Shown here: positions 1-64,000 of the stretch, piece by piece
Layout of the letters: every line of letters begins with the position of its first letter
Position numbering within the stretch: position 1 is the first letter of the stretch
The notes under the pieces: generated by a model
Databases searched by the model: none
What the model was told of the DNA's origin: nothing
Seen by the model: the letters and a program-made list of their open reading frames with translations, nothing else
Made by a program: the position numbers and the translations under genes
From: Bacteroidales bacterium
Lineage (GTDB): Bacteria; Bacteroidota; Bacteroidia; Bacteroidales; UBA7960
Direction: 5' to 3'
Assembly: GCA_003559855.1 (NCBI GenBank)
Contig: PWJZ01000027.1
Location: forward strand, 42,587 to 106,586
DNA: 64,000 bases

Positions 1-2
1 GT

Positions 3-509
3 AATGTTATCGTGTCTTTTCTATCGGCAATAGTTATAGCTATTGTCTGGGCTTTCGAATACAGGGGGTTGTTGCTGGTATATGAAAATAAGATTAACGA
101 TGCAGCTATTTTTATTAATCAGTTCCTGAGAGTATACATGCTGTTTGCATTCCTGAGCTCATTCATTAGAGAAGTAATAAAAGATATTGAAGATATCAAA
201 GGTGATATGAAAACAGGTTGCAAAACAATTCCGATAGTCTCGGGTGTCAGAAATGCAAAAAGACTTATCATTGTTATGGCGGTAATACTGATATTTTTTG
301 TAGGATATTTTCAGATTCATCTGCTTAAAGAAGAATATGACTTTATTTTTGCATATCTTTTGTTTGCCGTTCAGATACCCTTGATATTGTTCATTAACAA
401 AATAAACATTGCAAAAGAAAAGGCCGATTATACACTTAACAGCCGGTTTGCCAAGTTTATTATGATTGCAGGAGTTTTTTCCATGTTTTTGTTTTATTTT
501 TATTTGTAA
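3..509 (+). CDS. UbiA-family prenyltransferase, C-terminal part (5' end outside window)
   Basis: The reading frame is open to the left edge of the window, so this is only the last ~169 residues of a longer gene. It is an integral membrane protein with several hydrophobic segments. The segment 'IREVIKDIEDIKGDMKTG' matches the second aspartate-rich motif of the UbiA superfamily, which binds Mg-prenyl diphosphate, and it is followed by the usual 'K-T-x-P-I' stretch. UbiA enzymes attach prenyl chains to quinone, glycerol-phosphate or haem acceptors at the membrane; the acceptor cannot be told from this fragment. The Maf gene starts 8 bases after its stop, so the two are probably co-transcribed. 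The ORF-track start at 12 is a GTG inside the gene and not the true start. Confidence 0.85.
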   Translation, partial: NVIVSFLSAIVIAIVWAFEYRGLLLVYENKINDAAIFINQFLRVYMLFAFLSSFIREVIKDIEDIKGDMKTGCKTIPIVSGVRNAKRLIIVMAVILIFFVGYFQIHLLKEEYDFIFAYLLFAVQIPLILFINKINIAKEKADYTLNSRFAKFIMIAGVFSMFLFYFYL

Positions 510-517
510 AAAACGGA

Positions 518-1108
518 ATGATTTTTTTTGAAAAGCTGAAAAAGTACGATATAATACTTGCATCAAAGTCTCCAAGACGACAACAACTTTTAAAGGAAGC
601 ACAGATTCCCTTCCGGGTTATAACAAAAAGTATTTCAGAAGATTTTAATGAATCTTTACCGCCGGAGCAGATAGTATTGCAGCTTTGCCGTTCGAAGGCA
701 AAGTCTTATACCTGTTTGTTAACAAAACCTGAGATCATTTTGATTGCTGCCGACACTATAGTTTATATTGACGGTAAAGTATTAAATAAACCGGAAAATA
801 AACTTCAGACAGCAAAAATGATGAAGTTACTTTCGGGTAATATTCATGATGTTTATACCGGGGTTTGTATTAAAACCGCGAAAAAGGAAACAGCTTTTTA
901 TGATAAGACTAGTGTTGAGTTTGAGAAGCTAACAAATGAAGAAATAAATTTTTATCTTGAAAACTATAAAACATATGATAAAGCAGGTGGATATGGCATC
1001 CAGGAATGGATTGGTCTTATAGGTATTAAACGTATTGAAGGCTCTTATCATAATGTGGTGGGGATGCCTGTTTCAGCACTTTATAAAAATCTTAAGGAAT
1101 TCATTTGA
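518..1108 (+). CDS. maf: Maf family nucleoside triphosphate pyrophosphatase
   Basis: This 196-residue protein is a full-length Maf. The N-terminal signature 'LASKSPRRQQLL' (near residue 15) and the 'AADTIV' block with the catalytic Asp are both present, as is the C-terminal 'GGYGIQEWIGL' segment. Maf proteins hydrolyse dTTP, UTP and modified nucleotides to monophosphates in the cytoplasm, which is thought to keep odd nucleotides out of DNA and RNA and is linked to septum inhibition. The sequence looks like the dTTP/UTP-preferring (YhdE) branch, but the preference is inferred. It starts at an ATG 8 bases after the UbiA stop. Confidence 0.93.
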   Translation: MIFFEKLKKYDIILASKSPRRQQLLKEAQIPFRVITKSISEDFNESLPPEQIVLQLCRSKAKSYTCLLTKPEIILIAADTIVYIDGKVLNKPENKLQTAKMMKLLSGNIHDVYTGVCIKTAKKETAFYDKTSVEFEKLTNEEINFYLENYKTYDKAGGYGIQEWIGLIGIKRIEGSYHNVVGMPVSALYKNLKEFI

Positions 1109-1293
1109 TATTGATCTGGCAATATGGTGTTTCCTGTTGAATGTTAATTCAGAAAAGGTATTTTTGTGCCTGAATATTATTAAAGAAGGTTTAAACCAGG
1201 AAAATTTTTTAATGTATTTCTTCGATCTTTTATGATTTAGAAACTATAAATATTATAGTTGTGCAAAACAAAACACAAAAATAAATAACTACC

Positions 1294-2055
1294 ATGAGCA
1301 ATTATCATCCCGAACCCTACTGGTCGGAAGTAGCAAGAAAAATAAAATGCAGGGGAAAAAACAATGTGATAGCCGGCGATGATGAACCATATTACAGATA
1401 TAAAAGGAAAAAATTTCTTAACCTTCTTGAAGAGCTTGATTTTTCAGGTAAATCTGTTCTTGAATTAGGCAGCGGGCCCGGGGGCAATCTTAATGAGGTT
1501 TGGAAACAGAAGCCCGGCAGACTGGCAGGTGCAGATATTTCTACAGAAATGATCGAAATAGCAGGCAAAAACATTCCCGGTGAGATTGAATTGTTTAAAA
1601 TTGATGGGAAAAAACTTCCTTTTGCCGATCGTGAATTTGATATTGTTTTTTCAGCAACTGTACTGCAGCATAATACCGATAAACAAATGCTGAAAAGCAT
1701 AATGGAAGAAATGTGCCGTGTTAGCAAACATAAAGTGTTTTTATTTGAAAGAATAGAGAAAAAAATAACAGGCGATGAGTTATGCATAGGAAGACCCGTT
1801 AGTTATTACGAAGCCATTTGCAATATGAATGAATTTGAATTAAAAAGTATAAAATTCATTAATACCAGGGTAAGCTATTATATTGCAGGAGCTGGCAGAA
1901 AAGTATTGAATCCCGGACCAAGAAAAGAAGGAGAGCCCCTCAGCAAATTGTCTATATTGCTGCAAAAACTGGCTTTGCCGATCAGCAAACAACTGGATAA
2001 AATTTTTATTTCTCAAAAAGATCTTGCACGACTTGAGTTCACTAGGGAAAGTTAA
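1294..2055 (+). CDS. class I SAM-dependent methyltransferase
   Basis: A 253-residue Rossmann-fold methyltransferase. Motif I, which binds S-adenosylmethionine, reads 'VLELGSGPGGNL' (about residue 55), followed by the acidic motif II region 'GADISTEMIEIAGK' and a post-I/IV segment 'DIVFSATVLQH'. The substrate is unknown; the general Methyltransf_11 type covers small molecules, lipids and sugars. The next gene is a glycosyltransferase, so a role in glycan or lipid decoration is possible but only inferred from proximity. The ATG at 1294 is preceded by an A-rich stretch with no Shine-Dalgarno, as is common in Bacteroidota. Confidence 0.85.
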   Translation: MSNYHPEPYWSEVARKIKCRGKNNVIAGDDEPYYRYKRKKFLNLLEELDFSGKSVLELGSGPGGNLNEVWKQKPGRLAGADISTEMIEIAGKNIPGEIELFKIDGKKLPFADREFDIVFSATVLQHNTDKQMLKSIMEEMCRVSKHKVFLFERIEKKITGDELCIGRPVSYYEAICNMNEFELKSIKFINTRVSYYIAGAGRKVLNPGPRKEGEPLSKLSILLQKLALPISKQLDKIFISQKDLARLEFTRES

Positions 2056-2206
2056 TTATATTCGGTATTGCAACTCTATTATTTAGCTTTATTTTTAATG
2101 TGTTTTTTTTCTTTAAACAATTTAGGTAAACAAACAAAAAACATATATTTTTGCTGCTTTACCGAATTTGTTGACTTAATATAATATCAGGATCAATCAG
2201 ATTTAA

Positions 2207-3340
2207 ATGAATATAGTTGTAAATGCCCAGGTTTTGGTAAAAGATCAGCTTGACGGTATCGGATGGTTTACATATGAAACTTTAAAAAGGATAACCCGGA
2301 ATAATCCCCGTCATACTTTCTATTTTATCTTTGACAGACCTTACCATGAAAGTTTTCTTTTTTCTGAAAATGTAAAGCCGGTCATATTATATCCTCAATC
2401 GCGTCATCCTTTTCTATGGTTTTTGCGTTTTGAACTTCTGATGCCCTTTATCCTCCGAAAATATAAAGCCGACATTTTTTTATCGCCCGACGGCTGGATG
2501 ACTCTTAACACGAAAGTACCTGTTGTCCAGGTAATACATGATTTGAACTTTGAGCATTACCCGCAGGATTTGCCATTTTGGACCAGGAAGTATTACAAGA
2601 CTTTGTTTCCGCGGTATGCAAGGCAGGCTGCTCAAATAGCCACAGTCAGCCACTATTCAAAAAATGATATAGTGCAGACTTATGACATTTCACCCGACAA
2701 AATTGATGTGGTCTTTAACGGATGCAATACTGATTTTAAGCCTTTTACAAGTGATGAAAATATAAAAATCCGCGAACAATATTCGGCAGGTGCACCATAT
2801 TTTCTCTATGTAGGCGCTCTGATACCCAGAAAAAATGTAACCCGCCTTTTCCGGGCATTTGATCAGTTCAAAAAGCAAGACAATAACAACACCAAGCTGC
2901 TGGTCGCAGGTCACAAAATGTGGCTGTCAAATCATATTGACGGTACGTTTCGAGATATGCAGCATAAAGACGACATTATTTTCGTCGGCAGAAAAAATGT
3001 TGACGAGCTTACAAAATTATATTCGGCAGCAATAGCATTAACTTATGTTTCTTATTTTGAAGGCTTTGGGATACCCATCCTTGAAGCTTTCAATGCCGAA
3101 ACAGCCGTTATAACATCAAATTGTACTTCAATGCCCGAGGTTGCCGACTCTGCTGCCTTGCTTGTCGATCCTTTCTCGGTCGATTCTATCGCCGAGGCTA
3201 TGGTTAAGCTTAATAACAACAGCTCCCTGAGAAAACAGCTTGTTGATAAAGGTAAAGAACGAAAAAAGCTTTTTTCGTGGGATAATACTGCCGAACAGTT
3301 ATGGAAATGTGTTGAAAAAGCTATAGAAATGAAAAAATAA
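2207..3340 (+). CDS. GT4-family glycosyltransferase
   Basis: 377 residues with the two-domain GT-B layout. The N-terminal part has 'LDGIGWFTYETL', the acceptor-side glycine loop common in family 4. The C-terminal nucleotide-sugar domain has 'YVGALIPRKNVTRLFRAF' (about residue 200) and the E-x7-E-type motif 'EGFGIPILEAF' (about residue 285). Such enzymes transfer a sugar from UDP- or GDP-sugars to a growing glycan, with retention of configuration. The specific sugar and product (lipopolysaccharide, capsule or glycoprotein) cannot be read. A TATTTTTG at 2146 resembles a Bacteroidota -7 element but lacks a good -33 partner. Confidence 0.9.
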   Translation: MNIVVNAQVLVKDQLDGIGWFTYETLKRITRNNPRHTFYFIFDRPYHESFLFSENVKPVILYPQSRHPFLWFLRFELLMPFILRKYKADIFLSPDGWMTLNTKVPVVQVIHDLNFEHYPQDLPFWTRKYYKTLFPRYARQAAQIATVSHYSKNDIVQTYDISPDKIDVVFNGCNTDFKPFTSDENIKIREQYSAGAPYFLYVGALIPRKNVTRLFRAFDQFKKQDNNNTKLLVAGHKMWLSNHIDGTFRDMQHKDDIIFVGRKNVDELTKLYSAAIALTYVSYFEGFGIPILEAFNAETAVITSNCTSMPEVADSAALLVDPFSVDSIAEAMVKLNNNSSLRKQLVDKGKERKKLFSWDNTAEQLWKCVEKAIEMKK

Positions 3341-3381
3341 AAACAGATTTGTTTTTTTATTTTAAGGAAAATAATAATGTT

Positions 3382-4863
3382 ATGAAGAAAAGAAATATGA
3401 CAGTTACCGTTATTATAATAATTGCAGCGCTGGTATTGCTTTTTATGATCGACAATTTAACACGTCCCTGCCTCAGGCCCGGTGAATTACCCGAACGTTA
3501 TATTCATGAGCATACCAGCCCGCAATATGATCCTGAATCTTACGCCAATCGCCGTCAAAGGTTAAATGAAGCCCTGGGAGATGGTGTATTGATAATATCT
3601 GCGGCAGCCCGAAAGGATTTTTATTATATTACGGGTTTTGATGAGCGCCAGGGTGTTGCCGTGCTGGCTCCCGGAGATGTAAAACCATTCCGAATGTTTG
3701 TAACACCAGAAAATCCCGCCGATGCCATTTGGATAGGAGAAAGGTACGGAACTCAAGAGGCTATGGGAAAGTTTAAAGCCGATACCGCCTGGTCTTTGGA
3801 AAATTTTGAAACAATATTACCGAAAATGATAAACGGCACACCTTTTATTTTCGTTCATACCCTCGATCAGCAAATAAAAAAGCTTGTCAGCAAAGTTGTT
3901 GAAGAAAAAGGTATGGAGGTACAGATAAAGGATGCTGACAGCATTATACATGAAAGCCGTGTCATTAAAGATAAATGGGAAATTGACCAGTTACAGCAAG
4001 CTGTTGATGTAACATGCAAGGCACATCTGTGGATAATGCAAACCATGGCACCCGGTCAAAAGGAATATGAAGTACAAGCCGAGATAGAATATATTTTCCG
4101 TAAAAATGGACTAAGCCCCGGTTTTTTGCCGATAGTGGGCTCGGGCCCTAATGCAACGATCCTTCATCATATTCGAAATGACCGGATAATAAACGATAAT
4201 GAACTGCTGCTTGTTGATATAGGAGCGGCAAGCAGTGGTGGTTATACCGCTGACATTACACGTACATATCCTGTAAACAGACGGTTCACTCCGGAACAAA
4301 GAGAAATATACGACCTTGTTTATAAAGCCAGCGAAGCGGGAATAAAGAAAATGAAACCCGGAATGAAAATGCTGGACTGTAATCATGAAGCAAACAGGAT
4401 ATTGTTGGAAGGGCTGCATGAAATAGGTTTAATACCCGACACTACCGTTTGGTGGCAAAAACGTTTTTATATACAGCACAGGGTTAATCATTATATCGGT
4501 CTTGATGTTCACGATACAGGTGATTACGGATATGATCCTGAAAAAAGGGATGAACATATTCTTACGCCCGAAATACGTGGCAGGGAGCTAAAACCCGGAA
4601 TGGTTATGACTATGGAGCCGGGAATATACCTGCAGGAAAACAGACTGGATTACCTGCATGAGCTGTTCGGGCATCTTGCCGGGCCTGAAGAACTTGACAG
4701 TTTTGCCGAAAAAATACGTCCGGTTTATGAAAAGTATGCAGGCATAGGAGTACGTATCGAAGATAATGTACTTATAACGGAAACCGGTAATAATATCTTG
4801 TCGGAAAACCTGCCAAAATCATCCGATGAAATAGAAGCTGCTATGAAACGCCGAAAATGGTAA
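3382..4863 (+). CDS. Xaa-Pro aminopeptidase-like M24 metallopeptidase, membrane-anchored or secreted
   Basis: The protein is a two-domain 'pita-bread' peptidase. An N-terminal creatinase-like domain ('LIISAAARKDFYYITGFDERQG') precedes the catalytic domain. The metal ligands are all visible: Asp in 'DIGAASSGG' and 'ADITRTYP', His in 'HYIGLDVHD', Glu in 'TMEPGIYL' and Glu in 'GVRIEDNVLI'. These enzymes remove the residue before a proline and use two Mn or Zn ions. The ORF track begins at a TTG (3349). I chose the ATG at 3382, which lies 14 bases after 'AAGGA' and gives a lysine-start signal anchor 'MKKRNMTVTVIIIIAALVLLF', so the enzyme probably acts in the periplasm. Confidence 0.9.
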   Translation: MKKRNMTVTVIIIIAALVLLFMIDNLTRPCLRPGELPERYIHEHTSPQYDPESYANRRQRLNEALGDGVLIISAAARKDFYYITGFDERQGVAVLAPGDVKPFRMFVTPENPADAIWIGERYGTQEAMGKFKADTAWSLENFETILPKMINGTPFIFVHTLDQQIKKLVSKVVEEKGMEVQIKDADSIIHESRVIKDKWEIDQLQQAVDVTCKAHLWIMQTMAPGQKEYEVQAEIEYIFRKNGLSPGFLPIVGSGPNATILHHIRNDRIINDNELLLVDIGAASSGGYTADITRTYPVNRRFTPEQREIYDLVYKASEAGIKKMKPGMKMLDCNHEANRILLEGLHEIGLIPDTTVWWQKRFYIQHRVNHYIGLDVHDTGDYGYDPEKRDEHILTPEIRGRELKPGMVMTMEPGIYLQENRLDYLHELFGHLAGPEELDSFAEKIRPVYEKYAGIGVRIEDNVLITETGNNILSENLPKSSDEIEAAMKRRKW

Positions 4864-5083
4864 TAATAAAACAAAACCTCCGAAGGACCATCTCTGCTCA
4901 CCCGCATAATGACTGTATCAAAATTCAAGAATTTGATTTTATTATTAACGCGTAAAAATGATCCGAAGAATATAAAAATGTATATTTAACTTTTTTATAG
5001 AAACGTTTTGTTTATTTTTGTTTTAAATAGCTGTACATCAGCTTCGATATTAGTTATTATTTTGTTTAACCAAACTCAAAAAC

Positions 5084-5986
5084 ATGCACAAATTAATTAC
5101 CGCAACAATTTTGTTGTCGACACTTGCTTTTATTGCAGGTTTGCCTGCAACCTCCCAGGACCTAAAAATGGTAGCGCCCAAACCTCCTGATGCTGTGGAA
5201 GCAGATATTTCAGACCTGCGCGATATTCCGGGTGGTGGCGGTGCAGGTTTTACCCGTGTTTTTCATACACCATTATCTGTTGAAGAAGCGGTGGCCTTCT
5301 ACAACCGGCAAATTGGCAATATGACAGAAATTGAAAAAGGAATAAATTATCGTGCTGACATCATTGAGATTAATTTTAAGCAATTGGGAGTGTTAAAAGT
5401 ATATGATATTCCACGACGCCCCGGTATTACTGTCAAAAGCGTACGTTCACTAAAGCAACGTAACTGCTTTTCTGACTACTTCAAAAGTTTCCGTGACATG
5501 GCGAATTCGCTGGAACATTACACACGTAAGGATTTTAATGATCTGTGTGAACGTTTTGGCTATCTTGAACTTGCATATTACGGGTATTCCGACAGGACAG
5601 GTGCGGATGGAAAGCAATTGACCCGTGATGAAGTTTTATACCGGGAATACGTAAAAAAACTTGACCCTGATGCGGGTAAAATTATGACGGCTGAAGAGCT
5701 GGTAATTGAAGCTCAGCGTCTTATGGAGCAGGGACGTATGGATGAGGCAAAAGCTGTTTTAGAAAAGGCAGCCCATATGCAGCAGGAAGGAATGCAACAT
5801 ATGATGAAACAAGATATTGAGCAGCTCAGCGAAAAAGAAAAAAAACCGGCAAAAGATAATTGGAGCGAATGGCTTGAATTTCTTAAGGAACTGGATACCA
5901 TGATATATCCTGCTATAGTGTTTATTGACGTGCATCCGTCAAACTGGCCTGATGATGAATGGCTCCATGAAAGTATCGAATGGTAA
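5084..5986 (+). CDS. secreted protein of unknown function
   Basis: I do not recognise a family. The 300-residue product starts with a clear signal peptide ('MHKLITATILLSTLAFIAG', probable cleavage after 'ATSQ'). The N-terminal half contains 'FTRVFHTPLSVEEAVAFYNRQIG', which reads like a periplasmic domain for small-residue contacts. The second half is a charged helical region (residues ~210-255) with 'MEQGRMDEAKAVLEKAAHMQQEGMQ', similar in rhythm to a single tetratricopeptide-like hairpin, and the C-terminus is tryptophan-rich. It stands alone between an M24 peptidase and the convergent pgi gene. Its location in the envelope is inferred from the signal peptide only. Confidence 0.75.
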   Translation: MHKLITATILLSTLAFIAGLPATSQDLKMVAPKPPDAVEADISDLRDIPGGGGAGFTRVFHTPLSVEEAVAFYNRQIGNMTEIEKGINYRADIIEINFKQLGVLKVYDIPRRPGITVKSVRSLKQRNCFSDYFKSFRDMANSLEHYTRKDFNDLCERFGYLELAYYGYSDRTGADGKQLTRDEVLYREYVKKLDPDAGKIMTAEELVIEAQRLMEQGRMDEAKAVLEKAAHMQQEGMQHMMKQDIEQLSEKEKKPAKDNWSEWLEFLKELDTMIYPAIVFIDVHPSNWPDDEWLHESIEW

Positions 5987-6027
5987 GATAAAATATCTGT
6001 TGCAGCAGCGATGTATTACTGATCCGA

Positions 6028-7380
6028 TTACTGTCGTTTTAATTTGTTATTAATCTCTTTTATCCGGTTTTGATAGCCGGGTTTGCCGAGCAAAGCGAAC
6101 ATGTTTTTCTTGTAATCCTCCACGCCGGGTTGGTCAAAAGGGTTAACATCCAAAACATATCCGCTTATTGCACAACTCATCTGGAAAAAATATAATAACT
6201 CGCCAAGGATTTTTTCGTTTAGTCCCGGAACCGATATTCTAATTACCGGAACGCCTCCCTCAATATGTGCCAATGTAGTTGCTTTCTCAGCCATGGAATT
6301 GATAAATCCGACATTTTTTCCGGCAAGATAATTTAATCCATCATAATTATCAGCATCATCAGGTATTTTCAATTGATTTTTGTTTTTGTCGATACTCAAT
6401 ACGGTTTCAAATAAGATTCTTTTACCTTGCTGAATATATTGCCCCAGAGAATGCAGGTCGGTAGTAAAGTTGGCGCTCACAGGCAAAATGCCTTTATTTT
6501 CTTTTCCTTCACTTTCACCAAAAAGTTGTTTCCACCATTCAGCAAGAAAAAACAGGTTGGGCAAATAGTAAGCCAGTATTTCAACGCCTTTTCCTTTATT
6601 ATAGAGGATATTTCGAACAGCAGCATACAAAAATGCTGGATTTTCAAAAAGTGCACTTGTATTAAACAAGAAGTTTTGCATGTTGCGGGCTCCGGCTATG
6701 ATCTGCTTTATGTCATATCCGGCAGCCGCAATGGGAAAAAGACCAACGGGTGTTAATACCGAGTATCTTCCGCCAATATCAGCTGGTATGGCATAGGTTG
6801 TATAACCTTCCTTTTCGGCAAGCTTGTGCAGTGAGCCTTTACGGGCATCGGTGATAGCAACTATCCGCCCTTTAGCCTTGCGCTTGCCGTATTTATTTTC
6901 GATATGATTCTTCAGCAGCCTGAATGATAATGCTGTTTCAGTGGTAGTACCTGATTTTGAAATGACAACGATCGAATATTCTTTATCATTGAGCCATTTT
7001 AAAAGCTCAAAAAGGTAATCTTCCGAAAGATTATGCCCTGCATATACAACTTCAGGTTTGTTATTATTGCCGGGTTTTAAATGAAAATGGTCATCAAGGG
7101 CTTCGATGACGGCCCTCGTGCCAAGATAGGAGCCTCCAATCCCGCTAACTACCAACACTTCTGAATTTTGGGTGATACGCTCTGCATCCTTGATGATCTT
7201 GTCAAGGAAATCATGAGATGTATCGCCGGGGAGCGTTGCCCATCCCGTCAGCTTACTGCCTTTATCTTTTCTATCCTTTATTTGCTTAAAATGAAAGGAA
7301 ATCTCGTTTTCGAATAATTCTATTTCGTTTTGAGTAATGAAATCGAAAGTGCCACCAATGTTCAGATTTAAATTAATCAT
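6028..7380 (-). CDS. pgi: glucose-6-phosphate isomerase
   Basis: Pgi interconverts glucose 6-phosphate and fructose 6-phosphate in glycolysis and gluconeogenesis. The PGI signature 'DIGGRYSVLTPVG' and the phosphate-binding 'VVISKSGTTTET' are both intact, and the 'GESEGK' catalytic region is present. At 450 residues it belongs to the shorter bacterial type (as in Bacillus and Bacteroidetes) rather than the 550-residue enterobacterial type. The ORF track begins at a TTG (7386); the ATG at 7380 gives 'MINLNLNIGGTFDF', which fits the family better. It follows infB by 18 bases in the same direction, so it could be read through from the rimP-nusA-infB operon. Confidence 0.95.
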   Translation of the reverse strand: MINLNLNIGGTFDFITQNEIELFENEISFHFKQIKDRKDKGSKLTGWATLPGDTSHDFLDKIIKDAERITQNSEVLVVSGIGGSYLGTRAVIEALDDHFHLKPGNNNKPEVVYAGHNLSEDYLFELLKWLNDKEYSIVVISKSGTTTETALSFRLLKNHIENKYGKRKAKGRIVAITDARKGSLHKLAEKEGYTTYAIPADIGGRYSVLTPVGLFPIAAAGYDIKQIIAGARNMQNFLFNTSALFENPAFLYAAVRNILYNKGKGVEILAYYLPNLFFLAEWWKQLFGESEGKENKGILPVSANFTTDLHSLGQYIQQGKRILFETVLSIDKNKNQLKIPDDADNYDGLNYLAGKNVGFINSMAEKATTLAHIEGGVPVIRISVPGLNEKILGELLYFFQMSCAISGYVLDVNPFDQPGVEDYKKNMFALLGKPGYQNRIKEINNKLKRQ

Positions 7381-7398
7381 AATCAAGCCGATAAAAGA

Positions 7399-10359
7399 TT
7401 ATTCAAGTTTTCGTGCAACTTCAACGGTTTCAAAGGCTTCAATAATATCACCTGTTTTGATATCGTTGAAATTTTCCACGTTTAATCCACATTCATATCC
7501 TGCCTGCACTTCTTTAACATCATCTTTAAACCTTTTCAGAGAGCCGAGTTTTCCTGTATAAACCACGATACCATTGCGTATAACACGAACGTTGGAATTA
7601 CGGTGTATTTTGCCGTCTAATACAAAGCAGCCGGCAACGGTTCCTACTTTTGATATTTTGAAGGTTTCTCTGACTTCGAGATTTGCATTTATTTTTTCTT
7701 CGATTTCGGGAGATAACATTCCTTCTATAGCAGATTTAAGCTCATTAATGGCGTTATAGATAACCGAATATATTCTTATGTCTATTTCTTCCTGTTCGGC
7801 AAGTTTTCTTGCGGCCATCGACGGTCTAACCTGGAATCCAATTATTATGGCGTTTGATGCTGATGCCAGCAGAACATCACCTTCTGTTATAGGCCCGACA
7901 GCTTTGTGAATAATGTTAACCTGTACTTCTTCCGTCGAAAGTTTCAGCAGTGAGTCGCTGAGTGCTTCTACCGAGCCGTCAACATCGCCTTTAACAATAA
8001 CATTGAGTTCTTTGAAATCGCCTATGGCAATTCTTCGTCCTATCTCGTCCAAAGTAATATGTTTTTTGGTTCGTAATCCCTGTTCTCTGACGAGTTGTTG
8101 TCTTTTGGCGACAATGTTTTTCGCTTCCTGCTCATTATTAAGGACGTTGAATTTTTCACCTGCCTGAGGTGCGCCGTTCAGGCCTAGTATCAAGACAGGT
8201 GTTGAGGGTCCTGCTTCTTTTATACGGATTCCTCTTTCGTTAAACATGGCTTTAACCTTTCCGAAATGAGTGCCTGCAACAACCATATCGCCTACCCGCA
8301 GCGTTCCGTTTTGTACCAGTATTGTTGCAACATAACCTCTTCCCTTATCAAGCATTGATTCGATAACGGTGCCTGAAGCGAATTTGATAGGATTAGCTTT
8401 CAGATCAAGCATTTCAGCTTCCAGCAATACTTTCTCCTGGAGCAGGTCTATATTTTTTCCATGCTTGGCTGATATTTCCTGACATTGATATTTGCCGCCC
8501 CAATCTTCAACGAGTATATTGAATTTTGCAAGCTCTTCCTTGACCTTTTCAGAGTTTGCATTGGGTTTATCTATTTTGTTTATGGCAATTATAATTGGTA
8601 CGCCTGCAGCCTGGGCATTATTGATAGCTTCTTTGGTTTGTGGCATTACGCTGTCATCGGCTGCTACAACTATAATGGCCACATCCGTGATTTTAGCCCC
8701 TCTTGCACGCATTGCAGTGAATGCCTCGTGACCCGGTGTATCAAGGAAAGTTATAAACTTATCGTTTTCCAACTCAACAGAATAAGCACCTATATGCTGG
8801 GTTATACTACCGGCTTCTCCTGCTATTATATTAGAGTGCCTGATATAGTCCAGCAAGGATGTCTTGCCATGGTCAACATGACCCATTACCGTAACTATTG
8901 GAGCCCTCGGCTGAAGCTCTTCAGGGTCATCCTTTTCTTCTTCAACAGCCTCCTGGTCATCAACACTGACAAATTTTACCTCATAGCTAAATTCATCCGC
9001 AACGATAGCAATGGTTTCGGCATCAAGCCTCTGGTTAATCGATACAAATAAACCCAGATTCATGCATACAGAGATCACATCAGTAACATTCACGTCCATC
9101 AGGCTTGCCAGTTCGCTTGCCGAAATGAACTCCGTAACTTCAAGAACATTTTGATTTGATTTGGTCTCCTGCATGTCTTTTAATCGCTGTTGCTGAACAA
9201 GCTGCCGTTTTTGCCGCCTGTATTTCGCAGCTTTGGATTTGCTTTTCGTACCACTAAGCGTTGCAAGAGTTTCACGTATCTGTTTTGAGATTTCTTCTTC
9301 CGAAAATTCAGCCCTGGGATATTCTCTTTTGCTGACAGGTTTTCTTTTTGCCTTTGCAGCTTGTTTATGCGGCTTTTGTTTTTTATCCTCTGCTTTTTGT
9401 TTCGTTTTATCCGCTGCAGCAGGCTTGGCTTCCTGCGTTTTTTCCTTTTTTATACGTTTTCTTTTTCGCTTTTTATAACGTGTATCATCAGATGAAGAAG
9501 CTACCGGTTTCTTGGGCGCATCTTTGGCCGAAGGAAGATCTATCTTTCCCAGAATTGTAGGCCCTTCAAGCTTCTGAAATTCGGTCTTGAAAATATCTTT
9601 CGCTTTTTTATCCCTTTCCTTTTTCTCTGCTTCCTGCTTGTCAAACTCCAGCTCATCCGCAATATCCTTTTCAGTTTTTTCTGCTGAAACTTGTTCTTTA
9701 TCCTGAGCTTCTTTTTTCTTTTCTTCCTTCCCGACATCTTTCTTTTCAACAGAAGGTTTATCAGAAGTGGATTTGGTTTTATCCGATGGTTTTTCAGCGG
9801 TTTTTTCTTTTAAAGCTTCCTCATCGGCTTTTTTCTTCTCAGCCGCAGGCTTTGCTTTTTTAGCTTTTTCATCTTCCTTTTTGACGGCTTCCTTTTTATC
9901 CTTGTCTGTTGTGATCTTATCAGGATCTATTTTCCCTACAACTTTAGGGCCTGAAATCGTTCTCTCATCAGTTTTTGGTTTTTCAGGGGGTTTTTTATCC
10001 AACGACGATTTAATATCTTTAATGAACAGGTCTTCCGCCGTCTCTTCCCGGTCATCTTCATCTTTCGGCAAAGGTTCTAAAGGTTCCTGATCGTCATCTT
10101 CGGGCTTCTTTTCATCGTCAAGGCTGATAGTTTCGCGTTTGACAACATTCAGCCTGGCCTTTTGAGTTGCTTCTTTAAGGTTCTTTTCTTTCTGAAATTC
10201 CTTGAAAAGCATCTCATAGGCTTCCTCGGAAATTTTCGAATTGGGATTGTTAACCACATTAAACCCCTTTTTATTAAGGTAGTCAACAATGGTGCTTATC
10301 CCAATATTAAATTCCTTGGCTACTTTACTAAGTCTTAATATTTTGGTGACTTCAGTCAT
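7399..10359 (-). CDS. infB: translation initiation factor IF-2
   Basis: IF-2 is the GTPase that delivers formyl-methionyl-tRNA to the 30S subunit and promotes 70S joining. The product has the N-terminal IF2_N helical domain ('[23 protein letters not shown]'), then ~300 residues of lysine/glutamate-rich low-complexity linker, then the G domain with 'GHVDHGKTS', 'DTPGHEAF' and 'NKID', and the C-terminal beta-barrels. About 987 residues is normal for Bacteroidota. The ORF track starts three codons upstream at 10368; I prefer the ATG at 10359 ('MTEVTK'), though either is possible. It lies 50 bases downstream of nusA in the usual order. Confidence 0.97.
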
Positions 10360-10418
10360 ATAAAACATTTAAGTATTAAGTATAATTTGCCCGTATAAAA
10401 TATGCAAAGATACAAAAA

Positions 10419-11654
10419 TTAGTCGAACTCTTCTTTTAGTATACGTATTACATCGTTTATTGTTTCTTCTTCAAGGTCTGTACGCTTTACCATTTCTTCG
10501 ACCGACAGGCTTAAGACGCTTTTTGCGGTATCCAGTCCTACCGATTTAAGTTCTTTTATCACCCAGTCTTCAATTTCGTCTTCAAATTCCGAAAGATCCA
10601 CATCTTCGGTATCGTGGTCGGCTTCCCTGTAAACGTCTATTTCATAGCCTGTAAGCATACCTGCCAGTTTTATGTTAAATCCGCCTTTTCCTATAGCAAG
10701 TGAAACCTGGTCGGGTTTAAGAAATACTTCTGCCCTTTTGTTTTCTTCGTCAATATTTATAGATGTTATTTTAGCCGGGCTGAGAGTTCTTGAGATGTAT
10801 AGTGATGTATTTGTGGTATAGTTAATAACATCAATATTTTCATTTCTCAGTTCTCTGACAATTCCATGTATTCTCGAACCTTTCATTCCGACGCAAGCGC
10901 CTACCGGGTCAACGCGTTCATCGTAAGATTCGACGGCAACTTTGGCGCGTTCGCCCGGCACCCTTACGATCTTTTTGATGGTTATCAATCCGTCATATAC
11001 CTCAGGTACTTCCTGCTCAAAAAGACGCTCAAGAAATACCGGAGAAGTACGTGATAATATTATCAGGGGATTGCTGTTCTTTATCTCAACTCTCAACACA
11101 ACTGCCCGTAAAGTATCACCTTTCCGGAAAAAATCCATCTGAATTTGTTCATTTTTTGGCAAAATAAGCTCTATACCCTCATCATCCAAAGCAAGTATCT
11201 CTTTCTTCCAGACCTGGTAAACCTCGGCAGTTACTATTTCACCAATCCGTTCCTGGTATTTTTTGTATACCTCGTCTTTTTCAAGTTCCAAAAGCTTGGA
11301 AACAAAATTTTGTCTTAAAGCCAGAATTTCGCGTCTTCCAAAATCACTCATCTTTACCGGCTCCGAAAACTCTTCACCTATCTCGAAATCAGGTTCAATT
11401 TTTACAGCTTCGCTGTAAGCAATCTGGGTGTTCGGGTCTTCAAGCTCATCATCATCCACAATAACACGGTTGTGCCAAACCTCCAAATCACCCTTGTCAA
11501 CATTGACAATAATGTCGAAATTTGCATCCGGACCATACTTCTTCAGCAATATATTCTTAAAAATATCTTCCAGAATAAGTGTCATCGTGGAAGGTTCAAT
11601 GTTCTTAAATTCTTTAAATTCTGAAAAAGATTCAGCAAGATTTATGTTTTCCAT
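10419..11654 (-). CDS. nusA: transcription termination/antitermination factor NusA
   Basis: NusA binds RNA polymerase and nascent RNA and controls pausing, termination and antitermination. The 411-residue protein has the N-terminal polymerase-binding domain, an S1 domain (about 130-200, 'IGEIVTAEVYQVWKKEILAL'), and two KH domains with the family hallmark 'DPVGACVGMKGSRI' and 'LAIGKGGFNIKLA'. A short acidic tail with one helix-hairpin-helix-like repeat ('LDTAKSVLSLSVEEMVKRTDL') ends the protein. It sits between rimP and infB, the conserved bacterial order. Confidence 0.97.
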   Translation of the reverse strand: MENINLAESFSEFKEFKNIEPSTMTLILEDIFKNILLKKYGPDANFDIIVNVDKGDLEVWHNRVIVDDDELEDPNTQIAYSEAVKIEPDFEIGEEFSEPVKMSDFGRREILALRQNFVSKLLELEKDEVYKKYQERIGEIVTAEVYQVWKKEILALDDEGIELILPKNEQIQMDFFRKGDTLRAVVLRVEIKNSNPLIILSRTSPVFLERLFEQEVPEVYDGLITIKKIVRVPGERAKVAVESYDERVDPVGACVGMKGSRIHGIVRELRNENIDVINYTTNTSLYISRTLSPAKITSINIDEENKRAEVFLKPDQVSLAIGKGGFNIKLAGMLTGYEIDVYREADHDTEDVDLSEFEDEIEDWVIKELKSVGLDTAKSVLSLSVEEMVKRTDLEEETINDVIRILKEEFD

Positions 11655-11706
11655 TTTTGTATTATATATAAAAATTTAATTATGCATTTTAATAAGAAAA
11701 CCATTG

Positions 11707-12150
11707 CTAAAAAACAGCTTTTATTTTGGCTTCCCTTATTTCTTTGAAAAAAATAAATTTATTTTTTTCTTCTTTACTTGTTTTTTTATTAAACAATTCA
11801 ATTTCTATACCATTTTTCTCCACCCTTGTTAATTTGCCGTAAAGTTTTTTATTATCGGGTGTTGAAACAACAATATTTCTTCCGATATTTTTAAGGTATT
11901 GGCGAAAGACCTGCAAGGGCTTGCCAACCCCGGCTGATGATACTTCAAGATCAAAATCTTCTTTGTCGCGGTCAAAAAAAGTTTCAATATGTTTACTGAG
12001 GTCAGCGCAGTCAGAAATTGTTATGTCATTATCACCGTCAATAAAAACCATTATCTTGTTTTGCGGAGTGATTTTGACTTCAACAAGAAACTTATCGCTA
12101 TCCTGAAAAAAATCCTCTACAATTCCTTGTATTTTCAGTTTATCTATCAT
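11707..12150 (-). CDS. rimP: ribosome maturation factor RimP
   Basis: RimP is needed for maturation of the 30S ribosomal subunit. The 147-residue product has the alpha/beta N-terminal domain with 'DFDLEVSSAGVGKPL' (the conserved 'EVSSPGxxRPL' motif, here with Ala-Gly for Pro-Gly) and a C-terminal SH3-like domain ('GRNIVVSTPDNKKLYGKL'). It is the first gene of the rimP-nusA-infB operon, 52 bases upstream of nusA. A good Bacteroidota-type promoter lies ~70 bases upstream of its ATG. Confidence 0.93.
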   Translation of the reverse strand: MIDKLKIQGIVEDFFQDSDKFLVEVKITPQNKIMVFIDGDNDITISDCADLSKHIETFFDRDKEDFDLEVSSAGVGKPLQVFRQYLKNIGRNIVVSTPDNKKLYGKLTRVEKNGIEIELFNKKTSKEEKNKFIFFKEIREAKIKAVF

Positions 12151-12510
12151 GGCTTATATGTAATAAAACAGGGGACTTAACCGCCCCCTTACCCAGATAT
12201 TACTACTCATAATTTCGCTGCAAAGATACAAAAAAAATACGTGATACAAAAATAATTAAAAAAAAACATGAGTTTCCCGTTATAACATTACAAAAGCGGA
12301 TTATTAAAATCAATTAGTGGCAGTGGTCAAGTAATATTTTTCAGAGCTGAGCGGGGCAAGTATCCTCTGTTCGGGGGTTTTGGCATTTAGTGCCGATTGT
12401 TCATATTCCAGGCGTGTGTCAACGTAATTATTTGAAAGTTAACGAAGATCACTTTTCCAAAAATAGTCACTTTACGGTAATTTTCAAGTTATCATATTGT
12501 CGAATGTGTG
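12151..12510. other. intergenic region between rimP and the FISUMP lipoprotein gene
   Basis: The part nearest rimP contains its promoter and 5' leader. The rest, up to the end of the minus-strand lipoprotein gene at 12511, shows no convincing gene, RNA or repeat. The short plus-strand ORF at 12390 runs into and overlaps the lipoprotein gene antisense and is a shadow. Confidence 0.6.
12221..12250 (-). promoter_or_regulatory. probable promoter of rimP-nusA-infB
   Basis: On the minus strand the sequence reads TTTG-N18-TATCTTTG, which matches the Bacteroidota sigma-ABfr consensus (-33 TTTG, -7 TAnnTTTG). It lies ~71 bases upstream of the rimP ATG. The call rests on sequence match and position. 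Confidence 0.65.
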
Positions 12511-13347
12511 TTATTCATTTCTTACACAACGCACAGAAAAGCCCCATGCTTTATTGGGGCTGCTGCGAGCAACATGTCCGCTGCCGGAGTTCATGGACCG
12601 TATCCATGCGTATGACGGTGAGCTCTTGGTAGAAGACCACCAGTGACCGAGGCTGCCAAGGTAGTAAAAAGACCCGTTGGCAGACCGGGTGCCACCCGGA
12701 AAAGCTGAAAAATGGAAATTATCAGTACCAAAGTGGGTATTATGTGAATTCCATCGCGGATGTTCTGAAATATTATGTTCGTTGCCCCAGGGGTGGTCTA
12801 CCTGACGGGCGGCTTTTAGATTATTCCCAACACCGTTATCATCATCCGATTCATTTGTCAAATTATATTCATCCATCAGGAAATCGACCAATTTAGTCCA
12901 GTCGTCATCGCTTGCGACCCTCCAGCCTTCAGGACAAAGCCCCCGGCTATCATCAACGGCATACCAGTTGTATAAAATACCATAAGCATCCATTACTTCA
13001 TCATCAGAAGTAAGACCGTCAATGCCGCTATGGGGGTATATGGAATAAGCACCGGAAGTTGCATTTTGCCATTCGAAAGAGCCAAGTCCTGTGGGTATCT
13101 CCTCATCATTAATATATCTGGTGGTACGCAGGTTTTCTGTCATCCATTCCATGCCTGCAATCCAGAAGGTTTTGTATTCATTTCCTTCTATATCGGTAAC
13201 ACCACTCCCCGGAATGCCACATTGAATATGTTCATCTTTTTCACATGCCGAAAAAGGCAATAAAAAAAACAAAAAACCAATTAATAATGTAAATAACATC
13301 TCTTTTTTCTTTCTTTTTGATTTTTGTTGCTGTTTTAGTTTTTCCAT
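12511..13347 (-). CDS. FISUMP-domain lipoprotein
   Basis: A 278-residue exported protein. After a lysine-rich start comes a hydrophobic segment ending in 'PFSAC', a good lipobox, so it should be a lipoprotein with Cys at about residue 34. The body matches the 'Fibrobacter succinogenes major paralogous domain' family: 'FWIAGMEWMTENLRTTRY', 'GLCPEGWRVASDDDWTKL', 'GYWWSST'-type 'HWWSSTKSS', and the closing 'GFSVRCVRNE'. The domain resembles a formylglycine/lectin-like surface fold; its function is not established and members often occur in large paralogous sets. It is transcribed alone from its own promoter. Confidence 0.87.
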   Translation of the reverse strand: MEKLKQQQKSKRKKKEMLFTLLIGFLFFLLPFSACEKDEHIQCGIPGSGVTDIEGNEYKTFWIAGMEWMTENLRTTRYINDEEIPTGLGSFEWQNATSGAYSIYPHSGIDGLTSDDEVMDAYGILYNWYAVDDSRGLCPEGWRVASDDDWTKLVDFLMDEYNLTNESDDDNGVGNNLKAARQVDHPWGNEHNISEHPRWNSHNTHFGTDNFHFSAFPGGTRSANGSFYYLGSLGHWWSSTKSSPSYAWIRSMNSGSGHVARSSPNKAWGFSVRCVRNE

Positions 13348-13387
13348 TTTTAACAGGTTGTTTTGGTTGTTATTTGATTTGTCTTTG

Positions 13388-13417
13388 CAAATTTAATAAA
13401 TGAGGCAGTTATTCAAA
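13388..13417 (-). promoter_or_regulatory. probable promoter of the FISUMP lipoprotein gene
   Basis: The minus strand reads TTTG-N18-TAAATTTG about 40 bases upstream of the ATG, matching the Bacteroidota -33/-7 pattern. Confidence 0.55.
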
Positions 13418-13476
13418 ATCAAAATAAAATAACCTTTTTTACCTGCCACCTTACTTTTTGTTGTTAAATTGGCACC

Positions 13477-13520
13477 TTTAAAAACACAAAAGCCTGTCAG
13501 TCAGTCAACTAACAGGCTTT
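13477..13520 (-). terminator. Rho-independent terminator of tRNA-Met
   Basis: Directly after the tRNA on the minus strand, the inverted repeat AAAGCCTGT ... ACAGGCTTT (arms at 13489-13497 and 13512-13520) can form a 9-bp stem. It is followed on the same strand by the T-rich run 'TTTTGTGTTTTT'. Confidence 0.8.
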
Positions 13521-13525
13521 CTTTG

Positions 13526-13599
13526 TAGCGGGGACGGGAGTTGAACCCGTGACCTCCGGGTTATGAATCCGACGCTCTAACCGCCTGAGCTACCCCGCC
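13526..13599 (-). tRNA. tRNA-Met (anticodon CAT)
   Basis: The minus strand folds as a 74-base cloverleaf. The acceptor stem is GGCGGGG/CCCCGCT (the first pair is G-U), the D-arm starts 'TAGCTCAG', the anticodon loop is 'TTCATAA' with anticodon CAT, and the T-arm contains 'GGGTTCAACTCCC'. The discriminator base is A and CCA is not encoded. The G-U first pair argues against the initiator, whose first pair is usually unpaired with a run of three G-C pairs above the anticodon. Elongator Met is likely, but a lysidine-modified tRNA-Ile2 cannot be excluded by eye. Confidence 0.93.
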
Positions 13600-13611
13600 G
13601 GTTTGAATGTG

Positions 13612-13641
13612 CAAAGTTAATAAAGATTTTGAAAATTCAAC
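13612..13641 (-). promoter_or_regulatory. probable promoter of tRNA-Met
   Basis: The minus strand reads GTTG-N18-TAACTTTG, with the -7 element about 12 bases before the first tRNA base. This fits a Bacteroidota promoter with one mismatch at -33. Confidence 0.55.
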
Positions 13642-13753
13642 AGGCGTTTTTGAAAAAGGCGAAAAAGATATGAACCCTTGTTTATGCATCACAGGTTAAA
13701 GGGTTGTAAACTGCAATTGTTAAGTAACGCATAAGGCATGAGGGTGTTATTGA

Positions 13754-14671
13754 TTATACTCCCAGTTCCTTTTTTTTCTTTTTGACGTCTTTCTGTCTTT
13801 TTATTTGTGTAAGAAGCAATCCTGTAATTACTATAACGATTCCTATGATCTTGCTCAGGTCTATATTTTCTTTAAGGATTATAAAAGCAGTAACAGCCGT
13901 AACAATAGGTATCATATTCGCAAAAATTGATGTTTTGCCAATTCCCAGGACTCTCACTGCCGAGGTGAAAAAGATGAATGCAAGCGTTGAGGCAAAAAAT
14001 GCAAGGTTAAACAAAGATATATATGTGCCCGTTGAAGGTCTTATTAAGAGAAAATCTTTAAGGTCAAAGATCAGAAAGAGGGGCAGAAACATAATTGCCC
14101 CGAGGGTATTTTGCACTTTTATGATCGTCAGGGATGAATATTTCATAGTCATCTTTTTCAGTATTACGATGTTTATCAATGCTGAAATCACAGCCAGGAA
14201 GAGGAATCCGAGACCCGGCGGCGAAGCGGTAAGCCTGAATTCGCCGTCAAGCACCATGATACATACACCGGTAAAAGAAATGAAAAATCCCAGAAAATTT
14301 AATACCGAGAATCTTTCACGGAATATTATCAATCCCAGCCATGGTGTAAAAACCGGTATTGTTGCAACTATTACTGATGCAAGCGTAGCGCTAACATATT
14401 TCAACCCGAAACTCTCACCGATAAAAAACAAAAAAGGTGAAAAAAAGCTCAGTATTAAGAAATCACGATAGTCTTTCCTGGCAATTTTTTCATTCCATCT
14501 CATCACCTTCAGGATAAAATAAAGCATGAACGAACTGAGCGACAACCGCAAAAACATAGTGGTAATGGGCTCATAATACTCATATACGTTTTTCATCCAT
14601 ACATAAGATATACCCCAAAAAACAACGGCCCCGACTGTCATCAAATAAATACGAGCCCTGGATTTAGTCAT
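13754..14671 (-). CDS. EamA-family (drug/metabolite) transporter
   Basis: 305 residues with ten predicted membrane helices in two EamA repeats. The first begins 'LMTVGAVVFWGISYVWMKNVY', the second 'GLGFLFLAVISALINIVILKKM'. DMT-family carriers move small metabolites or drugs across the inner membrane; the substrate cannot be predicted. The lysine-rich C-terminal tail 'IKRQKDVKKKKKELGV' should be cytoplasmic. It is a single-gene unit. Confidence 0.9.
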   Translation of the reverse strand: MTKSRARIYLMTVGAVVFWGISYVWMKNVYEYYEPITTMFLRLSLSSFMLYFILKVMRWNEKIARKDYRDFLILSFFSPFLFFIGESFGLKYVSATLASVIVATIPVFTPWLGLIIFRERFSVLNFLGFFISFTGVCIMVLDGEFRLTASPPGLGFLFLAVISALINIVILKKMTMKYSSLTIIKVQNTLGAIMFLPLFLIFDLKDFLLIRPSTGTYISLFNLAFFASTLAFIFFTSAVRVLGIGKTSIFANMIPIVTAVTAFIILKENIDLSKIIGIVIVITGLLLTQIKRQKDVKKKKKELGV

Positions 14672-14925
14672 TGATGAAAATTGTTTTGTCTGAATTTTAG
14701 TTGACCGTAAAGCAATGTAGTTAGATGTATAAATAATTGCACAAATGTAATTAAGTTTTTTTTCCCGTAGCTTGTTAATCTTTAATGGTTGACTTTTGCT
14801 TATCCTTATAAATGATCAGAAGTATGGCGAAAGATTGCAAACTTTTTTATATTAAAATAAATTATTTTGAAATTAATAATTTTTCGTATATTGCAAAAGC
14901 GAAAGAAATAATAAAAACTAGTTCG

Positions 14926-15315
14926 ATGGCTAAGTTGGAAATGTTTACCCTGGAGTTTCCGGTAAAAGCTACTCCAAGGGTGTTGTATACGCTTATCAGC
15001 TCGGCTGAGGGCTTGTCCCGGTGGTTTGCTGATATTGTCGATATAGAAAAAGATGACATTTTTAAGTTTAAATGGGAGGATTCGGAGCAAAGTGCACGGA
15101 TGATCCAATCAAAAGAAAATGAATACGTCCGTTTTCAATGGCAGGATAATGATTATAAAGATTATTTTTTCGAATTAAAGATACTTACAGAACCGGTATC
15201 ATCTGAAGTTGCACTTGTCGTAACCGACTATGCCGATCCGAACGACCTTGACTTTTCAAAACGTTTGTGGAACACACAGGTTGGCATTTTACAGCGTATG
15301 TTTAACAGTACTTAG
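14926..15315 (+). CDS. START-like domain protein (Bacteroidota-type, AHSA1-related fold)
   Basis: The sequence 'LEMFTLEFPVKATPRVLYTLISSAEGLSRWFADIVDIEKDDIFKFKW' is typical of the ~130-residue START-like proteins found across Bacteroidota. The fold has a hydrophobic pocket, but the ligand is unknown. The ORF track extends to 14812, but the added N-terminus (rich in Lys, Ile and Asn) is not family-like. The ATG at 14926 ('MAKLEMFTLEF') gives the usual 129 residues. It is monocistronic, with a weak hairpin (TCCGG/CCGGA followed by TTTT) 60 bases after the stop. Confidence 0.85.
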   Translation: MAKLEMFTLEFPVKATPRVLYTLISSAEGLSRWFADIVDIEKDDIFKFKWEDSEQSARMIQSKENEYVRFQWQDNDYKDYFFELKILTEPVSSEVALVVTDYADPNDLDFSKRLWNTQVGILQRMFNST

Positions 15316-15747
15316 TGTCTGATTATAATTGTTGTGAAGGAATGCCTGAGACAGTTTGTTGCTCTGTCTGTTGTCCGGAAAAAACCGGATTTTGATTTGT
15401 CAAAAAAGGCGTTTATTTTTTACAAAGGGTAAATGCAGTTTTTATTTCGCTGTTTCCGATTTCCTCCCTTTTCAGACAATACATCTTCTGAAATGTTCAG
15501 CCACCTGTTATTGTTTTTGTATAACAGCAGCTAATGAAAACCCGAATCAATGGTTGGCTGACAAATAATATTTTTTTGCGGTCAGGTATTTTTAAAAACT
15601 AATAAGACCTTTTTGTTCGTTATGTAAAAGGAAAATAAAACATTAATAAAACAGCATGACTTAATTGGTATTAATTTTGTACTGGTTTTAATTATTTTTA
15701 TCAATAAGAGCACTATATATTTTTATATTGCTTGCAAAGATGCGATT
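15316..15747. other. intergenic region
   Basis: This stretch has no convincing gene. It contains a weak hairpin at 15374-15389 (TCCGG-AAAAAA-CCGGA then TTTT) that may end the START-like transcript, and a TAATTTTG at 15672 that resembles a -7 element for the downstream gene but lacks a clear -33 partner. The 70-residue ORF at 15356 has no family resemblance and no ribosome binding site. Confidence 0.5.
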
Positions 15748-18700
15748 ATGAACTTTTTTTTCGGTAAATATTTTTGGAATTATTCAATTCACATTAAACT
15801 GGCGGTTTTTTTTCTGTTTATATTCATTGCGGGTACAGAAACCCATTCACAATATTTTGGCAGGAATAAGCCCAGTTACCGCACTTTTGATTATCAGTTG
15901 TATCAATCGCCTCATTTTGACATCTATCATTATTTTGACGATGATTCGGTAGTCAATGCATTGGCAAACACTTATGAGAAGTGGTACAAGCGTCATCAAC
16001 GTCTTTTCAGTGATACTTTTGATACCCGCAGTCCGGTACTTATTTATGAGAACCATCCTGATTTTCAACAAACCACGGCTATAAGGGGCACCATAGGCAT
16101 AGGCACACACGGTGTAACCGAGGCTCTTCGCAGAAGGGTAGCCATGCCAGTGTTGCATACCAATGCACAAACCGATCATGTTATCGGTCATGAGCTGGTA
16201 CACGTCTTTCAGTTCAGGGCAATGTTTGACAGGGATTCTTTAGGGTTAAACTCTATGAGAAACCTGCCCTTATGGTTGGTAGAAGGTATGGCTGAATATT
16301 TTTCAATTGGCAGCGTTGATGCACATACGGCTATGATAATGCGTGACGCTGTTCATCAGGATGATTTTCCTTCTCTTACGGATATGACACGCGATTTTCG
16401 TTATAACCCTTACAGGTATGGGCATAGTTTTGTTGCATTCTTCGGCAGAACATGGGGTGACTCTCTTATTGCACCACTTTTCAGAGAAACTGCCAAATTC
16501 GGTTATGAAAGAGCCATTTCAAGAGTAGTGGGCTTGAATGCAAAAACAGTTTCCAATCTCTGGAAAAGCTCTGTTGAGACCCATTACGGAGAATATTATA
16601 AAGACAGTGCAAAACATCAAACAATAGGGAAAACCCTTGTTACTGATGAAAACGGCGGTCATATTAATATAGCCCCTTCGATAAGCCCGGACGGAAAATA
16701 TTTCGCTTTTTTTTCGGAGAAGGACCTGTTTTCTATAGACCTGTTTCTTGCGGATGCCAAAACCGGCAGGATCATTGGCAAGCTTACCAGCGCAACGCGA
16801 ACTGCCGATATTGACGGTTTTAACTTTTTTGAATCCGTAGCCACGTGGTCGCCCGAAAGTGATAAAATAGCCTATGTTATCGTTAAAAAGGGTAGGAATA
16901 AATTGGTAATTGCTGATGTTGACAGGCCAGGAAGAACAAAAGAGATCACTATTCCCGGTGTGCCGGCCATAAACAATCCCACATGGTCGCCCGACGGAAA
17001 AAATATTGTCTTTTCAGGCCTGGCAGGTGGTAAGCCAAACCTGTATATGTATAATCCGGAGACTAAGGAGGTCATAGGATTGACCGACGATCAATATTCA
17101 TATATACATGCAAGCTGGTCGACCGACGGAAAATATCTTGCTTTTTCGACTGATAAACCGCAATCCGTTCAAGACCAAGGAAATCCTAACTTTCACTTTA
17201 ACCTTGGTATTATGGATATGAGCAATGATAATTATACGGTCAGTGTACTGAATGTTTTTCCTGGTGCTAAAAACCTGAACCCCTTATTTTCAGAGAATAA
17301 TGAGGGGTTATATTTTTTATCCAACAGTGACGGATTCCGTAATCTTTACTATTATGTTGTTGAAGACGGCAAGGTATTCCGCATGACCGATTTTTATACC
17401 GGCATAAGCGGCATTACACATTTGACGCCGGCTGTAAGCATATGCAGAAATACCGGGGAATTAGCCTATTCTCACTACCAGGCGAACAAATATTTTATTC
17501 ATAAGGCTGATCACGATGATTTTGAGCTGATTGAAGTTGATCCCTCCATAATTGATCTTACTGCGGCTACACTACCGCCGCTTCCGCGTCTTGAAAGGGA
17601 TATTGTTGACAAACAACTGAGAGTTGAACCCGAAGAAAAAGTTTTTCCCGTTGATTCATTTGCAAAAAAACCCTATGAACGAGATTTCACCTTAACCTAT
17701 ATAGGTAATACAGGTGTTGGAGTAGCTACAAACCGTTACGGAACAGGGATGTCGGGTGCCGTGAGCATGTTGTTCAGTGACATTACGGGCGAGAATCAGT
17801 TGTTTGCCGCAGTTGCAGTGGATGGTGAAATATATGATTTCGGTGCCCAGGTGGGTTACCTAAACCAGGAACGGCGTATCAACTGGGGTGCTATGGTCTC
17901 TCATATTCCCTATCCTTATGCATATATGAGAGGAATGCACGATACCTTGCAAATTAATGATGATAAAGTGCCTGTCTATAACTTCCAATATATCATCCAG
18001 AGGATCTTTGAAGACCGGGTAAACGCTTTCGCCTATTATCCTTTTTCGGTTTCGCGCAGAATTGAAGTTGGCGGAACACTGGCATGGTATTATTACCGTA
18101 TAGACGCCATAAATAATTATTACCTGATGGACGGCAGAAGATTCCGTGAAGAGCGGGAGCGCTTGGATGCTCCCGACGGCTTTAACCTGCAACGCCTCAA
18201 TATTGCTTTCGTTGAAGACAATTCCTATTTCGGCATGGCCTCACCATGGGCGGGCTGGAGATACCGTGCAAGCGTTGAACGTATATTCGGAGAAGTAGAT
18301 ATGTATCCGATTACCCTCGATTACCGGCGTTATTTTAACATCAGGCCTTTTACATTTGCATTCAGGGCAACACACTACGGCAGATACGGCAGAGAACCTG
18401 AAGATGAACAGCTGTTTTACCCGCAATACCTCGGTTATATGGGATATGTGAGAGGGTATGACTATAACTCTATGTATCGTTTGCAAGAGACAATGCCATT
18501 GCCGGAAAATTTTGAATTTCAGGATTTCTTTAACCAGCTTTTAGGCAGCAGGGTTATCCTAAGCGGTCTGGAGGTGAGATTCCCGTTTACCGGCCCTGAA
18601 AGAATTGCATTGATAAGCAGCCGTATATTCTTTACCGAGCTTAACCTCTTTCTTGATGCCGGCGTTGCATGGAGCGGCTATAACAGATTGACATTAAATC

Positions 18701-18900
18701 CCGACAAAATAACGGAACAAAAAATTGAAGTAAACGAAAGAGAAGAATATAAATACAGATTTCCCGTTTTCAGCGCGGGAGCATCTGTCAGGATTAACCT
18801 GTTCGGAGCTTTAGTCCTTGAACCTTTCCTTGCTTTCCCTTTCCAAACGGAAGGCATATCAAGACCTGTAACCGGATTGAACTTTATTCCGGGATGGTGA
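15748..18900 (+). CDS. peptidase MA-like / TolB-type beta-propeller / BamA-like outer-membrane barrel protein
   Basis: A 1050-residue exported protein with three parts. After a signal peptide (~1-34), the first domain resembles a zincin peptidase, with 'HELVH' at about residue 148 and a downstream 'LVEGMAEYF' supplying the third ligand Glu near 179. Residues ~290-560 are PD40/WD40-type propeller blades ('APSISPDGKYFAFFSEK', 'NPTWSPDGKNIVFSG', 'HASWSTDGKYLAFS'). The C-terminal ~400 residues look like a surface-antigen/BamA beta-barrel ('LTYIGNTGVGVATNRYG...SGAVSMLFSDITG') ending in an aromatic residue ('FIPGW'), as outer-membrane proteins do. It probably works at the outer membrane facing the periplasm. 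The substrate is unknown. Confidence 0.85.
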   Translation: MNFFFGKYFWNYSIHIKLAVFFLFIFIAGTETHSQYFGRNKPSYRTFDYQLYQSPHFDIYHYFDDDSVVNALANTYEKWYKRHQRLFSDTFDTRSPVLIYENHPDFQQTTAIRGTIGIGTHGVTEALRRRVAMPVLHTNAQTDHVIGHELVHVFQFRAMFDRDSLGLNSMRNLPLWLVEGMAEYFSIGSVDAHTAMIMRDAVHQDDFPSLTDMTRDFRYNPYRYGHSFVAFFGRTWGDSLIAPLFRETAKFGYERAISRVVGLNAKTVSNLWKSSVETHYGEYYKDSAKHQTIGKTLVTDENGGHINIAPSISPDGKYFAFFSEKDLFSIDLFLADAKTGRIIGKLTSATRTADIDGFNFFESVATWSPESDKIAYVIVKKGRNKLVIADVDRPGRTKEITIPGVPAINNPTWSPDGKNIVFSGLAGGKPNLYMYNPETKEVIGLTDDQYSYIHASWSTDGKYLAFSTDKPQSVQDQGNPNFHFNLGIMDMSNDNYTVSVLNVFPGAKNLNPLFSENNEGLYFLSNSDGFRNLYYYVVEDGKVFRMTDFYTGISGITHLTPAVSICRNTGELAYSHYQANKYFIHKADHDDFELIEVDPSIIDLTAATLPPLPRLERDIVDKQLRVEPEEKVFPVDSFAKKPYERDFTLTYIGNTGVGVATNRYGTGMSGAVSMLFSDITGENQLFAAVAVDGEIYDFGAQVGYLNQERRINWGAMVSHIPYPYAYMRGMHDTLQINDDKVPVYNFQYIIQRIFEDRVNAFAYYPFSVSRRIEVGGTLAWYYYRIDAINNYYLMDGRRFREERERLDAPDGFNLQRLNIAFVEDNSYFGMASPWAGWRYRASVERIFGEVDMYPITLDYRRYFNIRPFTFAFRATHYGRYGREPEDEQLFYPQYLGYMGYVRGYDYNSMYRLQETMPLPENFEFQDFFNQLLGSRVILSGLEVRFPFTGPERIALISSRIFFTELNLFLDAGVAWSGYNRLTLNPDKITEQKIEVNEREEYKYRFPVFSAGASVRINLFGALVLEPFLAFPFQTEGISRPVTGLNFIPGW

Positions 18901-18909
18901 TAGACAGGA

Positions 18910-20424
18910 TCACTGCTCTTCACTCTTTTTCACTTCTTCTAAAGCTTTAGCCAGTGAGGCATCTTTGGTATAGAACCTTTCATATTTGGATTTGGGGTCC
19001 TTTGGGGTGCTTAATGACACTACTATCAATGTTATTATTGAAGCGGTTGCTGCCGGGAGGATAATGTATTGTTCACTAAGCAATTGATATCCATACAGGT
19101 TCATTAATATTGAGTTTGTTACGGTTATTATCAATGTTACTCCCATACCTGCGGCAATAGATGCCACTCCGCCTGCCATCGTCACTCTTTTCCAGAGGAA
19201 GGCTGCAAGCAATGCAGGCGTCAGCCCCGCACCTATCATAGTGTAGGCAGTTAATGCCATTGCCAGTATCGTTTCGAACTGGGTCAGTATCAGGTATGCC
19301 AAAACCCCAAGCAATATGACCATTATTCTCTGAAATACGATGATGGTTTTGGATTGAGCCGCCGGACTGATAAACCGCTGGAAAATGTCGCGGGTCAGAT
19401 TCGTTGAAGGTGTCAGCAAAAAGCTGTTTCCCGTAGATGTAATAATAGCTACTGAGGCGCAAAACAGAAGAAGCCCCGCCCAAACCGGCAATCCAACCTC
19501 CGTACTGTATCGGGCGGTGTGAAGAATGATGCGTTCGGAGTCAGCACCCGACAGAAAAGTGCCGGCAATTTCAGGATTGTTGAAATAGCTGAAAGCAAAT
19601 ATAGCCAGTGAAGCAATGGCTGTCTCAACAACAATAGTACCTATTACCCAGAATATTACAGCCGATTTTGCCGATTTCTCATTCTTGGCCGAGAAAAACT
19701 TCTGGTACATGTTCGACTCACCCAGCAATAAGAAAAATGTCGGCAGGAAGATCCCCATTGCCCAGAAAAAACTATTGTTGCCAAATATAGTGAAGTGTGA
19801 GGGGTCTAACGTTTCGGTAAGGTATTCTGCTCCGCCTATATGAAAATATACCAAAGGTACTGCTATCACCACGGCTGCTGTTATCACCGCACCGTTGATT
19901 ATATCAACAGATACTATAGACAACATACCTGCAAAAGCTGTAAATACAACTATAAAACCTGCCGTCAGCAAAACTCCCTGCCATTCGGGTATTCCGGCTA
20001 CCAAATCAAGGACGAAACCGCCTGCACGAAACTGATAACCTACTATTGTGGTGTAAGCTATTATTATTACAATTGTACCCAGTATTCTTGCATATTTGTT
20101 GTAGCGTAGCTCAAGAATGTCAGGAACAGTATATTCTGCTATACGGCGAACACGTCCGGCAAGAAAAAACACGATAATTATACCTACCCATGCGCCGGCT
20201 GCCATCCATAATTCGGAAAAACCAACATTGGCAGCCAAACCCGCACCTGCTAACAAACTCCCCGAACCTATCCAGGTGCATAAAAGCGTGCCTACCAAAC
20301 GGGCAGTGGATACCGAACGTCCGGCTACCATGAAATCACTCTGGCTTTTTACGGCAAAACTCTTAAATATAGAAATACCCATCAACATTGCCAGATAACC
20401 CAACACAATCCACAAGTAAATCAT
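18910..20424 (-). CDS. sodium:solute symporter family transporter
   Basis: 504 residues with about 13 membrane helices, beginning 'MIYLWIVLGYLAMLMGISIF', followed by the SSS signature region 'SDFMVAGRSVSTARLVGTLLCTWIGSGS'. Members couple Na+ entry to uptake of proline, pantothenate, sugars or carboxylates. The substrate cannot be determined from the sequence. A charged cytoplasmic tail ('PKDPKSKYERFYTKDASLAKALEEV') ends the protein. It converges on the barrel-protein gene with only 9 bases between the two stops. Confidence 0.92.
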   Translation of the reverse strand: MIYLWIVLGYLAMLMGISIFKSFAVKSQSDFMVAGRSVSTARLVGTLLCTWIGSGSLLAGAGLAANVGFSELWMAAGAWVGIIIVFFLAGRVRRIAEYTVPDILELRYNKYARILGTIVIIIAYTTIVGYQFRAGGFVLDLVAGIPEWQGVLLTAGFIVVFTAFAGMLSIVSVDIINGAVITAAVVIAVPLVYFHIGGAEYLTETLDPSHFTIFGNNSFFWAMGIFLPTFFLLLGESNMYQKFFSAKNEKSAKSAVIFWVIGTIVVETAIASLAIFAFSYFNNPEIAGTFLSGADSERIILHTARYSTEVGLPVWAGLLLFCASVAIITSTGNSFLLTPSTNLTRDIFQRFISPAAQSKTIIVFQRIMVILLGVLAYLILTQFETILAMALTAYTMIGAGLTPALLAAFLWKRVTMAGGVASIAAGMGVTLIITVTNSILMNLYGYQLLSEQYIILPAATASIITLIVVSLSTPKDPKSKYERFYTKDASLAKALEEVKKSEEQ

Positions 20425-21002
20425 AGCTTTATTATTTAGTGAAATTCATAAATATTCTTTCTTGTTAATTATTAGATTTTTGAAAAAACGGTGTAAAACT
20501 AATAATCTTTTTTATTTCTGCAATAGTTAACATGCATCATTCATGAGATCATAAAAAAAAATGCTTTAAAACCGTTTTTCCACTGGCGTGAAAAACCCCA
20601 TGATCTTGTATCTGGCTATGGCTAAGAGCAACAGATTATTAACTTATTCTGCCGCCTTGACCGTTTTGAAAATTGTAAGGCACTATATAACGGATAGTTT
20701 GAGTGCAAAATATCCGGCATTGTTTATTGATATTGTTATTACTTTTATGCCGCAATAACATTTTATCGTAAGCAAAAATACACTATTGTATCAGTAAAAA
20801 CATAATATTCGGATTCATCAAGGTGTTTGTGGTTCATAATTTATCCAGGTGTCTGTTAATTTTTCGGACCGGAATTTTCCGGACAGGTGTGGCGGGGTTT
20901 TTAAAAGTATTTCTGTAAACGGGTTTTATTTGCATATGATCTTTACTGGTTGACGGGGTGTAACTGCCGGAAATGATCTGTTAAATGAAATAACAATAAA
21001 CT
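20425..21002. other. intergenic region between divergent genes
   Basis: 578 bases with no credible ORF or RNA gene. A CCGGAATTTTCCGG palindrome lies near 20870 and several A/T runs occur. I see no clear promoter pair for either flanking gene. Confidence 0.5.
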
Positions 21003-21755
21003 ATGCAATATAATCAGGAAAAAAGACATTTGTACAACGCATATCAATGGATATGGGATTTGGTGGGGACAGTTGAAGATTATGAAGAATATGCGGAATA
21101 TCTTGTTAAATGCTTAAAAGAGGATGAAAATATAAACCCCCGTAATCTTCTTCACCTGGGTTGCGGATCGGGTTGTATTGATTTTCATTTAAAGAGGCAT
21201 TTTGATATCACCGGAGTGGATTTGAGTGAGAAAATGCTTGAAAGTGCCGGGAAAAAGAATCCCGAGTGCCTCTATATACAGGGTGATATGAGAGATGTAA
21301 GAATTGACGATTCTTTTGATGCAATAATCATTCCTGAATCAATTAATTACATGCGAACCCGGAATGATATCAACAGGGTGTTTACCAATGCAAAGAAGCT
21401 TCTGAAAAAAGAAGGCATTTTACTGGTAACAGTGGGTTATGACCCGTTATGCTTTCCGCAGAACCGAACTACCGTTGAACAGATAAATTCCAAAGGTGTT
21501 GAGCTGACTTTTATAGAGAACAACTATACTCCAGATCGGGCAGAAAATTATTTTGAAGCTGTTTTTGTATTCCTTATCCGCAAAGGTGGAATACTCCAAA
21601 TCGTTACTGATGTTCATACATTGGGATTATTTGAAAGAGAGGTCTGGGCTGAGGAGATGAAAAAGACAGGTTTTGAAACAAGATTTATAAGAGATAAAAA
21701 ACTGGAAAAAATAGAACAAAAAGGCACCTTTATGTTTATTGGCAGGAACATATAA
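21003..21755 (+). CDS. class I SAM-dependent methyltransferase
   Basis: A 250-residue methyltransferase. SAM-binding motif I is 'LLHLGCGSGCIDFHL' (about residue 52), followed by 'ITGVDLSEKMLESAGKKNP' and 'YIQGDMRDVRIDDSFDAII'. The C-terminal half has a beta-rich segment resembling small-molecule methyltransferases that act on hydroxyl or amine groups. It lies 56 bases upstream of a serine hydrolase gene in the same direction and may be co-transcribed. The substrate is unknown. Confidence 0.85.
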   Translation: MQYNQEKRHLYNAYQWIWDLVGTVEDYEEYAEYLVKCLKEDENINPRNLLHLGCGSGCIDFHLKRHFDITGVDLSEKMLESAGKKNPECLYIQGDMRDVRIDDSFDAIIIPESINYMRTRNDINRVFTNAKKLLKKEGILLVTVGYDPLCFPQNRTTVEQINSKGVELTFIENNYTPDRAENYFEAVFVFLIRKGGILQIVTDVHTLGLFEREVWAEEMKKTGFETRFIRDKKLEKIEQKGTFMFIGRNI

Positions 21756-21811
21756 AGCATTTAATTTAAATAAATATATCTTAAGGAAACACAAAATTTA
21801 TCAGTTTTATT

Positions 21812-22918
21812 ATGGAAGAAGAAAAAATAAAAGGAAACATAGAAAGCTCTTTCAGGAAAATAGCGAGGGGTGATAAAAATTTAAAAAATGTTTATTTGCT
21901 GGTTTATTCTGAAATGGCAGACATTCATCTTAATCTTGCGGAGGGTTCGACAGGTGATGTGGTGGCCAATCCCGCCCAGCCCAATTATATGGCAAGCGTT
22001 GGCAAGCTTTTCACATCAACACTTGTAAGCATTTTATATGAGAAGGGAATGATATCTTTTGATGATAAGATCTCCGGTTACCTTGACAGTGAGTTAATGA
22101 AAGATCTGCATGTTTACAGGGGCTGGGATTATTCTCCGGAGCTTAACGTAAGGCATCTGTTGAAGCAGACATCCGGATTATATGATTGTTTCTGGCCTTT
22201 GCTGGACAAATTATTAAAAAACCCGGAATTGGAGATGAGCCCGAGGGATGCCATTAACTGGGGTAAAGAAAACAAAACCCCTTATTCACCTCCCGGTGAA
22301 AAAATGAAATATACGGATACCAATTATTACCTGCTTGGGTTGATAATTGAGGAAATAACCGGCAAGGCTTTCCATGATGCGCTGAAGCAATATATTTTCG
22401 AACCGGTTGGCATGAAATATGCTTACATGCTACATTCTTCCGAACCTGCTGAGAAGCCGGGGTATCCGATGGCTGATTTCTTTGCCGGTACCATTAATGT
22501 TGCTGAGATCAAAAATTATGCAGGGATTGATTATGCCGGGGGAGGTGTTGTGGGGCCGCTTGAGGATTTTCTTCTATTTATGAAGGCATTGGTTAATCAT
22601 AAAATTATCGGTAAAGACACTTTGGAAATAATGCTGAATGATACCGCAAGTTTTATGGTATTTAACGAATACGGATACGGTATCATGAAGTTTAAAAAGA
22701 TCCCATTGTTAATGCCTGCAAAGTATCAGTGCTGGGGACATGCCGGGGCAACGGGAGCTTTTATGTTCTATCACCCCCTTACGAAATCATACATTATAGG
22801 CAATTTTAACGATTCAGCCTATACACAGAAAGGTGTCAGATTTATGCTGACAAAGGTGATAAAACAATTATTAAAACATCCGGCTTGTAAAGAGTTAAAG
22901 GATAAGGATGGCCGGTAA
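21812..22918 (+). CDS. beta-lactamase-fold serine hydrolase (class C/esterase type)
   Basis: 368 residues. The catalytic S-x-x-K is 'SVGK' at about residue 62 in 'YMASVGKLFTSTLV', followed by 'DDKISGYLD' and 'HLLKQTSGLYD', both typical of the family. The tyrosine-containing second motif is 'YTDTNYYLLGLIIEEITGK', where Tyr-Thr-Asp replaces the usual Tyr-Ser/Ala-Asn. The 'H-A-G' third-motif region reads 'GHAGATGAFMFYHP'. No signal peptide is present, so it is probably cytoplasmic. It is more likely an esterase or peptidase than an antibiotic-resistance enzyme. A DUF418 remnant follows. Confidence 0.88.
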   Translation: MEEEKIKGNIESSFRKIARGDKNLKNVYLLVYSEMADIHLNLAEGSTGDVVANPAQPNYMASVGKLFTSTLVSILYEKGMISFDDKISGYLDSELMKDLHVYRGWDYSPELNVRHLLKQTSGLYDCFWPLLDKLLKNPELEMSPRDAINWGKENKTPYSPPGEKMKYTDTNYYLLGLIIEEITGKAFHDALKQYIFEPVGMKYAYMLHSSEPAEKPGYPMADFFAGTINVAEIKNYAGIDYAGGGVVGPLEDFLLFMKALVNHKIIGKDTLEIMLNDTASFMVFNEYGYGIMKFKKIPLLMPAKYQCWGHAGATGAFMFYHPLTKSYIIGNFNDSAYTQKGVRFMLTKVIKQLLKHPACKELKDKDGR

Positions 22919-22952
22919 CGGGAAACCGCTTATACGTTAATATGAAAGAGTA

Positions 22953-23345
22953 ATGCCCCACCGGATCCAGGTATTGATGGTCGCAGGTACAATGACCGGC
23001 GTGACGGCTATGATGTTTGTTTATCTTTATATTTTGACATATTTGTATTATAAAGGAGTTTTTGGCAACATTGCAAACCTTATTTCAAAGGTCGGTAAAA
23101 TGGCTTTTGCCAACTACCTTAAACAATCAATAATCTGCACAACGCTATACTATTCATATGGTTTTGGACTTTATGGCAAGGTCAATTACCGGGAAGGTGT
23201 TTTGATTACGATAGCAATTTATATTGTTCAAATTATCTGGAGCTACTACTGGCTTAAGCACTTCAGGTTCGGTCCGTTTGAATGGCTGTGGCGTACACTT
23301 ACTTATGGTAAAAGACAACCAATGAGGCGTAAACAAAATGTGTGA
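22953..23345 (+). pseudogene. C-terminal remnant of a DUF418 membrane protein
   Basis: The 130-residue ORF matches only the C-terminal part of DUF418 proteins: 'GKMAFANYLKQSIICTTLYYSYGFGLYGK', then 'LKHFRFGPFEWLWRTLTYGKRQPM'. Complete members are ~400 residues with several more membrane helices. The serine hydrolase gene ends just 34 bases upstream, so there is no room for the rest. It may be a decayed gene left by a deletion, or a short expressed protein starting at 22953 or at a later Met. I could not find the missing N-terminal part nearby. Confidence 0.7.
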
Positions 23346-23581
23346 GCGCTTTATCGAGTTTACAGAAATTTATTATAAAATTTTTAATAGTGAGTGATAA
23401 TGAACCACAGTAAATGAATCCCATTATTCGCTGCCGATTAACAAATATAAGCAGATAAAAAGTGCACTCCACGAAATTGCTTAGCAGCAAAGTTTCAACA
23501 AATTTTAACAGCATAAATGGGATTTATTTTTTATTTTTGCATAACAGCGATCGACCAAATGTCGCATGATGGAACTGCAAA

Positions 23582-24721
23582 ATGCTTAATAAAAGACTTC
23601 TCATAAAGAACTTACTATCTCACAACGACGAGAATACTTTCTACGACAAGAAAGAATCTCTGGATTTGAATACGCATGAGGGAAAGACGAAATTTTTGAA
23701 GCATGTATGCGCATTGAGCAATTCCAATCCCGGCAACAATTCATACCTGATAATAGGTGTTACCGACGAAACTAACGAGATAAAAGGTTTTGAGCTTATT
23801 GATGACAGCAAAGTACAGAACCTTATTAAAGCTGGCTTAAACAACCCGCCGTTGGTTAAGTATGAAAATATATATTTCCCCCATTTGTCTAAAAATAAAG
23901 CGGTAGGGTTGTTAACGATAAACCCTGAAAAAGATCTGACCACATTTAAGAAAACAATGGGAAAAGTTTTTTCCGGGACCGGATACTACAGGAAAGGAAG
24001 CAGTTCAATTCCATTGGATGAAGATTTTTCGATAGATCCGGCAAACAAAAGATCGGTTTCAGAAATTATAAACTTTTCAAATGTATCGTTCAAGCAGCTT
24101 CTTGATGATGTCTTTGATTTTTACAATACATGGGGAAAGAAATATAACCCGCAATATTTGGTTTTTAAAGACCAGTTCATTTTATGCTGGGCGGGTTATC
24201 AGACTGATTTCAAAGGTAAACGTGTATTGTCGGAAGTTGATATCAGAATTGTGAATGAAGGTTCAAAGTTGTTTTATTCACCCGAACAATTGGTGAATAT
24301 TTTCATATCTGATTCCGAATTTAAAGCAACCGAATATGTTATTCTCGGTTTTGATAAAAACCATAAACTTTATCCGCTTGAAACAACGAGCCTTAACTTT
24401 GATGATAATGGTCAATATTCTTTGAAAACGAAGGTTGTATTTGATTTTCCCGAATTTGATAAAGATCAGGTATACGATTTATACCAGAGAGCGAAAAATC
24501 TTGAGAAAAAACTAAAAAACGGATTGTCGGTCATTTCGGTTCAGAATAATTTACATCCGGAAGAGCTGGCTAATTATTTTCTGTTGTGTTATTTTAACGG
24601 TATTGATCAGGCAAAAAACGATCTGATCAATTCTGCAGATTACCTTGAGGGTGCAGCAGCCCAATACCATAAAGGATGTATGAGGATCCTGGAAAAAGCG
24701 GAAAATACAAACGGAAGGTAA
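23582..24721 (+). CDS. AlbA_2 (Schlafen-like) domain protein
   Basis: 379 residues. The first ~150 resemble the AlbA_2 'divergent AAA-4' domain: 'KKESLDLNTHEGKTKFLKHVCALSNS' followed by 'NSYLIIGVTDETNEIKGFEL' and 'HLSKNKAVGLLTINP'. This fold occurs in predicted regulators and in Schlafen nucleases and is thought to bind nucleic acids; catalytic residues of active Schlafens are not obvious here. The remaining two-thirds ('EIINFSNVSFKQLLDDVFDFYNTWGKKYNPQYL') are shared with a Bacteroidota-specific set of uncharacterised proteins. It is alone on its strand. Confidence 0.75.
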   Translation: MLNKRLLIKNLLSHNDENTFYDKKESLDLNTHEGKTKFLKHVCALSNSNPGNNSYLIIGVTDETNEIKGFELIDDSKVQNLIKAGLNNPPLVKYENIYFPHLSKNKAVGLLTINPEKDLTTFKKTMGKVFSGTGYYRKGSSSIPLDEDFSIDPANKRSVSEIINFSNVSFKQLLDDVFDFYNTWGKKYNPQYLVFKDQFILCWAGYQTDFKGKRVLSEVDIRIVNEGSKLFYSPEQLVNIFISDSEFKATEYVILGFDKNHKLYPLETTSLNFDDNGQYSLKTKVVFDFPEFDKDQVYDLYQRAKNLEKKLKNGLSVISVQNNLHPEELANYFLLCYFNGIDQAKNDLINSADYLEGAAAQYHKGCMRILEKAENTNGR

Positions 24722-24810
24722 TGCCAATAAGTAAATATCTGATTGTTATTGATCTTTAAATTTGGCTATCTGCAACAGCTGTTTAAAGTTCATGTGCTGT
24801 AATATTTTCA

Positions 24811-27246
24811 TTAAAACACAAACCGCATTGATACAACCGACATGTCTCCTCTTGGCATCATGTAGTCGGGTCGTTTTACATATTGTATAAAATCGGGCAA
24901 GCCATCAACGAAGTCATTCAGATGAACCGTTAATTTTTCTTCAGGTTCGATATATATTGTCAGGAATATGCCTTCCTTGGGTGGGGCGAAGTATCTTAAG
25001 ATATGCCAGTTGTCTTCTCCGGTTGGCCTGAGCGGGTGTTTGGCAGTATAATCAAGGCTGATGCTGATATCCGAATTGCCGGCATTAAAATAAGCCGTCA
25101 TCCAATGTGCATTCTGCACTGTTTTCAAGTTTCTTTCTGTTTTCAGATGCAGTTTTAATATTCTTTTGTTGTCCGATATGGTGTCGGATAGCAGGCGGCA
25201 GGATGGTGCGGGCAAAGGTTGTGTTTTAGCGACAGCAGCCGGATATTCATTTGCGATGGTTGGAAAAATTTCGGTCATGTTGAAGGTACGGGGGCTTGTT
25301 GTGAGAAATTGTTTTGTCCATTCGTCGGGTTTGGGGTCGAGGGTAAGCCATAATGTTTTTCCTGTCAATCCGCTGGTGGCATATATTATGTTGTTTTGTT
25401 TTCTGTAGCGTTGATCATATTCAAGGTTAACAGATCCTTTAAGGATAAAAAACAGCCCGCATGCAAGGGCAACAGCGGGCACTGCCCATGGCTTCTGCCT
25501 GGTTATTATGTCCGTGTGCGGGATAAGCAGACCCATCATCAAGCCGATGATGATAATCGTAATAGCCGATGCCCAAATGCCCATTGCTGTCGAAATAATA
25601 TTGGTAAACACCGGATACCATAACAATACCGGAACGGCAAAAAGAAACAGCAAGAATACGTGGAGCAAAGAGTCCTTTTTCCGGTTGTTACTGAGAAAAA
25701 CAATACCGGGCGGTATCAGGCTGAACAATAAGGGCCAGGTGAACAGAAAGCTTGATCCCGCAGACAGGAGGCTTACCAGTATCATTAATATAGCCCATAC
25801 TGCCAATGCACCTGCCGATAAATTCCAGACAGATATTGGCTTACGGAAGAGGAAAAAGAGTATCAGGCAAATTGCAGCAGCAATAATTGTGTTAAAAAAG
25901 CTTATCTGACCGCTCCAGATCATTAAAAAGATAACCGTAATGAAAGCTGCCGCAAGCTGCCATAACTTTATGCCTCGCCCTGCTATGCTGAAAAACCCGA
26001 ATGAGAGTGCTGCCGCTAACCCGGCAAATCCTGTCAACAATGTTTGCCGGTTGTATTCAAGCAGTCTGAAATTATTACCGGGGTAGTACTGGGATATGAT
26101 ATTGTAAAGTACATCAACAAACACGTATAATATTAAAAGGTGTATCAAGAAGCCGATAAATCCAGATAAAAGCTGTTTTATGTTGAGGAAGCCGTTTTTA
26201 AACCCGGCAAATAAAACCACAGCAAATATCAGCGATATTAATATTGCAACAGGTAATACCATGCTATAGGGGTAGTATGCAAATCCGTAGCCTATAGTGT
26301 TGAAATATACTGCATTTTGTTCGGAGTAAAGGTCTGCAGTGATGTTGCCGAGATGCAATGCAAGTGATTTTATGTAAGATCCGTGATGTTGCACAGATCT
26401 CAGGTCGGTATTTTCAATGTTGTCGCCTGCGGTGTGATAGTCAAACTCATTTTCAATATATGCAAAGTTCAATCCCTGGTAGCCTCTATGTTTGAAGGCG
26501 CAGAAGTCGGTACCGAATCTCATACGTCTGTATAGTTCATAGCTGAGCGAGTTGGCGGCGGGGTAGGGGGCTGCCATTGCAAATTCGCCTATCATGTTCA
26601 GGTTGTTGTATCCTGTTTCAAACATTATACTTTGTCCTTTGGTGCCTCTTGCTTCGAGGTTAATAACGGCATAAATATCTTCAGCCCACGGATGTTGCTG
26701 GAGAAAGGCTTTGGCTCCCAGCAGTCCTATTTCCTCGGCGTCGGTAAAAAGAAAAATAAGATCGTTCTCCGGTGGAGGGTGGTGTTTCAGGAGTCTAATA
26801 AGTTCCAGCATAGCAGCTACCGCTGCTCCATTGTCGGAAGCGCCGTAAGCATCTCCAACGGTATCATAATGTCCGGTGAATAATATGGCTCGTCCGCTAC
26901 CAGTGCCGCTGATACGTGTCATAACATTTCCAAGGGTTGCCGCCCTTTGTAGCCGCGGATCATAAAAACCCGCCAGTTGAAGTTGTGGCTCAAAACCCAT
27001 TAATTCAATCTGTTTCATTATATAGTGCCGAACATCCTCGTTGGCTGCACTGCCAACAGGGTTTTTTTGCGATGCAATATACAGCAGGTGTTCAAAAGCA
27101 CGCTCCGCTGAAAAAACCTTGTCAGGAGCATCAGAATAAACAACAGGCGGAGGTGTGTTGAGACGAAAAGAAATAATAACCGTAACAAGCATAACCATTA
27201 ACAGTGATATGCCTTTTATCTGGGGTATATGACCGGTGTGTTTCAT
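24811..27246 (-). CDS. M28 family zinc aminopeptidase with C-terminal multi-pass membrane domain
   Basis: The product has an N-terminal signal anchor, then an M28 peptidase domain with all co-catalytic zinc ligands visible: His and Asp in 'FTGHYDTVGDAYGASDNGAAV', the Glu pair in 'FLFTDAEEIGLLGAKAF', Asp/Glu in 'INLEARGTKG' and His in 'FDYHTAGDNIEN'. After residue ~320 come eight or so membrane helices, then a ~150-residue exported beta-rich tail. The architecture resembles vacuolar/ER M28 proteases (Pff1/ERMP1-like). The ORF track uses a TTG at 27300; I chose the ATG at 27246. The active site should face the periplasm. Confidence 0.88.
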   Translation of the reverse strand: MKHTGHIPQIKGISLLMVMLVTVIISFRLNTPPPVVYSDAPDKVFSAERAFEHLLYIASQKNPVGSAANEDVRHYIMKQIELMGFEPQLQLAGFYDPRLQRAATLGNVMTRISGTGSGRAILFTGHYDTVGDAYGASDNGAAVAAMLELIRLLKHHPPPENDLIFLFTDAEEIGLLGAKAFLQQHPWAEDIYAVINLEARGTKGQSIMFETGYNNLNMIGEFAMAAPYPAANSLSYELYRRMRFGTDFCAFKHRGYQGLNFAYIENEFDYHTAGDNIENTDLRSVQHHGSYIKSLALHLGNITADLYSEQNAVYFNTIGYGFAYYPYSMVLPVAILISLIFAVVLFAGFKNGFLNIKQLLSGFIGFLIHLLILYVFVDVLYNIISQYYPGNNFRLLEYNRQTLLTGFAGLAAALSFGFFSIAGRGIKLWQLAAAFITVIFLMIWSGQISFFNTIIAAAICLILFFLFRKPISVWNLSAGALAVWAILMILVSLLSAGSSFLFTWPLLFSLIPPGIVFLSNNRKKDSLLHVFLLFLFAVPVLLWYPVFTNIISTAMGIWASAITIIIIGLMMGLLIPHTDIITRQKPWAVPAVALACGLFFILKGSVNLEYDQRYRKQNNIIYATSGLTGKTLWLTLDPKPDEWTKQFLTTSPRTFNMTEIFPTIANEYPAAVAKTQPLPAPSCRLLSDTISDNKRILKLHLKTERNLKTVQNAHWMTAYFNAGNSDISISLDYTAKHPLRPTGEDNWHILRYFAPPKEGIFLTIYIEPEEKLTVHLNDFVDGLPDFIQYVKRPDYMMPRGDMSVVSMRFVF

Positions 27247-27368
27247 AAACAATATTATCTTGTTAATGATTAAATGATTTGTCAACAGTTCGGGAAACAA
27301 AATAAGGCTTTTTTGTCGAAAAACGCTATTGTTCCGGTCATTTATTTATAAGTAACGGATTTTGGTAT

Positions 27369-27403
27369 AAAAAAACCCCGGCAAATAATAAAAAATGCCG
27401 GGG
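27369..27403 (-). terminator. Rho-independent terminator of the encapsulin operon
   Basis: On the minus strand, just after the encapsulin stop, CCCCGGCA-N12-TGCCGGGG forms a strong 8-bp stem followed by a run of seven T. Confidence 0.9.
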
Positions 27404-27424
27404 TAACAATGAAAAAAGAAAAGT

Positions 27425-28216
27425 TTATTCAAAAACTATAACAGCTTTTGGTTCCAATATTTTAAAAGTAAATGATTCGGTAAAATATAGATGTACGGTT
27501 TTATTATTATGGCTTTCGTAACCAATTGACAGGTCTTGTCCGATTACTAGTTTGAAATCCCCTCCACGTTCTGATACAAGGTATGCATCTTTAACAAAGG
27601 GAGCCATGATGATTGATCCGCCGAGCATATTTTCAAGTCTTTTTGTCAGTGGGTAGCCTTGTACGAAGCTTTGTACTTTCTGCCATTTATCAGCACTAAG
27701 TACAAGTGAGTAGGGTCCTTCGACCGAACCTTGTTTCATTTGGGCTATTCCTTTGGTAACAGCCGGTAATATTTCGCTGTTGTTATCTGGGAAAGATATT
27801 TTATCAAAGTCTGATGATTCTTTCAAGCCTTTAATATTAGCTTGCTTGAATCCTTCATATATTACATTCTCTTCAAATTGTGCTATCTTTCTTGCTGCTT
27901 CTTCAAGGTTTTCAAGCTCTATATCTTCGCATCCGCGTTCTGTATTATCAAGTTCCCAAATATTGAGTTCGAAAGGAAGGCGGCTTTCTATCAACGGTAT
28001 AACCTGATTAATGCCAAACTTTACATCACCTTTTTGATTTGCAGGTACCTTTAGCCTGCCTTCCGACAATGCAGCATAATCCCATCCTTTAGGACCTTCC
28101 ACATCTACAAATTTTCTTGCCGATAAAACTGATTTTAATACATCTGCGGCAGTTTCATTGATCTCATCCCAGGCTTTGCCTGAAATAGGTGCTAATGATT
28201 TTCTTAATATATCCAT
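27425..28216 (-). CDS. encapsulin shell protein (family 1, linocin M18-like)
   Basis: Encapsulins assemble into ~24-42 nm protein shells with an HK97 phage capsid fold that enclose cargo enzymes. The 263-residue sequence has the family N-terminus 'LRKSLAPISGKAWDEINETAADVLKSVLSARKFVDVEGPKGW', the central 'PFELNIWELDNTERG', and the C-terminal 'YLVSERGGDFKLVIGQDLSIGYESH' and 'FTESFTFKILEP'. The cargo gene is immediately upstream with a 12-base gap carrying a strong 'GAGGAGG' ribosome binding site, which suggests high expression of the shell relative to the cargo. Iron storage or oxidative-stress protection is the expected role, inferred from the cargo type. Confidence 0.95.
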   Translation of the reverse strand: MDILRKSLAPISGKAWDEINETAADVLKSVLSARKFVDVEGPKGWDYAALSEGRLKVPANQKGDVKFGINQVIPLIESRLPFELNIWELDNTERGCEDIELENLEEAARKIAQFEENVIYEGFKQANIKGLKESSDFDKISFPDNNSEILPAVTKGIAQMKQGSVEGPYSLVLSADKWQKVQSFVQGYPLTKRLENMLGGSIIMAPFVKDAYLVSERGGDFKLVIGQDLSIGYESHNNKTVHLYFTESFTFKILEPKAVIVFE

Positions 28217-28228
28217 AATTTCCTCCTC

Positions 28229-28582
28229 TTATTTTTTAATTTTTCCAATGTTTAATGAATCAGAACCGGAGCTTGATTCGTTTTCGTCATGGTCATGATC
28301 GCCGTGGTGAGCTATTGGGCCTTCTTTGAAAAGGTATGTGCGAAGTTCTTCATCCCATCCCGGCATGTTTCTTCTGAGCCATTCAATAGCCATACAGGCA
28401 TGCTCTATTTCTTCATCACGGTTGTGAGCCATAATTTCTTTTAGTTCGGGATCGTCCGAAGCAACTACTCGCTGATGATACCAGTCAACAGCTTCAATCT
28501 CTTCCTTAAGGCTGTTCAAAGCCCTCGAAAAATTCCGCGCCTCCGAATTGAGTTCATTTACAGGTTCATGATAATTCGACAT
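28229..28582 (-). CDS. encapsulated ferritin-like protein (EncFtn)
   Basis: The 117-residue cargo protein is a half-ferritin that dimerises to form a ferroxidase centre. The iron-ligand segments are seen in 'LKEEIEAVDWYHQRV' (Glu) and 'NRDEEIEHACMAIEWLRRNMP' (Glu-x-x-His). After the helical core there is a His/Asp-rich stretch 'AHHGDHDHDENESS' and then a serine-rich linker to the C-terminal targeting peptide 'SDSLNIGKIKK', which matches the consensus that docks cargo inside encapsulin shells. The enzyme oxidises Fe2+ to Fe3+ for storage in the compartment. It is the first gene of the two-gene operon. Confidence 0.95.
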   Translation of the reverse strand: MSNYHEPVNELNSEARNFSRALNSLKEEIEAVDWYHQRVVASDDPELKEIMAHNRDEEIEHACMAIEWLRRNMPGWDEELRTYLFKEGPIAHHGDHDHDENESSSGSDSLNIGKIKK

Positions 28583-28620
28583 AATATTGTTTTTTATGGT
28601 TTGTAATTTAATTTGATTTA

Positions 28621-28654
28621 CAAATATAATAGTTTAACAAAACTATCTCACAAA
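28621..28654 (-). promoter_or_regulatory. probable promoter of the encapsulin operon
   Basis: The minus strand reads TTTG-N22-TATATTTG about 38 bases before the EncFtn ATG. The -7 match is exact and the spacer is one base longer than usual. Confidence 0.5.
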
Positions 28655-28717
28655 TGTTTTTTTATAAAATGCTTTTTAATTTGCCCCTCATGAAGTTTTT
28701 TTGTTGTTAAAGGCTGT

Positions 28718-28750
28718 TTTGTGAAGAGATATCTATTTTTTATAATTTTG
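28718..28750 (+). promoter_or_regulatory. probable promoter of the nitroreductase gene
   Basis: TTTG-N21-TAATTTTG lies 44 bases upstream of the ATG and matches the Bacteroidota -33/-7 pattern. Confidence 0.6.
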
Positions 28751-28794
28751 CCAATATTATAATTAATAATTTTAGAAAGTTTATCTGAGCGATT

Positions 28795-29340
28795 ATGAAA
28801 GATTTTTTGGAACTTGCCAATATTCGTGAAAGTGTGCGGCGCTACAAGGACGTTAAAGTGGAAAGGGAAAAGTTAGATAAGATCATTGAAGCATGCCGTC
28901 TGGCGCCGTCGGCCTGCAATTCACAACCGTGGAAATTTGTGGTGGTTGATGATCCGGAACTAAAGGATAAGGTGGCAGAAGCATCTTACGGACGGCTATT
29001 GAGATTCAACCGGTTTGCAATTCAGGCACCGGTGATAGTTGCACTTGTCGTTGAAAAGCCCACTTGGCTGGCAAAAATAGGAGGAGGTATAAAAGACAAG
29101 GATTTTCCCGTAATGGATAACGGTATTGTGGCATCATATTTTTGCCTTCAGGCCGCTGAACTTGATCTGGGCACATGTATGCTGGGTTGGTTTGACGAAA
29201 AAAAGGTAAAAGAGTTGCTCAATATACCGGAGTCGAAACGCGTCTCGCTATTGATCACCCTCGGATATCCCGCCAAAGACAGGAGAAAAAAGATCAGGAA
29301 GAGCATGGATGAGATACGTGCATATAACGGCTATGTGTAA
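28795..29340 (+). CDS. nitroreductase family FMN-dependent oxidoreductase
   Basis: A 181-residue flavoprotein. The FMN-binding N-terminus is 'RESVRRYKDVKVEREKLDKIIEACRLAPSACNSQPWKFVVVDD', typical of the family, and the C-terminal 'VSLLITLGYPAKDRRKKIRKSMDEI' fits the subgroup common in anaerobes. Members reduce nitro compounds, quinones or flavins with NAD(P)H as dimers. The natural substrate is unknown. It is divergent from the encapsulin operon and could share stress regulation with it, but only proximity supports that. Confidence 0.9.
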   Translation: MKDFLELANIRESVRRYKDVKVEREKLDKIIEACRLAPSACNSQPWKFVVVDDPELKDKVAEASYGRLLRFNRFAIQAPVIVALVVEKPTWLAKIGGGIKDKDFPVMDNGIVASYFCLQAAELDLGTCMLGWFDEKKVKELLNIPESKRVSLLITLGYPAKDRRKKIRKSMDEIRAYNGYV

Positions 29341-29434
29341 ATTAGTCGAATCCCGACTTTGCAGCAATCCTTACTGGATGAACAGATATATTTCACTGTT
29401 TGAAAAATCAGTCGGAGTGCGACTATATTATTTA

Positions 29435-31273
29435 TTATAGTGTTTCGGCTTCCTTCATCAAACCAAGTTCTTCAATTTTATCCTTGGTTACTACACCCTT
29501 GTAATCCCATTTTCTCAGCATGTAATATTCATCGAGCATTTCATCAATTCTGACGGTAGTACCTTTGGAATGTCCGAATTTAAAGGGTTCGTTCAATATT
29601 CTGCCGGGCAGGGTATCGTCTTTTCTGGTAAATCCTTCGCGGTTATTGAATAGCCTTTCAAGGTTCCATATTCTTTCACCTTTTTTGATCATTTCTTTTC
29701 CCGGTGTTTGGATGCCAGTAACTGCCGACCACAACATGGCGTAATGGTCGGGGTTGATTGCAAATTGTGTAAATATGCATGCACCCAAAGAATCAATAAC
29801 CGCTGTGTTATCCTGAAACAGTTTTACCAATCCCGGTTTGCCTTGTGCAGTGAACCGGTCAATTTCAAAGGGTGTAGCAATAGCTTCGGCACCTGCCAGG
29901 TATCCTCTCAGGTGGCAGCCTCCCCTGTTACAGGTAGCATAAGATATAGCCATTCCTTTAAGGCCGCGGGGATCATAAGCCGGCAATTCCAGTCCTTTTA
30001 CACTCATTGAAAGCTCCGGATGGCCATATTTTTCCGCAAGCCTTTTTGAACCTGAGCCTAATATTTTTCCTATCCCCTGGGCTTTGCCGATCTTTTCCGA
30101 AAGGGTTACAACAGCATCGCCATCGCCAAATCTGAGTTGCTTGCCAATAGCCTCGCGCATAAGTTCGTTGGTTTTCTTATCAAAAAAACCTTTTTCAGAA
30201 AGCTCCATGGCGCACGCTATGGTACTTCCCGTTGTAATAGTGTCAAGACCGTACTTGTTGCAGTTATAGTTGGCGTGAATTATTTTTTCAAGGGCATCGA
30301 CCATGCATAAACCACCGAAAGCCCAGATTGTTTCATATTCAGGACCTTTGCCTTTTGCTTTTACGGTTTGTGTGATCCTTGCGCATCCTATGGGGCAGCC
30401 GTAGCAAGGAGAGCGTTTTACAAAGTGAAGCTCTTTAAAGGTTTGGGGCGAAGTAGAGGGATAATTCAAAAATACTCCGTTCTGGAAGTTTTTTGTTGGA
30501 TAGGCTCCTATGTTATTTACTACATTAACAAGAACCGGTGTGCCGTACTCCTTAAGTATGTCCTTGGTTAAAGGAGCTTCGCCAATAAATTTACGCCATT
30601 CTCTGATAGCTTCTTTAACGGCTTTTTTATTGGCAACCGGGGTTTTTGTGTTGCCCTGAACAATGACAGCCTTGAGCTTTTTGGAACCGACGACAGCTCC
30701 TAAGCCGGAACGGCCTGCCGCATGGTTCCTTTCATTCATTATTGAGGCGAACAAAACCTGCTTTTCACCGGCTGTGCCAATGCATGCTATACCTGCTTTT
30801 TCATCACATTCGTTTGATAAAATATCTGTAGTATGATGAGCATCCTTTCCCCAAATTTCGGAAGCGTCACGGATTTCTGCTTTCCGGTTGTTTACAAAAA
30901 GATAGACGGGGCTTGAAGATTTACCTTCTATTGCTATCATATCAAAGCCGGTGGCTTTAAGCGCATAGCCGAAATGACCGCCCGAGCTCGAGCTAGTTAT
31001 GGTACCTGATAAGGGCGCTTTGGTAACCACGGTATAACGGCTTGTGGTGGGTGCATCAATACCGTTTAAAGCTCCGGTAGCAAAAAATAACTTGTTATCC
31101 TCACCCAGCGGGTCGCAATTTTTTGGCGTTTCATCAAAAAGGTATTTAACTCCCAATCCTCTGCCGCCAATGTATTTTATTATCGTTTCTTCAGGTATAT
31201 CTTCTATGCTGGTTCGGCGGTCAGTAAGATTTACCCTTAAAAGTTTGCCGTGATAACCGCCTTTTATTTCCAT
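29435..31273 (-). CDS. aor: aldehyde:ferredoxin oxidoreductase (tungsten-pterin enzyme)
   Basis: 612 residues, full length for the family. The N-terminal domain holds 'YIGGRGLGVKYLFDE' and 'SSSSGGHFGYALKATGFD', which contact the tungstopterin. The [4Fe-4S] ligands are 'CYGCPIGC' (about residues 288-295) and the Cys of 'DSLGAC' (about 500). The family oxidises aldehydes to carboxylates and passes electrons to ferredoxin, requires tungsten (rarely molybdenum), and is oxygen-sensitive. It lies 137 bases downstream of a deoC-like gene on the same strand, so acetaldehyde from deoxyribose 5-phosphate is a plausible substrate. Other aldehydes remain possible. Confidence 0.93.
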   Translation of the reverse strand: MEIKGGYHGKLLRVNLTDRRTSIEDIPEETIIKYIGGRGLGVKYLFDETPKNCDPLGEDNKLFFATGALNGIDAPTTSRYTVVTKAPLSGTITSSSSGGHFGYALKATGFDMIAIEGKSSSPVYLFVNNRKAEIRDASEIWGKDAHHTTDILSNECDEKAGIACIGTAGEKQVLFASIMNERNHAAGRSGLGAVVGSKKLKAVIVQGNTKTPVANKKAVKEAIREWRKFIGEAPLTKDILKEYGTPVLVNVVNNIGAYPTKNFQNGVFLNYPSTSPQTFKELHFVKRSPCYGCPIGCARITQTVKAKGKGPEYETIWAFGGLCMVDALEKIIHANYNCNKYGLDTITTGSTIACAMELSEKGFFDKKTNELMREAIGKQLRFGDGDAVVTLSEKIGKAQGIGKILGSGSKRLAEKYGHPELSMSVKGLELPAYDPRGLKGMAISYATCNRGGCHLRGYLAGAEAIATPFEIDRFTAQGKPGLVKLFQDNTAVIDSLGACIFTQFAINPDHYAMLWSAVTGIQTPGKEMIKKGERIWNLERLFNNREGFTRKDDTLPGRILNEPFKFGHSKGTTVRIDEMLDEYYMLRKWDYKGVVTKDKIEELGLMKEAETL

Positions 31274-31410
31274 TAGTTTATATTTTTATTATGCAATGAT
31301 ATGTGTTAAATTTTTATTGCCGGTTGCTGTTTTGCTAACTGCCGGTCACCGGTCTTTATTCATTGGTTTTGAGCTTCGTGTTCTGATTTTTGGCTTTATG
31401 ACCCAACTAA

Positions 31411-32361
31411 TCAAAAATCTTTATTTTTCAGATAATGGTTGTGCATGCACTTCCTGCAGCGGCTGTTTGCTTCTTCTTTTAGTTCCGCACGTTGTTTGGC
31501 ATTATATAAGAAGGGGCATATCTTACAGGGGATTATACCGGTTTTCAGCCATTCTTCGGGTGCATGAGCGAGCCATCCGAATGTTGAAATTATATTAAGG
31601 GGTGAGCTGGTGCCAATGCGGAACAGGCCGGGGTTTTGGAGTTCTTTTTTTTTGGCGCCTGCGTATATCAGTCTCATGGCTGTCATTGCATCGGAAACAC
31701 CTCCCGCAGCCTTAACACCCCTGTTGTCGCCAACCACCTCGCGCATTATCCTAATATGTTCAGGTAAAGCGCCGTAAGCATCCATGCCGGTCGAATTTTT
31801 TATAAAAGATGCTTTTGACCCGACAAACAACTCGCACATTCTATATAGCTCTTTAACGGTCAGCTCGGACGACCTGATTATGACCTTGACTTTCTCTCCG
31901 TCGGCGGCATCACAAACCGCATTTATCTCCCCAAGGGTATATTGAGGGTTTTTCTTGAAGCGCCCAACGTTGACAACCATATCAAACTCAATATTTCCTT
32001 TACCCTCTCCGCGCAATTGACGACTTTTTGCTACAACATGCTCTGTTTGTAATGCTTTCATTTCAATGTCAAGTTTTCCCAATGGGAAATCTATAACATA
32101 ACATTCCCTGATGCCGGAACCCTTTAAGGCTTTCGGCAATATATCAATAACTTCCACAGGATTGACGCATACGGAAGCACACTTTAAAGATTTTGCCCAA
32201 TCAGCCATTTTCAGAATCCCGGCTTCCTGTGTGTCAGCTTTCAAATCGGTAATGTCAAGAAAAGAAGCAAGCCTGGCAGTGGTAAAAGAGTCAATCAAAA
32301 TTTTCATCTCATCAATTGGAAATGTAACTAAGGGCGTTTTTTTTATGGTTGTTGCTGCCAT
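31411..32361 (-). CDS. deoC: deoxyribose-phosphate aldolase (DeoC) with cysteine-rich C-terminal extension
   Basis: The aldolase core has the conserved 'FDMVVNVG' (catalytic Asp), the Schiff-base lysine in 'FIKNSTGM' (usually KTSTG) and the second lysine in 'VKAAGGVSD'. It cleaves deoxyribose 5-phosphate to glyceraldehyde 3-phosphate and acetaldehyde. At 316 residues it is longer than the usual ~220-260. The N-terminal ~40 residues and a C-terminal extension of ~50 are extra, and the tail carries two Cys-x2-Cys pairs, 'CKICPF' and 'CRKCMHNH', which could bind zinc or an Fe-S cluster. Downstream in the same direction is the aldehyde:ferredoxin oxidoreductase, which could consume the acetaldehyde. 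Confidence 0.88.
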   Translation of the reverse strand: MAATTIKKTPLVTFPIDEMKILIDSFTTARLASFLDITDLKADTQEAGILKMADWAKSLKCASVCVNPVEVIDILPKALKGSGIRECYVIDFPLGKLDIEMKALQTEHVVAKSRQLRGEGKGNIEFDMVVNVGRFKKNPQYTLGEINAVCDAADGEKVKVIIRSSELTVKELYRMCELFVGSKASFIKNSTGMDAYGALPEHIRIMREVVGDNRGVKAAGGVSDAMTAMRLIYAGAKKKELQNPGLFRIGTSSPLNIISTFGWLAHAPEEWLKTGIIPCKICPFLYNAKQRAELKEEANSRCRKCMHNHYLKNKDF

Positions 32362-32846
32362 ATATATAGTATGATTAATATGTACAAGCTATTTGATTTT
32401 TTGTAAAACTACAAAAAAATATGCTTATGATATTATTAACGTTTTTTCAAACCGCTTTTGTACAAAACAAATGTAAAGCTTATAATTTGCTTCAGGAAAA
32501 TGAATTTGGTTATTAGTTTATATTTACTTAACTTTGTTTTTTCTTAAAAAAAAAAGTACAACTGACATGTTATTATGCAAGCTCTTTTAAAAATATAATG
32601 GCTTCAGCAATGTGAAACCAGTGGTTATGCATACTTTAAATTTTTGTATATTACTCTGAAGATAAATTAAACGATACTCGAATTATCTTGCTTGCATTTA
32701 AAAATTATATAACATGTTTTTCCTTTAAATAACGAGGGCTTTAAAAAATTAATTATATTTTTTTACAATTATAATTGATGAAAATGTTATGTTTCGAAAA
32801 ATAGAATTGTTTTTATAATTCAGAAGTATAAATACATTTCAAGCGA
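32362..32846. other. divergent intergenic region between deoC and metH, with a long metH leader
   Basis: 485 AT-rich bases with no ORF. A strong promoter for metH sits at 32505-32536, which leaves a leader of ~300 bases. The leader contains TATGCA ... TGCATA (near 32575 and 32628) and small hairpins, but I do not recognise a known SAM, cobalamin or THF riboswitch. A minus-strand TACATTTG at 32468-32475 could be a -7 element for deoC, without a clear -33. Confidence 0.55.
32505..32536 (+). promoter_or_regulatory. probable promoter of metH-metF
   Basis: TTTG-N20-TAACTTTG, an exact match to the Bacteroidota consensus with optimal spacing. It lies about 310 bases upstream of the metH ATG. Confidence 0.6.
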
Positions 32847-35800
32847 ATGAAAATACAGGAAGCTATAGGTAATAAAATATTAGTTCTTGATGGCGCCATG
32901 GGTACCATGTTGCAGTTGGAGAATTTGGATGAGGATGTTTTCAGGGGTACTATGTTCGGTGAGCATTCTGTTTGTTTGGAAGGGTTAAATGATATACTTG
33001 TACTAACCAGGCCAGGGGTTGTAAAAAAAATACATCAGGGTTACCTTGAAGCAGGTGCCGACATAATCACAACTAATACTTTCAATGCCAATTATATCAG
33101 CCTGAAACAGTATGAGCTTGGTTCATATGTTTATGAAATAAATCATAAAGCTGCCGGTTTGGCGAAAGATGCAATTGCCGGCTATAATAATAAATGCAGG
33201 GTTAAATCTTGTTTTGTGGCCGGTGCTATCGGGCCGACCGGGAAAACGGCTTCTGTTTCGCCTGATATTAAGAATTCCTCATATCGTGATGTTACGTTTG
33301 ATGATCTTTTTGAATCATATCGTCTTCAGGCGCAGGGATTAATAGATGGCGGGGTTGATATTCTGATGGTAGAGACAGTGTTTGATACTTTAAATGCCCG
33401 GGCAGCTCTCTATGCCATAAACGAAATACGCTCGGGGCTGAAAAGAGACATACCTGTATTGGTTTCGGTTACCATAGATGAAAGCGGTCGTAATTTTTCC
33501 GGTCAAACGGTTGAAGCTTTTTATAATTCGCTATTTCCATTCTCTTTATTTTCGATAGGTATTAACTGTTCATTCAGCGGTGATAAGATGGGGCCATATC
33601 TGAAAAGGCTTTCTGTTAAGTCTCAATTGCCCGTTAGCGTTTATCCCAATACGGGACTTCCCGGTGTTTTTGGCGATTATGACCAATCGCCTGGCCAGAT
33701 GGCAGAACAGATAGAAACTTTTTGCAGGGAGGGACTTGTCAATATAGTTGGTGGCTGTTGCGGAAGCAGGCCGGATCATATCAAAGCAATCGCAGAAACA
33801 GCTGCAAGGTATAAACCACGTGTTATTCAACAAAATCCACCTACAACACGTTTAAGCGGTTTGCAATCTTTGGGTGTAAAAGACAGTACCAGGATTATCA
33901 GAATTTCTGAAAAAACACATGTGACAGGTTCGAAAAGGTTTGCACGGCTGATAAGAGAAGAAAAGTATGAGGAAGCCCTGGAAATTGCAAGGGATCAGAT
34001 TACTGAAGGTGCTGATATTCTGAACATTAGTCTGGATGAAGGCATGATCGATACCCAAAAGGCGATTGTTACATTTCTTAACTGTCTTACTGCCGAGCCT
34101 GATATTGCCAATGTGCCGTTAATGCTTGATTCTTCAGATTTTGAAGTAATAAAAAACGGGTTGAAATGTTTGCAGGGACGCTCAATTATTAATTCCATAA
34201 GCTTAAAAGAGGGTGAAGATGTTTTTAAACAGAAAGCTTATGAGTCAAAGAAGTTTGGAGCTGTTGTTGTGGTGATGGCTATAGACGAAAAAGGGCAGGC
34301 TGATACTTTTGGCAGAAAAAAAGAAATATGCAGGCGGGCGTATGATATTTTAACCGTAGAGCTCAATTTTCAACCCGAAGATATTATCTTTGACCCCGGA
34401 GTTTTGGCTATTGGTACGGAAATTGAAAGTCATAATAACTATGCTGTTGAATTCATTGATTCCATCAGGTGGATTAAGCAAAACCTTCCCTATACTAAGG
34501 TAAATGCGGGTATTAGCAATATTTCATATGCGTTTTGTGGTAATAACTATCTCAGAGATATAATAAATTCCGTTTTTCTTTATCATTGTGAACAAGCCGG
34601 ATTAGATTTTGCCATAATAAATCCTTCTCAGATAATCGATTATCATGATATTCCGGCAAAGATCCGAAAAGCTGCCGAAGATCTGGTTTTGAACAGGCGG
34701 GAAAACGCCACCGAAAGGCTTGTTAAAATTGCATCAGGGTTCAGAAGCAAAAGCTTTTCCTATGAACAAAAGAGTACCTGGCGTAAGCAAGACCCCGAAA
34801 ACCGCATAATATACGCTTTATGTAACGGTTTTGCCAATTTTATCGAGAAAGATATTGAGGAGCTGATGAACAAACATGATAATGCCCTCGAAATTATTCA
34901 AGGTCCGCTGATGGAGGGTATGAAGAGGGTGGGAGATCTTTTCAGCAGTGGAAAGATGTTTTTGCCACAGGTGATAAAAAGTACCCGGGTTATGAACAGG
35001 GCCGTCGAATATTTAACCATGAAAATCGGAAAACATTACAGCTCAGCGGCTGAATCCGAAAAGGTTAAAAAGAAGATCCTGCTGGCTACGGTTGAAGGAG
35101 ATGTTCACGATATTGGGAAAAATATTATTGCACTGGTATTACGATCAAATAATTACAATGTGATTGATCTTGGTATTATGGTGCCGAATAAGGATGTTAT
35201 TAGCGCCATAGAGCATGAAAAACCCGATATTGTCGGCTTGAGTGGTTTGATATCTGCTGCGCTTGATAAGATGACGGATATTGTCAAAATTATGGAGCTG
35301 AAAAATTTCAGAATACCTGTTTTGCTTGGAGGTGCTGCTACTTCGGCACTGCATACAGCCGTAAAAGTGGCACCATTTTACGGCGGCACCGTTATTCAAG
35401 TACCTGACGTTGTACAAAGTATTACTGTTGTCAACAAACTGTTAGACTCTGATGCGGGCAGTGAAATTCAAAAGATACGAGAGCATCAGAAAAGGTTAAG
35501 GACAAGGTATATTAAGAAAAAAACTGCATCCAGGCTGCTTTCTCTGGAAGAAGCCCGTAAAATGAGGTACCGTTATAAAATGGAGCGACCGGTAAAGCCG
35601 AGGCTGCTTGGAACAAAGCTGTTTGACAATTTTGATTTAAACCAGCTGAGAAGATATATTGACTGGACACCTTTTTTTCATGGCTGGGGGTTAAAGGGTA
35701 AATATCCTTCAATATTTGAAAAGGAGCGAATAGGTAGTGAGGCGGAAAGACTTTTCGGGGAAGCGTATGCAATGCTTGACGATATTGAGAAAAATAAACT

Positions 35801-36503
35801 CATCCGCCCCAGGGGTATCATAGGTTTGTTTCCGGCCAACTCAAAAGATGATGATGTACTCATCTTCAAGGATGATAAAAGGAAGGATGTGATTATGAAA
35901 ATTCCTATGCTAAGGCAGCAGCAGGTTAAGGATAAAGATGGTTTTACATTGTCGCTGGCAGATTTTATTGCCCCTGTTGATCCGGGAATTGAGGATTATT
36001 TTGGCGGTTTTGCAGTTACCACGGGTATTGGTATAGAAAAGTATTTACAGACATTTAAAGAAAACGGCGACAGCTATAATAGTATAATGTTTCGTTTGAT
36101 CGCCGACAGGCTTGTAGAGGCTGCTGCTGAGATAATGCATGTGTGGGTCCGAAAGAAATACTGGGGTTATGTGCCCGACGAAAACCTGAGTATAGTTGAT
36201 CTTATCAAAGGAAAGTTTAAAGGCATCAGGCCTGCAGTAGGATACCCCGCCTGCCCTGACCACAGACTGAAGAAATATTTGTTTGACCTTCTTAAGGTGG
36301 AAGAAAGAATAGGTATTTCATTGACTGATATCTATGCTATGAAACCGGCAAGCTCTGTGTCAGGGTTTTACCTGGCTAATGATGCTTCAAAATATTTTGG
36401 CGTTGGAAAAATAGGTAAGGATCAGATAAGCGACTATGCTGACAGGCAAGGGCTTGACGTTGAAAAAACTGAAAAATGGCTTTATTTTGCTTTAAACAAA
36501 TAA
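32847..36503 (+). CDS. metH: cobalamin-dependent methionine synthase
   Basis: MetH transfers a methyl group from methyl-THF via cobalamin to homocysteine. All modules are present in 1218 residues. The homocysteine domain (1-325) starts 'DGAMGTML' and has the zinc cysteines in 'NCSFSGD' and 'GGCCGSRPDHI'. The pterin domain spans ~350-610. The helical cap (~640-735) is followed by the B12 domain, whose cobalt ligand is His ~754 in 'EGDVHDIGKN'. The AdoMet reactivation domain (~900-1218) has 'RPAVGYPACPDH'. It heads the methyl block; metF starts 16 bases after its stop. Confidence 0.97.
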   Translation: MKIQEAIGNKILVLDGAMGTMLQLENLDEDVFRGTMFGEHSVCLEGLNDILVLTRPGVVKKIHQGYLEAGADIITTNTFNANYISLKQYELGSYVYEINHKAAGLAKDAIAGYNNKCRVKSCFVAGAIGPTGKTASVSPDIKNSSYRDVTFDDLFESYRLQAQGLIDGGVDILMVETVFDTLNARAALYAINEIRSGLKRDIPVLVSVTIDESGRNFSGQTVEAFYNSLFPFSLFSIGINCSFSGDKMGPYLKRLSVKSQLPVSVYPNTGLPGVFGDYDQSPGQMAEQIETFCREGLVNIVGGCCGSRPDHIKAIAETAARYKPRVIQQNPPTTRLSGLQSLGVKDSTRIIRISEKTHVTGSKRFARLIREEKYEEALEIARDQITEGADILNISLDEGMIDTQKAIVTFLNCLTAEPDIANVPLMLDSSDFEVIKNGLKCLQGRSIINSISLKEGEDVFKQKAYESKKFGAVVVVMAIDEKGQADTFGRKKEICRRAYDILTVELNFQPEDIIFDPGVLAIGTEIESHNNYAVEFIDSIRWIKQNLPYTKVNAGISNISYAFCGNNYLRDIINSVFLYHCEQAGLDFAIINPSQIIDYHDIPAKIRKAAEDLVLNRRENATERLVKIASGFRSKSFSYEQKSTWRKQDPENRIIYALCNGFANFIEKDIEELMNKHDNALEIIQGPLMEGMKRVGDLFSSGKMFLPQVIKSTRVMNRAVEYLTMKIGKHYSSAAESEKVKKKILLATVEGDVHDIGKNIIALVLRSNNYNVIDLGIMVPNKDVISAIEHEKPDIVGLSGLISAALDKMTDIVKIMELKNFRIPVLLGGAATSALHTAVKVAPFYGGTVIQVPDVVQSITVVNKLLDSDAGSEIQKIREHQKRLRTRYIKKKTASRLLSLEEARKMRYRYKMERPVKPRLLGTKLFDNFDLNQLRRYIDWTPFFHGWGLKGKYPSIFEKERIGSEAERLFGEAYAMLDDIEKNKLIRPRGIIGLFPANSKDDDVLIFKDDKRKDVIMKIPMLRQQQVKDKDGFTLSLADFIAPVDPGIEDYFGGFAVTTGIGIEKYLQTFKENGDSYNSIMFRLIADRLVEAAAEIMHVWVRKKYWGYVPDENLSIVDLIKGKFKGIRPAVGYPACPDHRLKKYLFDLLKVEERIGISLTDIYAMKPASSVSGFYLANDASKYFGVGKIGKDQISDYADRQGLDVEKTEKWLYFALNK

Positions 36504-36519
36504 CCAAACTAAGAACACT

Positions 36520-37443
36520 ATGAAAATTACTGAAATTTTTGAAAGACAAAAAAGGACGTTTTCATTTGAATTTTTTCCACCCGGCGATTATCTGACGGCA
36601 GTGAAGTTTGGCATCAATGCCGGGCAATTAATAAAGCTTTATCCCTCATTTGTTTCTATAACATATGGCGCCGGTGGATGTACACAAACCAATACTTTCG
36701 ATCTGGTCGACCTTTTTCATAATGAACTGGGCTTTACATGCATGGCACACTATACATGTGTTAATGCTACCAGGGAAAAGATAGCTTACGACATGAGAAT
36801 TCTGCAGGATATGGGAATTCAAAATGTTATGTTGATAAGGGGTGATAAACCCAAAGACAAACCTTTGGTTTTTCCCAATCCTGACGGGTTCAATTATGGC
36901 AGCGACCTTGTTAAGTTTGTCAGGGAACGTTATGATTTTTGTATTGGTGCCGGTGCTTATCCCGAAAAACATACTGAAGCCCTATCATTGAAAAAAGATC
37001 TCGAAAATCTTAAAATTAAAATAGATGCCGGGGCTGATTTTCTGATAACACAAATGTTTTTCGACAATAAATATTACTGGGATTTTGTTAACAAGGCTAT
37101 ACAAAAAGGTATCAAATGCAGAATAATACCTGGTATTATTCCGATAACAAACTTCAAGCAGATAAGTAAATTCGCTGAATTAACAGGATCAACAATTCCG
37201 AAAAAAATATTTAAAAAGATTAAAGCATATCAGGATAATCCGAAAGAAATTTACAAGATCGGTCTTGACCTGGCAATAGAACAAGTCACTGATTTGCTTG
37301 AAAATGATGCTCCCGGCATTCATTTTTATACATTAAACAAAAGCAGGGTGGCTATAAAATTGTATGAATCGCTTTCTGGAGATTTTAAAGATGTGAAGAT
37401 GCTTTATGAAAAGAGTTTGACACCACATATGCCGGCTCCCTGA
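36520..37443 (+). CDS. metF: methylenetetrahydrofolate reductase
   Basis: MetF reduces 5,10-methylene-THF to 5-methyl-THF with FAD. The 307-residue TIM barrel begins 'FSFEFFPPGDYLTAVKFG', includes 'SITYGAGGCTQTNTFDLV' and 'NVMLIRGDKP', and has the family's C-terminal 'GIHFYTLNKSRVA'. It lies 16 bases after metH and supplies that enzyme's methyl donor. In an anaerobe it can also run in the oxidative direction on methyl groups coming from the corrinoid system, with an electron acceptor that is not visible here. Confidence 0.96.
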   Translation: MKITEIFERQKRTFSFEFFPPGDYLTAVKFGINAGQLIKLYPSFVSITYGAGGCTQTNTFDLVDLFHNELGFTCMAHYTCVNATREKIAYDMRILQDMGIQNVMLIRGDKPKDKPLVFPNPDGFNYGSDLVKFVRERYDFCIGAGAYPEKHTEALSLKKDLENLKIKIDAGADFLITQMFFDNKYYWDFVNKAIQKGIKCRIIPGIIPITNFKQISKFAELTGSTIPKKIFKKIKAYQDNPKEIYKIGLDLAIEQVTDLLENDAPGIHFYTLNKSRVAIKLYESLSGDFKDVKMLYEKSLTPHMPAP

Positions 37444-38059
37444 CAATAATTTTATATTGCATAAGATTTTGCAATACTGTCAATATTTTTAAAGGCAAAA
37501 GAAACGATGATCTCATTGAAGAGTTAATTGTCTTAATAATTCTGAAATAAAACTTGTGTTTAAGAATCTATTATATATCTTTGTAAAATCAAAGAAAAAT
37601 TGATTAGTTTAGTGATTGTACGGCATATTTTTCATAAAAAATACAAAGCTGAATATAATATAAAAGATGTTTTATTTATCAGACAGTCTTTGATATTATT
37701 ATGAATGGCAGCCGGGGTGTTCAATTAGGGCTTTGATCTGTTTATTGCAGGTTTTTATCGGAATTTGCAAAATCTATACTCCCATGCATCCCACAATTTT
37801 CTCTCAAATGAGAGGGTTTAGCGATCTTGAGAAACGGCGGTACGGCCGGAAAACAGGCTGAACGTTACTGAAACATTGCTCCGATATGCGATCTATAGCC
37901 TTCGGAATATGTCAAATGCTATATAATAAATAATTGAAAAAATTATTTGAAAAATTAAAAGTAATTTTATGTAAGAATTACTTGTGTTGTTGTTGATAAT
38001 TGTAATATTTCAAAAACAAGAATGGTAACACATTTTTAATAATAATAAAATTTATAATT
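37444..38059. other. long intergenic region and leader upstream of the corrinoid-protein gene
   Basis: 616 bases with no ORF. A promoter candidate at 37553-37583 would give a leader of ~470 bases. That leader is less AT-rich than other spacers at 37705-37910, and contains small hairpins such as CTCTC-AAAT-GAGAG (~37803) and CGGC-GGTAC-GGCCG (~37834). This is compatible with a structured RNA, but it does not match a riboswitch motif that I know. Confidence 0.5.
37553..37583 (+). promoter_or_regulatory. probable promoter of the corrinoid/MttB operon
   Basis: CTTG-N19-TATCTTTG lies ~475 bases upstream of the corrinoid-protein ATG. The -7 element is an exact consensus match and the -33 element has one mismatch. 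Confidence 0.5.
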
Positions 38060-38695
38060 ATGGATTTAAGCAGGATTTCAGAAACCCTTATATCAGGTAA
38101 GGCAGATGAATTAAAAAAAATGGTTGAAGAAGCTGTAAACGATGACGTAAATCCCAGTGATATACTCAATCAGGGTTTATTGCCCGGGATGGATGCTGTA
38201 GGCCAGAAGTGGAAAGCAGGCGATATGTTTATGCCTGAGGTTTTGCGATGCGCTAAAGCCATGAGCAGTGCAATGGATTATTTAAGGCCGAAACTGAAAG
38301 ATGACGATATAGGTAATGCGGGAACAATGGTTATCGGTACCGTAGCCGGCGATTTGCATGATATCGGGAAAGACCTTGTTGCTATGATGTTTGAAGGAGC
38401 CGGCTATAAGGTTATAAATCTCGGTATCGACCAGTCAAATGAAAATTTTATCAATGCCGTCAAAGAGCACAAACCTAAGTTGCTCGGCATGTCAGCTTTA
38501 TTGACCACAACCATGCCCAGGATGGGTGAAGTAATCAACTCACTTAAAGAAGCCGGCATTCGCGATCAGGTTACGGTAATAATTGGAGGAGCTCCTGTAA
38601 CCGATGATTTTGCCAAAGAAATCGGTGCTGACCTATATGGCCCAAATGCCGGTACTGCCGTCGGAATTGCCAGGGAGTACTTTCAGAAAAAATAA
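38060..38695 (+). CDS. methyltransferase cognate corrinoid protein (MttC/MtbC-like)
   Basis: A free-standing corrinoid carrier of 211 residues. The N-terminal ~85 residues form the helical cap domain ('ADELKKMVEEAVNDDVNPSDILNQGLLPGMDAVGQKW'). The B12-binding Rossmann domain has 'VAGDLHDIGKDLV' with the cobalt-ligating His at about 100, then 'LLGMSALLTTTM' and 'VIIGGAPV'. It would accept methyl groups from the MttB-type enzymes just downstream and hand them to the methyl-THF methyltransferase further on. It lies 200 bases upstream of the first mttB-like gene, and the spacer carries a heptad-repeat tract. Confidence 0.93.
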   Translation: MDLSRISETLISGKADELKKMVEEAVNDDVNPSDILNQGLLPGMDAVGQKWKAGDMFMPEVLRCAKAMSSAMDYLRPKLKDDDIGNAGTMVIGTVAGDLHDIGKDLVAMMFEGAGYKVINLGIDQSNENFINAVKEHKPKLLGMSALLTTTMPRMGEVINSLKEAGIRDQVTVIIGGAPVTDDFAKEIGADLYGPNAGTAVGIAREYFQKK

Positions 38696-38792
38696 TGTTC
38701 TTTTATAGCGCCGATGACTTTGTAATGAGTTATATGATTACCATCGACAGTGACACATGATGATTAGCGAGAGATGGGCTTGGCATTCATAT

Positions 38793-38818
38793 TAACCCGT
38801 TACCCGTTGCCCGTTATA
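38793..38818. repeat. degenerate heptad tract (acccgtt units)
   Basis: Three near-perfect 7-base units, aacccgt-tacccgt-tgcccgt-tata, in the spacer before the first mttB-like gene. It belongs to the same dispersed class as the tracts at 40458, 51633, 52510, 55120, 62438 and 63330. Confidence 0.6.
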
Positions 38819-38897
38819 ATAAAATAAAAGCTGGTTACACAAATATTAATTAATATATTATTATCAGAAATCAGAACTTCATAGACATTTTATACAG

Positions 38898-40346
38898 ATG
38901 AAAATAAATCAGATTGTTAATAAATCTATAAGGTTTAGGGTTCTTTCGGAGGATCAGATAGAGCAGATCTATTTTGCTTCTCTCGAAGTGCTTGAAAAAA
39001 CAGGGGGTATGGTTTATCATGATGAAGCCATAGAGTTGTTCAAAAACAGCAATGCGGTAGTCAGGGGTTATAATGTGCGTATTCCGTCTTATATGGTACA
39101 GGAGGCAATAAATTTTTATCCCAGGAAAATAACACTCTGCGGAAGGAATAAATCTCGTTCGCTTCATATACAGAAGGATACCGTAGCTTTTGGCACAGGG
39201 TCGGATTTGCCGTTTACCTACGACAGGGAAACGGGCGAAAGGCGGATAACGACATACAAAGATGTTAATAATGCAGCTAAGTTGGTGGATGCTTTGCCTA
39301 ATTACGATTTTTTCATGTCGCACGGAATAGTAAATGATGCTCCCAATACACAGACGTATGACCGGCATCAGTTTATGGCAATGCTTGACCAGTGTACAAA
39401 GCCCATGGTTTTAACCAGTGTTGACGGAGAAAGTCTCAGAGACTTATGGAAAATGGGATGCCTGGTGCAGGGGGGCGAAGAAGAATTCAGGCTTAATCCG
39501 TTGTTTGTTGTTTATATTGAGCCTATCTCACCGCTTAAAAATGACAGCACGGCTATTGAAAAACTGCTTTTTGCCGCAGAGAAAAAAATACCGGCTATGT
39601 ACACTCCATGCCCCAGTTCAGGTGCCACCGCACCGGCTACAATTGCAGGGATGCTGGTTCAATCGCTTACCGAAACTCTTATGGCTGTGGTTCTGTGTCA
39701 TCTCAAGAATCCGGGCAAACCGCTGATAATGGGTGGCGTTACTACTTTGCTGGATATGAAAAAATCAACCTATTCGTATGGCGCACCCGAACTATCATTA
39801 TCCTCGGCAGCAAATACCGATATATCAAAATGGCTTAATCTCCCCATGTTCTCAACAGGAGGTTGTACCGATTCCAAAATACTTGATGAACAGGCAGCAG
39901 CAGAACAAATGATGAACCTGTTTTATGCATACCTCTCGGGGGCCAACCTTGTGCATGATGTGGGATATATTGATCATGGCACCAACGCCTCGCTCGAAAG
40001 CCTCGTACTTAATGATGAAATGATAGGAATGGTAAAACAATTCGGCAAAGGTATTAATACCGATGATGACCATCTGGCACTTGAACTTATTGAAAAGGTC
40101 GGACCGGGCGGCGAATATTTTACTACCGATCATACCTATAAATACTGGAGAGAATGGTTTATGCCGCAACTACAGGACAGAAGTGATTATGAAACATGGA
40201 AAAACAGCGGAGCTAAAACGATGCTTGACAGAGTCAAGGAAAGAACACGACAACTGCTTGACTCACATAAACCGGAACCGCTTGATGAAAAACTGGAGAA
40301 AGAATTGAAGAAAATTATAAAAGATGCTGATGAGAGACATTCGTGA
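38898..40346 (+). CDS. MttB-family (trimethylamine methyltransferase superfamily, non-pyrrolysine) methyltransferase, paralogue 1
   Basis: 482 residues of the MttB/COG5598 TIM-barrel family, which moves a methyl group from a quaternary or tertiary amine to a corrinoid protein. The N-terminal 'VLSEDQIEQIYFASLEVLEKTGGMVYHDEAIELF' and the core 'PISPLKNDSTAIEKLLFAAEKKIPAMYTPCPSSGATAPATIAGMLVQSLTETL' are typical. The ORF is uninterrupted, so there is no pyrrolysine codon of the kind used by true trimethylamine MttB. Relatives without pyrrolysine act on glycine betaine, carnitine, proline betaine or other methylamines. The substrate here is unknown. Its cognate corrinoid carrier is encoded upstream. 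Confidence 0.9.
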   Translation: MKINQIVNKSIRFRVLSEDQIEQIYFASLEVLEKTGGMVYHDEAIELFKNSNAVVRGYNVRIPSYMVQEAINFYPRKITLCGRNKSRSLHIQKDTVAFGTGSDLPFTYDRETGERRITTYKDVNNAAKLVDALPNYDFFMSHGIVNDAPNTQTYDRHQFMAMLDQCTKPMVLTSVDGESLRDLWKMGCLVQGGEEEFRLNPLFVVYIEPISPLKNDSTAIEKLLFAAEKKIPAMYTPCPSSGATAPATIAGMLVQSLTETLMAVVLCHLKNPGKPLIMGGVTTLLDMKKSTYSYGAPELSLSSAANTDISKWLNLPMFSTGGCTDSKILDEQAAAEQMMNLFYAYLSGANLVHDVGYIDHGTNASLESLVLNDEMIGMVKQFGKGINTDDDHLALELIEKVGPGGEYFTTDHTYKYWREWFMPQLQDRSDYETWKNSGAKTMLDRVKERTRQLLDSHKPEPLDEKLEKELKKIIKDADERHS

Positions 40347-40457
40347 AATGAGTTAATCGGTTTTATGAGCTGAAAGTTGAGAACTATACCCTGTATTCGC
40401 TACTTCCCATTGGGGCCGGGAAAACGAAGGTTCAAGAATGAAAGGTTGCAGGCTATT

Positions 40458-40495
40458 GATTGCCGACCGCTTATTGCCCGTTACCCGTCGCTTAT
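40458..40495. repeat. degenerate heptad tract
   Basis: The stretch 'ttattgcccgttacccgtcgcttat' with neighbouring near-units is a degenerate 7-base repeat of the same class as at 38793, in the spacer between the two mttB-like genes. Confidence 0.5.
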
Positions 40496-40582
40496 ATAGG
40501 TTGGGATTTGGTTTATGGGCTTTTGGCCAATAATAAAAACACAAAATAATAAATAGAACGAAATTTCAATAATGAAATAAAC

Positions 40583-42055
40583 ATGATAGAAAGAACAAAT
40601 TACAAGGAACAACAAACTCCTTATTTCGAGGTATTGTCTGAAGACCAAAAAGAACGTATATTTAACGGGATGATGCGTACTTTGCAATATACCGGCGCCA
40701 ATGTACACCATGAAAAAGCGCGTGAACTGTTCAAAAAAGCCGGCTGCAAGGTTGACGGGGTGAGAGTTTATTTTCCCCCTGAAGTCACTTTAAACGCTTT
40801 ATCTACCGTACCACCTGTTACGGAGGTCTTTCCATGGAACGGAAATAGATCGAAAAAAATAATAATTGAAAAGAAAAGAAGCTATTTCGGTCCCGGGCCA
40901 ACACCGCCAAATTTTATAGATACCGATACTCTGGAGCGCAGAAAGTATTTAAGAAAGGATGCAAATATTGTAGCCAGGGTTTGTGATGCTTTACCAAATA
41001 TGGGATACGTTCAGTCGCTGGGTTCTATTAGTGATGTTACCAATGGTTTGGCTGATGTTTATGAATTTGCCGATATGGTACGCAATACTACTACGCCTAT
41101 TATGAGCTGGTCGTTTACCCGTGAAGGCTGTCATGACATACACAGGATGGGTATAGCCATGGCAGGCGGGGAGGAAGAGTTTAAACAACGCCCTAATTAT
41201 ATTTTTTATGGTGAGCCAATATCACCTTTGGTTAGTGATTTTCATGCCATAGATAAGTGCATGTATTGTGCCGAGCATCGTATACCTCAGGTATACAGCC
41301 CGTGTGCTATAGGTGGTGGAACAGTGCCTGCAACACATGCGGGTCAGATCGTTGTTGCACTTTCGGAATCAATGGTCGGAGTAATAGCCGCACAACTGAT
41401 GAGCCCGGGCACATGTGTTATTATCGGAGGTGTTCAGTCAATCCTTGATATGCGCTATTCCGTGTATTCCTACGGAGCACCCGAGCTTAGCCTGCTGAGT
41501 GCTGCAATGACCGAAATGGTACATTATTGTAATCTGCCAATGTACTCAACAGCAGGATGTACCGACACCAAGAAAATGGATATACAATCTGCTATGGAAG
41601 CAAGTCTGTCAATAAATGCCGCTATGATGAGCGGTGCAAATTTCGTCCACGATTGCGGTTATACCGAATCAGGACTGACGGGCGATGTATTCCAAACCGT
41701 GATGGACGATGAGATAATCGGAATGGCACGGATAATAGAAAAAGGAGTGGAAGTTAATGAAAAAACATTGGCTGTTGATGTGATTGACAATGTCGGACCC
41801 GGCGGACATTACCTTTATGAAGATCATACAATGGATCATTTTAGAGATCATTGGATGCCAACTCTTATGGACAGGAACAGTTATGAAGAATGGGACAAGC
41901 TGGGCAGAAAAACCATGAAAGAAAGGATCATTGATAAGACAAGAGATTTGATAGAAAACTATGAAGGTCCCAGAAGTAAGGTTTCTGAAAAAGCAGACAG
42001 CGAAATTGAGAAAATATTGCAGGAAGCCGAGCGGAGGATTAAAAGTGAAGGGTGA
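40583..42055 (+). CDS. MttB-family (non-pyrrolysine) methyltransferase, paralogue 2
   Basis: 490 residues, co-oriented with paralogue 1 but clearly diverged: 'YFEVLSEDQKERIFNGMMRTLQYTGANVHHEKARELFKKAGC', 'YSPCAIGGGTVPATHAGQIVVALSESMVGVIAAQLMSPGTCVIIGG', and the terminal 'LGRKTMKERIIDKTRDLIENYEGP'. No amber codon interrupts the frame. Having two different MttB homologues behind one corrinoid protein suggests either two substrates or stepwise demethylation (for example, betaine and dimethylglycine). This is inference. The spacer to the hydantoinase-type gene is 104 bases. Confidence 0.9.
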   Translation: MIERTNYKEQQTPYFEVLSEDQKERIFNGMMRTLQYTGANVHHEKARELFKKAGCKVDGVRVYFPPEVTLNALSTVPPVTEVFPWNGNRSKKIIIEKKRSYFGPGPTPPNFIDTDTLERRKYLRKDANIVARVCDALPNMGYVQSLGSISDVTNGLADVYEFADMVRNTTTPIMSWSFTREGCHDIHRMGIAMAGGEEEFKQRPNYIFYGEPISPLVSDFHAIDKCMYCAEHRIPQVYSPCAIGGGTVPATHAGQIVVALSESMVGVIAAQLMSPGTCVIIGGVQSILDMRYSVYSYGAPELSLLSAAMTEMVHYCNLPMYSTAGCTDTKKMDIQSAMEASLSINAAMMSGANFVHDCGYTESGLTGDVFQTVMDDEIIGMARIIEKGVEVNEKTLAVDVIDNVGPGGHYLYEDHTMDHFRDHWMPTLMDRNSYEEWDKLGRKTMKERIIDKTRDLIENYEGPRSKVSEKADSEIEKILQEAERRIKSEG

Positions 42056-42159
42056 GCTAAATCCACTGCGTCCACAAATCAGCACAGGTAAATGAACTCA
42101 CTCAGTGTTAATATTAATCGGCGAATAACAGCGAACAAGATAAAGCAGATTAAAAAGAA

Positions 42160-44187
42160 ATGAACCGTTATATCATAGGAATAAATACCGGAGGCACATA
42201 TACTGATGGTGTGCTTTTAGATTATGTTTCGCGGAAGGTGGTTTCAGCGGCAAAGTCGCTTACTGTCTCTAACGACCTTAAGATTGGTGTGATAAAGGTT
42301 CTGAAAAAGTTAAATATCAGGCAGGAATACGATATAAAGCTTGTTGGTATTTCAAGTACACTGGCTACCAATACTGTAGCTGAGGGTAAATCTAGAAAAG
42401 CGGGTTTGATACTGATTGGATATGATAGGGAATTGATTGATAAATTCAATCTTTTTGAAAGATTGCCGGCAGAAACAGTAGGATATTTTCGCGGCGGTCA
42501 TAATGCACAAGGTGTTGAGCTTGCATCTTTGGATAAGGAATCAATAAGGAAATGGGTTGTTGAGAATCAGCATAATATTGAGGCTGTTGCTGTTTCAGGT
42601 TATTTCAGCCCTTTAAATCCCGGGCACGAGGAAGCTGTATTTAAGATAATCAGTAAGCATACTGATTTGCCTGTTGTTATGGCACATCAGCTGTCCACAA
42701 AGCTTGATTCGGTTAAGCGTGCGGCAACGGCGGTTATAAATGCCTCGCTGGTGGCTGTAATGAATGATTTTATTAAAGCTGTCAACCATTCAATGCATGA
42801 GCTGGGTATAGATGCCCCTCTGATGATTGTAAGGGGAGACGGAACACTTATGCCTTCGGAGGATGCTGTTAACAAACCCGTCGAAACCATACTTTCTGGC
42901 CCGGCCGCCAGTGCAATAGGCGGAAAATTCCTCGCCGGCAATGCAAATATACTCGTGATAGACATGGGTGGAACTACTACCGATATGGCGCTGGTGTATA
43001 ACAACAGGGTAGTGGTGTCTGAAAACGGTGCAAAAGTCGGAAATTACCAAACAGCCGTTGAAGCTGCTAAAATAAGAACAATAAGCCTTGGATGCGATAG
43101 CCGCATACATCATAATGAAAAAAAAATATTGATGCTTGGACCCGACAGGGTAAGACCAATATCACAAATTGCCAGGCACCATGACAATGTATTGAATGAC
43201 TTCCATAATCTGAAAAAGAAAAGCATTATAAATAAAAACCCTGCTGAATTAGAATACTGGTACCTGCATGGAACGATCGATGAAAATTTATATGAATCGT
43301 TGAATGATGTTCAAAAAAAAGTTCTTGACTTGATTCAAAAACCTTATAAACTGTCTGATATTCTCAGCAAAACAGGTGTATATCATGTATCCCATTTTGA
43401 AATGGATAATTTTATTACGCAAGGCATAATAGAATGTTCAACACTTACCCCTACAGATATGTTGCATGTTGAAGGAAGCCTTGATCTTTGGAACAGGGAA
43501 GCGGCAACCATAGCACTGGAACATTATTGTAAAATTTATGGCAAAAAGCCAAAAAATTTTATTGAAGAGGTTTTCAACAAAATTACAGATATCCTGGTGG
43601 AAGAGATCATTATTTTTCTGGCGTGTCAAAATACGAATCCATCAGACATGCCTGCTTCTATCGACGGTGAATGGGGGAAGTGGATGTTGCAGCAAATATT
43701 GTATGGTGATAATCATTTTTTATCTATCGATGCCGGCAGCCGTTATCCTGTTGTTGGAGCCGGTGCACCGGCCAAACATTTTCTTAAAAGAGTTGCAGGT
43801 ACTATTAATGCTAAATTTGTTTTACCCGAAAATTTTGATGTGGCCAATGCCGTAGGAGCAGTTTCAGGCTCGGTATCAGAGATAAGAGAAGCTATTGTAT
43901 TTGCCCGTGACAGTAAAGAAAAATATGCATATATAGCCAAGCATGAAGGAAGGATTAAAAAGTTCAAAGAATATGCCGAATGTTGTGAATATGCTGAAAA
44001 AACAGTACGCAGGATTGCCAAACAAGCAGCAATGAATGCCGGAGCTGCCGACTGCTTTGTTGAGCTTGAAAGGAAGGTTGAAGGATCACTTTTAAGGTTT
44101 GTAGCAAGGGCTATTGGAAACCCGAAACTATCGAAAGGCAAAATGCGTGAAGACATGAATTACGAGCGTGAAATGGATAGCGGGTGA
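42160..44187 (+). CDS. hydantoinase/oxoprolinase-type ASKHA ATPase of the MttB cluster
   Basis: 675 residues with the N-terminal hydantoinase/oxoprolinase domain ('GINTGGTYTDGVLLD', an ATP-binding glycine motif) and the A domain with 'ILVIDMGGTTTDMALVY' and 'KPVETILSGPAASAIGG'. A middle insert (about 350-460, including 'LTPTDMLHVEG') and a C-terminal helical tail complete it. Classical members use ATP to open 5-oxoproline or hydantoin rings. Next to MttB, corrinoid and DUF1638 genes, the task is unclear. The fold is shared with ATP-dependent corrinoid activators (RACo-type), and no such activator is seen in the window, so an activator role is a testable idea. N-methylhydantoin hydrolysis is an alternative. 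Confidence 0.85.
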   Translation: MNRYIIGINTGGTYTDGVLLDYVSRKVVSAAKSLTVSNDLKIGVIKVLKKLNIRQEYDIKLVGISSTLATNTVAEGKSRKAGLILIGYDRELIDKFNLFERLPAETVGYFRGGHNAQGVELASLDKESIRKWVVENQHNIEAVAVSGYFSPLNPGHEEAVFKIISKHTDLPVVMAHQLSTKLDSVKRAATAVINASLVAVMNDFIKAVNHSMHELGIDAPLMIVRGDGTLMPSEDAVNKPVETILSGPAASAIGGKFLAGNANILVIDMGGTTTDMALVYNNRVVVSENGAKVGNYQTAVEAAKIRTISLGCDSRIHHNEKKILMLGPDRVRPISQIARHHDNVLNDFHNLKKKSIINKNPAELEYWYLHGTIDENLYESLNDVQKKVLDLIQKPYKLSDILSKTGVYHVSHFEMDNFITQGIIECSTLTPTDMLHVEGSLDLWNREAATIALEHYCKIYGKKPKNFIEEVFNKITDILVEEIIIFLACQNTNPSDMPASIDGEWGKWMLQQILYGDNHFLSIDAGSRYPVVGAGAPAKHFLKRVAGTINAKFVLPENFDVANAVGAVSGSVSEIREAIVFARDSKEKYAYIAKHEGRIKKFKEYAECCEYAEKTVRRIAKQAAMNAGAADCFVELERKVEGSLLRFVARAIGNPKLSKGKMREDMNYEREMDSG

Positions 44188-44342
44188 GGCAAATTATGCT
44201 GATATTAACCGATAACATATCAGCAATTATCAGTATAATCAATGCCTGAAATGTTTTGAGCGATAGTGAATATACAGGATCATCAGTACTTTGGTAATAA
44301 AAATAATTTACCTGAAAATACGGAACCAAGAAACATAACGAA

Positions 44343-45017
44343 ATGATCACAATAATAGCCTGTGCAAGTATAAAACCTGAATTGGAGCACATTAAAGCCG
44401 GTGCAAAAGATGTACAAATAAGATATTTGCCGCAAAACCTTCATCGCACTCCGGAGAAGTTGAAAAAGATGCTGCAGAATAAAGTGAATGAAGTAAAATA
44501 TAATGATGGAAAACTGGTATTGGGATTTGGGCTGTGCTCAAATGCCATTATAGGAATAAAAGCTCCGCAACAAGGTATGTACGTGCCATGTGCTCATGAT
44601 TGTATAACATTCTTTCTTGGAAGCCGGGAAAAGTACAATGAACTGTTCAGAAAGTATCCCGGCACATACTATCTGACAAAAAGCTGGATAGGTGACAAAA
44701 AAGATCCGCTCGGATTATTGGAAAATGAATATACCCAAAGGGTTGGCAAAGAAATGGCAGAAGAAACAATGAGAAAGGAAATAATAAATTACGACTATAT
44801 CAGCTTTATCAATACATTGGATGATGATAGAGGTAAATGTCGTGAGAGAGCTAAAGAAAATGCTAAGTTTTTCAAAAAGAAGTTTATTGAGCATAAGGCT
44901 AACAATGATTTTTTCGGAAAAATAGTTTTTGGCCCTCACCAGAAACCCGACTTTATTTATATTGAAGCTTACAAAAGTGTTAAACAACAGGAAATTTTAA
45001 AATTAGGAGGTATTTGA
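44343..45017 (+). CDS. DUF1638 domain protein
   Basis: 224 residues of the DUF1638 family, whose function is not known. 'IIACASIKPELEHI' opens the domain and 'LVLGFGLCSNAIIGIKAPQQGMYVPCAHDCITFFLGSREKY' is the signature region. Several conserved cysteines (in 'ACAS', 'GLCSNA' and 'CAHDC') suggest metal or cobalamin contact, but this is inference. Its stop TGA at 45015 overlaps the spacer of the next gene's ribosome binding site ('TAGGAGG' at 45004), so the two are almost certainly translated together. The family is found in corrinoid methyltransferase neighbourhoods, which supports a shared role. Confidence 0.88.
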   Translation: MITIIACASIKPELEHIKAGAKDVQIRYLPQNLHRTPEKLKKMLQNKVNEVKYNDGKLVLGFGLCSNAIIGIKAPQQGMYVPCAHDCITFFLGSREKYNELFRKYPGTYYLTKSWIGDKKDPLGLLENEYTQRVGKEMAEETMRKEIINYDYISFINTLDDDRGKCRERAKENAKFFKKKFIEHKANNDFFGKIVFGPHQKPDFIYIEAYKSVKQQEILKLGGI

Positions 45018-45019
45018 TC

Positions 45020-45817
45020 ATGGAAATTGTTGGAGAATTGATAAATGCAAGCCGCAAAAAAATAAGGGATGACATTAAAGAAAAGAATAGTAAGGTAATT
45101 TCGAAGGTGGCCAAAGATCAGTATGAAGCAGGTGCAGATTATATTGATGTTAATGCAGGTATTTTTGTCGGTAAGGAGAAAGATTATATGAGATGGCTTG
45201 TAAAAACCGTGCAGGAAACTATTGATGCACCGTGCTGCATAGACTCGCCCGACCCTCAAGTTATTGAAGAAGCGGTAAAAGTACATAAAGGCATACCTAT
45301 GGTAAATTCCATTTCACTTGAAAAGGAGCGTTATGAAAACATGATAACTGTTATTAAGGGAGCAGATATGAAAGTCATTGCCCTATGTATGAGCGAGAAA
45401 GGAATGCCTTATACAAAAGATGAAAGAATGAAAATTGCTGATAAATTGGTCAACCGGCTGGTCAGCAATAACGTGGCTATAGAGAATATTTATGTTGATC
45501 CGCTGGTACAGCCGATAGGTTCCGGTGACAACCTTGGTATTGAATTTCTGAATGCTGTTGAACAGATACATGAAGAATTTGAAGGGATCCATACTATTTG
45601 CGGACTGTCTAATATATCATACGGAATACCTGCAAGGCAATTTGCAAATCAAACATTCATGATAATGGCAATAACCAAAGGTCTTAACTCGGCCATAATG
45701 AACCCTCTCGATAAAAAGATGATGGCAAACATTATCGCTGCCGAAATGCTTGCAGGAAAAGATCAGTTCTGTGAAAAATATATGAACGCATACAGGGAAG
45801 AATTGTTTAATTTTTGA
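45020..45817 (+). CDS. methyl-tetrahydrofolate:corrinoid methyltransferase (MtgA/AcsE/MtvA-like)
   Basis: 266 residues of a pterin-binding TIM barrel. 'VGELINASRKKIRDDI' and 'GADYIDVNAGIF' hold the THF-binding Asp/Asn, and 'CGLSNISYGIPARQF' is the family hallmark with the Asn that contacts N5. It should transfer methyl groups between the corrinoid protein and THF in either direction. The ORF track starts at a TTG (45014). The ATG at 45020 stands 9 bases after a perfect 'TAGGAGG' and is preferred. This is the second half-reaction of the MttB system, which links the cluster to MetF and MetH. Confidence 0.92.
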   Translation: MEIVGELINASRKKIRDDIKEKNSKVISKVAKDQYEAGADYIDVNAGIFVGKEKDYMRWLVKTVQETIDAPCCIDSPDPQVIEEAVKVHKGIPMVNSISLEKERYENMITVIKGADMKVIALCMSEKGMPYTKDERMKIADKLVNRLVSNNVAIENIYVDPLVQPIGSGDNLGIEFLNAVEQIHEEFEGIHTICGLSNISYGIPARQFANQTFMIMAITKGLNSAIMNPLDKKMMANIIAAEMLAGKDQFCEKYMNAYREELFNF

Positions 45818-45824
45818 TTTAATA

Positions 45825-45932
45825 ATGAGTTATTTAACTCAATATCTGAATGAAAAAGCAAAAGACAAGGTAAAATGTGAAATGTTAAAGGTAATAGTTG
45901 AGTGTGAAAAGGAAATAGGCGAGAAATGGTAA
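45825..45932 (+). CDS. short ORF of unknown significance (35 residues)
   Basis: An uninterrupted 35-codon frame, 'MSYLTQYLNEKAKDKV...IGEKW', begins 7 bases after the methyltransferase stop. The sequence is charged and helical with two Cys. I know no match. It may be a leader-like small protein, a remnant of a larger gene, or chance. Confidence 0.25.
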   Translation: MSYLTQYLNEKAKDKVKCEMLKVIVECEKEIGEKW

Positions 45933-46044
45933 GGAGAAAGTTGCAGTTTATGGTTTTTGGTTTTTTGTTGACTATCAGGTACTTTTAGAACCTATGGTTA
46001 TGAAATTATTAAAATAGAAATCAGTAAATGAAAAACACATATTC

Positions 46045-46881
46045 ATGACAAAGCAGAAATATTCAAATGATGTAGAAGTGGCAAGGAGTTATTATAACAG
46101 TCCGGACGCTCATAATTTCTATTACAGGATATGGGGTGGCGAGGATTTGCATCTTGGTTACTATAAATCCAAAAATGAGGATATTTATACTGCGAGCCGC
46201 AGGGCTGTTGACAGGATAGCTTCTTATATTGACAGAATTGGCAGTAATACGAAGATAATTGATTTCGGAGGAGGTTTTGCCGGTTCGGCTCGACACCTTG
46301 CCAAAAAATTCGGATGCCATGTTACAGTTATCAACTTAAGCGAAACTGAAAATGAGCGTGGAAGAAAAATGAATAAAGAGCAAGGTCTCAATCATCTGAT
46401 AGAGATCATTGACGGCAGCTATGATGATGTTCCGCTTGAAAATCAAAGTTTTGATGTAGTATGGTCGGAGGATGCCATATTGCACAGCAATAACAAGCCT
46501 GAGGTTATAGAAGAAGCTTTCAGATTGCTGAAGACCGGCGGCGATTTTGTGTTTTCCGATCCGATGCAAACCGATGATTGCAACGAAAAAGTCCTTAAGC
46601 CAATTTATGAAAGGATCAGATTATCCTCTTTAGGCTCGCCGAAATTTTACCGGCAGGAATGTAAAAAAACCGGCTTCAAACTCATGAATTTTGAAGAGCT
46701 GAGAAAGCATCTGATAATTCATTATTCAAGAGTTTTGGAAGAAACTGAAAAAAATGAGGAAGAGCTTAAAAAATACGTTTCTGACGATTATATGGAAAAT
46801 ATGAGGAAAGGCTTGAAGCATTGGATAAAAGGCGGTAAGGAAGGGAATTTAACATGGGGGATTTTTCATTTCAGGAAGTGA
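46045..46881 (+). CDS. sarcosine/dimethylglycine N-methyltransferase-like enzyme
   Basis: 278 residues that resemble known bacterial sarcosine/dimethylglycine N-methyltransferases (SDMT, BsmB): 'ARSYYNSPDAHNFYYRIWGGEDLHLGYY' at the start, the SAM-binding 'KIIDFGGGFAGSARHLAKKFGC' (about residue 72), 'NLSETENERGRKMNKEQGL', 'VFSDPMQTDDC' and 'GGKEGNLTWGIFHFRK' at the end. SDMT adds methyl groups from SAM to sarcosine and dimethylglycine to give glycine betaine, an osmolyte. No partner glycine/sarcosine methyltransferase is in the window. Its neighbour is ahcY, which removes the SAH product. Confidence 0.87.
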   Translation: MTKQKYSNDVEVARSYYNSPDAHNFYYRIWGGEDLHLGYYKSKNEDIYTASRRAVDRIASYIDRIGSNTKIIDFGGGFAGSARHLAKKFGCHVTVINLSETENERGRKMNKEQGLNHLIEIIDGSYDDVPLENQSFDVVWSEDAILHSNNKPEVIEEAFRLLKTGGDFVFSDPMQTDDCNEKVLKPIYERIRLSSLGSPKFYRQECKKTGFKLMNFEELRKHLIIHYSRVLEETEKNEEELKKYVSDDYMENMRKGLKHWIKGGKEGNLTWGIFHFRK

Positions 46882-47106
46882 GAGCGCTTGTAAACAAGGG
46901 TAAGGCGCTTTAGGCCCGAATAGCTGCTTAATTTGTGTAAATTTGTGCAACAGTTTGTGATAATCTGCAGATACGGCAACCGGATTTATTTTTTATGGAA
47001 AGGCAATTAGTCAATTAAACTAAACTTAAATTTGCATGTTATTTATTTTACACTTTGAAAACAGATAAAATTAATTAATAACGAAACATATAAAATTATA
47101 ACAGAC

Positions 47107-48531
47107 ATGAACAATTTAGAGAAGATTGATGAAAATGTAAAGTATCGGGTTAAAGACATAAATCTTGCGGAATTGGGCAGGCAGGATATTCGTTTGGCTG
47201 AACATGAGATGCCTGGTTTAGTGGAGTTAAGGAAGAAGCATGGCAAGGATAAGCCATTGAAGGGTGCCCGCATAATGGGGTCATTACATATGACCACTCA
47301 GACGGCTGTACTTATTGAAACGTTGACAGCTCTTGGTGCCGATGTACGATGGGCCAGTTGCAACATTTTTTCCACTCAAGACGAGGCTGCGGCGGCCATA
47401 GCTAAGACCGGGGTTCCGGTATTTGCATGGAAGGGGGAGACCCTTGACGAATACTGGTGGTGTACAGCCCAGGCATTGACTTTTCCGGGTGGCAAAGGGC
47501 CTGATTTGATCGTTGATGATGGCGGTGATGCCACATTGATGGTATTGTTGGGATATCGGGCCGAAACTGACCCGTCAATACTGGATAAAAAGGTGGATGC
47601 AGGAGATGAGGCAGCATTGTTTAAAAGACTTAAAAAATTGCAGGAACAAGATAAAGACAAATGGCACAGGGTGGTGAAAGACCTGAAAGGCGTTTCGGAA
47701 GAAACAACTACCGGCGTACACAGGCTTTATCAGCGTGAAAAAGACGGAACATTGCTGTTTCCTGCCATAAATGTGAATGATTCGGTAACCAAATCAAAAT
47801 TTGACAACAATTACGGTAACAGGGAGTCACTTATTGATGGAATAAAGCGTGCTACAGATATTATGATAGCCGGTAAAACAACCGTGGTTTGCGGTTATGG
47901 TGGAGTCGGTAAAGGTTGTGCACAAGGCCTGGCAGCATTTGGAGCTAGGGTTGTAGTTACCGAAGTTGACCCGATATGTGCCCTGCAAGCGGCAATGGAA
48001 GGATATGAAGTGAAAACTGTTGAAGAGGTGCTCGATCGTGGCGATATATATGTCACGGCAACCGGCAACAGAGACGTCATTACGGTAGAACATATGCGAA
48101 AAATGAAAGATAAAGCAATTGTATGCAATATCGGGCACTTCGATAATGAAATACAGGTTGAAAAGCTCGAAATGCAAAAAGATGTCAAAAAAATAAATAT
48201 TAAACCGCAGGTTGATGAATATGTATTTGGTGATGGACACTCCATTATTATGCTGGCCGAAGGAAGACTGGTCAACCTTGGCTGTGCCACAGGACATTCA
48301 TCATTTGTCATGAGCAATTCGTTTGCAAACCAGGTGCTTGCACAAATAGACCTCTGGGAAAAGAAGCGTGAACCCGGTGTCTACAGGCTTCCTAAAAAAC
48401 TTGACGAAGAGGTTGCCATGGCGCACCTGAAACATCTTGGAGTAAGTCTTACAAAAATGACCGAAACACAATCCGAATATTTGGGAATACCGGTTAACGG
48501 ACCCTATAAAACGGATCATTATAGATACTAG
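47107..48531 (+). CDS. ahcY: adenosylhomocysteinase
   Basis: AhcY hydrolyses S-adenosylhomocysteine to adenosine and homocysteine and so relieves product inhibition of methyltransferases. The 474-residue sequence has the catalytic region '[21 protein letters not shown]', '[12 protein letters not shown]', the NAD-binding '[15 protein letters not shown]' (about residue 262) and '[10 protein letters not shown]', with the C-terminal '[10 protein letters not shown]'. The homocysteine it makes can return to MetH. It stands 225 bases after the N-methyltransferase and 236 before metK. TAAATTTG at 47027 resembles a -7 element without a clear -33. Confidence 0.97.
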
Positions 48532-48569
48532 AATATAGCAAATCAGCAAATAGAAAATGTAGGCATTAA

Positions 48570-48705
48570 TAACAAATAACAATAATCTAATGACAAACAA
48601 ATTACAAAATTGAAATCTCAATAAATGTTGTTTGGAATTTTAGTAATTGATCAATTGTGATTTATCCGGAATTTGTTTTTTGTAATTTGGAATTTATTAT
48701 TTGGT
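48570..48705. repeat. AT-rich imperfect inverted repeat between ahcY and metK
   Basis: The stretch 'caaataac...acaaattacaaaattg' is imperfectly complementary to 'tttttgtaatttggaatttattatttgg' 60-100 bases on, so the spacer could form a long AT-rich hairpin. It may be a terminator/attenuator-like structure, but low complexity alone can explain it. Confidence 0.3.
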
Positions 48706-48767
48706 GCTTCATTCATTAATAATACAGAAAGTCAATAATTTATAAATCAAATAAAACATAATATATT

Positions 48768-50039
48768 ATGCCATACTTATTTACGTCAGAATCAGTATCG
48801 GAAGGACATCCTGATAAAGTTGCGGATCAGATTTCCGATGCTGTACTGGATGCAATATTGAAAGATGACCCGGAATCAAAATGCGCGGCAGAAACTTTTG
48901 TCACCACAGGTCTTTGCCTTGTGGGAGGTGAGATAAGGACTGAAACTTATGTTGAGGTTCAGGATATAGCGCGTGAAGTAATAAGAAGAATTGGTTATAC
49001 AAAGCCTGATTTTCGTTTCGATGCCGATTCATGTGGTGTTTTGACTGCTATTCATGAGCAATCACCCGACATAGCCCAGGGTGTTGATAAAGAGAAACAA
49101 GAGGAACAGGGGGCAGGCGATCAGGGAATGATGTTTGGCTTTGCAACTAATCAAACCGAAAATTACATGCCATTGCCTTTAGATATAGCTCACCGGCTGA
49201 TGAGAGAGCTGGCTTCAATAAGAAAAGTGGGTGGCGAAATGCCATATCTGAGGCCTGATTCAAAAGCCCAGGTAACGTTTAAATATGATGATGATGATAA
49301 GCCCCTGGGGATAGATACCATTGTGGTTTCAACACAGCATGACGAATTTGTCAAGCCTATAGGAGGCGGCCAAAAAGCTCAACTTAAAGCTGATAAAGAG
49401 ATGCTGGGCAGAATCGAAACGGATGTGGAGAATATTCTTATACCAAGGGTGAAAGCAACGTATCCACCTGAAATACAAAAATATTTTGATGTCAAATACC
49501 GCTTGTATGTCAACCCTACGGGTAAGTTTGTTATTGGAGGACCACATGGTGATACCGGTTTAACCGGTAGGAAAATAATTGTTGACACTTATGGGGGTTT
49601 TAGCAGACATGGCGGCGGCTGTTTTTCTGGAAAGGATGCTTCGAAAGTTGACAGATCAGCAGCATATGCCTCAAGACATATAGCCAAAAATATGGTGGCT
49701 GCCGGTGTTGCCGACGAGATCGAAATACAGATTGCTTATGCTATTGGTGTGGCCGATCCCGTTAGCTTGTTCGTTGATGCAAAAAGACCGAAAGTGAAAT
49801 TATCAAACGAACAGATCGCTGAAAAAATAATAAAAATGTTTGACCTGAGACCCGGTGCCATTATTAAAAGATTCGGACTGAAAAATCCTATCTTTGAAGA
49901 AACCGCTGCCTACGGGCATATGGGCAGAACGCCCGGTAGAAAAGTGGTATATATAAATGGCAAAAGGAAAGAAGTGGAAACATTTACCTGGGAAAAACTT
50001 GATTACGTTGACAAAATCAAGGAAGAGTTCAAGATTTAA
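48768..50039 (+). CDS. metK: S-adenosylmethionine synthetase
   Basis: MetK makes SAM from methionine and ATP. The 423-residue protein contains the hallmark '[23 protein letters not shown]', the '[12 protein letters not shown]' loop and the P-loop-like '[20 protein letters not shown]'; the common form of the last motif is [19 protein letters not shown], so Ala is replaced by Cys and Pro-Thr by Ala-Ser. It closes the methyl block: SAM is used by the N-methyltransferase upstream and SAH is recycled by AhcY. Confidence 0.97.
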
Positions 50040-50311
50040 CCCATGTTGTAAAAAAATTGCAGAGCCATTAAAATCTTGCCTGTACCGGACAAACCTACAA
50101 TAGTTTTATAAGGTTAATTGAAAAAATCTGTCTTTTTAATTATCAGTATTGAAAAATGTACGGTTTTATACAAAAGTGTACGTATGTGGACATTTTTGTG
50201 TCATATTTTGAGGCTTTGTAGTTGTAAAGCACTGTTTTACAGGATATAATTATATATGGCACAATATTGGTAAAGTTTTAGAGTAAATTAAACCATTAAA
50301 ATAATATTGCC

Positions 50312-51562
50312 ATGGATCGTAAGATAGAAAAGAAAAAGTGGACACCAAAAAAGATAGCTACGATAACAGGTTCATCACTATTGGTGTTTTTCATCATATA
50401 TCTGATTTTTCTACGTGATTCGGGCAGCCGTTTATATATTGACAGCGGCAGGGTTGCTTTTGCGGATGTAAAACAGGGCAGCTTCCAGGAATTCATACCT
50501 TTGGATGGGGTTGTACAGCCAATAGTTACAATATATGTTGATGCCGTTTTGGGTGGACGTGTTGAAGAAATATTTGTTCATGACGGTGCAATGGTGGAAG
50601 AAGGGGATAAGATCCTGCGTCTTTCAAATGCAGCCATAGAGATGGATTATATTTATCGTGAAAATAATATATATGATGTTTTGAATAATTATCAAAATAC
50701 AAGACTGGCGCTAGAACAAAATAAATTCAATCTTGAAAGGCAAATAGTTGACCTGAAATATCAACTTGACATATCAGAAAGGGATTACGAGCGAAAAAAG
50801 CAATTTTATGAGGAGGGAGTTATATCCCTCGAAGAGTATGAAAATGCAAAAAGAGATTATAATTATATACTCAGGAAACTTGACATAGCAGAACGCACTC
50901 TTGAGCATGATTCGATATACACGGCTACTCAAATGGCAGGTATAAAGGAGTCGATAGAGCGTATGCAGCACAATTTAAAGCTTGTAAACAGAAATTTGGA
51001 AAGTTTGACTATCCGGGCTCCTATAAGCGGCAGATTATCTTCTTTTAATTTAGAACGCGGAGAAACAAAATCAGCAGGTGAAAACATCGGTCAAATAGAT
51101 GTTCTGGATGGGTATAAGCTGCGGGCGCGCATTGATGAACGTTACCTCAATCGTACCTATATTGGGCAAAATGCCATGTTTGAGTATGCCGGTGAAAAAT
51201 ATGAGCTTGAGATAAGTAAAATATACAGTACAATTACAGGGGGGGCGTTTGATGTGGATTTGAATTTCGAAGGCGAAGAGCCAGAGGGTATTCGTCGGGG
51301 GCAAACCCTGCAACTCAGACTTCAGTTTAGTGGTGTGGCGGATGCAATTAAAATACCCAGAGGAGGATTTTACCAGCAAACCGGCGGAAACTGGATATAT
51401 GTCGTGGATCCTTCAGGAAACCAGGCAACAAAACGATCTATCAGGATAGGAAGGCAAAACATCCATAATTATGAGGTGCTTGAAGGCCTCGAACCGGGAG
51501 AAAAAGTAATTGTTTCATCATATGATGCCTTTGGAGGAAAAGACAGGCTGATCTTCAGGTAA
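50312..51562 (+). CDS. HlyD/MacA-type periplasmic adaptor protein
   Basis: 416 residues. One membrane anchor (about 14-34, 'IATITGSSLLVFFIIYLIFL') is followed by a lipoyl-like half motif ('GGRVEEIFVHDGAMVEEGDKILRLSN'), a long coiled-coil hairpin (~110-230), the second half ('LTIRAPISGRLSSFNLERGETKSAGENIGQI') and a beta-barrel with a membrane-proximal domain ('VLEGLEPGEKVIVSSYDAFGG'). Adaptors of this type link an inner-membrane transporter to an outer-membrane channel. An ABC ATPase and two permeases follow, so this is the adaptor of that export system. No TolC-type gene is in the window. Confidence 0.92.
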   Translation: MDRKIEKKKWTPKKIATITGSSLLVFFIIYLIFLRDSGSRLYIDSGRVAFADVKQGSFQEFIPLDGVVQPIVTIYVDAVLGGRVEEIFVHDGAMVEEGDKILRLSNAAIEMDYIYRENNIYDVLNNYQNTRLALEQNKFNLERQIVDLKYQLDISERDYERKKQFYEEGVISLEEYENAKRDYNYILRKLDIAERTLEHDSIYTATQMAGIKESIERMQHNLKLVNRNLESLTIRAPISGRLSSFNLERGETKSAGENIGQIDVLDGYKLRARIDERYLNRTYIGQNAMFEYAGEKYELEISKIYSTITGGAFDVDLNFEGEEPEGIRRGQTLQLRLQFSGVADAIKIPRGGFYQQTGGNWIYVVDPSGNQATKRSIRIGRQNIHNYEVLEGLEPGEKVIVSSYDAFGGKDRLIFR

Positions 51563-51567
51563 TTAAT

Positions 51568-51690
51568 ATGCCAATGTGATAATGTGATGATGTGCCAATG
51601 TGATGATGAGAACTGAGAATGTGAGAGATGAGTGGTAATCGGTAATAGGTAATCAATAATCAGTAATCAGCAATCGGTAATAAGTGTTAA
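51568..51690. repeat. degenerate repeat tract after the adaptor gene
   Basis: First 'ccaatgtgataatgtgatgatgtgccaatgtgatgatg' (two near-copies), then a 7-base periodic tract 'ggtaatcggtaataggtaatcaataatcagtaatcagcaatcggtaataagt' at 51633-51690. It shows no coding potential. Confidence 0.75.
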
Positions 51691-51765
51691 ATATTCGTAA
51701 TTCGAAGATTAAATGACAAATAGAAAAATAAAATCATTCACTAATAATATTAAATACACACAATC

Positions 51766-52470
51766 ATGATAAAAACAGTAGAATTAACAAAGATTTTCAG
51801 AACTGAGGAGGTAGAAACCACAGCCTTGAATAAAGTTTCCTTTGAAATTAAAGAAGGAGAATTTGTAGCAATAATGGGTCCTTCCGGATGCGGTAAATCC
51901 ACATTATTGAATATCATGGGATTGCTTGATAATCTTAGCAGTGGCGAGTATTATTTTGTTGAAAAAGATGTTTCTGATTTCAGTGAAAAGCAAAGAGCAA
52001 ATCTAAGGAAGCGCAATATAGGTTTTGTGTTTCAGAACTTTAACCTGATAGATGAGTTAAGCGTTTTTGAAAACATTGAGTTGCCTCTTATATACCTGGG
52101 TATGGGTTCATCGGAGCGTAAAAAACGTGTTGAAGAGGTTCTTGAACAAATGCAGATAATGCATCGCCGGAATCATTTTCCTTTACAGCTTTCAGGTGGT
52201 CAGCAGCAGCGCGTTGCAGTATGCCGTGCAGTGGTGGCAAAGCCCAAAATCATACTTGCCGATGAGCCAACAGGTAACCTTGATTCTACACATGGTGATG
52301 AGGTTATGAATCTTCTGGAAACATTAAATAAAAACGGCACAACAATAATAATAGTTACTCACTCCCAGCGTGATGCATCTTATGCTCAGAGAATAATCAG
52401 ATTATTCGACGGACAGATCGTTACTGAAGATAAAGCTGCTGAGTTTGTGCTGGCGTCGACTACAGCGTAA
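51766..52470 (+). CDS. ABC transporter ATP-binding protein (MacB/LolD type)
   Basis: 234 residues with every ABC motif: Walker A 'GPSGCGKST' (about 38-46), Q-loop 'FVFQNFNLID', signature 'LSGGQQQR', Walker B 'IILADEPTGNLDS' and H-loop 'IVTHSQ'. The tail after the H-loop is short. This subfamily powers MacB- or LolCDE-like permeases that act on periplasmic substrates rather than moving them through the membrane. The permeases are encoded next on the same strand. Confidence 0.95.
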   Translation: MIKTVELTKIFRTEEVETTALNKVSFEIKEGEFVAIMGPSGCGKSTLLNIMGLLDNLSSGEYYFVEKDVSDFSEKQRANLRKRNIGFVFQNFNLIDELSVFENIELPLIYLGMGSSERKKRVEEVLEQMQIMHRRNHFPLQLSGGQQQRVAVCRAVVAKPKIILADEPTGNLDSTHGDEVMNLLETLNKNGTTIIIVTHSQRDASYAQRIIRLFDGQIVTEDKAAEFVLASTTA

Positions 52471-52509
52471 ATGCTGAGAAAGGAGTTGTGAGAGGTGAGA
52501 AATGGGATG

Positions 52510-52557
52510 TAATTGGTATTCGGTAATCGGTAATAAGTAATCGGTATTCGGTTAAGT
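52510..52557. repeat. degenerate heptad tract
   Basis: The stretch 'aattggtattcggtaatcggtaataagtaatcggtattcggttaag' has a 7-base period (ggtaatc variants), like the tract at 51633. It lies between the ATPase and the first permease. Confidence 0.7.
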
Positions 52558-52668
52558 AAAATTCATAATTAGTTGATAGGGTAAGCATATCAGATTTCTT
52601 TGCGTTCTCCGCGCCTCTGCAAAACACAAATGACAATAGCAACGATTTAAACAAATAAAACCCAAATC

Positions 52669-55056
52669 ATGTTTATTCATTACTTAAAAACAGCTTATAG
52701 ACAATATAAAAGCAACCGTTTTTTTTCACTGATAAACATTATTGGTTTAGCAGTTGCTATGGCCGTTTGTTTTATTATATTCCTGTACGCTTCGCATGAG
52801 TTTAGCTTCGACAGGTTTCATGAAAAATCATCAAATCTTTACCGTTTAAACACTGAAATAATAAGTCCGGGGCAAACTATTAATTCCCCCATAACTTCAG
52901 CGGCTATGGGCCCTGACATGTCAGAACAAATTCCTGAGATTCTGAATTATACACGCATTCAAACAGGAGGAGATGTTTCTGTTTTTAAAGACGATGAATA
53001 TTACAGCTTCAGTAATGCACTTGTTGCCGATGAAAACTTTTTCAAACTGTTTTCCTTTAAACTTGTGGAAGGTAATCCTTCTGCAGTTTTTAATGAGCCG
53101 AAGTCGGTCGTCATTAATAAAGAAAACGCTGATAAGCTTTTCCCGGAAGGAATATCCCCGGTAGGACAAACACTAAGGATTAATGATCAGGACGGATGGA
53201 TGGTAACAGGAGTAATAGAAGACTGTCCGGCAAATTCTCACATCCAGTATGATATATTAACATCTTTTGCAACTCTTGAAGCAATTGGCCAAAATGTGTA
53301 TGAGTGGGATGCCTATATCAGCTTTAACACTTATGTTTTGCTTGATGAAGACTTCGACATGGAAGTTCTTAATAAAAAAACGAAAGACCTGACATGGGAA
53401 AAAGTCAACAAACAGCTTGAACAGTACGGAGCAAAAATAATGTTAAGCTATGTGCCAATTACAGGTATCAGGTTACATAGCAATCTGAACTATGAAATGG
53501 CTGAAACCGGAACCATAACAAAATTAAGATGGTTTTTGCTTGTTGCCATATTTATTTTATTCATAGCCGGATTTAATTACGTTAACCTGACCATTGCCTC
53601 TTCCAATAAAAGAGCTAAAGAAACAGGTTTAAGAAAAGTAGTAGGCGCTGACAAACCCATGATCAGGAAGCAATTTTTCCTTGAAACAATTATCATAACC
53701 GGTATCAGCTTTTTGATTTCCCTGTTGATAGCTGAATTGTTGATGCCACAATTTAATATGTTGTTAGCTTTAAATTTGTCCCTGGCAACTACACCCATAT
53801 GGTTTTATGGCATGGCTTTCCTGATCTTTGTGATATTTTTCGGCATGGCTGCTGGCTTATATCCTGCCTTTTATATGGCAAAGTTTCAACCTGCCCATAT
53901 TCTTAAAGGTGATACATGGATAAAGCCGGGCAACTTTTCTTTACGTAAGCTGCTGTTGACATTACAATTTATTGTTTCCGTAGGATTGATAGTGTGCACC
54001 CTTGTGGTTTATTTACAACTGAATTTTTTCAGGACACAGGACTACGGTTTTGATCATGATAATCTTTTAGCTATGATGGTTGGCGGGCAAACCAATGATA
54101 AGGATTCTGAATTGTTGAAACAAAGGCTTGCTTCATATCCCTGGGTAGAAAGCATAAGCAGATGCAGTTCTTTCCCCGGGATAATGGAATACCAGGAAGG
54201 GTTTGAGTTTGAAGATTCGCCGAATCCTATGATCGTACATCATATGCAGGCTGACAGGTATTATCTTGAAACTCTGAAGGCTTCACTAATAGATGGACGC
54301 TTTTTCAATGCTGAAGACGGAACCGAGCTGGAGAGTGCAGTTATTAACCAGGAGTTGGCAAGGCGTGTAGGATGGACTGACCCTGTAGGTAAAACACTGA
54401 CCCGCAATGAACGAAGATTCCGTGTTATAGGTGTTGTTAAAGATTATCACTTTGAATCTTTTCACAATCCGGTAGCTCCACTGGTAATTACAGCTTTAGG
54501 CCACAGATTGCCATATACCGGATTTTGGGTTTTGATAAGGCATGACCAAAAAGCAAGCTCTGAAGTAATTCCTGCTATTGAAAAAGAATGGCGGTCGCTA
54601 TTTCCGGATCGAGCAATTCATTATGGGTTTATCAGCCAGATCATGGGTGATTATTACGAGGTTGAAAACAATTTCGGCAAATTGTTCTTAATTTTTTCAT
54701 CACTGGCAATAATTATAGCAATGCTGGGAGTTTTAGGATTGTCAGCTCTGTCGGCTCGTCAGCGCATGAAAGAAATTGCAGTGCGAAAAGTGCTTGGAGC
54801 ATCGGCTCATGGAATAGTCAAAAAATTCTCTTACGAATACGTGATATTAATTTTGGTTGCTGCTGTTATAGCCATACCTCTTGCTTACTATATCATGGAT
54901 AAGTGGCTTGCCGGATTTGCTTATTCAATAAGCTTCCCTTATTGGACCTTTGCTGCAGGAGTAATTATTTCAGGAGCCATATGCATGCTGATAGTTTCAA
55001 TACAGTCGCTGAAGGCAATATCTCAAAATCCTGTGGAGACGCTGAAGGCTGAGTGA
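52669..55056 (+). CDS. FtsX/MacB-type ABC transporter permease 1
   Basis: 795 residues with two MacB-like periplasmic domains alternating with FtsX membrane parts. Helix 1 is about 20-42 ('LINIIGLAVAMAVCFIIFLYA'), a first periplasmic domain follows, then an FtsX unit (about 285-435) marked by 'KRAKETGLRKVVGADKPMIRKQFFLE'. A second periplasmic domain and a final FtsX unit ('ARQRMKEIAVRKVLGASAHGIVKKFSYEYV') complete it. The double-unit size is typical of Bacteroidota. It probably works with the ATPase and adaptor upstream in export of a peptide, lipid or toxic compound; the substrate is unknown. Confidence 0.92.
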   Translation: MFIHYLKTAYRQYKSNRFFSLINIIGLAVAMAVCFIIFLYASHEFSFDRFHEKSSNLYRLNTEIISPGQTINSPITSAAMGPDMSEQIPEILNYTRIQTGGDVSVFKDDEYYSFSNALVADENFFKLFSFKLVEGNPSAVFNEPKSVVINKENADKLFPEGISPVGQTLRINDQDGWMVTGVIEDCPANSHIQYDILTSFATLEAIGQNVYEWDAYISFNTYVLLDEDFDMEVLNKKTKDLTWEKVNKQLEQYGAKIMLSYVPITGIRLHSNLNYEMAETGTITKLRWFLLVAIFILFIAGFNYVNLTIASSNKRAKETGLRKVVGADKPMIRKQFFLETIIITGISFLISLLIAELLMPQFNMLLALNLSLATTPIWFYGMAFLIFVIFFGMAAGLYPAFYMAKFQPAHILKGDTWIKPGNFSLRKLLLTLQFIVSVGLIVCTLVVYLQLNFFRTQDYGFDHDNLLAMMVGGQTNDKDSELLKQRLASYPWVESISRCSSFPGIMEYQEGFEFEDSPNPMIVHHMQADRYYLETLKASLIDGRFFNAEDGTELESAVINQELARRVGWTDPVGKTLTRNERRFRVIGVVKDYHFESFHNPVAPLVITALGHRLPYTGFWVLIRHDQKASSEVIPAIEKEWRSLFPDRAIHYGFISQIMGDYYEVENNFGKLFLIFSSLAIIIAMLGVLGLSALSARQRMKEIAVRKVLGASAHGIVKKFSYEYVILILVAAVIAIPLAYYIMDKWLAGFAYSISFPYWTFAAGVIISGAICMLIVSIQSLKAISQNPVETLKAE

Positions 55057-55372
55057 GGCATGGGGCATGGTGCATGGAGTATGGTGCAGGTAGCAGGGAG
55101 TAGGAAATAAGGAGTACTGAGAGGTATTCGGTAATTGGTTATGGTAATTGGTTTGAATATGGCTGAATAGTGTTTATTTGTTGAGTCGTTGAGTCGTTTA
55201 ATCATTTAGGTGTTGAGGTTAAAGGTATTTGGTCTTCGGTGGTAAGTAATCGGTATTCGGTAATCAGTAACCAGTATTCGGTAATTAGTATTTTTCGTAA
55301 TTCGTATATTCGTAAGAGATTCGTTATTCGACACAATAATAGATTCGTAATTCAACAGAAAAACCACAATAA
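55057..55372. repeat. 316-base spacer filled by degenerate short-period repeats
   Basis: The spacer begins 'gcatggggcatggtgcatggagtatggtgcagg', then from ~55120 becomes 7-base periodic: 'ggtattcggtaattggtt', 'ggtaagtaatcggtattcggtaatcagtaaccagtattcggtaattagt', then 'tcgtaattcgtatattcgtaagagattcgttattcg'. No gene is visible. It is the longest such tract in the window. Confidence 0.8.
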
Positions 55373-57766
55373 ATGTTTAAGAACTATTTAAAAACAACCA
55401 TACGATTAATTTTCAGAAACAAGTCGCAAAGCATCATTAATATTCTGGGGCTTTCGCTTGGCTTGGCTGCATTTATACTGATATGGATGTTTGTTTTCAC
55501 TGAGTTCAGCTATGATGAATATCACGAAAATTCTCACAGAATTAAGAGAGTGGGTTTTGAAGTTGGAATGGGAGTTAGTGATAGTCAGCCAATACCTGCA
55601 ACCCCTATGCATGCAGGGCCTGGTGCTTTGGAAATAATTCCGGAAGTAGAGGCCTATACCAGGTTGGTACCCAGCTTTGGCTTCAATGCTAATATACGCT
55701 ATCAAGATAAAATACTTAATACCGGCGACTTTATGTACGTTGACTCTACTTTTTTCGACGTCTTTACATACAAGTTCATATATGGTGAACCTTATCGTAG
55801 TTTAACAGAGCCCCAAACAATGGTATTAACAAGGTCTCTTGCCGAAAAAATTTTTGATAGTGCCCATGAAGCTTATAATCAATTAATATACTTTAATGAT
55901 GAAAGCTTTAGGATTACCGGAATAATTGAAGATGTACCCGAAAACTCCCATTTTGGATTTTCCGTTTTACTTTCACTGGAAACCATTTGGGGTGGCGATA
56001 ATGAGCCATCAACCGGCTTTAACTGTTACACATATTTGTTATTACACGAAAATTACAATAATAACAATGATTTTGAAAGCAAATTCAATGAAGCTATTAC
56101 CGATTATTTATATAGTACACACAGTTATTATGATCCTGATTTAATACAATTTGAAGCTTTCCTTCAGCCACTTGAAAAAATACACCTTCACTCAAATATG
56201 ATTTGGGAGTTGGGAAATAACGGCAATTATACTGTAGTGATTCTTTTCATTGCAATCTCTGTTTTCATAATTCTGTTAGCTATAGTTAACTTCGTAAATC
56301 TTTCAACAGCGAGGGCGGGATCACGAGCCCGTGAAATTGGCGTTAGAAAAGCCATGGGCTCGGATAAAAAAAAGCTAATAACACAATTCCTTACAGAAAC
56401 TTTTTTTATTACATTGATATCACTGATTATAGCCCTGGTAATTGCTGAGATATTTGCGCGGCCATTCGGTATGCTAATGGAAAGAGAACTGTCTCTTGCC
56501 ATAATCTTGTCACCTGCCGGCATAGCTATGATGCTTATAATATTGCTGATAACCGGCTTTCTTTCAGGCCTATACCCTGCTTTTTACCTGTCAGGTTTCC
56601 AACCGGGCCCCATACTGAAAGGTGAACAGGTTAAAGGAAAGGGTGGCAAATTTTTCAGGAAAGTGCTTGTAACAATGCAATTTATTATTTCGATGTTTTT
56701 AATCTCGGTTTTATTCGTCGTGTTCAGCCAATTAAATTATGTAAGCCAAAAAGACCTGGGGTTCAACAGGGATAATGTTTTAATGGTGCGTGACGTATCT
56801 TCTCAGATATCTGCTAATTACGGGTCATTAAGACACGAACTGCTTTCTGTTCCTGGTGTTATAGAAGTAAGCGGATCACTGCAGGACTTCACGGCAAGCA
56901 CACATATGGACCAGGTCCGAAAAAGCAGGGAAGACTATAAGGATGGTGTTGTTTGCAACATTTATGCTGTTGATCATAGCTTCCCTGAGCTAATGGAGTT
57001 CAGTATAAAAAAGGGTCGATTCTTCTCAAAAGACCACGCACTCGATAGTGAAAGAGCATTTATAATCAATGAAACAGCAGTTAGAGCTTTAGGACTCGAA
57101 GAGCCGATTGGTAAACAACTTTATTCTTTTGGATTCTATGGCGAGGTTGTTGGTGTTGTTAATGATTTTAATTTCAGATCATTGCATAGCAGTATCGAAC
57201 CATTATTGTTTTTGATTGATGATGAAAACTATAATTATTTGTATATAAGATTAAGCCCGGAAAATCAAAGAAGTACAGTTGAACAAATAAAGAGTGTATT
57301 ATCAGGCGTTGACCCTCATTATGTACATGATATTATTTTTATGGAAAATCGTATGGAGCAATACTACCAGGGAGAACAACGCACCGGCAATCTTGTATTT
57401 TATGGCTCTATACTTGCAATATTTATTTCAATGATGGGTGTTTATTCACTTGCTGCCTTTACGGCAGAACAAAGAACCAAGGAGCTGGGGATAAGAAAAG
57501 TCCTTGGAGCCTCGCATGGCATGCTTTTATGGCTGTTTAACAAAGAAAACTTACTATTGGTAATAATAGCCTTCGTTATTACAATACCATTATCATGGTG
57601 GGTGGCTGATTACTGGCTAAGCAATTTTGAATACCAGATAAGCCTTAATCCATTAATATTTATATTGCCGGGAATAATTGCGTTTGTATTATGCTTTATT
57701 ACTGCAAGTTTGCAGGCATGGCGGGTTATAAGGTCAAATCCGGCAGAGTCGTTGAGAACGGAGTGA
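55373..57766 (+). CDS. FtsX/MacB-type ABC transporter permease 2
   Basis: 797 residues with the same layout as permease 1: N-terminal helix 'SIINILGLSLGLAAFILIWMF', periplasmic domain, FtsX unit with 'SRAREIGVRKAMGSDKKKLITQFLTE', a second periplasmic domain and a terminal FtsX unit with 'EQRTKELGIRKVLGASHGMLLWLFNKENLL', ending 'NPAESLRTE'. The two permeases are diverged paralogues and could form a heterodimer around the shared ATPase. That is inferred from their order. Confidence 0.92.
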   Translation: MFKNYLKTTIRLIFRNKSQSIINILGLSLGLAAFILIWMFVFTEFSYDEYHENSHRIKRVGFEVGMGVSDSQPIPATPMHAGPGALEIIPEVEAYTRLVPSFGFNANIRYQDKILNTGDFMYVDSTFFDVFTYKFIYGEPYRSLTEPQTMVLTRSLAEKIFDSAHEAYNQLIYFNDESFRITGIIEDVPENSHFGFSVLLSLETIWGGDNEPSTGFNCYTYLLLHENYNNNNDFESKFNEAITDYLYSTHSYYDPDLIQFEAFLQPLEKIHLHSNMIWELGNNGNYTVVILFIAISVFIILLAIVNFVNLSTARAGSRAREIGVRKAMGSDKKKLITQFLTETFFITLISLIIALVIAEIFARPFGMLMERELSLAIILSPAGIAMMLIILLITGFLSGLYPAFYLSGFQPGPILKGEQVKGKGGKFFRKVLVTMQFIISMFLISVLFVVFSQLNYVSQKDLGFNRDNVLMVRDVSSQISANYGSLRHELLSVPGVIEVSGSLQDFTASTHMDQVRKSREDYKDGVVCNIYAVDHSFPELMEFSIKKGRFFSKDHALDSERAFIINETAVRALGLEEPIGKQLYSFGFYGEVVGVVNDFNFRSLHSSIEPLLFLIDDENYNYLYIRLSPENQRSTVEQIKSVLSGVDPHYVHDIIFMENRMEQYYQGEQRTGNLVFYGSILAIFISMMGVYSLAAFTAEQRTKELGIRKVLGASHGMLLWLFNKENLLLVIIAFVITIPLSWWVADYWLSNFEYQISLNPLIFILPGIIAFVLCFITASLQAWRVIRSNPAESLRTE

Positions 57767-57935
57767 CAATATGACAATGTGTTTATGCGATGATAAGTTA
57801 ATGGGCATATGTTTTAATATGAAGCTTGTAACATCCGGTATTGGCCAAATTAATTCATCTTATAACCATTTGATGATGTAAAAAAATGAATAAGAGAAAC
57901 GAAAGAGAAAAGCCAAAAGCTGTGCCTGCCGATCA

Positions 57936-58388
57936 TTATTTTTCAATTATGGCAAGCTCAAAATCATATAACAAATTATTGAGGTTTTTTACTTTTTCCG
58001 TCTCCTTTAACCATATCACTGCAGCAATCTGTTTAATACTGCGTAATTTTGCTACAATGTTTTCTATATCAATCCTGAAATCCTTCGATTTCAGAAGAAG
58101 TAAATAATCAAGATTCTTTGGCTCGGGCAGTAAAATATGTCCGTTTTTGCGGTTATTCAAAAGATAATATTCAATCATTAACCCCCGGTCCATATATGTG
58201 AAAAGTGAAAATGACTGAGGTTTTTCAACTTTAAATGGAGTAAGTGAAATATCATTTGTCCGTGACAATTTTAAACTTAAATGTTTGTTTATGAACCAGC
58301 ACAGACGATAGTTGCTCAGGCTTGAAAATATGCCTAAAACCTGAAAATCGGATTCATATTTAACTTCAAATTTCAGTTTTTTGATCAT
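57936..58388 (-). CDS. IPExxxVDY family protein
   Basis: 150 residues of the small Bacteroidota family named after its motif, here in the variant 'LPEPKNLDYLLLL' (Leu for Ile and Leu for Val). No function is known. Its start overlaps the end of the RNase III gene by 23 bases, so translation may be coupled. The gene order fabF-rnc-IPExxxVDY is conserved in the phylum, which supports the assignment. Confidence 0.87.
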   Translation of the reverse strand: MIKKLKFEVKYESDFQVLGIFSSLSNYRLCWFINKHLSLKLSRTNDISLTPFKVEKPQSFSLFTYMDRGLMIEYYLLNNRKNGHILLPEPKNLDYLLLLKSKDFRIDIENIVAKLRSIKQIAAVIWLKETEKVKNLNNLLYDFELAIIEK

Positions 58389-59121
58389 TTCTATTATTAT
58401 TTGTCAGTTTTTCCCAAGCCATTTTGGCGGCAATTTGTTCGGCTTTTTTTATCGTATAATCTTTACCTGTTCCAAACACTTTATTATCAATTTCAGCTTC
58501 AACTATATAGATTTTTAATTTATTATTTGTCTCTTTTTCTTCTGCCAGGTTAAAATTTATTTCCTTTTTATTTTTTTGCCCCCACTCAATAAGCTTGCTT
58601 TTGAAGTTGAGTTCGGTAGATATCAATTCTTCTATATCAATATGCAGGGTAATTATTTTATTAATAATAATTTCCCTTGTAAATTCGTAACCTTTGTCGA
58701 GGTATATGGCTCCCACGAAAGCTTCAAAAGCGTCTCCCGGAATAGATGTAGCAGATTTATTGCCGTTAAAATGAGTTTTGATCAGCTGGTTTAATCCCAG
58801 TTTTCGTGAAAGGTTATTTAGATTGCTTCGGCTTACTATCCTTGACCTTATTTCAGTCAAAAAGCCTTCGTCTTTGATGGGGAATTTTTTAAAGAGATAT
58901 TCTGCAACTACAGAGCCTAAAATAGCATCACCTAAAAATTCGAGTCTTTCATTATTGATTTTTTTGCCGTCAGGGAATGCCTGGGCCACCGACCTGTGCC
59001 TGAGTGCAAGCTTGTAGGGTGCCAGGTTTCTTGGATAGAATCCAAAAATATTTTTTATTGCGTTAATCAGTTTTTTATCTGAACCGGAATGTTTACTGAT
59101 TAAATTTCTCAGTGATCTCAA
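58366..59121 (-). CDS. rnc: ribonuclease III
   Basis: RNase III cuts double-stranded RNA in rRNA maturation and mRNA turnover. The catalytic domain has the signature 'ERLEFLGDAILGS' (conserved Glu/Asp ligands) and 'PGDAFEAFVGAIYLDKG'; the double-stranded RNA-binding domain (about 175-245) has 'FKSKLIEWGQKNKKEINF' and 'KKAEQIAAKMAWEKL'. No ATG exists near the N-terminus, so the start is probably the TTG at 59121, 8 bases after the fabF stop, or the in-frame ATT before it. 251 residues is normal. Confidence 0.94.
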   Translation of the reverse strand: MRSLRNLISKHSGSDKKLINAIKNIFGFYPRNLAPYKLALRHRSVAQAFPDGKKINNERLEFLGDAILGSVVAEYLFKKFPIKDEGFLTEIRSRIVSRSNLNNLSRKLGLNQLIKTHFNGNKSATSIPGDAFEAFVGAIYLDKGYEFTREIIINKIITLHIDIEELISTELNFKSKLIEWGQKNKKEINFNLAEEKETNNKLKIYIVEAEIDNKVFGTGKDYTIKKAEQIAAKMAWEKLTNNNRNDQKTEI

Positions 59122-59129
59122 AATAAAGT

Positions 59130-60383
59130 TTATTCGGAATATTTTTTAAAAACCAGGGAAACATTATGACCTCCAAAACCAAAGGTATTACTGAGCGCTA
59201 CATTGATTTTTCTTTTTTTGGCTTTGTTAAATGTAAAATCAAGTTTCGGATCAATTTCAGGATCTGGGATAAAATGGTTAATGGTAGGAGGTACGATATC
59301 GTTTTTAATTGCCAGGATAGTTGCAATTGCTTCGGCGGCTCCGGCAGCGCCTAAAAGATGTCCCATCATTGATTTTGTGGAGTTGATGCTGATTTTATAC
59401 GCATGTTCGCCAAAAAGAGAAACGATGGCTTTTGGCTCGGCAATATCACCCAAAGGTGTGGAAGTACCATGAGTGTTAATATGGTCAACATCCTGAATAT
59501 TAAGACCTGCATCATCGAGTGCGTATTTCATGACCTTCTCGGCGCCCAATCCCTCAGGATGCGGGCTGGTGATGTGATATGCATCGGCCGACAGCCCGCC
59601 GCCAACAACTTCAGCATATATCTTTGCTCCGCGTTTTTTTGCATGTTCAAGCTCTTCGAGAATCAAAGCACCACCACCTTCGCCAAGAACAAATCCATCA
59701 CGGTCTTTATCAAATGGTCTTGAAGCTGTAGCCGGATCATCATTCCTGACAGATATTGCATGCATCGCATTAAACCCTCCTATGCCGGCAGGATTAACAG
59801 CAGCTTCTGATCCGCCCGTAATAAAAACATCAGCCTTGTTAAGACGAATGTAATTGAATGAATCCACTAAAGAATTAGCCGATGAAGCACATGCAGAAAC
59901 TGTAGTGAAATTAGGCCCCCTTAATCCATATTTTATTGATATATGACCTGCAGCAATGTCTGCTATCATCTTTGGAATAAAAAACGGGCTGAATCTCGGT
60001 TTTCCATCACCCCTGCCAAAATCAATAATCTCCTGTAAAAAGGTATCTAATCCTCCAATACCACTACCCCAAATTACACCCGATCTGTCAAGATCAATAT
60101 TTTGCAGGTCAATACCTGAATCTTTTAATGCCTCATCGGTAGAAACCATAGCATATTGGGCATAAAGATCATACTTGCGTATTTCCTTCCTTTCAAAATA
60201 ATCTTTAGGATCGTAGCCCTTAACTTCACAGGCAAATTTGGATTTGAATTTAGAAGGGTCAAAACGGGTAATTGTAGCTGCACTGCTAACTCCGTTAAGC
60301 AAATTGTCCCAGAGATCAGGAATATTATTACCTAAAGGAGTTATAGCACCTAAACCTGTTACTACTACTCTACGAAGTTTCAT
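59130..60383 (-). CDS. fabF: beta-ketoacyl-ACP synthase II
   Basis: FabF elongates fatty acids by condensing malonyl-ACP with acyl-ACP. The 417-residue thiolase-fold protein opens 'RRVVVTGLGAITPLGNN', has the catalytic Cys in 'TVSACASSANSLVDSF', and the two catalytic histidines in 'NTHGTSTPLGD' and 'KSMMGHLLGAAGA'. It lies 17 bases downstream of acpP and just upstream of rnc in the common bacterial order. Confidence 0.97.
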   Translation of the reverse strand: MKLRRVVVTGLGAITPLGNNIPDLWDNLLNGVSSAATITRFDPSKFKSKFACEVKGYDPKDYFERKEIRKYDLYAQYAMVSTDEALKDSGIDLQNIDLDRSGVIWGSGIGGLDTFLQEIIDFGRGDGKPRFSPFFIPKMIADIAAGHISIKYGLRGPNFTTVSACASSANSLVDSFNYIRLNKADVFITGGSEAAVNPAGIGGFNAMHAISVRNDDPATASRPFDKDRDGFVLGEGGGALILEELEHAKKRGAKIYAEVVGGGLSADAYHITSPHPEGLGAEKVMKYALDDAGLNIQDVDHINTHGTSTPLGDIAEPKAIVSLFGEHAYKISINSTKSMMGHLLGAAGAAEAIATILAIKNDIVPPTINHFIPDPEIDPKLDFTFNKAKKRKINVALSNTFGFGGHNVSLVFKKYSE

Positions 60384-60400
60384 CGAAAGCTTCTTAGTTT

Positions 60401-60637
60401 CTACTTGTTTGTGTTTTCAATATAGGCTATAGCTTCACCCACCGTGCTGATCTTTTCCGCCTGATCATCAGGAATAGCGATATTGAACTCCTTCTCGAAT
60501 TCCATTATAAGCTCAACAGTGTCCAAAGAATCGGCACCTAAATCATTGGTAAAGCTTGCTTCGGGAGTTACCTCCTTCTCATCTACACCAAGCTTGTCAA
60601 CAATAATTGCCTTTACTCTTGCAGTAATGTCTGACAT
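60401..60637 (-). CDS. acpP: acyl carrier protein
   Basis: 78 residues. The phosphopantetheine attachment Ser is in the classic '[17 protein letters not shown]' (Ser about residue 38), and the acidic helices are typical. It carries acyl chains in fatty acid synthesis and is the first gene of acpP-fabF-rnc. A weak promoter-like GTTG-N20-TTTCTTTG lies 29-60 bases upstream on the minus strand. Confidence 0.97.
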
Positions 60638-61043
60638 GATTTAAACTTTTTAGTTAAACAAGATGCAAAGAAAAATATTAAAATTATTATAACCAACTTT
60701 TTTTTTGCCAAAAACACCATTATTGTTGCAATTGACTGTATTTGTGTAAGTTATAAAACGCAAAAAACTGTGAAAAAATATATCTCTTTTCCAAAAAATA
60801 ACAGTGGCAAATATAATAAAATAAACAGATGTTTCATAAAATTCAAATTTTTATAATTAAAGAAAATGTTTGTTAAATTCGCATTGTAAAAGTAACGGTT
60901 TATGAGCAACGGTTGGATCGTGCAAGGCAGGCCGGCTAATGTAATAATCTGCGAGATAAAAACTGAAAACGGCACATAACAATAAATAACAGAAAAGTAT
61001 CAAATGTAAAATTATTAAACAAAAAAGCTTCAATTATAAATTT
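60638..61043. other. divergent intergenic region between acpP and purN
   Basis: 406 AT-rich bases. The side next to acpP holds the weak promoter-like sequence noted there. The 74-residue minus-strand ORF at 60751 has no family resemblance and poor start context. I see no RNA gene. Confidence 0.5.
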
Positions 61044-61628
61044 ATGCAGAAAAAGATTGATCTGGCTATATTAGCATCAGGAAGCGGAACCAATGCAGAA
61101 AATATTATCAAGTATTTCGATAATCACCCCATAATAGATGCTGCTCTACTTGTTAGCAATAAAAATGATGCAAAAGCTATCGAAAAGGCAAAGAACCATA
61201 ATGTTCCCGTTGAGGTTATATCTAATAAACAATGGAATAATCCGGAAGACGTATTGCCGGTTTTTGAAAAATATAAAATAGATTTTATTGTTCTGGCCGG
61301 ATTTCTTATTCTGGTGCCATCATGGCTAATTGAAAAGTATAACCGTAATATTCTTAATATACATCCTGCATTGTTGCCTGAATTCGGCGGCAAAGGCATG
61401 TATGGCATGAACGTACATTGCGCTGTCATAAATGAGGGTAAGGAAGAAAGCGGTATATCCATTCATTACGTCAATGAAAAGTACGATGAAGGCGATATTA
61501 TCTTCCAGGCAAAATGCAAAGTACCAAAAGACCGCTCACCTAAATCTTTAGCCAAAAAAGTACATAAGCTCGAGTATGAATTTTACCCCAAAGTTATTGA
61601 AAGCGTTATAATGGGAAAAATTAAATGA
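61044..61628 (+). CDS. purN: phosphoribosylglycinamide formyltransferase
   Basis: PurN transfers a formyl group from 10-formyl-THF to GAR in purine synthesis. The 194-residue protein has 'LAILASGSGTNAENI' (phosphate-binding loop), the catalytic 'NIHPALLPEFGGKGMYG' with the active His and Asn, and the later 'GISIHYVNEKYDEGDIIFQ' with the active Asp. The variant 'FGGKGMYG' instead of 'FPGxHA' is common in Bacteroidota. It is divergent from acpP. Confidence 0.95.
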   Translation: MQKKIDLAILASGSGTNAENIIKYFDNHPIIDAALLVSNKNDAKAIEKAKNHNVPVEVISNKQWNNPEDVLPVFEKYKIDFIVLAGFLILVPSWLIEKYNRNILNIHPALLPEFGGKGMYGMNVHCAVINEGKEESGISIHYVNEKYDEGDIIFQAKCKVPKDRSPKSLAKKVHKLEYEFYPKVIESVIMGKIK

Positions 61629-61738
61629 ACCTAAAGCGAAATTGATTAATATTGAAGGTTTTTGTCATTGCTGAAAACTCCCTTGTCCTTATGAATTAGT
61701 ATCTTGTTTTAAAAAAAAGTCAGATTTTTTAAAAAAAA

Positions 61739-61770
61739 TTTGACAAATGAACTATTGTTCATTATCTTTG
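61739..61770 (+). promoter_or_regulatory. promoter of the DUF134 cluster with embedded palindromic operator
   Basis: TTTG-N20-TATCTTTG is an exact consensus promoter 24 bases before the chosen ATG. Between the -33 and -7 boxes lies the perfect inverted repeat ATGAAC-TATT-GTTCAT (61747-61762), which extends to AATGAAC...GTTCATT. Its position is what a repressor site would need. Autoregulation by the DUF134 protein is a reasonable inference. Confidence 0.65.
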
Positions 61771-61793
61771 TACCAATCAATTGTTCAATAAAT

Positions 61794-62387
61794 ATGTCGC
61801 CAAGAATTAAAAGATTAAGGAAGGTTTTGAATCCGCCGCCAATAAAGGGCTTTAAACCATACGGGCATGAAGCCGGAAATCAAAAAGCTGAACCCGTAGT
61901 ATTATTATTTGAAGAATATGAAGCGTTACGGTTATGTGATTATGATATGTGCAATCATCATCGTGCGTCAGTAATAATGGATGTTTCTCGTCCTACTTTC
62001 ACTCGTATATATGCTTCGGCGCGTCAAAAAATAGCAAAAGCTTTTGTTGAAGGCAGGCAAATCGCTATTGAAGGCGGTAAAGTTTATTTTGACAGTGATT
62101 GGTATCATTGTACAAAGTGCAGATGCTATTTTAATAACCCTGACAGGGAAAAAGAAGTTGAAAACTGCCCTTTGTGCGGTAGTGCAGAGATTGTAAGTTT
62201 TGAAACGAATAATGCGGGATATTTTTTTAAAACAAGACAATGCGATGATTTTTGTGTTTGTCCTGATTGCGGATTTGAGCAAAAGCATCAATATGGTAAG
62301 CCTTGCAGTAAAATTGTTTGCCCGCAATGCAACACTCGTATGAGAAGAAAAGGAAGTCCGTATTGCTGGGATGGTAAAGAGAGATAA
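61794..62387 (+). CDS. DUF134 family helix-turn-helix protein with C-terminal cysteine-rich domain
   Basis: The first ~100 residues match DUF134: 'PRIKRLRKVLNPPPIKGFKPYG' and the helix-turn-helix 'EYEALRLCDYDMCNHHRASVIMDVSRPTFTRIYASARQKIAKAFVEG'. The second half carries several Cys-x2-Cys pairs ('CTKCRC', 'CPLCGS', 'CVCPDCG', 'CPQC'), likely zinc ribbons or a metal cluster site. The ORF track uses 61740; I prefer the ATG at 61794, which gives the family's usual start. DUF134 genes cluster with NifX/NifB-domain proteins and DUF5320 genes, as here. A DNA-binding, metal- or redox-sensing regulator is the likely role, by inference. Confidence 0.87.
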   Translation: MSPRIKRLRKVLNPPPIKGFKPYGHEAGNQKAEPVVLLFEEYEALRLCDYDMCNHHRASVIMDVSRPTFTRIYASARQKIAKAFVEGRQIAIEGGKVYFDSDWYHCTKCRCYFNNPDREKEVENCPLCGSAEIVSFETNNAGYFFKTRQCDDFCVCPDCGFEQKHQYGKPCSKIVCPQCNTRMRRKGSPYCWDGKER

Positions 62388-62437
62388 CTTATTAATAGAT
62401 GTTTTAAATTAAATATTAAAATTAATATGAACAATAA

Positions 62438-62526
62438 GTGACGGGTAACGGGTGACGGGTTAAGAAATGATTCAATCATAAAGAAAAATGAATGCAAACG
62501 CCAACCCGCTACCCGTTACTTGTCAC
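62438..62526. repeat. imperfect palindromic repeat built from GGGTAAC-type heptads
   Basis: The left arm 'gtgacgggtaacgggtgacgggtt' (62438-62461) and the right arm 'aacccgctacccgttacttgtcac' (62503-62526) are reverse complements at about 20 of 24 positions, so a long hairpin with a ~41-base loop is possible. The arms are made of the same 7-base unit seen in other spacers. Confidence 0.7.
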
Positions 62527-62548
62527 ACGTTACCAAAAAACAACACTT

Positions 62549-62866
62549 ATGAAAATTGCAATTACATCAACAGGAAACACTTTGGAATCAAAGCTTGATG
62601 AACGGTTTGGCAGGGCTGCCTGGTTCGTTATTTATGATAAGGAAAGCAAATCAACTGAGTTTGTTCCTAATCCAAATAAAGATGTGGAACAAGGAGCAGG
62701 CCCCGCATCAGTTGAGCTGGTAGCATCACGAAACGTAAATAAAATAGTTTCCGGTGAATTTGGAGCTAAAATAAAACCACTGCTTGACAGCTTGAAAATC
62801 CAGATGATTGTTGTTAAAGAAAACAAAACGGTCAATGAAATAATAAATATGTTAAACCACAAATAA
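62549..62866 (+). CDS. dinitrogenase iron-molybdenum cofactor biosynthesis domain protein (NifX/NifB-C-like)
   Basis: 105 residues of the small NafY/NifX/NifB-C domain family: 'MKIAITSTGNTLESKLDERFGRAAWFVIYDKES', then 'GAGPASVELVASRNVNKIVSGEFGAKIKPLLDSLKIQ'. Nitrogenase-linked members hold iron-molybdenum cofactor precursors; the stand-alone ones found in anaerobes have no proven role and are not evidence of nitrogen fixation. The ORF track begins 57 bases upstream in the hairpin region; the ATG at 62549 is the family start. It follows the DUF134 gene. Confidence 0.88.
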   Translation: MKIAITSTGNTLESKLDERFGRAAWFVIYDKESKSTEFVPNPNKDVEQGAGPASVELVASRNVNKIVSGEFGAKIKPLLDSLKIQMIVVKENKTVNEIINMLNHK

Positions 62867-62874
62867 ATAAAGTT

Positions 62875-63054
62875 ATGCCACATCTTGATGGTGCCGGGCC
62901 TGAAGGAGAGGGTTCTCAAACAGGCCGCAAATTAGGTAAATGCAGCAAACTTTCTGACAAAGAAAAACTACAAAAGATGGGAAAAGGCATGGGCAAACGC
63001 CGTAAGTCAGGAGGTGGAGAAGGCAGATGTAAACGCTTGAAAAGCGGAAAATAA
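62875..63054 (+). CDS. small DUF5320-like protein (59 residues, below the ORF-track limit)
   Basis: An intact frame 'MPHLDGAGPEGEGSQTGRKLGKCSKL...KRLKSGK' starts 8 bases after the NifX-like stop. The opening resembles DUF5320 proteins ('MPGFDGTGPxGxGxMTGRxxGxC'), including the Cys after the Gly-Arg-x-Leu-Gly motif, and a second Cys lies in 'GEGRCKRL'. The rest is lysine-rich. It is too short for the supplied ORF list but is supported by the family-like start and by the operon position. The function is unknown. Confidence 0.75.
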   Translation: MPHLDGAGPEGEGSQTGRKLGKCSKLSDKEKLQKMGKGMGKRRKSGGGEGRCKRLKSGK

Positions 63055-63084
63055 ATTGATTAACTATAAAAAAAGGAGGTTATT

Positions 63085-63324
63085 ATGCCTGGATTTGATA
63101 AAACCGGACCAATAGGACAAGGTTCTATGACCGGACGAAGATTAGGTCGTTGCACCAATTTTGGTGACTCCCCGAAAGATCAGCCACCGGCTTCAGCTCA
63201 GAATTCCGGTGAAAATTATCCTGAAGCGCTTCCACGACGAGGATTAGGATTAGGAAGAGGACGTGGACGTGGAAGAGGTCTGGGATTGGGCTTGGGTCTG
63301 AGGAATAGGTTCAGGGGTTGGTGA
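63085..63324 (+). CDS. DUF5320 domain protein
   Basis: 79 residues beginning 'MPGFDKTGPIGQGSMTGRRLGRCTNFG', which is the DUF5320 signature, and ending in a Gly-Arg/Gly-Leu repeat tail ('GLGLGRGRGRGRGLGLGLGLRNRFRGW'). A very strong 'AAAGGAGGT' ribosome binding site lies 4 bases before the ATG-proximal spacer, so high translation is likely. These small proteins accompany NifX/NifB-like and Mrp/MinD-type ATPase genes in anaerobes; the function is not known. Confidence 0.85.
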   Translation: MPGFDKTGPIGQGSMTGRRLGRCTNFGDSPKDQPPASAQNSGENYPEALPRRGLGLGRGRGRGRGLGLGLGLRNRFRGW

Positions 63325-63329
63325 GGTGA

Positions 63330-63400
63330 GAGGTAATCGGTGTGACCGGTAATTGTGTACTCGACACCCGTTACCGTCAACCGTTACTCAAGGGTAATAT
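63330..63400. repeat. imperfect palindromic heptad tract
   Basis: The stretch 'gtaatcggtgtgaccggtaat' followed by 'acccgttaccgtcaaccgttac' forms two roughly complementary arms, of the same construction as the palindrome at 62438. Confidence 0.55.
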
Positions 63401-63405
63401 ATGCT

Positions 63406-63617
63406 CTATACTATAGGGTTTCACAAAACTTTGTTTTCCTAACCCAATCAATTTTAAGGCTAAAAACGGGTAAAAAATGGCTAAATTTGATAAAAATGAC
63501 AGCTGTATAACTTTAAAAATCAATACGTTACAAAAAGTTAGGAAATGTCAATTTTTGAAGGCTTTCAAACTATTGTATATGAGTTAGTTATGAGTTTTGT
63601 GAAACCCTATCTATACT
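63406..63617. mobile_element. MITE-like element with terminal inverted repeats and target-site duplication
   Basis: A 198-base segment (63413-63610) has perfect 18-base inverted ends: ATAGGGTTTCACAAAACT on the left and AGTTTTGTGAAACCCTAT on the right. It is flanked by the direct repeat CTATACT (63406-63412 and 63611-63617), which looks like a 7-base target duplication. A second inner inverted pair (TTTCCTAAC / GTTAGGAAA) strengthens the hairpin. There is no ORF of size inside, so a transposase from elsewhere would be needed. It separates the DUF5320 gene from the last gene. Confidence 0.8.
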
Positions 63618-63654
63618 AATAAAATTAGGTAAACTTTTAATAAAGAAAAGTAGT

Positions 63655-64000
63655 ATGAAAAAGATCGCTATTCCTTTGGAAAATGAGGTGTTATCTGCTC
63701 ATTTCGGGCATTGTCAAAAATTTGCAATACTTGAAGTAAATGAGAATAATAAAATATTAAGTTTTCAGGAACTTACACCACCGGAACATGTACCGGGATT
63801 ATATCCGCCATGGCTGGCAAAATTTGGAATAACGGATGTGATAGCAGTTGGTATGGGGCAAAAAGCGATTGCAATATTCAATCAAAATGATATTAATGTT
63901 TTTGTAGGCGCACCTATAAACAGTGCTGAAGATTTAGTAAGTGATTTTATTAATGACAGGCTTGAATTAAGTGCAAATTATTGTAAGCCGGGTGAACATA
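63655..64000 (+). CDS. NifX/NifB-C-like domain protein, 3' end outside window
   Basis: The frame starts at 63655 with 'MKKIAIPLENEVLSAHFGHCQKFAILEVNENNKIL', the same small domain as the gene at 62549, and continues past the window edge ('DIINVFVGAPINSAEDLVSDF'-like segment 'GAPINSAEDLVSDFINDRLELS'). At least 115 residues are encoded. The 'HFGHCQKF' segment with a Cys is typical of the stand-alone anaerobic subgroup. It is not in the ORF track because it lacks a stop inside the window. It is a second, diverged copy in the same cluster. Confidence 0.85.
   Translation, partial: MKKIAIPLENEVLSAHFGHCQKFAILEVNENNKILSFQELTPPEHVPGLYPPWLAKFGITDVIAVGMGQKAIAIFNQNDINVFVGAPINSAEDLVSDFINDRLELSANYCKPGEH

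Follow-up and report, generated by a model that had tools for sequence, protein, structure and literature searches.

De novo glycine betaine synthesis is described in Methanohalophilus portucalensis, whose GSMT/SDMT pathway (glycine/sarcosine and sarcosine/dimethylglycine methyltransferases) includes an SDMT with defined substrate residues and has metK and SAH hydrolase genes adjoining (PMC3176816). Betaine demethylation, on the other hand, is represented by the MtgB/MtgC/MtgA system of Desulfitobacterium hafniense (MtgA: PMC7154762), which combines a pyrrolysine-free MttB fold, a corrinoid protein and a folate methyltransferase. In 'Ca. Formimonas warabiya' and Sporomusa ovata, betaine clusters of the HydA type contain several MttBs, one or more corrinoid proteins, MTII and HydA, the last being part of known betaine demethylation clusters, and the 'Ca. 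Formimonas' cluster degrades betaine via dimethylglycine to sarcosine (PMC9768040). In Ruegeria, MtgBCDE links one corrinoid hub to methionine synthesis during aerobic betaine catabolism, with a methyltransferase described as bidirectional; no link to SDMT was proposed there (PMC12478193).

The locus studied here shares features with each of these systems. The window, a 64,000-nucleotide stretch of DNA from a Bacteroidales bacterium, contains an array of 11 genes, all on the plus strand, running from metH to metK (32847-50039, Table 1). Several MttBs, a corrinoid protein, MTII and HydA occur together in it, the gene set of a HydA-type cluster, while metK and ahcY adjoin the SDMT-like gene as in the classical GSMT/SDMT pathway. 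Unlike the M. portucalensis system, most genomes of the present set lack GSMT and carry a corrinoid methyltransferase module instead. The array also differs from the D. hafniense system in having two MttBs, with Cys rather than Leu at the pyrrolysine position, in having no transporter genes inside the operon, and in joining SDMT and a SAM cycle to the module. HydA-type clusters serve catabolism and have BCCT/ProX and RACE genes nearby, whereas here SDMT, ahcY, metK, metF and metH accompany the module. A scan of the window for a glycine or other riboswitch near the operon found none, the sole RNA match being a tRNA (13526-13599). Judging direction from genomic context, we consider it reasonably probable that the array serves glycine betaine synthesis as one operon, with a corrinoid (B12) MttB module taking the place of GSMT.

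Table 1. Genes of the array (window coordinates) and cobalamin riboswitches upstream of GSMT in other genomes (locus coordinates).
Feature	Position	Strand	Assignment and evidence
metH	32847..36503	+	full-length B12-dependent methionine synthase: PF02574, PF00809, PF02607, PF02310, PF02965
metF	36520..37443	+	methylenetetrahydrofolate reductase: PF02219 275 bits; TIGR00676 296 bits, cut-off 294
mtgC-like	38060..38695	+	corrinoid protein: PF02310, PF02607; NF047996 MtgC 234 bits, below cut-off 370
mttB1	38898..40346	+	pyrrolysine-free MttB, proposed amine methyltransferase: PF06253 337 bits, cut-off 25
mttB2	40583..42055	+	second pyrrolysine-free MttB: PF06253 291 bits, cut-off 25; 2qne E=4e-61
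hydA	42160..44187	+	hydantoinase/oxoprolinase-like ATPase: PF05378, PF01968, weak MutL
DUF1638	44343..45017	+	PF07796 126 bits
mtvA	45014..45817	+	methyltetrahydrofolate:corrinoid methyltransferase: NF005719 337 bits, cut-off 259; PF00809
sdmt	46045..46881	+	predicted sarcosine/dimethylglycine N-methyltransferase: NF041675 382.7 bits, cut-off 550 (not diagnostic, see text); PDB 2o57 E=2e-60
ahcY	47107..48531	+	adenosylhomocysteinase: TIGR00936 620 bits, cut-off 498
metK	48768..50039	+	S-adenosylmethionine synthetase: TIGR01034 500 bits, cut-off 309
Riboswitch, G133 (Bacteroidales)	L065 6699-7002		RF00174 85.8 bits
Riboswitch, G010 (Desulfobacterales)	L076		RF00174 89.1 bits
Riboswitch, G486 (Desulfobacterales)	L132 9300-9502		RF00174 89.7 bits

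The SDMT-like protein aligned to PDB 2o57 across residues 13-278 and carries all four of the Asp, His, Pro and Met residues reported as SDMT substrate residues (D143, H147, P173 and M174; PMC3176816). The same four were present in every SDMT aligned, GSMT-paired ones included. The NF041675 cut-off was discarded as a test of SDMT identity, since a GSMT-fused SDMT (447 bits) and a GSMT-paired SDMT (383 bits) also fall below 550. The gene is predicted to encode a sarcosine/dimethylglycine N-methyltransferase. SDMTs linked to the module mostly cluster in a clade separate from GSMT-linked SDMTs, as might be the case if an SDMT of this clade performed all three glycine methylations alone and the MttB module were unrelated in role. 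We regard this as very improbable: the substrate residues are identical to those of GSMT-paired SDMTs, and such an enzyme would explain neither why the MttB genes are strictly co-inherited nor why GSMT is under B12 control in genomes with this SDMT (both described below).

PF06253 covers both MttBs at full length and in-frame TAG is absent; the position occupied by pyrrolysine in Methanosarcina MttB is Cys323 (TGT) in mttB1 and Cys326 (TGT) in mttB2, which are 41% identical to each other. The solved structures closest to mttB1 are those of MtgB (2qne and 9yce). Cys occupies the pyrrolysine position in all mttB1 and mttB2 orthologues, against Leu in 2qne (D. hafniense MtgB) and 4yyc; this Leu, which we treated as an MtgB marker though it has no established role, is therefore missing from both proteins. 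Beyond the Cys/Leu difference, itself without proven meaning, the MttB sequences contained no clue to substrate. The Rfam model PYLIS_3 also matches pyrrolysine-free genes, with hits inside mttB1 of seven loci (L062, L066, L068, L007, L004, L011 and L097); taking these as pyrrolysine in the relatives' mttB1 was rejected, as the aligned codons read Cys. The source genome also encodes a third MttB homologue (L071:12603-14054, G000:C66), which has Ala at this position and lies next to an M55 D-aminopeptidase gene.

MttB substrates are not readable from sequence and the wider family is diverse, so that the pair could in principle demethylate another methylated amine and supply methyls for SAM, with SDMT using external dimethylglycine or sarcosine; metH, metK and ahcY in the operon would suit such a role. 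We hold this to be improbable, because it would not require metF for methyl-THF and leaves unexplained both the complementarity with GSMT and the B12 riboswitch of GSMT.

MtvA passes the model for enzymes that charge corrinoids from methyl-THF (NF005719). metF accompanies the module and also GSMT (it lies beside GSMT in L073 and L077), as expected if both settings require methyl-THF. At the end of some operons come a pfkB kinase gene, possibly encoding adenosine kinase, and the corrinoid uptake genes btuFCD. In the array itself, MetH has its Hcy, pterin, two B12 and activation domains all in place (Pfam). Relatives carry variants at the metH position, with Hcy and activation domains only (L061:2959-5046, L067:13372-15510) or the activation domain alone (L004:838-1872, L072:10068-11120); at genome level, MetH lacks pterin and B12 domains in G145 and G165 and is reduced to the activation domain in G001 and G133. 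MtvA and MtgC may supply the missing pterin and B12 functions in G145 and G165, an arrangement that would need methyl flow from methyl-THF. The variants with Hcy and activation domains are possibly distributed methionine synthases sharing MtgC and MtvA, and the activation-domain-only genes possibly stand-alone corrinoid reactivases.

RACE was absent from the assembly of the source genome and from 9 of the 11 module-bearing Bacteroidales tested (source genome included); given this absence, we infer that a MetH-type activation domain, not RACE, probably reactivates the corrinoid in most of these Bacteroidales. Desulfobacterales module clusters carry RACE together with an ACT-domain protein resembling glycine regulators. 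ACT-domain and YbaK-like genes lie within these clusters (L011:17005-18011, L096, L097, L009), and the ACT protein was seen in SDMT-bearing clusters only.

Genomes were drawn evenly from the two orders (295 Bacteroidales and 243 Desulfobacterales). SDMT was found in 9 of the Bacteroidales genomes and mttB1/mttB2 in 8, all within those 9; the MttB pair thus occurred in 8/9 SDMT-positive and 0/286 SDMT-negative genomes (Fisher p=7e-15). The one exception (G028, 79% complete) lacks MttB; its SDMT-ahcY lies close to the end of a contig. SDMT was present in 11 of the Desulfobacterales genomes, unfused in 8, all with the module (8/8), and fused to GSMT in 3, none with it (0/3). Four more SDMT genomes from the same phylum as the Desulfobacterales had an adjacent GSMT (4/4) and no module (0/4), and 3 further Desulfobacterales genomes hold an MttB2 relative at 63-66% without SDMT.

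A scan of genome contigs with SDMT yielded 16 relatives, all from MAGs that, to judge by their sample labels, come from saline or soda-lake sediments. Among those with enough contig, the MttB genes mostly adjoin SDMT (exception L008), in Bacteroidales as well as Desulfobacterales. In the Bacteroidales the order metH-metF-mtgC-mttB1-mttB2-hydA-DUF1638-mtvA-sdmt-(ahcY-metK) is kept with small variations; hydA was found in the module loci having enough sequence, and the DUF1638 gene keeps its position between hydA and mtvA. Module proteins show good conservation between the two phyla, with 69-71% for MttB2 against 48-51% for MetK, as would be expected if the module had moved as a unit. The counts exclude two MAGs labelled 'Balneolales' (L004, L008) that have contigs bearing the module or SDMT, because they may be misbinned; the GC of L004 differs. 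Both also hold a GSMT-SDMT pair elsewhere, and either misbinning or transfer is possible.

More distant Desulfobacterales MttB pairs without SDMT, and second pairs in SDMT-bearing genomes, are in some cases next to transporters. Sister pairs of this kind, lacking SDMT and accompanied by a third MttB and by an MFS transporter, were seen at L104, L105 and L106 and are likely to be the module's catabolic relatives. A BCCT transporter gene, through which the host could import betaine, lies on the same contig (G000:C89:24600-26048), upstream of the window by about 16.5 kb. The module itself probably descends from a betaine demethylation system, given that MttBs are known as demethylases, that HydA clusters are catabolic, that some MttB pairs adjoin transporters and that the host carries BCCT; it may be reversible.

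Within the window GSMT is absent, as a first-pass annotation of this DNA had stated, and a search of the source assembly (96% complete) also found none, the best match scoring 40 bits against a cut-off of 350. The query sequence for this search scores 502 bits on NF051855 and matches PDB 5gwx; generic methyltransferases give weak GSMT matches in control genomes too. Among 24 SDMT-positive genomes, 12 had the module only, 4 the module and GSMT, 7 GSMT only and 1 neither (Fisher p=0.008); the last is an incomplete MAG whose SDMT lies close to the end of a contig. The partner of SDMT is GSMT or the MttB module. In G547 the module and SDMT lie on an 822-kb contig and GSMT was not found; contigs of this length without GSMT mean that fragmentation is not the whole explanation for the missing gene.

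Cobalamin riboswitches switch off B12-independent isozymes when B12 is present, as in metE/metH and nrdAB/nrdJ, so that the B12-independent enzyme is repressed where a B12-dependent isozyme exists. In three genomes with both routes, from two phyla, an RF00174 cobalamin riboswitch lies upstream of GSMT (Table 1). In the two Desulfobacterales (G010 and G486) a strong intrinsic terminator, a near-perfect hairpin with a T run (-31 kcal/mol), comes after the aptamer, and the GSMT ribosome-binding site is next, with no intervening gene; in G133 about 675 bases separate riboswitch and GSMT, and a clear terminator is absent. None of 7 module-free GSMT loci has a riboswitch (0/7), and none was seen on the GSMT contigs of G055 and G145, the latter contig starting inside metK. 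In G145, metF and metE (B12-independent methionine synthase) flank GSMT. From the three riboswitch genomes, GSMT appears to behave as a B12-independent stand-in for a B12-dependent isozyme, following the metE/metH pattern, except that the pair here is GSMT against the MttB module, of which we found no earlier description. In G010 and G486 every SDMT found belongs to the module cluster, so that when B12 is present and GSMT is shut off, SDMT could be fed by the module alone. If the module were demethylating under these conditions, SDMT would be caught in a futile loop, while a methylating module would provide it with dimethylglycine.

The main rival to synthesis is that the module demethylates imported or stored betaine to dimethylglycine, perhaps to sarcosine, at falling salinity, the removed methyls passing to THF and methionine, and that SDMT re-methylates the product at rising salinity. 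We judge this unlikely, though well short of negligible. The MttBs are homologous to MtgB, the HydA-type clusters of Sporomusa and DCMF are catabolic (PMC9768040), and Ruegeria is known to couple betaine demethylation with the synthesis of methionine (PMC12478193). BCCT occurs in 10 of 11 module-bearing genomes; as a discriminator of module direction we set it aside as uninformative, since it is present. However, a demethylase with SDMT would form a futile pair giving no net synthesis in the 12 GSMT-free genomes, and B12 repression of GSMT, rather than of SDMT, would go unexplained. The lack of a transporter in the operon, and Cys where D. hafniense MtgB and 4yyc have Leu, also count against it.

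These results bear on the first-pass annotation, whose overall interpretation is partly supported. It had placed demethylase-type and methylating enzymes side by side at 38898-46881, which is borne out; that span does run from mttB1 to SDMT but is too narrow, as the array also takes in metH, metF, mtgC, ahcY and metK. Its suggestion that MttB might yield dimethylglycine or sarcosine appears sound at that strength. Its framing of the two as a futile pair, in which MttB strips the methyls that SDMT adds and regulated switching or different substrates are needed, fits poorly with a single co-inherited operon with a SAM cycle, with an MttB/SDMT set that replaces GSMT across two phyla, and with a B12 riboswitch on GSMT, where GSMT is present, SDMT remaining next to the MttB genes. 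That last arrangement makes sense if MttB feeds dimethylglycine to SDMT by methylation, and on balance we lean towards a module that makes, rather than destroys, the substrate of SDMT.

We think it rather likely, then, that betaine is made with B12, the MttB pair methylating glycine and sarcosine from methyl-THF, and that GSMT, where kept, is a riboswitch-controlled backup for B12 shortage. MetF would produce methyl-THF, from which MtvA would load the methyl group onto the corrinoid protein MtgC; MttB1 and MttB2 would methylate glycine and sarcosine, with dimethylglycine as the outcome (the assignment of acceptors to the two enzymes is a guess); SDMT would supply the third methyl from SAM, yielding glycine betaine; and AhcY, MetH and MetK would recycle SAM. 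Gene order, co-inheritance, GSMT complementarity, riboswitch placement and SDMT residues are the observations from which reaction direction, methyl acceptors and reactivation route were inferred. On general grounds of formation energy, a primary or secondary amine should accept a methyl from methyl-THF in a downhill reaction, whereas with a tertiary amine the reaction should lie close to equilibrium; reserving SAM for the last methylation would agree with this. The apparent saline or soda-lake origin of the relatives, where betaine demand is high, also suggests synthesis. Against synthesis stand the catabolic role of homologous clusters elsewhere, the MttB pairs next to transporters, the BCCT gene of the host, a riboswitch basis of three genomes and the existence of genomes with both routes (4/24). 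Literature searches found no precedent for B12-dependent betaine synthesis and no report of an MttB methylating an amine or running in reverse, the characterised members of the family being demethylases.

Working in the synthetic direction, the MttB module would probably make betaine more cheaply when B12 is available. If the model is true, a B12-dependent route would be added for a very widespread osmolyte, and MttB-family enzymes would act as biosynthetic methyltransferases. By our reckoning two SAM would be saved per betaine, in energy-short anaerobes that need much solute. MttB genes in metagenomes could then not automatically be counted as marking betaine degraders, and the salt tolerance of salt-lake sediment communities would be tied to the supply of vitamin B12.
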